Shown one piece after another: positions 1 to 34,956 of a DNA stretch of 34,956 nt. The position numbers and the translations under genes were made by a program. Position 1 is the stretch's first letter, and each line of letters starts with the position of its first letter. The DNA comes from a virus, in the IMG/VR virus record IMGVR_UViG_3300005613_000220, positions 1 through 34,956 of that record; one strand, 5' to 3'. The notes under the pieces are model-generated. The model was not told where the DNA came from and made no database searches. It was given only the letters and a program-made list of their open reading frames with translations.

Positions 1-123
1 CTTAAGCTTAAAAACTAACAACTTAAGATAAGTCATTGCGACTTATAGGTTTGCGAGACCCGATATCAGCATGGACTTGCGAGGTCCGGTTTCAGCATGG
101 ACTTGCGAGGTCCGGTTTCAGCA
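1..123. repeat. Direct terminal repeat, left copy
   Basis: The first 123 bases are identical to the last 123 (34834-34956). Such an overlap means the assembled molecule is circular, or circularly permuted, or has short direct terminal repeats. The repeat ends exactly at the boundary of the second full 26-bp tandem unit (see 36-149), a place where an assembler could easily stop or miscount copies. Joining the copies puts the scaffold gene (ending at 247) just upstream of the capsid gene (starting at 34825), a normal head-gene order, which supports a real junction. Confidence 0.95.
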
Positions 124-149
124 TGGACTTGCGAGGTCCGGTTTCAGCA
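36..149. repeat. Array of five TTGCGA hairpins, three as 26-bp tandem units
   Basis: Exact 26-bp units lie at 72-97, 98-123 and 124-149, with a diverged copy at about 47-71 and a fifth related hairpin around 28-45. The core TTGCGA occurs at 36, 51, 77, 103 and 129. In each unit it sits in the loop or upper stem of a small hairpin. The stem differs between copies but stays paired: GGAC/GTCC in the exact units, GGT/ACC in the diverged one, ATAAGTC/GACTTAT in the first. After circularisation the array is the leader of the major capsid gene on the minus strand. It may be an RNA-processing, attenuation, protein-binding or packaging site; the sequence does not decide. Confidence 0.8.
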
Positions 150-154
150 ATATT

Positions 155-184
155 AATATAATACTTTTATTAAAATATAGGCAA
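155..184 (-). promoter_or_regulatory. Candidate promoter for the capsid gene
   Basis: On the minus strand a TTGCCT (-35-like, 184-179) is followed after 18 bases by TATATT (-10-like, 160-155). Transcription would start near 148, at the edge of the 26-bp hairpin array, so the array would form the 5' leader of the capsid mRNA. The surroundings are very AT-rich, so chance matches are likely. Confidence 0.3.
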
Positions 185-246
185 GATTGAAAGCTTCCCC
201 CCGACCAAAAGATGTAACATCAAATAATCGAGGGTCCGTAATATAA

Positions 247-1035
247 TTATCTATTTCTTTTTGACTCTAGAATTTCTCTGTACAACGCATCTTTTTCTTC
301 TTTAGAAAGAATTCCTTGTGAGAACGCATTAGCCTTAGATAGAGGCGAATCTCCACCAGGTTGAGCATTTATAGCTGCGATAGGCCTTGGACTCGAAGAG
401 TTTTTTTGCGCAATATTACGCCTTTTTTCATGAATTGGACTTTCTACAATTCCAAGCTTTTTAATCATTGTATAAGCAGATACTGCCTTACTGTATAAAT
501 CATTAGAAGAATTTAAAGTTGAAGCTATTTCTGGATATGCAGTACGAAGCATTTCTATATTCTCTTGTGTAACTACAGAGTTAAAATCAGGATATTGAGA
601 ATTAACCCTTGATTCAACTGCTTTTTCTGTTGTTTGCTGCTTATATGCGCTTAATTCACTGCGTAATTTTTTAATCTCGTTATCATATTTAGAAAGATGC
701 TTTCCTTCAACAAGATCATCAGGTGCAACATGATAATCTTCTTCTTGTGTTTGAGGCTCAGGTTGTTTTACAAATGATTGTTCTGTTTGCTGTCTTTTGT
801 ATCGTTCAAGTTGCTCTTTAAGTTCAGCATTTTCACGCTCAGCCTTTTGTCTAGCTTCACGTAGAACATCAAAACGTAATTTCTGCGCTTCTGAGTGTTG
901 CGGCTTTTCTTCATGCTCAACTTGTTCTATAGCAGCTTCTTCTTGACCTTCTTCAACCATAACTGGTGGGGCAGCATTTTCTACTGTATCTGTATCCAAT
1001 ATTTCTATATCTTTTTGTTCTTCTATGTTTTCCAT
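247..1035 (-). CDS. Probable capsid scaffolding protein
   Basis: This 262-aa, very hydrophilic protein lies between the portal group and the major capsid gene once the contig is circularised, the usual place for a scaffold. Residues 1-45 are strongly acidic and residues 48-140 are rich in E, K, Q and R with heptad-like spacing, which suggests a long coiled coil. The C-terminus is basic and ends in ESKRNR; P22-type scaffolds use a basic C-terminal element to bind capsid protein. There are no membrane segments or enzyme motifs. I place the start at the ATG at 1035 behind AGAGGG rather than at the adjacent TTG codon. The scaffold role rests on composition and position, not on a recognised domain. 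Confidence 0.65.
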   Translation of the reverse strand: MENIEEQKDIEILDTDTVENAAPPVMVEEGQEEAAIEQVEHEEKPQHSEAQKLRFDVLREARQKAERENAELKEQLERYKRQQTEQSFVKQPEPQTQEEDYHVAPDDLVEGKHLSKYDNEIKKLRSELSAYKQQTTEKAVESRVNSQYPDFNSVVTQENIEMLRTAYPEIASTLNSSNDLYSKAVSAYTMIKKLGIVESPIHEKRRNIAQKNSSSPRPIAAINAQPGGDSPLSKANAFSQGILSKEEKDALYREILESKRNR

Positions 1036-1059
1036 CAAGCCCTCTTTTCATTCGTCTAT

Positions 1060-1593
1060 CTATGATTGAATAATTAAGTTTTCGTGATGTTCAAAATCTT
1101 TTGGATTGAAACTATCAGAAACAGTTGATTCTTTTAACTCTCCGTTTAATTTTCTACATTTTGATTCTAATGTTCCATCATAAAAAGAAAGAACATTGTT
1201 ACGCAATGCAATTTCTTCTTCTGGAACACCTAATGGATCAAGCTTAATCTGCTCGCATGCTTCTACACATGGAACTACCCATAAAAGTTCAATTTTATTA
1301 TCTTTGCGTACAATGCGATAAACAGTTTGATCAAAGTCTGGAGTTGGACAAGACTCACGAACTAAAAAATAATTACGAATAACGTTTTGCATCAGACGTT
1401 CTTTTTTAGTTATAACCACTATATAAAAATTCCCACCGAATTGGGCCTTCCCGCGATCATATGCTTGATTTAAATTTTTTTCATAATCAACAAGCATTGC
1501 TTTGCCCTGGGCAATAGGATCAGAATTTTCTTGCGGTTTACTCATTAAGTCGAATGCTAATTTACCAACAGTTTCTTTTTTATCATTATCCAT
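1060..1593 (-). CDS. Hypothetical head-region protein (177 aa)
   Basis: I do not recognise this soluble 177-aa protein. The N-terminal third is charged and probably helical. The middle has alternating hydrophobic stretches (FYIVVITKKERL, IELLWVVPCVEACEQI) that look like strands of a small alpha/beta fold. The tail is acidic and rich in His and Asn. The start at 1593 follows AGGAG with 5-base spacing. It sits between a 77-aa protein and the scaffold and ends 24 bases before the scaffold start, so it is co-transcribed with head genes. A head-assembly or accessory role is inferred from position only. Confidence 0.6.
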   Translation of the reverse strand: MDNDKKETVGKLAFDLMSKPQENSDPIAQGKAMLVDYEKNLNQAYDRGKAQFGGNFYIVVITKKERLMQNVIRNYFLVRESCPTPDFDQTVYRIVRKDNKIELLWVVPCVEACEQIKLDPLGVPEEEIALRNNVLSFYDGTLESKCRKLNGELKESTVSDSFNPKDFEHHENLIIQS

Positions 1594-1622
1594 TCGCTCT
1601 CCTGTTAAACCTTTCTATATAG

Positions 1623-1668
1623 TCGGACAGGACTAGTTAAATCGGACAAAAAAACTAGCCCTGTCGGA
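1623..1668 (-). terminator. Imperfect hairpin between two head genes
   Basis: The arms at 1623-1638 and 1653-1668 pair over 16 positions with two imperfections. One is A-C on the plus strand, which becomes a U-G pair in minus-strand RNA, so the hairpin fits the direction of the head operon. It lies between the 77-aa gene (ending at 1703) and the 177-aa gene (starting at 1593). No clear U-tract follows, so an attenuator or RNA-processing site is as likely as a full stop. Confidence 0.5.
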
Positions 1669-1702
1669 GTGCATTTATTTATCGTAAATCAAAAAGGCCA
1701 AC

Positions 1703-1936
1703 TTAATATTTCTTATTAGAAGAATCCTTTGATACTTTTACGATATCACTAGCCATTTGACGCTGCATATCAGACATCTTATCAGGATATGCAGGCGTAT
1801 TGATATATCCAACTTTAGGATAAAACTTACTGAACGATTTTTGTGGCATATTAGCTTGTTGTCCCATTCCTGATGGCATCATAGACGACCCCATGCCAAC
1901 TCCATTGTCTTCGTAATAACGCTTCTTTTTTGCCAT
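1703..1936 (-). CDS. Small Met/Gly-rich protein next to portal
   Basis: This 77-aa protein has a basic N-terminus (MAKKKRYYED), a low-complexity Met/Gly/Ser/Gln stretch at residues 13-33, and a C-terminal segment with KMSDMQRQMASDIVKVSK that should be helical. It starts at an ATG behind AGGAG, 59 bases after the portal stop, so it is translated from the portal transcript. The composition looks more like a minor virion or assembly factor than an enzyme. I do not know its family. Confidence 0.6.
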   Translation of the reverse strand: MAKKKRYYEDNGVGMGSSMMPSGMGQQANMPQKSFSKFYPKVGYINTPAYPDKMSDMQRQMASDIVKVSKDSSNKKY

Positions 1937-1994
1937 AACGGCTCCTAGTAGAAACTGCGGCTATATTACCGCAAGGTTAATAAAATACCTCTAA

Positions 1995-4064
1995 CTACAT
2001 ACTATTAGCATCTTGCACAGTTGCCCCTTGATCAAGACTTCCCTCCAACATAGAAGGGTTGATAGTAGGGGCCATATCGACATTGTTTTGAGATGTCTTG
2101 TTTTGAAGCAACTCTGCAAGTGCCAATAGTTTTTGTATCTGTTGAATATCAATATCATCAATCTCTTGAAGAGTCTTTACCATATTTAGCATGCCCTGCG
2201 TACGATCTTTTTCAGCTTCTGCTTTGCGTTCTGTAGCTAAAGCTCTATTTTCTTCAATTCTACTTACGCGCTCCAGACCTAATCCAGTATCGGCCTTAGC
2301 CCTTGCATTTGCTAGATTTGTTCTTGCTTCTTGCTCTTTGATTGTTGATTGGAGTTGCATTTGCTCTGCTTGTGCTTGTTGTTCATTTGAATTCTGAATC
2401 GAGTCGATGAGTTCTTTTTTGTTCTGAATCGTAGCTGCTTGAATAATGACATCATCAGGGATTGGAACTCCAATCTCTTTAAGGTGCAATAACTGTGCAA
2501 ATTGGAGCTGCCTTTGCGTAGTCGTATTAAGCCCTTCTTCAATAGCAGCGTCATATTTTCCAAATGCTTTATTATAAAACTGTGGAGTTGGCTCATCTTC
2601 TATAATCCTTTTAACCTTACCAGGACTAAAGTTTGACTGTATAACATCAATCATCAACTTACCAAGAAGCTGCTGCGACATATCAAGTTGATCAAATAAA
2701 TTTTGTAGAGTTGTTAGTCCAGCCCCCTGCCTCAACATAGACAAAATTCCAGCCTTATCATCAGTAGCGGAGCCTAGAAGCTCTTCATTTACACCTGAAA
2801 TTTCTTGAATCTCTTGTCCTAAAATCTGGGACAATTGGAAAAAAGACTGTGGTATATCTTGCGATGGTATTGGTTGAATATCTGTCATCTGGGCAGTTTG
2901 CTTGAGCAATATAGTTTGACCCTGACCTACCTTAAACAAATCTCGCGCATCAACAGGAGCATCTTCTTTGGCAATCCAACCAGTTGTAGCTTTAGACTCA
3001 GCAATATCTAACTCAATAACCTTTCTTCGATTATATAGATATTGAGAATCACGCAAACCTCTAACTATTCCTTGAATACGCATAGAATAATCAGACATTT
3101 GTGGATTATAATATCCAAAAACAGGCACAAATGGATAACGGTCTGTACCAAGAGTGTTTTTACCGTCGTAGTAAACTTTTCCGTCTACAACAATTGCCAT
3201 CTTTACAGTTGGAACTTCTTGATCAGCAACTGTAACTTGAGGATAAATTCGTAGATACTCCTTAAGAGTGTCTTCTTCTCCAGACCATTCCATAGTTTCA
3301 CCAGTCTCAGAGTCGACTAGCATTTGCTGATTGCGATAATCTTTATAGTAAAATTCATCATAAGCTAAAAGATCATTCCTGCTAATATCATAGTTTTCTG
3401 GCATAAAAGTAAACTTGCCATCCTTATTTCCCATATTGCCAGAAGCAAGAAGTTCTTCTTTGTAATCTGGCAAAAGTGACAATATGTCGCGTTTGCTTAA
3501 ATATGAACGCTTCCAAAGAGCTCTACAGTCAGATAAATCTTTCTTACGGAAATATGGATCAATTAGAAAAGAATTATACGAACAATTGTCTACCTTTATA
3601 TTTCCAGAAACTGGGTCACTTCTATAATCAACCCAAACTTGAAGAAGATTCAACCCAGTAACAATAGCACCATGAAATGACTCTGAAATTGTATGCAGAA
3701 CATTCTCTTGTTGGTTACACCAAGATAAAACTTTTGAAAACTGATCAGATGTAACTTCATCAGCATTTTCTACAGGTACAACAATTGTAGATTTCCTATT
3801 TCTTCTCTGATAACCGGAAACCATATTAACGATGCGTTTTATTCTATTAAAATTGAAATTTCTATATCGATCTTTAATATTGGAGCCATAAAGCTCAGAA
3901 AAGACTTGCTGATCCCCTGCCTCAAACCTAGTATCAATATCAGCCTCAGCCCAAAAAGATTGATTTATTGACATACTATCACGATAAAAGTCTTCCATGC
4001 GTTTTTGTATATCAACATCCTTCTGATCAAAAAACGCTCCACCTTTTTTTGGAAATAGCGCCAT
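1995..4064 (-). CDS. Portal protein, P22-like
   Basis: This 689-aa protein is the dodecameric portal through which DNA enters and leaves the capsid. Family traits visible include an N-terminal region with RIKRIVNMVSGYQRRNRKS and a central stem/clip region. The C-terminal roughly 130 residues are rich in Q, A, E and K (NEQQAQAEQMQLQ onward) and predicted helical, as expected for the helical barrel of P22-type portals. The length is close to P22 gp1. The frame extends 17 codons upstream, but the start at 4064 follows AAGGGGG with good spacing and gives MALFPKKGG, so I use it. It begins the head gene run and is preceded by a terminator (4155-4192), so it needs its own promoter or read-through. 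Confidence 0.85.
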   Translation of the reverse strand: MALFPKKGGAFFDQKDVDIQKRMEDFYRDSMSINQSFWAEADIDTRFEAGDQQVFSELYGSNIKDRYRNFNFNRIKRIVNMVSGYQRRNRKSTIVVPVENADEVTSDQFSKVLSWCNQQENVLHTISESFHGAIVTGLNLLQVWVDYRSDPVSGNIKVDNCSYNSFLIDPYFRKKDLSDCRALWKRSYLSKRDILSLLPDYKEELLASGNMGNKDGKFTFMPENYDISRNDLLAYDEFYYKDYRNQQMLVDSETGETMEWSGEEDTLKEYLRIYPQVTVADQEVPTVKMAIVVDGKVYYDGKNTLGTDRYPFVPVFGYYNPQMSDYSMRIQGIVRGLRDSQYLYNRRKVIELDIAESKATTGWIAKEDAPVDARDLFKVGQGQTILLKQTAQMTDIQPIPSQDIPQSFFQLSQILGQEIQEISGVNEELLGSATDDKAGILSMLRQGAGLTTLQNLFDQLDMSQQLLGKLMIDVIQSNFSPGKVKRIIEDEPTPQFYNKAFGKYDAAIEEGLNTTTQRQLQFAQLLHLKEIGVPIPDDVIIQAATIQNKKELIDSIQNSNEQQAQAEQMQLQSTIKEQEARTNLANARAKADTGLGLERVSRIEENRALATERKAEAEKDRTQGMLNMVKTLQEIDDIDIQQIQKLLALAELLQNKTSQNNVDMAPTINPSMLEGSLDQGATVQDANSM

Positions 4065-4154
4065 AGTATTCCCCCTTTTTTGGGACAAAGTAATTTCAAT
4101 TATTGCATAAGACAATGACAGTCTATCAAACTTTTAAAGAAGTATGACAACAAA

Positions 4155-4192
4155 AATAGCAGAGTGGAAAGAGTAAAAACCACCCTGCTATT
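4155..4192 (-). terminator. Rho-independent terminator after the 93-aa gene
   Basis: Arms AATAGCAGAGTGG (4155-4167) and its partner at 4180-4192 form a 13-position stem. The only imperfection is A-C on the plus strand, which becomes a U-G pair in minus-strand RNA. The stem is followed on the minus strand by TTTTTGTTGT. This is a good intrinsic terminator separating the 93-aa gene from the portal operon. Confidence 0.8.
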
Positions 4193-4218
4193 AAGAAAAC
4201 TCTAACGACTAAAAAGAG

Positions 4219-4500
4219 TTAATCTTTTAATAGCTTAAATACAATCTCTTGTGCCCATTCTATCACAACAAACAATGCTGGATATTTACTTCTAGCAATA
4301 TCAATCACAGGGCTAATAATTTTGAAAAGATTGTTCACAAGTTTAGCAACGGTAATATCAGCACCTGGAATCTTGTGTGAAAGTAATTCCTCAAACGCAG
4401 TCTTTTTATGGACAATATGAAGATCTTCTAAAAGCCCCAATGTTGCAATTATCATCTCATCCAAATTAACCTCTAGATCCTTCTTCTTACGTTTTCTCAT
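4219..4500 (-). CDS. Hypothetical helical protein beside the candidate origin
   Basis: This 93-aa protein has a very basic N-terminus (MRKRKKKD) and is otherwise predicted helical, with moderately hydrophobic C-terminal helices (LFKIISPVIDIARSKYPALFVVIEWAQEIVFKLL). It has a near-ideal ribosome-binding site, AAGGAGG, 4 bases before the ATG at 4500. It is alone in its transcription unit, between a 1.15-kb repeat-rich gene-free region and its own terminator. I do not recognise the family. The basic start and location would suit a DNA- or membrane-associated accessory protein, but that is only an inference. Confidence 0.65.
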   Translation of the reverse strand: MRKRKKKDLEVNLDEMIIATLGLLEDLHIVHKKTAFEELLSHKIPGADITVAKLVNNLFKIISPVIDIARSKYPALFVVIEWAQEIVFKLLKD

Positions 4501-4740
4501 ACCGCCTCCTTAGGTTATAAGAATTACTACTATTATCATGTTACGGTACGAGTAAATCCAATGCAAGCTTTTGGGGATACTACACAAGCTTTCTATGGGG
4601 CTTATGAAAAAGTGCCACAAACTGTGGCACAAATTGAAAGCCTTCCCATTTTCAGCATTCCATACAGAATCAAAGAACAAAACGGCATCAAAAATTGGAG
4701 AAAATCAAACGGCAAATACAAAATCAAACAAAGAAAAAAA

Positions 4741-4829
4741 TTTAGGGCGTCGCGTTACGCTTTTGACTAGATATTTAGGGCGTCGCGTTACGCTTTTGAC
4801 TAGATATTTAGGGCGTCGCGTTACGCTAT
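4741..4829. repeat. 33-bp tandem repeat, about 2.7 copies
   Basis: Units start at 4741, 4774 and 4807 with an exact 33-bp period; the third is partial. Each has a GC-rich core, GGGCGTCGCGTTACGC, in an otherwise AT-rich background, and the core can fold as GCGT/ACGC. Because 33 is a multiple of three, the repeat creates an apparent 11-residue peptide repeat in a plus-strand frame (4571-4867) that I do not believe is a gene. Confidence 0.9.
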
Positions 4830-4867
4830 TTAGATTCAAAAAAAACAACACAACACCCAAAAAATAG

Positions 4868-4950
4868 ACCTGGGTTTTTTGTTACAGCACCTGGGTTTTT
4901 TGTTACAGCACCTGGGTTTTTTGTTACAGCACCTGGGTTTTTTGTTACGG
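4868..4950. repeat. 21-bp iteron-like tandem repeat, four copies
   Basis: Units start at 4868, 4889, 4910 and 4931 and share the core CCTGGGTTTTTTGTTAC. Each carries a run of six T (A on the other strand), spaced exactly 21 bp apart, that is two DNA turns, so the array should be intrinsically curved. Repeat length and phasing are typical of replication-initiator iterons, though a regulator-binding array is equally possible. Confidence 0.9.
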
Positions 4951-5010
4951 AGTAAAATTCAAAACACCAATTGACAGCCACTTTTCGAAAGACAGAAACC
5001 CCAATAAGAA

Positions 5011-5037
5011 TATTAAGAGTATTAAGACTATTAATAT
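5011..5037. repeat. Three contiguous AT-rich 9-mers
   Basis: TATTAAGAG, TATTAAGAC and TATTAATAT lie end to end at 5011-5019, 5020-5028 and 5029-5037, about 60 bp after the 21-bp array. Short AT-rich repeats next to iterons often form the duplex-unwinding element of an origin. That role is inferred here. Confidence 0.6.
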
Positions 5038-5327
5038 AGGAGTACTGCTACGCTCTCCCACTTGATGTGGTCGGCTTGCCTTAACCAAGAAAAAAACAGC
5101 TCAAAAACAAAATGAGATCTGAATTCCAACTCCTTCTTGTTAAATAGCAACTCTTTCAACTTGAGCTACAAAAGAAACCAGAACCAAAGCCTATGGGAAC
5201 GCCCTCGTAAATTCAATTAAAGCAAAGAACCATAAAGGTGGACGACTGAGGCAATAAGTTTCATTTGAAAAATTTAACCGTTTAAAATCTAAGGATTCAT
5301 CTTGGAAACAAAATGATAGAAAAAAAC

Positions 5328-5359
5328 GGGAGTTATTGAGCTGCAACTCAATAACTCCC
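5328..5359 (-). terminator. Intrinsic terminator of the terminase operon
   Basis: A perfect 13-bp stem (GGGAGTTATTGAG at 5328-5340 pairing with 5347-5359) has a 6-base loop and is followed on the minus strand by GTTTTTTC. It is the first strong terminator downstream of the terminase and the 114-aa gene, leaving a 3' untranslated region of about 300 bases. Confidence 0.85.
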
Positions 5360-5462
5360 TAAATTTGGGGATTCCTCCCTCTCACAAGACATTATCAACT
5401 TTTGCACACTTTGGTACATTTGTACACATTTGCGTGAAAATTAACACAAAACCCCAAATTTA
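5360..5462. repeat. Long-range inverted repeat enclosing DnaA-box-like 9-mers
   Basis: TAAATTTGGGG (5360-5370) and its exact complement (5452-5462) flank 81 bases. Inside, 9-mers run almost end to end from 5392: TTATCAACT, TTTGCACAC, TTTGGTACA, TTTGTACAC, then TTTGCGTGA one base later (5429). TTTTGCACA at 5400-5408 fits the relaxed DnaA box TTWTNCACA, and TTGTACACA at 5420-5428 differs at one position. DnaA binding is an inference from these matches. Confidence 0.5.
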
Positions 5463-5654
5463 CTCTGCATATTCCAAGTAGATCCTTTAAAAAAATGACC
5501 TCTATTATGAGAACTTGTCTTAGAGAGACGCTTTTGCAGAGCTTTCTAATTTGTAGTTGGACAATATAACTTCTTTTTGAGCTGTAACTATTTCTTAGTT
5601 TGCACCTAAAGGAACACTGTCAAAGCTATCAAGTTTCTTTATTATCTGCGCTAC

Positions 5655-5999
5655 CTAAAAAAGGTCTTCAAACTTTTTATACTTTAAAGAATCTAAAATC
5701 GCTCTCTCTTCCATCCACTTTTCTTGATCCCTCTCAAAGCGGCCACGAAACTTACCATTTCTTCTGTTCTCTTCAGATGTTTTTTTAAATCTTCTTTTTT
5801 TTTCCCGCTGAGAGCATAAAAGACAGGCAGCTCTTTTCATATTTAGAAGTTTTAGTATCTCTATAGCAGTAATGCTTCCGCAATCACACTTGCATAGAAA
5901 GTATCTCTTCTTTCTATTTGGCCGATCGTCTATCGGAACTTCGCTGATTACCTCAAGAGATCCAAAACGGTATCCTTGCCTGAAATTGTGAATTTGCAT
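5655..5999 (-). CDS. Cys-rich DNA-binding-like protein, homing-endonuclease related
   Basis: This 114-aa protein starts 9 bases after the terminase stop behind AAGGA, so it is the next gene in that operon. Residues 8-62 have the pattern seen in the DNA-binding part of many phage HNH/AP2-type homing endonucleases: GYRFGSLEVI, then CKCDCGS, then CLLC, a likely zinc-binding cluster. Residues 63-100 are very basic, and the C-terminus is charged and helical. No His-Asn-His catalytic set is visible, so cleavage is unlikely. It could be the DNA-binding remnant of a homing endonuclease, interesting beside an intein without its own endonuclease, or a small regulator. The family match is from pattern memory. 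Confidence 0.6.
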   Translation of the reverse strand: MQIHNFRQGYRFGSLEVISEVPIDDRPNRKKRYFLCKCDCGSITAIEILKLLNMKRAACLLCSQREKKRRFKKTSEENRRNGKFRGRFERDQEKWMEERAILDSLKYKKFEDLF

Positions 6000-6007
6000 A
6001 ATAATCC

Positions 6008-7837
6008 TTACCTAAAAAATGGGGGAAGATTGGATTGTTTGCCGTGATGAGCCTCATGTCTTAGTTGAGCCAGGTCATCTGGAGTCATGCCAATACGGAG
6101 CTTCGGAAGGTGAATCGCTAAGTAGCGTAAACTGTCACAAGCATGGCTATGTGAATCATGAAGAGGAGTGGTCTTATAAATCTTTTTCTTACTGTCATAC
6201 TCTTGTCTATAGCTTTCAATAGACTTGATTAAACTCTTGCACTTCTTTTCATCAAACCACATTCGAGGAAGAGTAGAACGAACCGCTTCAATGCCATCCA
6301 TTAAAGAAAGTTTATCGGCAACGTCGAAAGTAACGCCTAGCTGACGCGCCTTCTCCCAGCGAGTGACGCCAGAGGAGAATTCACGATTGCGAATATCATG
6401 AGGACCCACATGGCGACCATAAGTGTAAGGTTTTCCATTAAGCATATTGATGTAATGTTCAAGACCTTCTTTATTCTTCTCATAGTAGTCTATAACTCTA
6501 ATTGTTTGACCTACACACTGACTGAATACTATAGCTGTACTATCTCGAACACCGATGTCCCAACTTGTATTCACAAGATACTGCGGCTCCCATGGAACAA
6601 TTCCTATTTGTCCATTTAGTCGTAATCGGTCCATATACTTAGAGTAGTACGAACCCTCAACACCTTGCAGAAATGAACAAAAATATTCTTGTTGCTGCAG
6701 ATCCTCAGACATCTCTCCAAGCTCACGTTCCTTCAAGATCGTATCCATAGAGATGTGCTTAGTGTCATCTACAGTTAAATGTGAAACGAACCAGTCGTCT
6801 GGGTTCTGTAGAGCTGTATTATACATTTCAAATAGAAAATTTTTTCCTCTTGGGGTGCTCACAATTAACAACTTGCCATCATTTGCAGATAAAATGGGGC
6901 GAACAAACTTATAAGCTTCCGGGTCTGAAAGAGCAAACTCACTAAATACAACCATATGAGGATTAGTTCCGATTAAGCTCGTGTCGTATGAGTCAGAACC
7001 AATGATTTGGAATAGCGAGCCATTCTTTAGTTTTATTCTCATGTACTGTTCATGCTTAGACTCTATAAGATCTTTGGGCATATAGTCTATAATACGAAAT
7101 CCATCATTATCTATTGCATCCCAAAGAATACGCCTACCAGAAGAAAAGGTTGGAAAGACATAATAAATAGTTTTTGCAGAACGAATAAGTTCTCTTATGC
7201 ATAAATTCCAGGCTGTGATGTCTTTTCCTGAATTGTGTACAACGTATCCATTTGCCACAAAGTTATGATGGCACTCTGTCTCAATATCATACAATTCTTC
7301 TGGCTCACTCTTAGTAACAATAAACTCATACTTTAAACAGGAACCGAGCTCTATATTTCCACAAACACCAGCGAGCTTGTCAGCATTTAATTCTTTGAGA
7401 AACCTTCTTGAATGTCTTAAAACTTTATATCTACCTTTTGCAAGAGACGAAGCCTTCTTCCATAGAACATCGCCTTCTACATTTACAACGGCAAATTTAT
7501 GATCTAACGAACAGATTATTGGATGTTGGACTCTTTCATTAGGAGCAACTGTTTCTATCTTTACAGTGTCCTTCTTACTTGTTTTCCACGCATTCTTTAC
7601 GATATCAGTTACAAATTTTTTACCATCCCAAGATAATATTTTGTCACCAACCTGTATGTCGCATAGATACTTAAATGAATCATCAGCCATCGTGATGCGT
7701 GTTGAACCAGATAAACAACGCCGTGGCCAGATAGCCATTACACGCTTGTAACCATCTTTCTCTATCGCATTAAAGATGCATTTTTGATAGTCCCGTGGAA
7801 CAAATGTATTTAGATTAATTGTTGCTTTTTTAGACAC
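6008..7837 (-). CDS. terL: Terminase large subunit interrupted by a mini-intein
   Basis: The ATP-driven DNA-packaging motor and nuclease. The 609-aa precursor should splice to a 447-aa enzyme, a usual TerL size. The P-loop is rebuilt by splicing: WPRR (residues 37-40) joins SGKD (203-206). The Walker B-like strand is MVVFSE (E300), and an STP coupling motif is at 327-329. The RNase-H-like nuclease shows three acidic sites: SWDIG (D427), PHD (D481) and HACDSLRY (D568). It begins with GTG behind AGGGG and no better start is nearby. It follows the small-membrane-protein genes by 58 bp and precedes the 114-aa gene. Without splicing the ATPase site would be split, so packaging should depend on the intein. 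Confidence 0.93.
   Translation of the reverse strand: MSKKATINLNTFVPRDYQKCIFNAIEKDGYKRVMAIWPRRCLSGSTRITMADDSFKYLCDIQVGDKILSWDGKKFVTDIVKNAWKTSKKDTVKIETVAPNERVQHPIICSLDHKFAVVNVEGDVLWKKASSLAKGRYKVLRHSRRFLKELNADKLAGVCGNIELGSCLKYEFIVTKSEPEELYDIETECHHNFVANGYVVHNSGKDITAWNLCIRELIRSAKTIYYVFPTFSSGRRILWDAIDNDGFRIIDYMPKDLIESKHEQYMRIKLKNGSLFQIIGSDSYDTSLIGTNPHMVVFSEFALSDPEAYKFVRPILSANDGKLLIVSTPRGKNFLFEMYNTALQNPDDWFVSHLTVDDTKHISMDTILKERELGEMSEDLQQQEYFCSFLQGVEGSYYSKYMDRLRLNGQIGIVPWEPQYLVNTSWDIGVRDSTAIVFSQCVGQTIRVIDYYEKNKEGLEHYINMLNGKPYTYGRHVGPHDIRNREFSSGVTRWEKARQLGVTFDVADKLSLMDGIEAVRSTLPRMWFDEKKCKSLIKSIESYRQEYDSKKKIYKTTPLHDSHSHACDSLRYLAIHLPKLRIGMTPDDLAQLRHEAHHGKQSNLPPFFR
7232..7717 (-). mobile_element. Mini-intein inside the TerL P-loop
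   Basis: Residues 41-202 of the terminase frame (162 aa) have intein signatures. The first residue is Cys41, followed by a block A-like SGSTRITMADD. A block B-like CSLDHKF has His113 in the usual TxxH position with Ser for Thr. The end is ELYDIETE then HHNFVANGYVVHN, with penultimate His201, final Asn202 and Ser203 as the first C-extein residue. These are the residues needed for standard class 1 splicing. At 162 aa there is no room for a homing endonuclease, so this is a mini-intein fixed in place or mobilised in trans. Removing it gives RR-SGKD, a proper terminase P-loop. Confidence 0.93.
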
Positions 7838-7894
7838 AAATACCCCTAAAGATTTTATATTTACTTAAATGAGCTAAGAAGGATTGTAGAAAGG

Positions 7895-8158
7895 TTAATC
7901 TTTTCCAGTTGCCCACGTAATACGGCGAGCATCTAAATCAGCTTGAGTAATATTCCCAGATGAGAGTTCATCAAAAAACCCTTCACCGTGAACTTTATCT
8001 ACTTCGTAACGCATCTTTTCTATACGCTTTTCGATGCGCTCCCGTATCTCAATCTTTGTATATTTCTTATTGCGAACTCTATCAAAAACAATTCCACAAA
8101 ACGCAAGAGTTATAAAAAGACCAGCTTTAAATATTGTCACCACCCCCACATTCACCAC
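7895..8158 (-). CDS. Small single-pass membrane protein (87 aa)
   Basis: One hydrophobic segment lies near the N-terminus (about residues 5-25, TIFKAGLFITLAFCGIVF). A highly charged helical stretch follows (RVRNKKYTKIEIRERIEKRIEKMRYEV as separate K/E/R-rich turns), then a polar tail. The start is uncertain: five GTG codons cluster at 8158-8140 behind AAAGGAAGGG, and I use the first. It overlaps the preceding gene by 32 bases and is the last of five small membrane-protein genes before the terminase. A holin- or spanin-like role is possible, but no family is recognised. Confidence 0.55.
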   Translation of the reverse strand: MVNVGVVTIFKAGLFITLAFCGIVFDRVRNKKYTKIEIRERIEKRIEKMRYEVDKVHGEGFFDELSSGNITQADLDARRITWATGKD

Positions 8159-8318
8159 CCTTCCTTTTACTCAAATCATCCAAAACAGCATCCATAAGCT
8201 TTATCTCTTTTTTATAAGCTGCAATAACTTTATTGTTATGATTGTTAGCATTTCTTACAACAACAATACCAATACCATTAGCAAGCAGCATTCCAAACAT
8301 AAAAGCTTCAAGAATCAT
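8127..8318 (-). CDS. Small single-pass membrane protein (63 aa)
   Basis: Residues 4-21 (EAFMFGMLLANGIGIVVV) form a membrane segment, followed by an Asn/His linker and a charged helix (KVIAAYKKEIKLMDAVLDDL). The C-terminus is Gly-rich with one Cys (GGECGGGDN). It starts at the ATG at 8318 with only a weak AAGAG upstream, 24 bases after the 44-aa gene. The layout, membrane anchor followed by a short coil, matches its four neighbours, which suggests related function or repeated recruitment of similar genes. No family is recognised. Confidence 0.55.
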   Translation of the reverse strand: MILEAFMFGMLLANGIGIVVVRNANNHNNKVIAAYKKEIKLMDAVLDDLSKRKGGECGGGDNI

Positions 8319-8342
8319 TTTTTATCTCTTGTCGTTAGATTA

Positions 8343-8477
8343 TTATTTCTTGTTTTTTATATCACTCAAAAGGTCTTTGATCTTCGCTAGATACACCCAA
8401 ACTACAACTAAAAACATTATCATAGCAAAAGGACCTAAAAGCATAGCCAACAAGAATGCAAGTTCAATTATTATCAT
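8343..8477 (-). CDS. Very small membrane protein (44 aa)
   Basis: The frame encodes 44 residues: MIIIELAFLLAMLLGP then FAMIMFLVVVWVYLAKIKD and a short charged tail DLLSDIKNKK. It is almost entirely one long or two tightly packed membrane segments with a basic cytoplasmic-type end. Its ATG overlaps the stop of the 97-aa gene as ATGA at 8474-8477, a strong sign of translational coupling and of a real gene despite the small size. Length and shape would suit a small holin or holin regulator, but no family is recognised. Confidence 0.6.
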   Translation of the reverse strand: MIIIELAFLLAMLLGPFAMIMFLVVVWVYLAKIKDLLSDIKNKK

Positions 8478-8767
8478 TCCTTATCTTTCTTGTTCTTTTC
8501 TTTATTTTTATCTCTCAAAGATGCAGCCGCTTTATTAATAAACTTTAAACGAGTCTCTATATCATTAAGATGGTCTACGTTTTCAAAAACCTTAGCAACC
8601 AAGCTTTCATGATTTCTTGTTAGTAAACTCAACCTCTCTTCTAGATCGACAATCTCTTTGGATTTGCGTTTATTCATATAAGTAACAATTAGATATAAGC
8701 AAGAAGCATTAATTGCGACTAACAAGGTTATTCTAGTAAGAACAATAATCAAACCCAAATCAATCAT
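8474..8767 (-). CDS. Membrane-anchored coiled-coil protein (97 aa)
   Basis: Residues 2-30 are hydrophobic (LGLIIVLTRITLLVAI and CLYLIVTYM), followed by a basic stop (NKRKSKE). A clear heptad-like coil follows (IVDLEERLSLLTRN, then HLNDIETRLKFI), and the tail is nearly all K, N, D and E. The start at 8767 has AAGGA and overlaps the preceding stop as ATGA; its own stop overlaps the next start the same way. The layout resembles i-spanins or membrane-tethered coils of phage lysis cassettes, but no family is assigned. Confidence 0.6.
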   Translation of the reverse strand: MIDLGLIIVLTRITLLVAINASCLYLIVTYMNKRKSKEIVDLEERLSLLTRNHESLVAKVFENVDHLNDIETRLKFINKAAASLRDKNKEKNKKDKE

Positions 8768-9138
8768 TTCTTATCCTTCATAGAGTTCTTAACCCTTTCT
8801 CGCGACAACTTAATAAGCTCCTCTGCTATATTCTTCCTAATACGACCATCCTTTGTCTTAAAATCCTTCAACACTTGATCACAAATCTCTTTCTTTGCCG
8901 CATCTATAGTTGAACTGAATAACTTGTTAGATAGAAAATCATAATCATTACAAAAGCTATTAGAAAGACCTCTTATTAATGTGGCTATACGATCCAACCT
9001 TGTAAGAATACTCGTTGTAAAAACAGAAAAATCTTCCAGCCATTCAAAAAAACAAACTAAATGTCTGTCAATTCTATATGCTACTAATGCTACCATAAGT
9101 ATGGTAAAAACATAAAACATGTCTTTTATAAAAAACAT
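8764..9138 (-). CDS. Membrane-anchored helical protein (124 aa)
   Basis: An N-terminal hydrophobic segment (FYVFTILMVALVAYRI) is followed by a long helical region with scattered aromatics and a strongly basic end (RERVKNSMKDKK). The ATG at 9138 overlaps the previous stop as TAATG, so translation is coupled. A GTG four codons upstream (9150) is possible but less likely. It is the first of five overlapping small membrane-protein genes leading to the terminase. I do not recognise it. Confidence 0.6.
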   Translation of the reverse strand: MFFIKDMFYVFTILMVALVAYRIDRHLVCFFEWLEDFSVFTTSILTRLDRIATLIRGLSNSFCNDYDFLSNKLFSSTIDAAKKEICDQVLKDFKTKDGRIRKNIAEELIKLSRERVKNSMKDKK

Positions 9139-9734
9139 TACCGGTCCCACTTTTTAAACTGTTGTTTTCTTGGTGTTACTATCCATTGAAGGTTGATCTT
9201 GGCCTGCCTAACAGCCTCAACACTGCCTTTCTTAGCTTTAAGCCTTTTCTCGTGCATTCTTTTTTTATATTCGGCGTTCAATAAGGGTCTGCTTCTACGT
9301 GACAGAAAGGTAATTATTGCTATCACTTTCCCTCTAAACTCTTCAAAGACTCTCACTCTTTTATCAAGAAACTTACCGTCATGATTGGAGTTTAAGTCGT
9401 AAAACGTATCAAGCTTTTCAAGTGTTTCTAAAAACTTTTCTATACTTTTGGGGTATATCCACCAAAACAGTTTTGAGGGAATGTTATATTCTAGTCTTAA
9501 TTCTGGATTATTTCTAAGAAGTAATACTTTTGTATAAATATCTTTAAGGTGCATCAGTTTTTTGTTGTTAAAGAATGTGTCTGCAAATTTAAAAACGTCT
9601 TGCCCTAGTTGCATTCTTGTTTTTCTTCCAGCTGGTGTAAAGTTCACATATTTTTCATAAAAGAACATTATTTTGCTGAGTGCTTTTTTGTCGGTTATAA
9701 GTTTTCCATTAATCGCTTTTTCCAGATCGGTCAT
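9138..9734 (-). CDS. Hypothetical basic protein between TerS and the membrane genes
   Basis: About 199 aa, predicted mostly helical and basic, with a Lys/Arg-rich C-terminal third (RRSRPLLNAEYKKRMHEKR and KAKKGS). It has no membrane segment and no catalytic motif that I recognise. The ATG at 9734 is 8 bases from AAGGA; an ATG two codons earlier (9740) is also possible. It overlaps the end of the small-terminase candidate and is coupled to the next gene by TAATG. Basic character and position suggest a DNA- or RNA-binding accessory protein, which is inference only. Confidence 0.55.
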   Translation of the reverse strand: MTDLEKAINGKLITDKKALSKIMFFYEKYVNFTPAGRKTRMQLGQDVFKFADTFFNNKKLMHLKDIYTKVLLLRNNPELRLEYNIPSKLFWWIYPKSIEKFLETLEKLDTFYDLNSNHDGKFLDKRVRVFEEFRGKVIAIITFLSRRSRPLLNAEYKKRMHEKRLKAKKGSVEAVRQAKINLQWIVTPRKQQFKKWDR

Positions 9735-10209
9735 TATCATTTTCCTTAAAGTTAGGCATATTGATATTGAACGTGGTCGTCTTTTCTTCTTGATCGTTTT
9801 TTTTGTTGAGAGTTGCGCGCCATTCTTCTAGTGCTTTATATTCTTTATCGTATAGGGGCATTGTTTTGTAGATAAAGTTACTCTCATATTTTCTTGCTAA
9901 TGCTCCGTGTTCTCGTCGTTCTCCGATGGCAGCTTTAGCAAGGTCGTGGGCTATTTTTAGTTTCTTGCTTCGTTTCTTCCATCGTTTAAGAGTGTCTCCG
10001 GAGATGCCTCGTTTAGTAAAGAAGCTACTTAATTTTAAAGCTTCTTCGTTGTTCATGGCCCAGTCGTATAGTTCAACTGCTAGTTCGTCTATTTTCTCGA
10101 GCATTATTGGTTTTTGTCTAAATGTTACAATATCGTATGAGTAGTCAAAGACGTTTTTCGTAGTGCTTTTTCGCTCTATGTTATGTTTATTTTTCTTCTT
10201 GACAGTCAT
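9709..10209 (-). CDS. Probable terminase small subunit
   Basis: A 166-aa protein with an HTH-like region in the first half (ELAVELYDWAMNNEEALKL, then RGISGDTLKRWKKR), a central helical part with AIGERREHGAL, then MPLYDKEYKALEEWRATL and a disordered charged tail. This layout fits phage small terminases, which bind DNA through an N-terminal HTH and oligomerise through helices. It is transcribed in the same operon upstream of the large subunit, but the two are separated by six genes, which is unusual. Tandem ATG codons follow AAGGGG; the second, at 10209, has the better spacing. A transcriptional regulator is the main alternative. Confidence 0.6.
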   Translation of the reverse strand: MTVKKKNKHNIERKSTTKNVFDYSYDIVTFRQKPIMLEKIDELAVELYDWAMNNEEALKLSSFFTKRGISGDTLKRWKKRSKKLKIAHDLAKAAIGERREHGALARKYESNFIYKTMPLYDKEYKALEEWRATLNKKNDQEEKTTTFNINMPNFKENDNDRSGKSD

Positions 10210-10699
10210 CATCTCCCCTTATAATGGTGAATTCGGTGCGAGGTGTATCAGAATATAATTTCTTGGCTATTATTTTGTCTATTATGGCGTCGTCTCGGAA
10301 TAAGATTCCTTGAGAGACGTCTTCTAAGTATTTAATCATGTTTGAGAGGTCTGGTTTTTTGACGTGTGGTTGTCCCCTTAGAAGTTCTTTTTTCTTTCTA
10401 GGGGTTGAGACTGGGATTGGCATAAAAAATGTGACTTCTAGCGTTATTGGACCCTCTATAAGCTTAGAGTATCCGTGCTGAAGGCGTAAATCTATCTGTG
10501 ATTCGGCTTTGGCCTGTTTCTGTGGGTCGTAAGCGTGTGGGAATGGAAATGATGTTAGTTTTGGTCTTTGTAGAGGGGTTGGGTTTCCTCGAAGAATGTA
10601 TGTTTTTGTTTTTGTATGAGTAATACATTTCTTTAAACTGTTGGTGTAAGATTCCTTTGTTTTGTCCTGTTGCTTCGTTAGCGTTTTTGAGAAACTCAT
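10187..10699 (-). CDS. rusA: RusA-type Holliday junction resolvase
   Basis: This 170-aa protein has the RusA layout: a strand leading to RGNPTPLQRPK (residues 38-48), a middle strand ending FFMPIPVSTPRKK, then the acidic core KPDLSNMIKYLEDVSQGI followed by FRDDAIID and a Lys (AKKLY). RusA uses conserved aspartates to cut four-way junctions; here PD and DD are present, and the second Asp of the PDxD motif is Ser, a variant I have seen in phage members. The roughly 35 residues before the core are extra and overlap the preceding gene. The ATG at 10699 has AAAGGAG, so I keep it. It likely resolves recombination or replication intermediates before packaging, with the ERF protein. Confidence 0.85.
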   Translation of the reverse strand: MSFSKTLTKQQDKTKESYTNSLKKCITHTKTKTYILRGNPTPLQRPKLTSFPFPHAYDPQKQAKAESQIDLRLQHGYSKLIEGPITLEVTFFMPIPVSTPRKKKELLRGQPHVKKPDLSNMIKYLEDVSQGILFRDDAIIDKIIAKKLYSDTPRTEFTIIRGDDDCQEEK

Positions 10700-10808
10700 C
10701 GTATCTCCTTTTATATGGATTAGCTAAAGGAAATGCTTTGTTCTTTTTATCTTCAAAAAGAAAATAATCAATGTAAACAAGGTGTGATTGTTTCCCTGAG
10801 CAGTTCAT
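10464..10808 (-). CDS. Small protein, paralogue of its upstream neighbour
   Basis: The frame encodes 114 aa. Residues 9-67 resemble residues 30-86 of the preceding protein: hydrophobic YFLF versus FFMF, NPYKRRYDEFL versus NPYKKEFIDFV, and a helix ending MYYSYK versus QLYKKQY. The last 40 or so residues are low-complexity and are read from the same DNA that encodes the RusA N-terminus in another frame, so they may have little function. The start at 10808 has AAGGA and sits in a TAATG overlap with the previous stop. No family is recognised. A tandem duplication with divergence is the simplest history. Confidence 0.5.
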   Translation of the reverse strand: MNCSGKQSHLVYIDYFLFEDKKNKAFPLANPYKRRYDEFLKNANEATGQNKGILHQQFKEMYYSYKNKNIHSSRKPNPSTKTKTNIISIPTRLRPTETGQSRITDRFTPSARIL

Positions 10809-11140
10809 TACAAATCCTTAAAAGCATCGAGTTTAGTTTCAATTGGTCTATTTTGCTGCCATCCTGGGTTGATTGGCTGGGTATATTGTTTTTTATATAG
10901 CTGAAAGCATACATAAATAAATTGGGCTCGATCTTCTTTGTTTATATCAATTGAATCAACAAAATCAATGAATTCTTTTTTGTATGGATTTTTATCTTTG
11001 TAGTTTTGGTGTGCGTATTCATAGAACATAAAGAATTTGACTTGGATTGTATGTTCTTCGTGTGGTGGTTTGGTTCGCGGCGGGGAAAATTTCTTAAATG
11101 AACCGAGTTCTTTGTGGGGGTTTTTCCTGGTCATCTTCAT
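10808..11140 (-). CDS. Small protein, first of a tandem pair
   Basis: This 110-aa protein has a basic, proline-containing N-terminus (residues 1-28) and a compact helical domain (residues 30-95) with NPYKKEFIDFVDSIDI and FQLYKKQY. The domain is shared with the next gene. It overlaps the end of the replication-protein gene by 47 bases and has only a weak AAGAG before its start; the ATG two codons later (11134) is an alternative. Its place between an initiator-like protein and the resolvase suggests a DNA-metabolism accessory role, which is inferred from context. Confidence 0.5.
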   Translation of the reverse strand: MKMTRKNPHKELGSFKKFSPPRTKPPHEEHTIQVKFFMFYEYAHQNYKDKNPYKKEFIDFVDSIDINKEDRAQFIYVCFQLYKKQYTQPINPGWQQNRPIETKLDAFKDL

Positions 11141-12416
11141 TTCTCTTTTTTTTATTGGATGGGCCTCTCTGGATCATTTCGTTTATGGCATCAAGATATG
11201 CTTGAATCTCTTCATCATTTTCTGGGGGTGTGCATGTTTTGATTTTACGGGCTTCAGCTTTTTGTCTCATTTCTTCTTCGTGTCTTTCTGCTTGTTTTCG
11301 CATACGTTCGAAGAATGGTCCACTGTAATCTGGGGATTTATGTTTTACCTCTTCCCCTTTGAGGAATCTTTCTCTTCTCGGAGGAGCTTCATTGGTAGGT
11401 TGAGGGAACACTTTGTAGTGCCAGTATCTCTTGAGTTCTTTCATTCTACTTTTATTTAAAGATAAACCATGCGTCTCACTCAAATGTAAGCATTCATCAT
11501 AAAGGTATGTATAAGCTTTGTGGTATCCACAAGAGTAGTAATCGTCTGGCATTTTCATGAGAGCGAGTTTAATTATTGGTTTCTCAAACTGAGAGAGTTG
11601 TATAAGACCTGATATAGTGACGTGACTTCCTACAATCTCGCTGATTGGTTGTAAGATATCCCTTTGCAGCATAGACCTAGTTCTGCTTGTGCTTGGATCT
11701 ACAACTTTAGCTCGTTCGATTCTCTTGCCGTGTATCTTTTTTCTTCGTTCTTGTTCGATATCGGCCTGTTTAGACATTTGCTGCAGATCTTGAGAAAACG
11801 ATGTCTGATTTTTATCCATTTTTCTTAAATCGAGACTTGCGGAGTCTTCTCGCGCGCGCGCACACGTAGCTACGATGGTACCGTTAGACTTATTATATTT
11901 ATATTCCTTAAGAGAATTAATACGTAGTGGCCGAACCGCGTCTGAAGAAAGAATTGTAGCCGGTTTTGAGTACAGTTGTGTCACCACAAAAAAGAACGCT
12001 AAACATGGAATGAGATACTTGAGAAACTTCGTAATAACCGGCTGAAAAACATCACGAGAAATCAAATAAAGATTGTTCTCTTTATAATCCCTCTTTATCC
12101 AATCTATTAACCCAAGACTCTTAAGCTCAGACAACGCCAACTTAACAGTAGAACGCGCTAACCCCGTCTTTTCAGCAATTCTCTCTTGAGACGGATACAC
12201 AAACCTCTTATGCATAGAATAATCCACAAGATACGACAACACCTTGCGGCGAGACTCAGCCAACGAAAACAGAACCTTAAGCGGCTCAGCCCTAAACGCA
12301 TCACACGCATCAGGACCATGCAGACTAAGAGTCTTTAATAACTCAACATCGCCCTTAGAAACTTTATTTTTCTTTGGTGGTTGATTTCTAATAGAAAGAC
12401 ATGTATTATTGCTCAT
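11094..12416 (-). CDS. Winged-helix replication-initiator-like protein
   Basis: 440 aa. Residues of about 50-120 form an HTH_36-type winged helix: RRKVLSYLVDYSMHKRFVYP, QERIAEKTGLARSTVKLALS, then ELKSLGLIDWIKRDY. The pattern is typical of phage and plasmid replication initiators and replisome organisers. A short hydrophobic stretch follows (about 130-152, YLIPCLAFFFVVTQLY), which is odd for a soluble initiator and could be a buried helix or membrane contact. The rest is charged and helical with a basic end. The start at 12416 follows CAGGAG and overlaps the preceding frame by ATGA. The 34-bp repeat at 12411-12480 duplicates this start region. It probably opens the origin or loads host replication proteins; a transcription regulator is the alternative. 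Confidence 0.6.
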   Translation of the reverse strand: MSNNTCLSIRNQPPKKNKVSKGDVELLKTLSLHGPDACDAFRAEPLKVLFSLAESRRKVLSYLVDYSMHKRFVYPSQERIAEKTGLARSTVKLALSELKSLGLIDWIKRDYKENNLYLISRDVFQPVITKFLKYLIPCLAFFFVVTQLYSKPATILSSDAVRPLRINSLKEYKYNKSNGTIVATCARAREDSASLDLRKMDKNQTSFSQDLQQMSKQADIEQERRKKIHGKRIERAKVVDPSTSRTRSMLQRDILQPISEIVGSHVTISGLIQLSQFEKPIIKLALMKMPDDYYSCGYHKAYTYLYDECLHLSETHGLSLNKSRMKELKRYWHYKVFPQPTNEAPPRRERFLKGEEVKHKSPDYSGPFFERMRKQAERHEEEMRQKAEARKIKTCTPPENDEEIQAYLDAINEMIQRGPSNKKKRNEDDQEKPPQRTRFI

Positions 12417-12480
12417 GAACACTCCTGGTTTTCAGGACTCCATGACTCATGAACACACCTGGACTTCAGGACTCCAAGAC
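12411..12480 (-). repeat. 34-bp duplication of the initiator gene start site
   Basis: Two units 34 bp apart (CTCATGAACAC at 12412 and 12446) each contain, on the minus strand, CCTG...CCAGG, then GTGTTCATGAG. The downstream copy is the real ribosome-binding site and ATG of the replication gene. In it the small hairpin TCCTG/CAGGA overlaps the Shine-Dalgarno sequence. The upstream copy has its own ATG (12450), which opens a 14-codon frame ending at 12406, past the real start. Confidence 0.8.
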
Positions 12481-12664
12481 CAAGACTCCTTTTGGGTTTG
12501 TATACTTCTTTGGAACATTCCTGGGTTTTGTACTCTTTGGAATACTCCTTGTTGATGTATACCTTGGTTGTGTTGTTATCTTTCTTCTCTGAGGGGGGAC
12601 TGAGGGATAAAATTTTAAGAGAGAGCCCGATTAAAAGGCTCTCTTTTTTATTGACTATTTCCAT
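12413..12664 (-). CDS. Possible 83-aa leader protein
   Basis: The frame runs into the replication-protein start with an ATGA overlap, which favours coupled translation. However, no good ribosome-binding site precedes its ATG at 12664, the composition is low-complexity (repeated KEYK, QECSKE, QECS), and the DNA contains a plus-oriented terminator (12617-12647) and two sets of tandem repeats. It may be a leader peptide, a real small protein or a chance frame across a structured 5' untranslated region. Confidence 0.3.
   Translation of the reverse strand: MEIVNKKESLLIGLSLKILSLSPPSEKKDNNTTKVYINKEYSKEYKTQECSKEVYKPKRSLGLGVLKSRCVHESWSPENQECS
12617..12647 (+). terminator. Plus-oriented hairpin with U-tract in the replication leader
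   Basis: AGAGAGCC (12620-12627) pairs with GGCTCTCT (12637-12644). Three outer pairs include a G-U that works only on the plus strand, and TTTTTTATT follows. It would stop plus-strand transcription, yet no plus gene lies upstream nearby. It may block antisense transcripts entering the replication region, or act as a leader structure for minus-strand RNA. Confidence 0.5.
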
Positions 12665-12773
12665 GAGAATGAGATTACTATTCTAGAGAATTTTTTCAAC
12701 AATTCGCTTTAAAATCTAATTGTTATTCTAAATACAATGTACTAACATAATGGTGCCCTAAATATGGCTTTTC

Positions 12774-12799
12774 TTATCTTCCACCCCTAAAGAAGATAA
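12774..12799. other. Hairpin downstream of the regulator gene
   Basis: TTATCTTC (12774-12781) pairs with GAAGATAA (12792-12799) around a 10-base loop. It is the first of two adjacent hairpins in the 172-bp gap between the regulator gene and the replication operon. Confidence 0.5.
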
Positions 12800-12807
12800 A
12801 CGCCTTA

Positions 12808-12835
12808 AATAGCTCCTTCCTCAGAGGGAGCTATT
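12808..12835. terminator. Hairpin immediately after the regulator gene
   Basis: AATAGCTCC (12808-12816) pairs exactly with 12827-12835, and the stem begins 2 bases past the regulator stop codon at 12837. The U-tract is weak on either strand. As the first structure after the gene, it probably ends or stabilises the regulator mRNA. Confidence 0.55.
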
Positions 12836-12836
12836 T

Positions 12837-13070
12837 TTATGCCTCACCTTCACGGATAGAGCTATAAAGATTATTTTTTCTCTTTAGATAATTAACCACC
12901 TTAGCCACCGTCTTAAAAGACACTTCCTTGCGATATATAACCCGCTTTAAAGTATTAGGCGATATTCCAATATCTTTAGCAAAAAATAATACCCCCTTCT
13001 CACACTCAACCATATAATCCAACAACATAGATCTTACTTCTTCAAGACCTTTCTTATCAATCAAACCCAT
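12837..13070 (-). CDS. Cro/CI-like HTH regulator
   Basis: 77 aa. Residues of about 23-62 (EKGVLFFAKDIGISPNTL, then KRVIYRKEVSFKTVAKVV) form a helix-turn-helix of the Cro/CI or XRE kind: a helix, the turn with GISPNTL, a recognition helix, then the helix around FKTVAKVVNYL. The frame can be extended by 19 codons, but the ATG at 13070 follows GAAGGG with good spacing. It is transcribed away from the plus-strand ERF operon across a 150-bp region, so it is well placed to control that operon, itself, or both. It has no peptidase or ligand domain, so it resembles Cro more than a full CI repressor. Confidence 0.65.
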   Translation of the reverse strand: MGLIDKKGLEEVRSMLLDYMVECEKGVLFFAKDIGISPNTLKRVIYRKEVSFKTVAKVVNYLKRKNNLYSSIREGEA

Positions 13071-13220
13071 AATAAACCCTTCTTTATATATGTGTGCATT
13101 CATGTATAAACTATCACGCGGGTACACTTAATGCAATAAATGATCATAGTTGACATGTGTTGGCTGTAATGTTAACTTATTAGTAGCAGTATTCAATGTC
13201 TAAAGTTAAGGAGGGATAAA
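13071..13220. promoter_or_regulatory. Divergent control region between regulator and ERF operon
   Basis: The 150 bases hold back-to-back starts. On the plus strand, TTGACA at 13150-13155 is followed after 17 bases by TAACTT, a moderate sigma-70-type promoter, then AAGGAGG before the ATG at 13221. On the minus strand, AT-rich -10-like sequences (TAGTTT, TTTATAC) lie before the regulator gene, with no convincing -35. No exact operator palindrome stands out. The arrangement is that of a small genetic switch. Confidence 0.45.
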
Positions 13221-13544
13221 ATGGATCGATTTTCAATGTCAGATTCTATGGATACAAGAATCTCACTATGGTTTGTCTCTATTTGGTTTATATTTTTTAT
13301 CGGATTATCCATATGGTCACATGGAAAAAACAATAGCGTTGATAAGCTTTCACTTCTACCAACAGAGGAAATAATGGACGAAGAATTAGACATACATTCA
13401 GAGTTTGTTACTAAAGATGCGGTACGAAAAGCATTGATTAGTTCTATCACTGCGGCTTTAAAAGAGACAAATAAGAAGTACGGTAGGCGTTTCGAGCTTG
13501 TTAAAGACTCATTAAAGATAAAGGAAACTGTAAATGGAAAATGA
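13221..13544 (+). CDS. Small membrane protein ahead of the ERF gene
   Basis: This 107-aa protein has one membrane segment (about residues 14-33, ISLWFVSIWFIFFIGLSIW) and a mostly acidic, helical domain ending with a basic stretch. It has an excellent ribosome-binding site (AAGGAGG, 6 bases before the ATG) and its end overlaps the ERF start by 11 bases, so the two are co-translated. It is the first gene after the regulated promoter and might be an early host-takeover, superinfection-exclusion or membrane-recruitment factor. No family is recognised. Confidence 0.6.
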   Translation: MDRFSMSDSMDTRISLWFVSIWFIFFIGLSIWSHGKNNSVDKLSLLPTEEIMDEELDIHSEFVTKDAVRKALISSITAALKETNKKYGRRFELVKDSLKIKETVNGK

Positions 13545-14160
13545 ACAAATGCTTAAAGAACGTATCTCTAACCTTGAGATGAAGTTGTATGCTTTAGGGC
13601 GTTCAAATTTGGACAGAGAGCTCAAAACTCAATCCGATAGCATCGATCTATTAATGACCGCTTTTTGTGCTGCTCTACCCGAATATGGTGAGCTTAAGAA
13701 GAGCAAAACTGGAAACCGCGGAGCGTATGCTACCCTTCAAGATTATAAAGATGCAACAAAGATGGCTCTTCAAAAGAACGGACTCATATTCTTCTTCTAT
13801 AGAACCATTGTCGGTACAAAAATGTATTTTAGAGCCAGACTACAACACGTAAGCGGCCAATTCTTCGAATCAATCACCATTGCACCATATACAGAAGAAC
13901 CAGACGGAGTACTAGCCGGAGAATGCCAATCAGTTCTATCAAGACTCGCAAGATACCTCTCAAGAGACGTTCTTGGTATTGGAGAAGAAGAAAGCGAAAT
14001 ATTAATAAGCGAAAAACAACTTAAACTCCTTAAAGATCTCGTTGCTACCAGAAACGGCGCTGAATCTAAAATCCTAGAACAATGCAAAGTGAAATCACTC
14101 GCAGATCTAACACCTGATAAAGCATCTTATTACATCAGATCATTCATTAAACAGAAATAA
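13534..14160 (+). CDS. ERF-family single-strand annealing protein
   Basis: This 208-aa protein matches the ERF pattern. After a short helical N-terminus come GNRGAYATLQDYKDATKMAL (about residues 60-79), NGLIFFFY, ARLQHVSGQFFES and a stretch ending CQSVLSRLARYLSRDVLGI. These correspond to the conserved AYATL, sG and RYxLxxxLGI-type elements of ERF. A small C-terminal helical domain (ISEKQLKLLKDLV onward) is common in such proteins. ERF proteins anneal complementary single strands, supporting end joining, circularisation and recombination-dependent replication. The RusA resolvase could process its products, although the two genes are on opposite strands. The start at 13534 has AAGGA 8 bases upstream. 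Confidence 0.85.
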   Translation: MENEQMLKERISNLEMKLYALGRSNLDRELKTQSDSIDLLMTAFCAALPEYGELKKSKTGNRGAYATLQDYKDATKMALQKNGLIFFFYRTIVGTKMYFRARLQHVSGQFFESITIAPYTEEPDGVLAGECQSVLSRLARYLSRDVLGIGEEESEILISEKQLKLLKDLVATRNGAESKILEQCKVKSLADLTPDKASYYIRSFIKQK

Positions 14161-14176
14161 AACACAAAGAGAAGAA

Positions 14177-14386
14177 ATGTTAAAAATAAAACTTATCGCA
14201 TTGACCACGTTCCTTTTAGGACACACTCTCGCTAACTGCAGCGAAGATACCCAAAAGCCTACATCTTTAGATAATGTAAAAAAACAACAGAGAAGAACCA
14301 TGAGACGCAGCCCAAAATGCTTAAACATAGCGCAGCTAGCCAAAGATGTAGCTACAAATTCATTCTCCTTAAAAGAAAAAACATAG
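14177..14386 (+). CDS. Small secreted protein (69 aa)
   Basis: The N-terminus is a signal peptide: MLKIK, a hydrophobic core LIALTTFLLGHTLA, then NCSED. Cleavage after TLA is likely. A lipobox is not convincing because Asn precedes the Cys. The mature part is about 50 residues, polar and basic, with RRTMRRSPK and a second Cys, so one disulphide is possible. It lies 16 bases after the ERF stop with AAGAGAAG before the ATG. A periplasmic or surface role, such as exclusion of other phages, is possible but unproven. Confidence 0.55.
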   Translation: MLKIKLIALTTFLLGHTLANCSEDTQKPTSLDNVKKQQRRTMRRSPKCLNIAQLAKDVATNSFSLKEKT

Positions 14387-14441
14387 ACACGTAAGCGAAA
14401 ATTGTCGCAGTAACTACAAGCATAACTGGACTAAATTCCAT
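14352..14441 (-). CDS. Possible 29-aa membrane micropeptide
   Basis: A short minus-strand frame starts at an ATG (14441) preceded by AAGGGG with good spacing. It encodes MEFSPVMLVV, then TATIFAYVSMFFLLRRMNL, a single hydrophobic helix with a basic end. It overlaps the end of the plus-strand secreted-protein gene by 35 bases. The strong ribosome-binding site and membrane-like composition support it; its size and isolation argue against it. Confidence 0.35.
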   Translation of the reverse strand: MEFSPVMLVVTATIFAYVSMFFLLRRMNL

Positions 14442-14510
14442 CAATTTCCCCTTAAGCTAATATAGCAATACAATTGTCTTAATACTGCTACGTAGACGAA
14501 AGTCTATGCT

Positions 14511-14553
14511 AATACCCACTATGGTCTTTGGTTAGATGCCCATAGTGGGTATT
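14511..14553. terminator. Perfect 14-bp hairpin between convergent units
   Basis: AATACCCACTATGG (14511-14524) pairs without mismatch with 14540-14553 around a 15-base loop. A smaller hairpin with a GAAA loop (TAGAC/GTCTA) lies just before it at about 14493-14506. Both sit between the plus-strand ERF operon (ending at 14386) and the end of the late operon (14596). It probably stops both transcripts; neither side has a long U-tract. Confidence 0.6.
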
Positions 14554-14595
14554 CGAACAAAAAGAAAGAGAAGAAAATTCCAACTCTTATATATA

Positions 14596-14901
14596 CTACT
14601 TAGCTGCTTCCTTAGAAACAACTTCCCTAGCAGAACGATCCATATACGTTGGCTGAGAAAAAACTAACTCTGCATATGCATCCTTATCTGTTGGAACAGA
14701 TTGTACACCAGCAGCCACTAATTTTGTATCCCACTCAGTCTTAAGCTTCTTAAAGCATTGATCATACTTGTGCATTATAACCCATTGAATTCGACGCTTC
14801 ATATCAGCATCAAATATTTCCGATTGTATTTCGTTCTTTATAACTTTCTTTTGTGTATCCGAAAGAGTGAAAATATCTACGCCATCAACTGTTACTTTCA
14901 T
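14596..14901 (-). CDS. Conserved-type phage protein at the end of the fibre operon
   Basis: This 101-aa, mostly helical protein begins MKVTVDGVDIFTLSDTQKKV and contains MKRRIQWVIMHKYDQCFKKL and ELVFSQPTYMDRSAR. I recall proteins of this size with the same order of motifs near tail genes of several phages, without a known function. It starts behind AAAGGA and is the last gene before the late transcript meets the hairpins at 14511-14553. A tail-assembly or chaperone role is a guess from position. Confidence 0.6.
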   Translation of the reverse strand: MKVTVDGVDIFTLSDTQKKVIKNEIQSEIFDADMKRRIQWVIMHKYDQCFKKLKTEWDTKLVAAGVQSVPTDKDAYAELVFSQPTYMDRSAREVVSKEAAK

Positions 14902-14923
14902 AACGATCCTTTATTTAAGAAGT

Positions 14924-16330
14924 TTATAACAAAGTTCCACTTACCCATGTATAAGCATCTGTAGCATCTCCATTCATATAATTAATTCCTGCTCCTACTG
15001 CTTGACAGTAAATCGTAACACTGTCTCCTGCTGTTAAATCAATTGTAGACACATTTTTAAGTGAATGATCGTAACGAACGGTCCCGCTAGGATATATAGC
15101 TGATATGCTCCAAAATTCACGACTAGAGGTCTGTATATTGTTATATAGAACCGTCCCGACTCCAGAACCAATACTTTGGGTTTCCCACCATATATTAGAA
15201 GTTATAAGATATTTACCTGTCTGAGGAGCTACAAACTCCGCTTCTGTTCCAGCTCCATCTCCTGGATAAAAATCACCGCCAACGTCAAAAACTTCAGTTA
15301 ATGTTACTAATTTTCCTAAATATGTAGAACTTCCTGAACCACCAACATTAACTGAAGATGGTTGATACGCTAAGAATGAACAAGTCGACGATCCACTTCC
15401 GCCACCAGTGTTACTTATAGTTATAGAACCAGCTGCATTAGCTATACCTATCCCTGCCCCTGCTGTAAGCGTAGCCAATGTAGGAGCATTTCCCGTAGAG
15501 CCAATTGGAATTTGTCCATTTGAGGCCTCTGCAAGCGGTGTTATGGCGCCTGTCCCTGAACCTAAAAGTAAACCATGATCCGTCAATGAAACTTGCCCAG
15601 TACCGCCTTGCGGAACAGTCCACGGAGGAGTAGCTGCTGTAGAACTTATAGTTATAGAACCAGCTGCATTAACTATGCCTATTCCTGCCCCCGCTGTAAG
15701 CGTAGCTAGCGAAGGATTATTTCCTGTGGATCCAATTGGGATTTGTCCATTTGAGGCTTCAGCAAGCGGTGTTATAGCGCCTGTCCCTGAACCTAAAAGT
15801 AAACCATGATCCGTCAATGAAACTTGCCCAGTACCGCCTTGCGGAACAGTCCACGGAGGAGTAGCTGCTGTAGAACTTATAGTTATAGAGCCAGATGCAT
15901 TAACTATGCCTATTCCTGCTCCTGCTGTAAGCGTAGCTAGCGAAGGATTATTTCCTGTGGATCCAATTGGGATTTGTCCATTTGAGGCTTCAGCAAGCGG
16001 TGTTATAGCGCCTGTTCCTGAACCTAAGAGCAAACCATGATCCGTTAATGAAACTTGCCCAGTACCGCCTTGCGGAACAGTCCACGGAGGAGTAACTCCT
16101 GTTGTAAGTTCAAGCCATGTAGCAGTACCAGCAGCAAGACTTACAAGAACATACAAATTTATTGGAGACGATGCATTGTTAATCCACATATCACCAATAA
16201 ATACGTTTTTATTATCACCTACAGTTGGAGCACGATCAAATTCAACAATGTTTGGAGGAGAATACGCATTATTTCCCAAGTATGAAAGAGGATTGCGAGA
16301 ATTGATTAATCTTGAATCTTTTTTTACCAT
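14924..16330 (-). CDS. Tail fibre with three 77-aa repeats and a C1q-like head
   Basis: 468 aa. Residues 1-79 are an N-terminal domain shared with the fibre at 21589-22566 (FDRAPTVGD, then IGDMWINN, then ATWLEL). Three nearly identical 77-residue repeats follow (about 80-310), each with PPWTVPQGGTGQVSLTDHG and GQIPIGSTGN. The C-terminal domain of about 150 residues looks C1q/TNF-like: AEFVAPQTGKYLITSNIWW and a strand-rich end. Such domains trimerise and often contact receptors. The ATG at 16330 follows AGAGGAC; a GTG one codon earlier is less likely. It probably lengthens or presents a receptor-binding tip. Confidence 0.75.
   Translation of the reverse strand: MVKKDSRLINSRNPLSYLGNNAYSPPNIVEFDRAPTVGDNKNVFIGDMWINNASSPINLYVLVSLAAGTATWLELTTGVTPPWTVPQGGTGQVSLTDHGLLLGSGTGAITPLAEASNGQIPIGSTGNNPSLATLTAGAGIGIVNASGSITISSTAATPPWTVPQGGTGQVSLTDHGLLLGSGTGAITPLAEASNGQIPIGSTGNNPSLATLTAGAGIGIVNAAGSITISSTAATPPWTVPQGGTGQVSLTDHGLLLGSGTGAITPLAEASNGQIPIGSTGNAPTLATLTAGAGIGIANAAGSITISNTGGGSGSSTCSFLAYQPSSVNVGGSGSSTYLGKLVTLTEVFDVGGDFYPGDGAGTEAEFVAPQTGKYLITSNIWWETQSIGSGVGTVLYNNIQTSSREFWSISAIYPSGTVRYDHSLKNVSTIDLTAGDSVTIYCQAVGAGINYMNGDATDAYTWVSGTLL
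15401..16093 (-). repeat. Three 231-bp coding repeats
   Basis: Units at 16093-15863, 15862-15632 and 15631-15401 encode the three 77-aa repeats of the fibre. They are almost identical in DNA, including long exact stretches, so the array is recent or kept uniform by recombination. Each unit is a whole number of codons, so gains and losses keep the frame. Confidence 0.85.
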
Positions 16331-16343
16331 CACCGTCCTCTTT

Positions 16344-16979
16344 TTAACAGACTAAGTAGCCGCTAAAATAACACCAATCATTATATATAGAATATGTTTT
16401 TGTAGCAGCAGACACAGTATATGTTACATATGCCGTGTCAGATGCATCCATATCAACAACTGCACAAACATGAGGAGTACTTGAATATGGAGCCGCAGAT
16501 GGATGATTAATTCCATTTAAATAAGTTCTATTGCTCGTTTTAATCTTTAAAACTGAACTAGTATAAACATCATTAATATTTGAATACACGTTAACAGTTA
16601 GAAAATATCTTCCAGTTATTGGTGCAGTAAATGTACCAGTAGAAGTATTGAAGTCACTGTTTTGATCAAATATTTCAGAATTCCAAATAACTGTATATTC
16701 AGTACCATCGCCTGTAACATTGTAAACTATACTAGAAAGCTTAGTAGAAAATGCTGGTTGCAACTCAAGCCTACTAATCCCAGCATCATTCATTACAAAC
16801 GTATCATTGGTTCCTAAAGCTGAACCCTGAGAGACTCTAAACGAATCATCCGTATCATCAACACCAATACGAAACTCACTAGTACCATTTATGTCAAACT
16901 GCAAAGCAGAATCACCAGCAGTTCCTGGATCAATAACAAGATTTTCAGCTTTAGCGTTCATGCTATTGTTAGTAGCCAT
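16344..16979 (-). CDS. C1q-like receptor-binding protein, copy 2
   Basis: This 211-aa protein is the tandem paralogue of the next gene upstream. Residues 1-66 (SALQFDINGTSEFRIGVDDT, DDSFRVSQGSALGTNDTF) are nearly the same in both. The C-terminal part is a C1q/TNF-like domain (EIFDQNSDFN, FTAPITGRYFLTVNVY) that has diverged. It starts behind AGGAG, 10 bases after its paralogue. The conserved base and divergent head suggest that both attach to the same partner but bind different surfaces, which is an inference. Confidence 0.7.
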   Translation of the reverse strand: MATNNSMNAKAENLVIDPGTAGDSALQFDINGTSEFRIGVDDTDDSFRVSQGSALGTNDTFVMNDAGISRLELQPAFSTKLSSIVYNVTGDGTEYTVIWNSEIFDQNSDFNTSTGTFTAPITGRYFLTVNVYSNINDVYTSSVLKIKTSNRTYLNGINHPSAAPYSSTPHVCAVVDMDASDTAYVTYTVSAATKTYSIYNDWCYFSGYLVC

Positions 16980-16988
16980 ATAATTCTC

Positions 16989-17639
16989 CTAACAAGCTAA
17001 ATAACCACTAAACGCTGTTCTAGCTTCAACTCCAGATACACCTTCTAAATCAAGAGTGTCAGCACCTTCACCATAAGAACGAGCTTGTGGATATACTGTA
17101 TCTGCGGCATCCATATCAACTATAAATGTAAATTCTGTAAAAATATCTGAACTTGAAGCTTCACGAGAATAACCAGAAAAAGCAGACCTATTGCTAGCGA
17201 CAATCCATATAGTTACGTTCTCAACCGTAGTGCAATCTGAAAGATAAATCCTTGCAGATATAACATATCTACCTGTTACCGGAGCTGTAAATATACCTGT
17301 AGTATTATTGTAGTCTGAATTCTGATCAAATACCTCAGTATCACATACATATGAATATTTCGTGTTGTTTCCAGTGACGTTGTTCTGAGTTGTACTCAAC
17401 ACTGCTAAAAAAGCTGGTTGCAAAGGCATTGTTCTTTCACCAGCTGCTGTCATTATAAACGTATCATTAGTTCCTAAAGCTGAGCCCTGTGAAATTCTAA
17501 ATGAATCATCTGTATCATCAACACCAACACGGAACTCGCCAGTACCATTTATATCAAACTGTACAAAGCTATCCCCGGACGCACCGGGGTCTACAGTTAA
17601 ATCTTGAGTCTTTTTGTAAATTGAATTTTGTGTGGCCAT
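16989..17639 (-). CDS. C1q-like receptor-binding protein, copy 1
   Basis: 216 aa. The N-terminal part matches the 211-aa paralogue (FVQFDINGTGEFRVGVDDT, SFRISQGSALGTNDTF). The C1q-like domain includes EVFDQNSDYN and FTAPVTGRYVISARIY, while the last 80 residues differ strongly from the paralogue. Both proteins end in SGYL(V/A)C, so the final Cys is conserved and could matter for trimer or partner contacts. The ATG at 17639 follows AAGGG. Position among fibre genes supports a virion surface role. Confidence 0.7.
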   Translation of the reverse strand: MATQNSIYKKTQDLTVDPGASGDSFVQFDINGTGEFRVGVDDTDDSFRISQGSALGTNDTFIMTAAGERTMPLQPAFLAVLSTTQNNVTGNNTKYSYVCDTEVFDQNSDYNNTTGIFTAPVTGRYVISARIYLSDCTTVENVTIWIVASNRSAFSGYSREASSSDIFTEFTFIVDMDAADTVYPQARSYGEGADTLDLEGVSGVEARTAFSGYLAC

Positions 17640-17653
17640 TACATATCCCTTTA

Positions 17654-18391
17654 TTATACAACTGTAATATTGCCTTCATTAGAAACGACGTTGAATTCCG
17701 TGTCTGCAACAACACATACTAATTCAATGCTGTCTCGCTTGAGTGTTGAAGCTAAATAACCACCTGTTCCAGAAGTCGTTGAAACATCTCCAAAGTGTAT
17801 TTGTTGGGATGCATTTTGCTCCACTTTCCATCCAGCATCAGTATTCATTCCAGTAACTCTAAATGTTGTTCCAACTGCAGCTGTTGTAGGAAGCGTTAAA
17901 GTTAATAGACCAGCTTTATTACAAATGTAGCCATTATCCACAACCATAGGGTCTAGATCTGCTGTAATAGCAGACCATGTAATTCCACCACCACCGCCGC
18001 CGGTACATGTAACTGTTACAGTTGATCCTGAGCCTGATGTGGTGACGTCTCCGCCACCAGCAATTGTTAATACTCCGCTTGATGGAACCGCACTTCCTGA
18101 ATCTGTAGTTACAGAAGCGCAAACGGCACTTCCAGTTTCAAGATTTAGTGTTCCCGCTCCAGGTGTGAACGCAACGGTGCTTCCGGTTGATGTAAGTGTT
18201 GCGAATACTGGGTCGGCAGTACTTGACCCAAGAAGGACCTGCCCGTCTGTTCCAACAGATAAGGCCGTAATCGTGCTAGTTCCGGAGCCAACAAGAACTC
18301 CGTGGTCTGTTAATGTAGTAGCACCAGTCCCACCTTTACTGACTTTAATTTCTAATCCAGCATCAATCGCATTTTGTATTGTTCCAGCCAT
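17654..18391 (-). CDS. Short fibre, paralogue of the end of the 789-aa fibre
   Basis: 245 aa. After a short start it has one GGTG module (KGGTGATTLTDHGVLVGSGT, GQVLLGSS), a strand-rich linker (FTPGAGTLNLETGSAVC), a Gly run, and a C-terminal domain with LTLTLPTTAAVGTTFRVTG and IELVCV. The last roughly 190 residues parallel the C-terminus of the adjacent 789-aa protein, and a 128-bp stretch (18081-18208) is nearly identical in DNA to 18816-18943. It starts behind AAGGAG. It looks like a compact version of the long fibre made by duplication. Confidence 0.7.
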   Translation of the reverse strand: MAGTIQNAIDAGLEIKVSKGGTGATTLTDHGVLVGSGTSTITALSVGTDGQVLLGSSTADPVFATLTSTGSTVAFTPGAGTLNLETGSAVCASVTTDSGSAVPSSGVLTIAGGGDVTTSGSGSTVTVTCTGGGGGGITWSAITADLDPMVVDNGYICNKAGLLTLTLPTTAAVGTTFRVTGMNTDAGWKVEQNASQQIHFGDVSTTSGTGGYLASTLKRDSIELVCVVADTEFNVVSNEGNITVV

Positions 18392-18943
18392 TATATCTCC
18401 TTAAATAACATTAATGTTGCCGCAACTGTTTTGTACAACAAAATCAGTGTTAGTTGTTACACAAACAAGTTCTACACAGGCATATCTATTTGTTGATGTA
18501 AGTGATCCACCAACTCCAGTTGTAGAATCTAATGAAATATAATGTATTGTTTGACCTGCGTTTTGAGTGATAGACCAGCCGTTCGCTGAATTACCAACAA
18601 CAGCAAATCTGTCTCCAACAGCAGCGGTAGCTGGAAGTGTATAAACAAGTTGCGCACCATTATTTGTTAAATAACCAGTATTTGTCGCAATTGTTTGGGT
18701 AGCACCTGTTGCTTCTATAAAAGGCATGCCAGGATCAGATGCATTAATTGTCACAGTTGAACCAGCCCCAGAAGTAGTACATCCAACTCCACCAACAACG
18801 GTAAGAACTCCTGATGATGGAACCGCACTTCCTGAATCTGTAGTTACAGAAGCGCAAACTGCACTTCCAGTTTCAAGATTTAGTGTTCCCGCTCCAGGCG
18901 TGAACGCAACGGTGCTTCCGGTTGATGTAAGTGTTGCGAATAC
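18081..18943 (-). repeat. Near-identical 128-bp patches in adjacent fibre genes
   Basis: Bases 18081-18208 (short fibre) and 18816-18943 (long fibre) align without gaps with only a couple of differences, whereas flanking DNA of the same two genes is clearly diverged. A third, shorter match occurs near 19460-19528 in module 3 of the long fibre. This mosaic pattern points to recent recombination or gene conversion. Confidence 0.75.
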
Positions 18944-20770
18944 ACTATCAGCGCCAGTCGATCCAAGAAGGACTTGACCATCTGTTCCAGCAGCAACTTC
19001 ATTTAATGCATTAGTTCCATCGCCAATCAATAAATTATGTGCTGTTACGGTACTTAGACCTGTTCCACCATCTGCAACAGGTATGTCTGTACCATCAGCT
19101 CTATAAATGTACTTAGTTCCAATTGTAACCGCTGTATCAAGATCGCAAGTTGGTGTGTCATTAGCAGTAAGAGTAATAAATGGTACATATGCGGCACCAT
19201 CAACATCGTATGCATCAATTGTGAGAACATTTGTAGCAACAAGTCCAGTTCCAATTCTTCCTGTTGCAGCAAAATCATGAGACACGGTTCCTGCAATAGC
19301 AGTATCAAGATTTACAGTAACAGCAGCTGCTGCTCCAGCTGTGTTAATATTTGTTCCACCAGAAACAGTAAGAACACCTAATGCAGGAGTTGCAGTTCCA
19401 GAATCAGTTTGGAATGAAGCCGCAATAGCACCACCAGTTTCTAAGTTAAGAGTGCCGGCTCCAGGCGTAAACGAAACGGTGCTTCCGGTTGATGTAAGTG
19501 TTGCGAATACTGGGTCGGCACCAGTAGACCCAAGAAGTACTTGGCCATCAGTACCAATAGCTAGTTCTGTCATAGCTGCAGCACCAGAACCAATAAGAAC
19601 ACTATGATCTGTTGGATCTGCAAGTCCGGTTCCACCATTTGTAACAGGAAGAATTCCAGACACACCATTAGTTAATTCAACTTGATCCCATTGAGGATTA
19701 TTTGATGCTCCAGTATTGGCCAAATATCTAGTCGCTGTTGCATCTTTTGCAAGCGATGCGAGTACGTTATCAGAAGAACTATAAAGCAGATCACCTTGTG
19801 TTGTTGTTGCTGGGTATGTTGCAGTGCTCCATGCTGGATTTGCCCCAGCACCACCAGATTGCATTATTTGACTTGCAGTACCAACTGCTAATGAATCTAG
19901 CGAGTTCGTGGCGTCACCAACTTGAAGTGCATATTGAGTTGTACCATTAACATTAACTGTAATAGAGCCTGCTGCGTTCGCAATACCAATATTGTTGCCA
20001 CCTGTAAGCGTAGCTAGTACAGGATCATTTCCAGTTGAACCAATAGGGATTTGTCCATCAGAAGCTTCAGCTAATACAGTAACTGCTCCTGCACCCGAAC
20101 CAAGCACAAGGCCATGGTCAGTCAAGGTAGAAACGCCCGTTCCACCATCGGTTACAGGAATGTCAGTTCCACCAGCACGATAAATATATGAACTTGCTAT
20201 TGTTACACTAGCACTAAGATCGCATGTTGGTGTATCGTTAGCCGTAAATGTAATAAATGGTACATATGCAGTTCCATCAACATCATAAGCATCCAATGTA
20301 AAAGTATTGCCAGCAAGAAGAGCAGTTCCAATTCTTCCACCAGTAGCAAAGTCATGAGAGGCAGTTCCGGTTAAAGCTGTATCCAAATTAATAGTTACAA
20401 CTGAAGTTGCACCAGCACTGTTTATATTAAGCCCTCCAAGCACAGATAGAATTCCTAATGCAGGGACAGCTGAACCAGCATCTGTATCAAATTGTATTGG
20501 TACAGCACCTGCTGATTCAAGATTAATAGTTCCAGCTCCATTAGTAATGACTACTGTTCCACCAGTTGATGTAATATTGGCAAGGACTGGATCAGCCCCA
20601 GTTGAGCCAATTGGAATTTCTCCATCTGCTGCAGCTGCTAAAGCTGTAATTGCTCCAGTGCCAGAACCAACAACTAGAGAATGATCTGTTATAGTAACAA
20701 CTCCTGTGCCGCCATCTGGCACTGTAATTGGAGGAGTTACACCTAATCCATATTTTCCAGCTTGTGACAT
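18401..20770 (-). CDS. Long modular tail fibre
   Basis: 789 aa, built from four modules that start with (V/I)P..GGTG and continue with DH, a G(S/D)G(T/A) motif and (G)Q(V/I)(L/P)(L/I)GSTG. Modules 1 and 3 (about residues 1-205 and 380-570) are long and share HDFA, AYDVDG and TPTCDL elements. Module 2 has an inserted segment with GDLLYSSSDN. Module 4 joins a C-terminal domain (LVYTLPATAAVGDRF, CVELVC) shared with the 245-aa protein. Low-complexity G/T/A/S strands suggest a trimeric beta-rich shaft. The ATG at 20770 follows AAAGGAG. It is probably the main host-recognition fibre or a carbohydrate-binding appendage. Confidence 0.75.
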   Translation of the reverse strand: MSQAGKYGLGVTPPITVPDGGTGVVTITDHSLVVGSGTGAITALAAAADGEIPIGSTGADPVLANITSTGGTVVITNGAGTINLESAGAVPIQFDTDAGSAVPALGILSVLGGLNINSAGATSVVTINLDTALTGTASHDFATGGRIGTALLAGNTFTLDAYDVDGTAYVPFITFTANDTPTCDLSASVTIASSYIYRAGGTDIPVTDGGTGVSTLTDHGLVLGSGAGAVTVLAEASDGQIPIGSTGNDPVLATLTGGNNIGIANAAGSITVNVNGTTQYALQVGDATNSLDSLAVGTASQIMQSGGAGANPAWSTATYPATTTQGDLLYSSSDNVLASLAKDATATRYLANTGASNNPQWDQVELTNGVSGILPVTNGGTGLADPTDHSVLIGSGAAAMTELAIGTDGQVLLGSTGADPVFATLTSTGSTVSFTPGAGTLNLETGGAIAASFQTDSGTATPALGVLTVSGGTNINTAGAAAAVTVNLDTAIAGTVSHDFAATGRIGTGLVATNVLTIDAYDVDGAAYVPFITLTANDTPTCDLDTAVTIGTKYIYRADGTDIPVADGGTGLSTVTAHNLLIGDGTNALNEVAAGTDGQVLLGSTGADSVFATLTSTGSTVAFTPGAGTLNLETGSAVCASVTTDSGSAVPSSGVLTVVGGVGCTTSGAGSTVTINASDPGMPFIEATGATQTIATNTGYLTNNGAQLVYTLPATAAVGDRFAVVGNSANGWSITQNAGQTIHYISLDSTTGVGGSLTSTNRYACVELVCVTTNTDFVVQNSCGNINVI

Positions 20771-20792
20771 AACGTCTCCTTTCTATGTTTAA

Positions 20793-21125
20793 TTATCTAT
20801 TTCTACCATAGAAAGTTGTTAGATAAACGGAACCAGAAGTAGGTATACCATTACGTTTTACGTACAAAGAACCTCCAACAGGTAAATAGTCAGGATTATT
20901 AGCTTCAAGAGTTATATCTAAGAGCAGAAAACCTAGAGAAGGTAGAACAAAATGATCTTCTGTAGACCCTTGAAATGAAAATGTAAGAAGTGCGTCCGTG
21001 TTATTTACAACATAAATTTTACTAATTGGATATGCATATGAGTCTCCAATTGCTGTATACCCAGCAATAATTGACCCAAAAGCTAAACTTCTTAACTCTT
21101 CTGCTCTAAATTTAGATATCCCCAT
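20793..21125 (-). CDS. Small beta-rich structural protein
   Basis: 110 aa. It begins MGISKFRAEELRSLAFGSI, then alternates hydrophobic strands and turns (KIYVVNNTDALLTFSFQGS, HFVLPSLGFLLLDI, GSLYVKRNG), ending VYLTTFYGRNR. It looks like a compact beta-sandwich, perhaps a fibre-attachment or decoration protein. It starts behind AGGAG and is followed closely by the 789-aa fibre. I have a sense of similar proteins next to fibre genes in other phages, but no function is known to me. Confidence 0.6.
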   Translation of the reverse strand: MGISKFRAEELRSLAFGSIIAGYTAIGDSYAYPISKIYVVNNTDALLTFSFQGSTEDHFVLPSLGFLLLDITLEANNPDYLPVGGSLYVKRNGIPTSGSVYLTTFYGRNR

Positions 21126-21154
21126 CTCTCACTCCTAATTAAAATTTTCAAAGA

Positions 21155-21194
21155 GCATCTGGCTAGTACTAGACGAGGAATACTAACCAGATGC
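21155..21194 (-). terminator. Hairpin after the 79-aa gene
   Basis: GCATCTGG plus TAGTA (21155-21168) pairs with TACTA plus CCAGATGC (21181-21194). The single imperfect position is C-A on the plus strand and becomes G-U in minus-strand RNA, so it fits minus transcription. It separates the 79-aa gene from the 110-aa gene and may lower or process the downstream fibre mRNA. Confidence 0.6.
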
Positions 21195-21213
21195 ATTTAG
21201 AGATAAAAAGCCT

Positions 21214-21453
21214 CTACTCTACTTGTTTTGAAGATGCATCATCAGTAGATTCTTCTTTTTTTTCTTCTCGCTTAGCTTGTTCGTACGCCCTTTTAGACAT
21301 ATCTACTACGTCAGAAAGAACTTCATAGATTGCATCATACGCTTCACCTAAAGGACACTGATATGGCATCAAAAAGGTATAGATATTGTTACCTTTTTTT
21401 ACTTCAAAACTAATATTAAGCTTTTGATCTGCTTTTAGTGTCTTATTTTCCAT
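21214..21453 (-). CDS. Small acidic protein in the fibre locus
   Basis: 79 aa. The N-terminal half has short strands (KLNISFEVKKGNNIYTFLMP) followed by a helix (AYDAIYEVLSDVVDMSKRAY) and a low-complexity charged tail (EQAKREEKKEESTDDASS). It starts behind AAGGA and is flanked by two strong hairpins, so it may be expressed differently from the fibres. The shape suggests a chaperone or assembly factor rather than a virion part, but no family is recognised. Confidence 0.5.
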   Translation of the reverse strand: MENKTLKADQKLNISFEVKKGNNIYTFLMPYQCPLGEAYDAIYEVLSDVVDMSKRAYEQAKREEKKEESTDDASSKQVE

Positions 21454-21534
21454 GCAAAAATCCTTACCTATAAAGTTTATCTCTAGTGATCATTAGCAAT
21501 AAATAATATCCAAGTTAACGAGAAACACTTTGCC

Positions 21535-21570
21535 TGGCAGCGCATTAGAGTTAATTCTAATGCGCTGCCA
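21535..21570 (-). terminator. Perfect 15-bp hairpin after the heptad-repeat fibre
   Basis: TGGCAGCGCATTAGA (21535-21549) pairs exactly with 21556-21570 around a 6-base loop, 18 bases past the stop of the repeat fibre. There is no clear U-tract on either side. It probably ends or punctuates the fibre mRNA. Confidence 0.65.
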
Positions 21571-21588
21571 AATACTCATTATAAGCAT

Positions 21589-22566
21589 CTATGCTGGTGA
21601 GATATTAGACCAAAAAGGTATCCAACATTCGGTGACACCAACATAAACTTTGATCCATCCTGCACTATTTCCAGGGTTTGCAGTCTTCATTAGTACTGCC
21701 CCAACACCAGTACTCAAACCAGAATCAGAAGCGCTTGTAAAAGTATTTCTTCCAGCGGTTCCTGCTCCTGGGTCAGCTTTTGAAACAACTCCTCTTCCAA
21801 CAATATTTCCAGAAGTCGCTTCAATGTTTCCAGCAACAGCATCAATACCACCAGCAGTAACCGTTAACCCATCAGCGCTTACAGTTAAACCACCAGCAGT
21901 TACAGTTAAACCACCAGCAGTTACAGTTAAACCACCAGCCGTAACAGTTAAACCTGTACCAGCAGTTACCGTAGTTCCTGCTTCTACCGCTCCAGCAGTC
22001 GCTACAATGTCACCCGCTGTGGCTGTAATACCACCAGCAGTTGCTACAATATTACCGGCTGTAGCTGTAATATCACCGGCGGTTGCCGTAATACCACCAG
22101 CAGTAGCTACAATATTACCGGCGGTTGCTGTAATACCACCAGCAGTCGCTACAATATCACCAGCGGTTGCTGTAATGTCACCAGCGGTTGCCGTAATACC
22201 ACCAGCAGTAGCTACAATGTCACCGGCTGTGGCTGTAATGTTCCCGGCAGTTGCTACAATGTCACCGGCTGTGGCTGTAATATCACCGGCGGTAGCTATA
22301 ATATCACCGGCTGTTACAACAAGGTTTCCAGTGGTAATAGTTGCTCCAGCGTTAATAGTAGTTGGAGTCCATGTAGCAGAATTAGACGCAATGCTAGCTA
22401 GAACCCATGCAGCAGTAGTAGTCTTATTAACCCATAGACTGCCGACCTCTGCCATATCGCTTGTTGATGGTGCACGTGTTGAAACAATAGGCTGAGGAGA
22501 AAGGTCATAAAGAGGTTGGCCGACGCCATATGCAACATTCTTGCGGCGTCTAGAAATTGCCATCAT
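21589..22566 (-). CDS. Fibre with a 7-residue repeat shaft
   Basis: 325 aa. Residues 1-75 share the N-terminal fibre domain seen at 14924-16330 (STRAPSTSD, VGSLWVNK, SATWTP). Residues 80-259 are about 24 copies of a 7-residue repeat, mostly G(D/N/G)I(V/T)ATA, then GGLTVTA. The last 65 residues form a tip (GWIKVYVG, CWIPFWSNI). The regular seven-residue period with small and beta-branched residues suggests a beta-roll or trimeric beta-helix shaft. AAGGAG precedes tandem ATG codons at 22566 and 22563. The frame extends 20 codons upstream without a ribosome-binding site, so I exclude that part. Confidence 0.75.
   Translation of the reverse strand: MMAISRRRKNVAYGVGQPLYDLSPQPIVSTRAPSTSDMAEVGSLWVNKTTTAAWVLASIASNSATWTPTTINAGATITTGNLVVTAGDIIATAGDITATAGDIVATAGNITATAGDIVATAGGITATAGDITATAGDIVATAGGITATAGNIVATAGGITATAGDITATAGNIVATAGGITATAGDIVATAGAVEAGTTVTAGTGLTVTAGGLTVTAGGLTVTAGGLTVSADGLTVTAGGIDAVAGNIEATSGNIVGRGVVSKADPGAGTAGRNTFTSASDSGLSTGVGAVLMKTANPGNSAGWIKVYVGVTECWIPFWSNISPA
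21790..22329 (-). repeat. 21-bp coding minisatellite
   Basis: About 24 units of 21 bp encode the heptad repeat. Unit variants alternate (GDIVATA, GGITATA, GDITATA and others) with few silent differences, and blocks of two or three units recur in the same order, a sign of unequal exchange or slippage. Because each unit is 7 codons, length changes do not shift the frame. Confidence 0.85.
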
Positions 22567-22652
22567 TGTCTCCTTAAAATGAATAAATTTGTAATACTTT
22601 TGCAGTAAAACACGTAATTTAAACAAACAAGAAGACTTTTCGCTTTATTTGT

Positions 22653-22658
22653 TATAAT
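22653..22658 (+). promoter_or_regulatory. -10 box of the RHH regulator gene
   Basis: A perfect TATAAT lies 36 bases before the regulator start at 22695. No good -35 is seen 17 bases upstream, so the promoter may be weak or activator-dependent. The divergent repeat-fibre gene starts at 22566, so the 128 bases between the two starts may serve both. Confidence 0.5.
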
Positions 22659-22694
22659 ATTAACATATGGTTGTTTTATAAAACTGGAAAGAGA

Positions 22695-22871
22695 ATGAAA
22701 AAAAACGAGAAGTTAGAGAGAAAAAGGCTCACAGTTGAAATACCTATAGATTTGTTCACTGATATAAAAGTAAGATCTGCTTATAAGAACTGCACTGCTA
22801 CAAAGTGGGTTATAAGAGCAATTATCAGTCAGTTAAAAAAAGAGAACGAGTTTAATGATTCAGATGTTTGA
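22695..22871 (+). CDS. Ribbon-helix-helix (Arc/Mnt-type) regulator
   Basis: 58 aa. The order is basic N-terminus, the strand RLTVEIPIDL, then two helices (FTDIKVRSAYKNC and TATKWVIRAIISQLKKE), the ribbon-helix-helix fold of Arc, Mnt and MetJ. Such proteins bind operators as dimers of dimers through the strand, and the KRLTVEIP start is typical. The ATG at 22695 follows GGAAAGAG; an upstream TTG start is less likely. It is on the plus strand between the ejection-protein and fibre genes, with its own -10 box and terminator. It may repress the divergent fibre gene or itself. Confidence 0.75.
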   Translation: MKKNEKLERKRLTVEIPIDLFTDIKVRSAYKNCTATKWVIRAIISQLKKENEFNDSDV

Positions 22872-22935
22872 AGGGTTTCGGGGGAAACTTAAGGACGATG
22901 TAGTTAGGTATGAGCGTACCTTGCTAGTACTAGAT

Positions 22936-22962
22936 ATGGGGAGCTGTCATATAGCTCCCCAT
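22936..22962 (+). terminator. Intrinsic terminator of the RHH gene
   Basis: ATGGGGAGCT (22936-22945) pairs exactly with 22953-22962 around a 7-base loop, followed by CGCTGTTTTATC and a run of T. Orientation matches the plus-strand regulator gene. Confidence 0.85.
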
Positions 22963-23006
22963 CGCTGTTTTATCTCTTTTTTTAACCATTTAATCATAGG
23001 GCTACT

Positions 23007-23159
23007 ATGAAAAACGTTCTCAAGAGTTTGTTCAGTGTTAACTCTCTCATTATTCAATTCAGTCTTGTTGCATTGTGTTCGATTGCTCTTTGTAATTCTA
23101 CAGATTGGCCGCCACTTTGGGATGACACTGTAAATTGTTGTTCATCAGAGATTATCTAA
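23007..23159 (+). CDS. Small secreted or membrane protein (50 aa)
   Basis: 50 aa: MKNVLKSLF, a hydrophobic stretch (LIIQFSLVALCSIALC), then NSTDWPPLWDDTVNCCSSE. The basic start and hydrophobic core make a signal peptide or a single membrane anchor; the short polar tail has a Cys pair. The ATG at 23007 has a weak AGGG upstream, and the gene lies after the regulator's terminator, so it may have its own promoter or depend on read-through. A plus-oriented hairpin follows its stop. Function unknown; its place suggests a membrane-acting exclusion factor, which is speculative. Confidence 0.5.
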   Translation: MKNVLKSLFSVNSLIIQFSLVALCSIALCNSTDWPPLWDDTVNCCSSEII

Positions 23160-23167
23160 AGAAATTA

Positions 23168-23222
23168 TAATGCCGTCTATCCTTTGCTTAAAGTAAAAAT
23201 CAATAAAAGTTAGGCGGCATTA
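23168..23222 (+). terminator. Plus-oriented hairpin after the 50-aa gene
   Basis: TAATGCCGTCTA (23168-23179) pairs with 23211-23222 except for one T-G position, which is a U-G pair in plus-strand RNA but a mismatch on the minus strand. It starts 9 bases after the stop at 23159 and probably ends the plus-strand island before the converging ejection-protein gene. Confidence 0.55.
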
Positions 23223-23235
23223 ATCAAGAAGCCAT

Positions 23236-26200
23236 TTACAAACTAATAACTTTTTCTTTATTCTTCTTTATTTGATTTCTTATCATAGAAATTCTATTGT
23301 TAACTCCTCTAGAAGTGTATTGACCTGTTTCTAGTAGCTCTTTTCTAAGGTCATTTAACTTCTTTATATCTTTACTCAAAAGATACTCTTTCATTTTTGG
23401 TTCTGCTCTTTTTAGGGTAAGAGCTTCTGGAAGCTTTCCATCTTTTATGAGTTGATTTCTTACTAAGTTTACTCTCGATTTTATCTGATTTTCTTTAAAA
23501 TTGTTTGCTCTTAAAGCAACTCTTATACCTTCAAGATGCTCTTTGCTTTTCTTCTTATCCTTAAGCAACAATGCTTTTTCAATATCATCTTCTGCTTTAT
23601 ATGGTGTGTACTGTTTAGCAATTGGAAGAGATCCAAAGCCTGAAGATATCCACTGTGCTGCTCCACTACGAAGCGCAAATGGTGTTATCTGTGTTAATAA
23701 GTGCTTAGCTCTTAACCATTTTTGTGCCCATAGTCCCTGCTTTCCGCCCCACGGGGCTTCTCTCCCACGATAATAAGCTTTGTCTATTTTCCAAGTTCCA
23801 TCTCTTGTAGGTCTTTGACCCATTGATTGCTCATAAAGTGTTGTTAACAATGGATTGGCCTTACTATAGAACGTTGCTAATGGATGCTGCAACCATCCTT
23901 CAGTTACTTCAAATAATTGTTTACCGAAATGTGCTTTTCGTTTAACGCCTTTTTCATCTCGTCCAGGATTAAAAACCTGATTATCTTTTGATCCATATTT
24001 AAGTGGTACATCAGGAAGTTGGAAACTAAAGAAATCTTTATAATTTTTAACATCTCTTATTGCTTCAAGTGACTTCACAGGATTAAACTTAATACCTTTA
24101 ACAGACTTGTTTTCTTCATCTGATTGTTCTAGCCCTCCAAAAACTGCTCTTAGAAAGGCAGATACCGCACTTCCATAAATCAAATACTTTGCAGTATAAC
24201 GACGTCCAAGTTTTCCTTTAAGTCCCGAGTGTCCAACATCTGCGGCTTGTTTCACAGCAGATATAGTCCAATCAGGAAAAGCAATTATTCTAGAAACACG
24301 TTTTCTCATTTTTGGATCACGAAGAATATTACTTGTTTCCCAATTTTGCCCACCTAAAATATTATTCACACATTCTGCAACAGTACGTTTTATAGCTGTT
24401 GTTTCTTTTTTATTTGGAGGCCTATGATATTCTTTTTTAAATTCACTAAGTTCACGGTTAACTGTCTCATCATATATTACTGCTTTTGCATTTGGGATGA
24501 ACTCATCAAACAAATACGTCATACCCTTTTTAACTTTATCAATACCATTTTTGATGATTTTAGGACTATTACTATCAAGTATTAAATCAAGCCCCTTTTC
24601 AAGAAGCATATTACCTTTACGGAGCTCGGGAATGCCTAGGCGTTTTTTGGTAACAAGACCATGGCGAGTAGCCTCAACCATAAATTCCTTGTTTGAGCGA
24701 AGCCTTCTTCCTTCGGAAGCCATATTCATTAAATTAAAGCCTTTAAAGCCTCTTGCTCCAAGTATTGACTCACCTATAGCAAAATAGTGAAATGGTGAGG
24801 CCATAACACGCATTGCGTTTACTTGATTTTTCGCAAAATCTGTAGCTTTCCAGAAATTACTATCAGGACGATATGCTTCCTTGGTAAAGACCCCCCTAAA
24901 AGATCTTGCAAACTCTGGTTGCACTAAGGCTGGAGACTCTGTCCTTACAAATTTTCCCTCTTTATTTCGGTATGAACGTAATAAGGCATCTTCAAACTCA
25001 ACAAAACCTTCACGTTGGGCTGATGCATACTCTTCAGGATTATTCGCAGTAACAATAATTTTATCTTTTGTTTGCTCCTGATAAGATTTTATCTTATTCA
25101 TTAATTCTGCTGAGTGCATAGTCTTGATGTTTACCTCGTCAAAATGGCGCATTAAGTCAACAATATTGTCAAAGCGCGGTTTCAAACCACCTTCAATTGC
25201 GGCTTCATTATATGTAAGAAAGTTTTTTGTACTGGAAAATGGATTCTTTATCTTTAATTTTGTTCTTATTTTATGCTCAATCTCACGCATCTTTGATTTT
25301 GAGACTTCTTTATAAACTCCTGGAAGATAATATTCTTCTAGTCCTTTGCGCGGGTTAATGTCTCTTGTAGCAGGATGCTCGTTCCAAGTCTTTAGAGATT
25401 CTTTTAAATGTGGACGTATTACCTCATCAACAAAGGCTTTTGCGTGTTTGGGTAAACGTTGTGATACATCAGCAAACGAATCTTCCACGCCAATATTAGG
25501 ATCACCAGTTTTCTGCGCATAGTACTTCATTTCAGAAAGCTGTTTCTTTGTAAACTTTCCACCTTTCTTCTCGTATTCAACTTGCTTTTCTTGCCACTCA
25601 AACGCTCTCTTAACTATCGCAGCATTCTTTGATCCAACATACGATTTTAAAAGTTCTTCCGATTGAGCATATCTTCGCTTTGATTCTTGTGTTAAACGCC
25701 TCTGCATTTCTTCTGGTAAAAACTTTTTAGCTTTTTCTATAAAAGCATCTTTTATTTTAGAAACTTTAGTTTCAGGAGACTTATCTTTAGTAAATTTAAT
25801 GGAACTTTTTTGCAAAGGATTTTTAGCAAGCTGTTTAGCAACCTTGCCTACTACCTCTCCTGCTTTTCTAGATCCCTTCATTGCACCAATAGTAGCAATA
25901 TTACCTACTAACTGTTTAGCAGAAGGGAGTTCCCCTTCAATTGCTGCTTGTGAACCAGTAAGTCCAGCAAACTCAAGTCCTGTTTCAGCTGCAATGCGTC
26001 CAGGTTTTGTATTAAGAAGCTTCTCAAATTTAGGAATTTTTCTTAAAAAGGGTAAAAACTTAGACATTCCAGCAGTCGCAACACCAACAGTAGCAGCTTT
26101 ACCAGTTTCTTTGGAAATTCTACCAGCTCTCTCTAGGAAGTCACCGAACGTAAGATCTCCACCAGACTCAATAAAATCTTCATATTCACCAAATGAATTC

Positions 26201-26673
26201 TTAATTAGAGACGGCATAGCCATAGCTCCAGCACCACCTCCTAGTAGCGCTCCTACTCCAGTACCTGCTCCAGGAATAACAGAGCCAAGAGCAGCTCCAC
26301 CCATAGCCCCTAACTCTCCACCAGCCCAAAAAGCAGGTGTATCAGAAATCAATTCCCCTGCAAGTGAAGCTAAATATTCACCCCATCCCTCATCCTTTGG
26401 AGCCGCTTCGCGTTTATGTCCAGTTATAAGACCGCTTACTCCAGATCTACTTCCACGTAAAAATGCTTCGCCCCATGATCGATCTGAGTTAGCAGGTTTA
26501 TTCGCAGGAGAACCTTGAAAAGCTGAGCTTACAGATGCATTTGTTGAACTTGCTGCTGTAGGAACTTGAAGTTTTGAAATTTCATCAAAACGATCTGGTA
26601 TAACTTGATTTTTTATTGCACTACTGTTTTGTTTATTTTCTTTAGACAATAAAGTAAAACGGTCTTCTTCCAT
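23236..26673 (-). CDS. Large internal virion / DNA-ejection protein
   Basis: 1,145 aa. Residues of about 105-150 are a glycine-zipper-rich hydrophobic region (ELGAMGGAALGS, GAGTGVGALLGGGAGAMA), a type of segment that can insert into membranes. The rest is large, basic and mostly helical, with AFPDWTISAVKQA and QITPFALRSGAAQW in the C-terminal half and a very basic end. It is the third of three consecutive genes in the position of P22 7, 20 and 16, whose products enter the cell ahead of the DNA and form a channel. It starts behind GAGG with good spacing. I see no lytic-transglycosylase motif. An ejection role is likely but rests on layout and composition. Confidence 0.65.
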   Translation of the reverse strand: MEEDRFTLLSKENKQNSSAIKNQVIPDRFDEISKLQVPTAASSTNASVSSAFQGSPANKPANSDRSWGEAFLRGSRSGVSGLITGHKREAAPKDEGWGEYLASLAGELISDTPAFWAGGELGAMGGAALGSVIPGAGTGVGALLGGGAGAMAMPSLIKNSFGEYEDFIESGGDLTFGDFLERAGRISKETGKAATVGVATAGMSKFLPFLRKIPKFEKLLNTKPGRIAAETGLEFAGLTGSQAAIEGELPSAKQLVGNIATIGAMKGSRKAGEVVGKVAKQLAKNPLQKSSIKFTKDKSPETKVSKIKDAFIEKAKKFLPEEMQRRLTQESKRRYAQSEELLKSYVGSKNAAIVKRAFEWQEKQVEYEKKGGKFTKKQLSEMKYYAQKTGDPNIGVEDSFADVSQRLPKHAKAFVDEVIRPHLKESLKTWNEHPATRDINPRKGLEEYYLPGVYKEVSKSKMREIEHKIRTKLKIKNPFSSTKNFLTYNEAAIEGGLKPRFDNIVDLMRHFDEVNIKTMHSAELMNKIKSYQEQTKDKIIVTANNPEEYASAQREGFVEFEDALLRSYRNKEGKFVRTESPALVQPEFARSFRGVFTKEAYRPDSNFWKATDFAKNQVNAMRVMASPFHYFAIGESILGARGFKGFNLMNMASEGRRLRSNKEFMVEATRHGLVTKKRLGIPELRKGNMLLEKGLDLILDSNSPKIIKNGIDKVKKGMTYLFDEFIPNAKAVIYDETVNRELSEFKKEYHRPPNKKETTAIKRTVAECVNNILGGQNWETSNILRDPKMRKRVSRIIAFPDWTISAVKQAADVGHSGLKGKLGRRYTAKYLIYGSAVSAFLRAVFGGLEQSDEENKSVKGIKFNPVKSLEAIRDVKNYKDFFSFQLPDVPLKYGSKDNQVFNPGRDEKGVKRKAHFGKQLFEVTEGWLQHPLATFYSKANPLLTTLYEQSMGQRPTRDGTWKIDKAYYRGREAPWGGKQGLWAQKWLRAKHLLTQITPFALRSGAAQWISSGFGSLPIAKQYTPYKAEDDIEKALLLKDKKKSKEHLEGIRVALRANNFKENQIKSRVNLVRNQLIKDGKLPEALTLKRAEPKMKEYLLSKDIKKLNDLRKELLETGQYTSRGVNNRISMIRNQIKKNKEKVISL

Positions 26674-26675
26674 TA

Positions 26676-27206
26676 TTAAACCTCATACCCAAATTTCTTA
26701 GCAAGCATCCTGGCTTTTTTTGGATCATTATTTGCTTTACTCAGAAAATACTTAATAGCTTTATCATCTGGCTTGCTACCTAAAAGAGTATCAGCCTCTT
26801 CAGTAGAAAGCCCTTTCTGTAAAAGTTGATTTTTCAAATAAAGAGGGCTTTTACCAGTCTTTTTTGCATAATTTAATAACTGTCGACGAAAATTATATAT
26901 ATCAAACTTTCCCTGTGGATGACTATCTTGTTTCTCATTTGGAACTACTAAGCTCTGTTCTCTATTTAAAGAATTCAACAAAGAACTTAACAAGGTCCTT
27001 TGCGATCCCTCCGGTGTATTTACTACTGCGTTTGCAATATCTGCAGGAATATTTGCTTGTACAAGAGAATTGAAGAAATTCTTCTTCTGAAGATTTTCCA
27101 TCTTATATTTTGCTAAAAGCCTTAACCCTTTAGACAAACCTGAACCAAGCCCAGTTGCTAATAACTCACCAGTTGTGCGATCTGGCTGAAGAACATTAAT
27201 AGCCAT
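26676..27206 (-). CDS. Probable ejection protein, small
   Basis: 176 aa. The N-terminal part has TGELLATGLGSGLSKGLRLL, a Gly-spaced amphipathic helix, followed by a helical body. The C-terminal part contains helices (YAKKTGKSPLYLKNQLLQK, STEEADTLLG, ARMLAKKFGYEV) resembling small bundle domains. The ATG at 27206 follows AAGGAG; a longer frame to 27239 lacks one. It lies 3 bases before the 1,145-aa gene and 10 bases after the 242-aa gene, so the three are one unit. Role inferred from position between two likely ejection proteins. Confidence 0.55.
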   Translation of the reverse strand: MAINVLQPDRTTGELLATGLGSGLSKGLRLLAKYKMENLQKKNFFNSLVQANIPADIANAVVNTPEGSQRTLLSSLLNSLNREQSLVVPNEKQDSHPQGKFDIYNFRRQLLNYAKKTGKSPLYLKNQLLQKGLSTEEADTLLGSKPDDKAIKYFLSKANNDPKKARMLAKKFGYEV

Positions 27207-27216
27207 AAGACTCTCC

Positions 27217-27945
27217 TTAAATTTTATATCTTGGAACATCTAATTGGACATTTCCAGATTGTTGTTGCCCACTGTTTCTACTTCCTAAATATTGTAATAG
27301 TTGAGTCAATGCAGCCATTCCACCACCAACCGCAGCGCCAACATGACCTCCCTTCATTGCTCCACTTGCAGTTCCACTAACAATAGGAATTAAACGTTGC
27401 GCTAAGCTCATTTTGCCACCAGCATCTGCTCCACCAGCACCCTGTTGTCCACCATCACCCTGTTGTCCATAATCATTATTAAACATCTGTGACAAGGCCA
27501 TTGGACCATACTCACCAAGTCCTTGCAATAATGATCCACCAAGCATTCCTGCGGTACTAGGCGTACCAGGAATATAATTTATCTCATCTTGTGGTTGTAG
27601 CCCCATACCAAGCATTTTCATTAACTGGCTCTGTTGTTGTAGTCCGTGTTGTGATCTAAGAGCTCCCAAACCAAGATCCATTCTTTCGCCAGCAGTTCTG
27701 TTTGCTTCATTAAATGCACTTGAGTTTAATGATCCTTGTGATGCATAGTTTTGAGCTAAAGCAGGAAGAGTCTTTGTATTATGCTGATATCTTATAAGAT
27801 CTTCTATTGGTTGAAAATCAGCTGGGCCTTTTTGTAGTCCAGACATACCAAGCTGTCTCAATAAATCAAACCCACCTTGTTGCGGTTGAGAATAACGAGG
27901 AGTACGTTCATATCTACCTGGAGTGTCACTAAAAAAAGCCATCAT
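27217..27945 (-). CDS. Probable ejection protein, Gly/Gln-rich
   Basis: 242 aa. The N-terminus is polar (PQQGGFDLLRQLGMSGLQKG), followed by helices with SLNSSAFNEANRT. A Gly/Gln low-complexity stretch (about residues 158-175) precedes a glycine-zipper segment (SGTASGAMKGGHVGAAVGGG). Glycine-zipper plus Q/G-rich composition is common in internal virion proteins that pass through the tail. Tandem ATG codons at 27945 and 27942 follow AGGAG. It shares a 101-bp divergent region with the plus-strand gene at 28047. Confidence 0.6.
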   Translation of the reverse strand: MMAFFSDTPGRYERTPRYSQPQQGGFDLLRQLGMSGLQKGPADFQPIEDLIRYQHNTKTLPALAQNYASQGSLNSSAFNEANRTAGERMDLGLGALRSQHGLQQQSQLMKMLGMGLQPQDEINYIPGTPSTAGMLGGSLLQGLGEYGPMALSQMFNNDYGQQGDGGQQGAGGADAGGKMSLAQRLIPIVSGTASGAMKGGHVGAAVGGGMAALTQLLQYLGSRNSGQQQSGNVQLDVPRYKI

Positions 27946-28002
27946 TTTCTCCTAATTAAAAATTAAAATCATCGCATATAAGCGTATTATTTTTCCATCA
28001 CC

Positions 28003-28008
28003 TATAAT
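28003..28008 (+). promoter_or_regulatory. -10 box of the lone plus-strand structural gene
   Basis: A perfect TATAAT lies 38 bases before the ATG at 28047. The -35 region is not recognisable. Since no plus gene precedes it for more than 4 kb, this gene needs its own promoter and this is the best candidate. Confidence 0.45.
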
Positions 28009-28046
28009 AGATATAAATTTACAATACGTTAAAAGAAAGGACGCAA

Positions 28047-28604
28047 ATGGCTAATGGAATAGATGAAGGTTTATTTCTTACAACAACAGACACTTTTGAT
28101 AGATCTATAATTGATAACATTGATATTAACAGCCCAAACTTCAGAGATTTTTTAATAAGGCTTTATCAACTAACCAATAAGATCGCTATAGTAACAAACA
28201 AAAAAGATACCGGCATCTACAAGGAAACTGAATTCGTAAATGGGCAAACATGGTTTGCTAACAAATCATTGCACTCATCAAGCACAACAACCCCAACAGA
28301 AAGACAAGTCTTTAGAAAAGTAATAGACTTTGGAGCACTTAAAAATGCCGCAGGAAACACACAAGTTGCACACGGAATAACAATAACCGGCGCATCAGTT
28401 TCTTTCGACTTTAAGTTCACTAGAATCTATGGTGTAGCATCAAATAAAACTGGATTCCTATATAGACCAATACCATATGCTTCTGCAACAGCAAATGAAA
28501 TTATTGAACTGTGGGTCGATCAAACTAACGTAAATATAACAGTCGGAAAAGATCAATCTCTTTACACCGACTGCTATGTAGTTCTAGAGTACATTAAAAG
28601 CTAA
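28047..28604 (+). CDS. Virion protein on the opposite strand to the late operon
   Basis: 185 aa. The N-terminal 60 residues are polar and helical (INSPNFRDFLIRLYQLTNKI), followed by a strand-rich domain with KVIDFGALKNAAGNTQVAHG, FTRIYGVAS, YRPIPYASATANEIIELWVD and YVVLEYIKS. I recognise this pattern from small structural or fibre-like proteins of other phages, function unassigned. By position it corresponds to the P22 gp26/gp14 slot between neck and ejection genes. It has AAAGGA before the ATG. Its stop codon directly abuts the stop of the converging 751-aa gene (TAATTA), so each transcript reads into the other. Confidence 0.65.
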   Translation: MANGIDEGLFLTTTDTFDRSIIDNIDINSPNFRDFLIRLYQLTNKIAIVTNKKDTGIYKETEFVNGQTWFANKSLHSSSTTTPTERQVFRKVIDFGALKNAAGNTQVAHGITITGASVSFDFKFTRIYGVASNKTGFLYRPIPYASATANEIIELWVDQTNVNITVGKDQSLYTDCYVVLEYIKS

Positions 28605-30860
28605 TTATCTATTTACCATCCTAGAGTAGATATTTATAGCGTTTAACCTAAAATCACTTACAGCAATATTTAATATTGCGTCTTTATTTGAACTATCAGC
28701 TTCTCTAGCCAATTGAGCGTCACTTATATAAAGATGCAACTGTATAGTCTCGCCTTCAGCTTGTAAGTAAATCGTATGCCAGAATTTCTTTTGCGTTGCT
28801 TCCATCGTGTTGTCTGGATACGGTGCAGTTTCTAAAATAGAAGTTCCAAAGGCCGCATTAGACGTTTCTCCCTCGTCAACCATAGACAAGCTAGAATCAG
28901 ACGTATAATAATCAGTCATAATCTGACCAGACTCAATATTGTCCACGTAATACTCAACTTTTGGAATAAAAAGATTGCCGCCCTGTTTTTGATAAAAGTT
29001 ATATGCCTTTGTCTTAATGTCTATTATGCTAACGCGACTAATAGTCCCAGCACCACTGTAAGTTCCAGTGAATAATGGCTCATTTATTGTAAATGTATCC
29101 GTCGCTCCAACTGTAAGAACTTTATAAACTCCATCAACCTTCATATCAACTGGATTAGGAGGAGGTCCTGATGCATCATTACCTAAAACATTCTCTATAA
29201 GAACATAATCTCCTGCAAAAAGATTGTGATTTACCGATGTTACTGTAACTACTCCGGCTAAATTAGAAAGTTGTGAGATTTGTAAAACTGGGGCATTTCT
29301 TGACATGTCTCCATCAATTAAAAAGGTATAACCTTCTTGATTGCCAGCTATCACTTTTCTGAATTTTGACTGTAAAACTCCAGAATTCCAGACATTCTGA
29401 TTGTCTTGCCACTCACCATCAATAATCGCCCATGTTTCATCATCAAGATTCTGTATGTATCCAAAACATGTAATAGAATCATCATTCATCGACCATGTTT
29501 TATCTATATAATTATAGACAAGTACCTTGGTTGGAAATGTTGGATTATTTTCTTGACCTGGAATCGACCAATAAACCATCTCCGTATAGTAATCTCTAAT
29601 ACCATATACTCTTTCTATCCCATCACTTCCATTGTGAAATCTAAAGACCTCTTGAGGTATCCTTTCATCTATACGCTCAACGTTTGCGCCATTACACGCA
29701 TGAATTCCAACATTGCCTATACCAAGAAGAACCTTGTCAAATAACACAGTAGAAAATGTAGATTCTACACCAAGCTCAGAGTTAACTTTTTGAAACACAA
29801 ATGGCTTAGCACTATTACCAGTGTCTACTAATTCCCAAGTGCTTCTCTCAAAAAATACAATTAGACGATCACGAAGTATTTTTGCAGATATTATTGCCTC
29901 TTTGGTAGTTGCATCTAAGAATCCACCACGACCAGATGTATACTCTCCTTCAACAAATGAATCTGCGTCTAAAGGAGACCCAATCTTTGAGTATCTAACT
30001 CTATTCTTATAATTAGTTGATGCTCCTGCTCCTAAAGTTTCCCAAGTATTTAGAAATAAAAGTCTCCCCTTAAAGGAAACAATAAGCCTGCAACTATCTA
30101 TTGTGTCTGTTGCAGCTAATGAATATAAAGGCTTATAAGCAACTCCATTCCATGTAGCACCATCCCAATATTTAATGTTATCTGTGGGTTTATTATTTGT
30201 TACAAAAAGAAGAGTTGAAGAAGCCGTAGCCCCTCTATGATTCACTCCTAAGAAAAATTGAGAATTAGATCCAGACCATAAAGCAGTTCCAAGTCGCACC
30301 CAACCTGCTGCTGTATATGCATAAGCAAATTGCGTATCAAAAGCATATGTTGGCTCATCGTTTATAGCTGCAACTTCATAGTTAATAAAACCCATAACTG
30401 GTTCTGCAGGATAAAAATAGCAGACAGTTGGGGCTCCACCGACATCTGCGCCTGTAATAGTATAATGACCATTGGTTGTATCAAATGTAAAAACAGTCGC
30501 TGTTGCGCTGTTGGTTATCATATTTGCAGAACCAAGCGTAGTTACTGTAAATAGATCAGTACCTATAGAGAACATCTGTCCTACTTTAAACTGTATTCCT
30601 GGCAAAGGAGATCCACCCCAAGCAATATCTCCGCCTGCATTAGTACTACCAATATTAATGCGTAGTCTTGATTGGAGCTGCTCAAAGCCATCAACTGCAT
30701 TAGAATTAAGAATAAAAGTAGCACCAAAACGTTTTCGTATTCTTCCACGCCATACATAAGCATTTTGTAGTTTTGCAAATGCATTCTCAGGTAAAAGCCA
30801 TGGCTCAATATTTGTTTGCATACCTTCGACAATAGGAGCTATAAGAAATTGATCAAGCAT
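28605..30860 (-). CDS. Large neck / stabilisation protein, P22 gp10-like
   Basis: 751 aa. It opens with FLIAPIVEGMQTNIEPWLLP and NAYVWRGRIRKRFG, a start I associate with P22 gp10-like and related podoviral neck proteins that close the portal channel. The body is rich in short beta strands with repeated W/Y/G motifs. Around residues 540-610 lies a domain like the phage FCCH-type module (VVTVTSVNHNLFAGDYVLI, DGVYKVLTV, TFTINEPLFTGTYSG), also present in the 322-aa head protein. It starts behind AGGAG. Its stop abuts that of the plus-strand gene. A tail-tube B-like protein is the main alternative. Confidence 0.7.
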   Translation of the reverse strand: MLDQFLIAPIVEGMQTNIEPWLLPENAFAKLQNAYVWRGRIRKRFGATFILNSNAVDGFEQLQSRLRINIGSTNAGGDIAWGGSPLPGIQFKVGQMFSIGTDLFTVTTLGSANMITNSATATVFTFDTTNGHYTITGADVGGAPTVCYFYPAEPVMGFINYEVAAINDEPTYAFDTQFAYAYTAAGWVRLGTALWSGSNSQFFLGVNHRGATASSTLLFVTNNKPTDNIKYWDGATWNGVAYKPLYSLAATDTIDSCRLIVSFKGRLLFLNTWETLGAGASTNYKNRVRYSKIGSPLDADSFVEGEYTSGRGGFLDATTKEAIISAKILRDRLIVFFERSTWELVDTGNSAKPFVFQKVNSELGVESTFSTVLFDKVLLGIGNVGIHACNGANVERIDERIPQEVFRFHNGSDGIERVYGIRDYYTEMVYWSIPGQENNPTFPTKVLVYNYIDKTWSMNDDSITCFGYIQNLDDETWAIIDGEWQDNQNVWNSGVLQSKFRKVIAGNQEGYTFLIDGDMSRNAPVLQISQLSNLAGVVTVTSVNHNLFAGDYVLIENVLGNDASGPPPNPVDMKVDGVYKVLTVGATDTFTINEPLFTGTYSGAGTISRVSIIDIKTKAYNFYQKQGGNLFIPKVEYYVDNIESGQIMTDYYTSDSSLSMVDEGETSNAAFGTSILETAPYPDNTMEATQKKFWHTIYLQAEGETIQLHLYISDAQLAREADSSNKDAILNIAVSDFRLNAINIYSRMVNR

Positions 30861-30869
30861 TTTAAACTC

Positions 30870-31466
30870 CTAAGCAGGAAGGCCTAACGCAAAGAAATTT
30901 ATTTTTGTTGGAGTAGCTGCTGCACCAGAATTATATCGTTTAGATACATAGACAACAATATCTGTAGTTGAATAACTAACAAGTCTCACAGCTACATTCA
31001 CATCACCTGCTGTTGACTCTACTGGTGAAACAAACACATTAAATGGTGATCCTGCCTTAAATACCGGTAGAGATGGGCCAACTCCATATGTAATTGTTGT
31101 AAGTCCAGTTGCAGGAGAACTTGATCCAAACTTAATAAGAACACCTGATGGTAGCATTGTCCACCCAGAACCCGCAGAAGTCATTTCTGTTACAGTAGCA
31201 GGATTCCCTTCGCGTTTAAAAACTAACTCTGTCTGACCTGAAAAAGCACCTTCTCTAGAGTAAACAACTGCCTCATTTGCTCCTGTTACTGGAGCAGCGG
31301 CTGATTCAGGCAATGTTATTTGTTTATGTTTTCCTTGTCCTACAGCATTCAATGCAACATGATCAACTAAAATGGCAGCATCAAGAGCTATAAAGTTTGC
31401 AAGTATAGGTGCTTGTGAATCACTGATACGGTCTGTTGGTTGTGGTATTGCAGGATTATATGCCAT
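30870..31466 (-). CDS. Structural protein with C-terminal beta domain
   Basis: 198 aa. The N-terminal 60 residues are helical (TDRISDSQAPILANFIALDA). A linker leads to a beta-rich C-terminal domain from about residue 100 (WTMLPSGVLIKFGSS, FKAGSPFNVFVSPVES, AVRLVSYSTTDIVVYVS, KINFFALGL). The end resembles gp53-like domains found at fibre or neck tips. It starts behind AAAAGGAG, 25 bases after the connector gene. It probably joins neck and tail or carries a fibre; exact role unknown. Confidence 0.6.
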   Translation of the reverse strand: MAYNPAIPQPTDRISDSQAPILANFIALDAAILVDHVALNAVGQGKHKQITLPESAAAPVTGANEAVVYSREGAFSGQTELVFKREGNPATVTEMTSAGSGWTMLPSGVLIKFGSSSPATGLTTITYGVGPSLPVFKAGSPFNVFVSPVESTAGDVNVAVRLVSYSTTDIVVYVSKRYNSGAAATPTKINFFALGLPA

Positions 31467-31491
31467 AACTATCTCCTTTTAAAATCCAAAT

Positions 31492-32412
31492 CTAATCTTT
31501 ATATATAGTATCTGTTCTATTCTGCGATACTTGAGCGTTTGACCGTCTTAAAACAAGAATTTCCTGATTCTTAAGTTCTGGCAAGATAGCCTGTACATCT
31601 TCCAGAGTTCCACGATCTTCAAACACTTTTTTTGCAGCACCATACGATATAAGTTGTGACCATTGCTCAAGATCTGGACTTGTCCCAGTGGCTAATAATT
31701 CATTGGGGCGAACATCTACCTCAACTTGGATAGGATATACCTGGTCGGGAATGGGTCGCACAGTAAATTTATTGTTAAAATATAAAACAGTATCAGGACG
31801 TGCTGCGGTATATGGAACTGTGAGACTATTAATGTTTTTCCCAGAAGCGGGAGCAACTGTCCATGCAAGAGTGTATGCCCCAGTAATATAATCGATTGTA
31901 CCAACTCCATCTCCAGACAAAACTCCTAGTCCGTCATCATGCAACTCTAAACCATTATTATTTGCATCAATGGAATTGAAAACAACTCGATTTGAAACAA
32001 TAGGAACATTACTTAGAGTTCCAGCAAAGTTTACTATAACCCCATTCCCAGTCGTTTCTGTTGAAATATTGTTTGTTAGAGGATACGCTTCGTAAAATCC
32101 AGCTTCTGACTGATACAAACATGCCTCATATCCAGCAACATAAATAGGTGTGTATACAGCGGTATATTTATTCTCAAAATTTTCTAATGGATCACCAACT
32201 ATTGCATTTGTTTCATAAACATCAACATTTGGATCAGTATAAAAAGTAAGAGTCTTTCTAAGACTAAATAGCCTTATGGTTTGAGGAAGGTCGTACAATA
32301 TAAATGTGTTTATGTATTCATCAATATCCGCATTTGAAAGTTGTTGCTCAGAAGGTGTACGAGTTAACCTTCTAACTTTTTTACGTATTGCTGCTAATGT
32401 AGAATCTGCCAT
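31492..32412 (-). CDS. Head-tail connector (adaptor) protein
   Basis: 306 aa. The N-terminus (LAAIRKKVRRLTRTPSEQQL, SNADIDEYINTFI) is a helical segment common in podoviral adaptor proteins that dock under the portal, the role of P22 gp4. The middle is strand-rich (residues 55-200), and the end returns to helices (QLISYGAAKKVFEDRGTLED). It starts behind GGAGG and precedes the neck proteins. I see no peptidoglycan-hydrolase motif, unlike P22 gp4. Identification is by layout and the typical N-terminus. Confidence 0.65.
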   Translation of the reverse strand: MADSTLAAIRKKVRRLTRTPSEQQLSNADIDEYINTFILYDLPQTIRLFSLRKTLTFYTDPNVDVYETNAIVGDPLENFENKYTAVYTPIYVAGYEACLYQSEAGFYEAYPLTNNISTETTGNGVIVNFAGTLSNVPIVSNRVVFNSIDANNNGLELHDDGLGVLSGDGVGTIDYITGAYTLAWTVAPASGKNINSLTVPYTAARPDTVLYFNNKFTVRPIPDQVYPIQVEVDVRPNELLATGTSPDLEQWSQLISYGAAKKVFEDRGTLEDVQAILPELKNQEILVLRRSNAQVSQNRTDTIYKD

Positions 32413-32442
32413 GACTACCCTCCTCTTTAAACCATATTGAAT

Positions 32443-32850
32443 TTATATCAAAGGACTTGGACCCATTGCATCAAGAGAATCCGAGTCAGAAATATCTGTA
32501 AAATCGAGGCTGTGAAAACTATAACGTGATTCAAAACTACCAACAGACGAAACAGTATTTCCATCTTTATCTTTAGTGTGATGATGTATTGGGTATTTCC
32601 CGCTTTTGTTTAAATGTATTGCAACACCCAAAGGCAACTCGTAGACCTGATCGTCAACAAGTGTATACTCGCGAATTCCATCTTTCTTAAATTTTCTATA
32701 TGCAAAATTTAGATGACCGTTTTTTACTTCCTTATATTCGAATCTTCCACGAACTATTTTATTCTCTTTAATTCTTCGCTCTTCAATTAATTGTTTTTGT
32801 CTTTCTTCAGGGTCAATAAAAGCTTTTGCTTGTTGTTTTTCTTTAGGCAT
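32443..32850 (-). CDS. Small head-associated protein
   Basis: 135 aa. The first 30 residues are very charged (EERQKQLIEERRIKEN). A compact domain follows: VRGRFEYKEVKNGHLNFAY, FKKDGIREYTLVDDQVYELP, VAIHLNKSGKYPIHHHTKD. An acidic tail ends in MGPSPLI. I associate this pattern with small proteins next to N4-like capsid genes in other phages, function unknown. It starts behind AAGGA. The His cluster HHH could bind metal, but there is no direct support. Confidence 0.55.
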   Translation of the reverse strand: MPKEKQQAKAFIDPEERQKQLIEERRIKENKIVRGRFEYKEVKNGHLNFAYRKFKKDGIREYTLVDDQVYELPLGVAIHLNKSGKYPIHHHTKDKDGNTVSSVGSFESRYSFHSLDFTDISDSDSLDAMGPSPLI

Positions 32851-32902
32851 ACCATTCCTTTTGTTAGATGGGAGGAGTTTCCTCCCCCCATAGTCATGTA
32901 TT

Positions 32903-33871
32903 CTACTCGTTAGTTACGCTAAAAGACTTTCCAGCCTCCCAGTAAATAACATCGTTTACAGCGCCAGCAGGACTTGTAGTTCCAGCAGCAAGAGACATAG
33001 CAATGTAACCATTATCAACTGTAGCGTCATTTGTAAGGCCAATGTATGTATCAAGGCTAGATTCACCAACAGGCACAACTTGTGCAGGTGTAATAGGAAC
33101 AGCTGCGGTCAAAGGCCATGCAAATGCGGTAAATGCACTTGTATCTATATCTGTCGTTATAGTTGAAGCTGTAACGGCAGTAACTGTTGCTGTAAGTCCA
33201 TCAAGTTCTACCATTCCATAATCAGAAGAGATTCGGAAGGTTATCATTTGACCAACTGTGTAACCATGAGAAACAGTTGTAGTAACAACACCAGGGTTTG
33301 CTGCTGTAATAGCACCAATGTATCGATTTCTTGGATAGAAAGCGCGAGGCGTATTAACTAAACGGAATTCACCAGCGAGTAATGTTGCAACTGGTTGAGG
33401 AGCATAAACAAGTTCACATGATGTATTCCCTACAACTGTACCTATTTCAAAGTCAATGCCACCAAATTGCAATGCGCCAGGATGATTACCTATTCTGAGA
33501 ACATTGCCTTCAACAACACCAGCTGTAGCCACCATTGTCAAAAGAGGAGGAGAAGCGGCAGTTATACCTGTACTTGCTATAGCAGCACTGAGTTCAGCAT
33601 CTGTAGCAGTATTAATATAACTATATCCACCAGTCGCCATAACTTCAGCGGTTGTTGAATCATCAGCAGCTAACTTGTTTCTAATGAAACCAGTATCTGC
33701 ATCCATTCCGCGCATCCACCATGTTTCTACAGCTGTTGCAGCACCACCAGCGGCAGTTACTGTATAGTTGTACGTACGAAACCAATCAATATCAGAGCGC
33801 AATTTAATAACTTCAGTTTCACCTGAAGAAGTAAAGCGACCTTGTTGCCTAATTGTATTGTAAGCCATCAT
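32903..33871 (-). CDS. Head decoration or secondary structural protein
   Basis: 322 aa. The whole protein is strand-rich and low in charge. Residues 55-75 contain WWMRGMDADTGFIRNK. A segment near residues 185-250 (IGAITAANPGVVTTTVSHGY, GQMITFRI, STITTDIDTSAF) resembles the FCCH-type module also found in the 751-aa neck protein. The C-terminus has VNDVIYWEAGKSF. It directly follows the major capsid gene and starts at tandem ATG codons behind AAGGA. Position and composition suggest a decoration, capsid-stabilising or neck protein. Confidence 0.6.
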   Translation of the reverse strand: MMAYNTIRQQGRFTSSGETEVIKLRSDIDWFRTYNYTVTAAGGAATAVETWWMRGMDADTGFIRNKLAADDSTTAEVMATGGYSYINTATDAELSAAIASTGITAASPPLLTMVATAGVVEGNVLRIGNHPGALQFGGIDFEIGTVVGNTSCELVYAPQPVATLLAGEFRLVNTPRAFYPRNRYIGAITAANPGVVTTTVSHGYTVGQMITFRISSDYGMVELDGLTATVTAVTASTITTDIDTSAFTAFAWPLTAAVPITPAQVVPVGESSLDTYIGLTNDATVDNGYIAMSLAAGTTSPAGAVNDVIYWEAGKSFSVTNE

Positions 33872-33880
33872 CTTCCTTTC

Positions 33881-34825
33881 TTATAATGTGCAACGTAGAT
33901 TCATTACCCACGCATCATTTAGGATTCGATAGGCTCCAGCAAACTTATAGCCAGCTGTACTGTTTAGACGTAACGGACCATTTAATTCTGGACCATTATA
34001 AATCATTTCAGCATTGTAACCTTCTTGATCAACAACACCTATGGCTTGTCTTGCACAAACAAAAACATTATAAATATCTTTGCTAAGCATCGAAGAATTA
34101 GGAGTTACAGAACCATTAGAAGAAACAAAGAACCGCACATTAGCAACGTTTCCCCATTCAGACGGTTTAACATCTGTTTGACTTGGATACTGAGATGTAT
34201 GAATAAATCCAGCAACATTACCAAGAGATGCAGTTATTTTTGTATGAGCTAATGCAAGATAGGCATTTCTAACTGGTGCTGTTCCAAAGCGATTTTCACC
34301 TTGAATAATATCAGTAAACATTTCGCCATCTTGACCAAGAAGTCTTGAAACAACTTCATCAATATCACTGCGTGTTAATTCTGTAGGAGTGTCACCATTT
34401 ACTCCACCAACACAGTTTATAAATGACGCTGTAGTTTGAAGCATATTGCGAGTCAATTCATCTTCAGTAAGACGCATTGCCTTGCCAAGTTCTTCAGCTA
34501 CCGAATTCAATACAGGGTCACTGCGCTGTAAAGTACATTGCTCGTTTATTTCTACGTATTGACCATAGTAACTAACTTTAGCATCAATATTCATGGCTGA
34601 CATTGTTGTAGAAGGAGGAGTTACACCAGAATTCCCCAAAGGAACAAGAGAAGATGGGAGTCTGTTGTATCGAGTCATGCGAAGTGTATCGCCACCGTTT
34701 TTTGGCAGTGTATACATCTCAGCAGGAATCTTATGTATGAGATTTGGTGTCGGTATAGCTAAAAGTTTCTTGTTGAAACTTAGCTGCACTTGAGGCGCTA
34801 ATACCGACGTTGTCGTAATTGCCAT
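33881..34825 (-). CDS. Major capsid protein, N4-gp56-like
   Basis: 314 aa. Features recalled from the N4-gp56 capsid family: an N-terminal MAITTTSVLAPQVQLSFNKK; a segment PKNGGDTLRMTRYNRL; SYYGQYVEINEQCTLQRSDP; a helical LTEDELTRNMLQTTAS; and FVCARQAIGVVDQ near the end. The length fits a HK97-fold capsid subunit. The ATG at 34825 has AAGGA 6 bases before it, and the leader contains the hairpin array at the contig ends. In circular form it lies downstream of the scaffold, where it is needed in largest amount. Confidence in the capsid role is high; the exact family is less sure. Confidence 0.85.
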   Translation of the reverse strand: MAITTTSVLAPQVQLSFNKKLLAIPTPNLIHKIPAEMYTLPKNGGDTLRMTRYNRLPSSLVPLGNSGVTPPSTTMSAMNIDAKVSYYGQYVEINEQCTLQRSDPVLNSVAEELGKAMRLTEDELTRNMLQTTASFINCVGGVNGDTPTELTRSDIDEVVSRLLGQDGEMFTDIIQGENRFGTAPVRNAYLALAHTKITASLGNVAGFIHTSQYPSQTDVKPSEWGNVANVRFFVSSNGSVTPNSSMLSKDIYNVFVCARQAIGVVDQEGYNAEMIYNGPELNGPLRLNSTAGYKFAGAYRILNDAWVMNLRCTL

Positions 34826-34833
34826 TGTATATC

Positions 34834-34956
34834 CTTAAGCTTAAAAACTAACAACTTAAGATAAGTCATTGCGACTTATAGGTTTGCGAGACCCGATATC
34901 AGCATGGACTTGCGAGGTCCGGTTTCAGCATGGACTTGCGAGGTCCGGTTTCAGCA
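34834..34956. repeat. Direct terminal repeat, right copy
   Basis: This is an exact copy of bases 1-123. It starts 9 bases upstream of the major capsid start codon at 34825, and its first bases (cttaa on the plus strand) contribute to the capsid ribosome-binding site on the minus strand. The window ends after two full 26-bp units, whereas the left copy continues into a third unit (124-149). Confidence 0.95.

Follow-up and report, generated by a model that had tools for sequence, protein, structure and literature searches.

Inteins in the terminase large subunit of phages

In mycobacteriophages, Kelley et al. 2016 (PMC5050341) described inteins that interrupt the terminase large subunit (TerL) within its Walker A loop, and also discussed regulation. 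For some TerL inteins of that study, splicing and endonuclease activity were demonstrated, and the same work documents the preference of inteins for P-loops that a sequence-only reading of the DNA analysed here had put forward. The homing cycle of such elements, ending in the loss of the endonuclease, has been reviewed (PMC1654191).

The intein reported here lies, as do mycobacteriophage TerL1-a and TerL1-b, in the Walker A loop of TerL (PMC5050341), but the insertion points differ: TerL1-a is found between the invariant Lys and Thr and TerL1-b one residue off, whereas the present insert separates the second Arg from the Ser that precedes Gly-Lys. Furthermore, the TerL1-b and TerL1-c inteins that were tested have LAGLIDADG domains, which the present intein lacks. 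An endonuclease-free intein of ca. 137 aa occupies the equivalent P-loop position (GRR^TGKT) in the TerL of the Acinetobacter phage vB_AbaM_ME3 (KU935715). Yet this TerL and its intein are remote from ours (24% identity), and its first C-extein residue (+1) is Thr. The ME3 TerL (L109:1063-3345) is annotated only as large terminase subunit in a feature table that does not mention an intein. An endonuclease-free intein was also observed directly after TGK in the TerL of the Oceanotoga phage UFV02 (OR420712; L110:1243-3258), whose feature table mentions none either. The P-loop inteins of these two TerLs are apparently unannotated. Since TerL P-loop inteins have already been published, and an endonuclease-free one occurs in an isolated Acinetobacter phage, the view that the locus described below adds another member to a known group is well supported.

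A terminase gene split at its P-loop

The window, i.e., the whole stretch of 34,956 nucleotides analysed (IMG/VR record IMGVR_UViG_3300005613_000220), contains on its minus strand an ORF with a GTG start, which is plausible given the AGGGG found 5 bases 5' of it. Its product was identified as TerL by a match to the PHROG "terminase large subunit" (phrog_2, 4e-23), and the gene is followed by a P22-type portal gene at 1995-4115. The features of the locus are as follows.

6008..7837, minus strand: TerL precursor gene, 609 aa (ORF; PHROG phrog_2; 58 TerL relatives)
7718..7837, minus strand: N-extein, ending in ...MAIWPRR, the first half of the P-loop (alignment to intein-free PRR[A/S]GKD relatives)
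7232..7717, minus strand: endonuclease-free intein assigned to class 1, 162 aa, C1 to N162 (Pfam Intein_splicing, TIGR01445/TIGR01443, AF2 model, VIA-align)
7328..7420, minus strand: poorly conserved linker, intein residues 100-130, place of LAGLIDADG in relatives (alignment; lowest pLDDT here)
6008..7231, minus strand: C-extein from S203-G-K-D, with the remaining ATPase domain and the nuclease domain (PHROG match and TerL relatives)

The precursor thus comprises an N-extein of 40 aa, an intein of 162 aa, and a C-extein of 407 aa. The insert corresponds to TerL residues 41-202 and is flanked by WPRR and SGKD, splitting the RR^SGKD of the P-loop; the limits proposed by the sequence-only reading were exact. 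Elsewhere in the window, the adjacent ORFs 16344-16979 and 16989-17639 (minus strand) both match PHROG 15750, a family of unknown function, and are likely a tandem duplication.

The splicing residues are in place (C41, S110-L-D-H113, D184, H201-N202, and S203 as +1), and intein positions C1, H73, D144, H161, and N162 are invariant among 29 aligned relatives. The +1 residue is Ser in inteins found at the same site, with L072 (Cys) as the sole exception. The SLDH peptide had been described as TxxH-like: its residues are present, but the motif is SxxH, Ser being what most members of the family have at this position (25 of 29 rows, with Thr in the other 4). The search with intein models that had been suggested as a check returned scores above the cut-offs for Pfam Intein_splicing (5e-12; 46.3 bits, cut-off 35.8) and for both NCBIfam end models, intein_Nterm (TIGR01445; 26.0 bits, cut-off 24.5) and intein_Cterm (TIGR01443; 22.4 bits, cut-off 15.6). 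Several hallmarks of class 1 inteins are combined here, including Cys1 in block A, the xxxH of block B, a VHN^S end with Ser at +1, the Hint fold in the AlphaFold2 model, and homologues that are empty at the exact point. Judged from its residues, the element is a class 1 intein because Cys occupies its first position. Between its splicing blocks, neither a LAGLIDADG, HNH, or GIY-YIG family match nor a LAGLIDADG block was detected, and the endonuclease in cis expected of a homing-competent intein is absent.

The AlphaFold2 model of the intein, computed with the 29 relatives as input, reached a pLDDT of 89.6 and was weakest around residues 105-130, which is the endonuclease position. Comparison by VIA-align with the Ssp DnaB mini-intein (1mi8) gave a Z score of 20.6 and an rmsd of 1.2 over 131 residues. 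The top nine PDB matches were all inteins (Z 19.7-20.6), the best including the inteins of Ssp DnaB, Mtu RecA, and Npu DnaB, with Z close to 20. The 1mi8 structure, an engineered mini-intein, shares the Hint splicing fold with the present element but comes from a different host protein and displays 23% identity. A model of the 609-aa precursor was moderate (pLDDT 74, pTM 0.49) and was left out of the argument. Protein families, predicted fold, empty sites, and relatives agree with the earlier claim of an endonuclease-free intein splitting the TerL P-loop, and the presence of an intein in this loop is confirmed by a match far beyond chance.

Inteins and empty sites among related terminases

A DNA pattern for NGYxVHN^[S/T/C]GKD, which by design is unable to return +1 Ala, retrieved 48 stretches. 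After removal of duplicates, 37 distinct TerLs with an intein at this site were retained, window included. In 25 of them the intein is full-length (331-375 aa), in 10 it lacks the endonuclease (128-162 aa), and in two it is decayed (279 and 340 aa). Besides the window, these are 36 TerLs, with 25 full-length, nine endonuclease-free, and two decayed inteins. By pattern search, LAGLIDADG block C was found in all full-length inteins (25/25) and block E in most; LAGLIDADG_3 scored above its cut-off in L105 and L081, and slightly under it in L002. The inteins of L002 and L105 share the insertion site of the window intein, have splicing domains 63% and 55% identical to it, and reside in closely related TerLs, but both keep an endonuclease of about 200 aa that the window intein lacks. 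L002 is the nearest TerL (76%), and its 361-aa intein has the LAGLIDADG blocks AEFIGYMSSDG and FFAAVISSDG. Since the nearest TerL carries the full-length form, the window intein is most readily understood as the same element stripped of its endonuclease. No close relative of the window's own mini-intein was found among these relatives. The L060 and L061 inteins are one synonymous and one non-synonymous codon apart, which is not enough for a dN/dS estimate.

Within the same TerL family, insertions with intein-like ends were also observed at four more points, before [ST]L[VM]GTN, TPRG, CSF, and xDALRY, the last of these in the nuclease domain. They occur in L031, L045, L046, L050, L052, L062, L067, L079, L086, L092, L093, L095, and L106, with seemingly three in a single TerL in L093 and L095.

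Empty sites were sought by a C-extein scan of IMG/VR that is independent of the junction state. Most of the 58 TerL relatives obtained run PRRAGKD or PRRSGKD uninterrupted, and 36 distinct intein-free TerLs were retained for the trees; a second extein-based scan yielded 68 clean empty sites and six inteins. Once the intein was excised in silico, the remaining 447 aa aligned end to end with intein-free TerLs (RR[A/S]GKD). Because relatives read through uninterrupted, the insertion can be assigned to one exact point, with the second Arg on one side and the P-loop Ser on the other. The empty site that was to be sought in close relatives was thus recovered in both sets, the 36 and the 68 intein-free TerLs all reading RR[A/S]GKD.

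In the extein-based sample, Ala was found at +1 in 58 of the 68 empty sites and Ser in 10, as compared with Ser in 6/6 inteins (Fisher p 4e-5, some rows being near-duplicates). Ala is unable to act as the +1 nucleophile in splicing, and +1-Ala alleles should therefore be closed to productive insertion. Two intein-free sequences, L129 and L130, show 37% divergence over a tract of ca. 155 nt with the insertion point at its middle (2900-3060 in each) versus ca. 3% across the remaining TerL gene, and have Ala versus Ser at +1. This tract possibly reflects conversion following cleavage of the site, or the gain of an intein together with its flanks and its later loss, but the pair is a single one among 13 close pairs, and these phages are also mosaic further upstream. 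A broader view would present RR^SGKD as an active arena, with arrivals, many endonuclease losses, mini-inteins persisting or being re-mobilised in trans by co-infecting full-length alleles, and +1-Ala alleles being resistant; as a whole, this scenario appears unlikely.

Loss of the endonuclease and descent of the intein

With high probability, the window element is an ordinary class 1 intein, splicing in cis, whose ancestor reached the P-loop with a LAGLIDADG endonuclease and later lost it by internal deletion. A mobile, LAGLIDADG-carrying intein would have entered the terminase P-loop, and an internal deletion would then have removed the endonuclease. The remaining element would persist because its precise loss is rare and an imprecise one would destroy an essential motor.

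In the tree of splicing domains, endonuclease-free forms are scattered, with nine changes, at least four of which are forced by well-supported branches. A single origin of all mini-inteins was rejected by constraining them to one clade (AU p 2.2e-5). Since they do not form one clade, the endonuclease was lost repeatedly. The mini-intein of L106 retains the block-C peptide HDPDLAEFLGY (p 2e-4). The linker peptide LNADKLAGVCG of the window was also considered as a scar of block C and discarded, its score against shuffles being not significant (p = 0.09).

The extein tree places the window in a well-supported subclade of five TerLs (window, L002, L003, L077, and L107), all intein-bearing and 4/5 endonuclease-free, whose sister group comprises full-length (L081, L105) and empty (L117-L120) TerLs. 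A single loss shared by the window, L003, L077, and L107 was not rejected (p 0.445), and the subclade may have seen one loss or several. The sequence-only reading had offered two routes for maintenance, vertical descent or mobilisation in trans. The first fits the window subclade, in which descent of the intein along the TerL tree was not rejected (AU p 0.45-0.59); the second is possible, LAGLIDADG alleles being present at the same site. As judged from the trees, the data are compatible with vertical descent being sufficient for this subclade, and mobilisation in trans may have occurred but would not be needed.

Outside this subclade, intein transfer is evident in two cases: the L092 intein groups with that of L073 (99/99) and its TerL with the empty L013 (97/94), and the L063 and L064 inteins group together (100/97) in TerLs just 43% identical. 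Full-length alleles are common at the site (25/37 distinct), and some mini-inteins, as in L092, reside in TerLs nearest to an empty one while the intein itself is nearest to a full-length form elsewhere. Both observations would suit a mini-intein that is still mobile, homing in trans by means of the LAGLIDADG endonuclease of a co-infecting full-length relative. However, a full-length intein that moved and then lost its endonuclease gives an identical pattern, and the window subclade fits vertical descent, making current mobility of the mini-intein quite improbable.

Across most ORFs of the window, a record that may be incomplete, family scans recognised no free-standing homing endonuclease; a RusA resolvase and one Zn-ribbon-like product were all that they yielded. 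The latter (ORF 5655-5999, minus strand, 114 aa), just downstream of TerL, displays CxC/CxxC motifs only. It matches residues 195-262 of PHROG 374, a family of HNH proteins, with the HNH motif itself absent, and has homologues downstream of TerL in L002 (54%) and, weakly, in the intein-free L008 and L010. It was rejected as a trans-acting HNH endonuclease for want of the motif and because its presence does not track the mini-intein. In a scan of genome contigs, a Methylococcaceae MAG contig proved to carry an intein-free TerL (57%), and an alphaproteobacterial MAG a remote one. As the bin to which a phage contig is assigned says little about its host, no host is claimed.

The splicing domain of mini or decayed inteins had more unique changes than that of the full-length partner in 9/11 comparisons, with pairs including L063/L064, L092/L073, L095/L062, and window/L002, and the strongest skew in L063 versus L064 (14:0). 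This is suggestive of faster evolution once the endonuclease is lost, in comparisons that share rows and for which some extein controls are also skewed.

Predicted splicing and its control

With its splicing residues intact and a Hint fold predicted, we infer that the intein splices, probably efficiently and without control. After translation, Cys1 would attack the Arg40-Cys41 bond in an N-S shift, Ser203 at +1 would accept the N-extein, and Asn162 would cyclise with the assistance of His161. Joining of the exteins as ...WPRR-SGKD... would then give a TerL of 447 aa with its P-loop re-formed.

It had also been proposed that splicing could time packaging, for example through redox state. More generally, the intein could be a conditional switch, redox or other, holding TerL back until packaging: the P-loop cannot work before splicing, other inteins such as that of M. 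smegmatis DnaB (PMC6195587) are known to splice conditionally, and such control was proposed for phage inteins (PMC5050341). The cysteine pattern of the aligned relatives gives no support to a redox switch. In the 29-row alignment, no second conserved Cys appears to lie at the active site, Cys19, Cys69, Cys119, and Cys149 being private or rare; apart from Cys1, only Cys127 is conserved, and it sits in the linker region adjoining the endonuclease site. Ser at +1 rules out a Cys1-Cys+1 disulfide, and intein-free relatives are common, so that a switch is not needed. A conditional switch is thus very unlikely. That the segment would be a normal, non-splicing TerL insertion or a splicing-dead intein is scarcely credible, as every splicing residue is intact, the extein ends rebuild the P-loop exactly, and a dead intein would mean a dead motor.

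Significance for the terminase family

Taken alone, the window provides one further endonuclease-free intein. Within a single phage gene family, however, the same insertion site is seen empty, with full-length or decaying inteins, and with endonuclease-free ones, the endonuclease losses being repeated and independent. The site allows tests of the homing cycle, and of the fate of the splicing domain after the loss of the endonuclease, and also offers the opportunity of testing Ala at +1 as a resistance allele.
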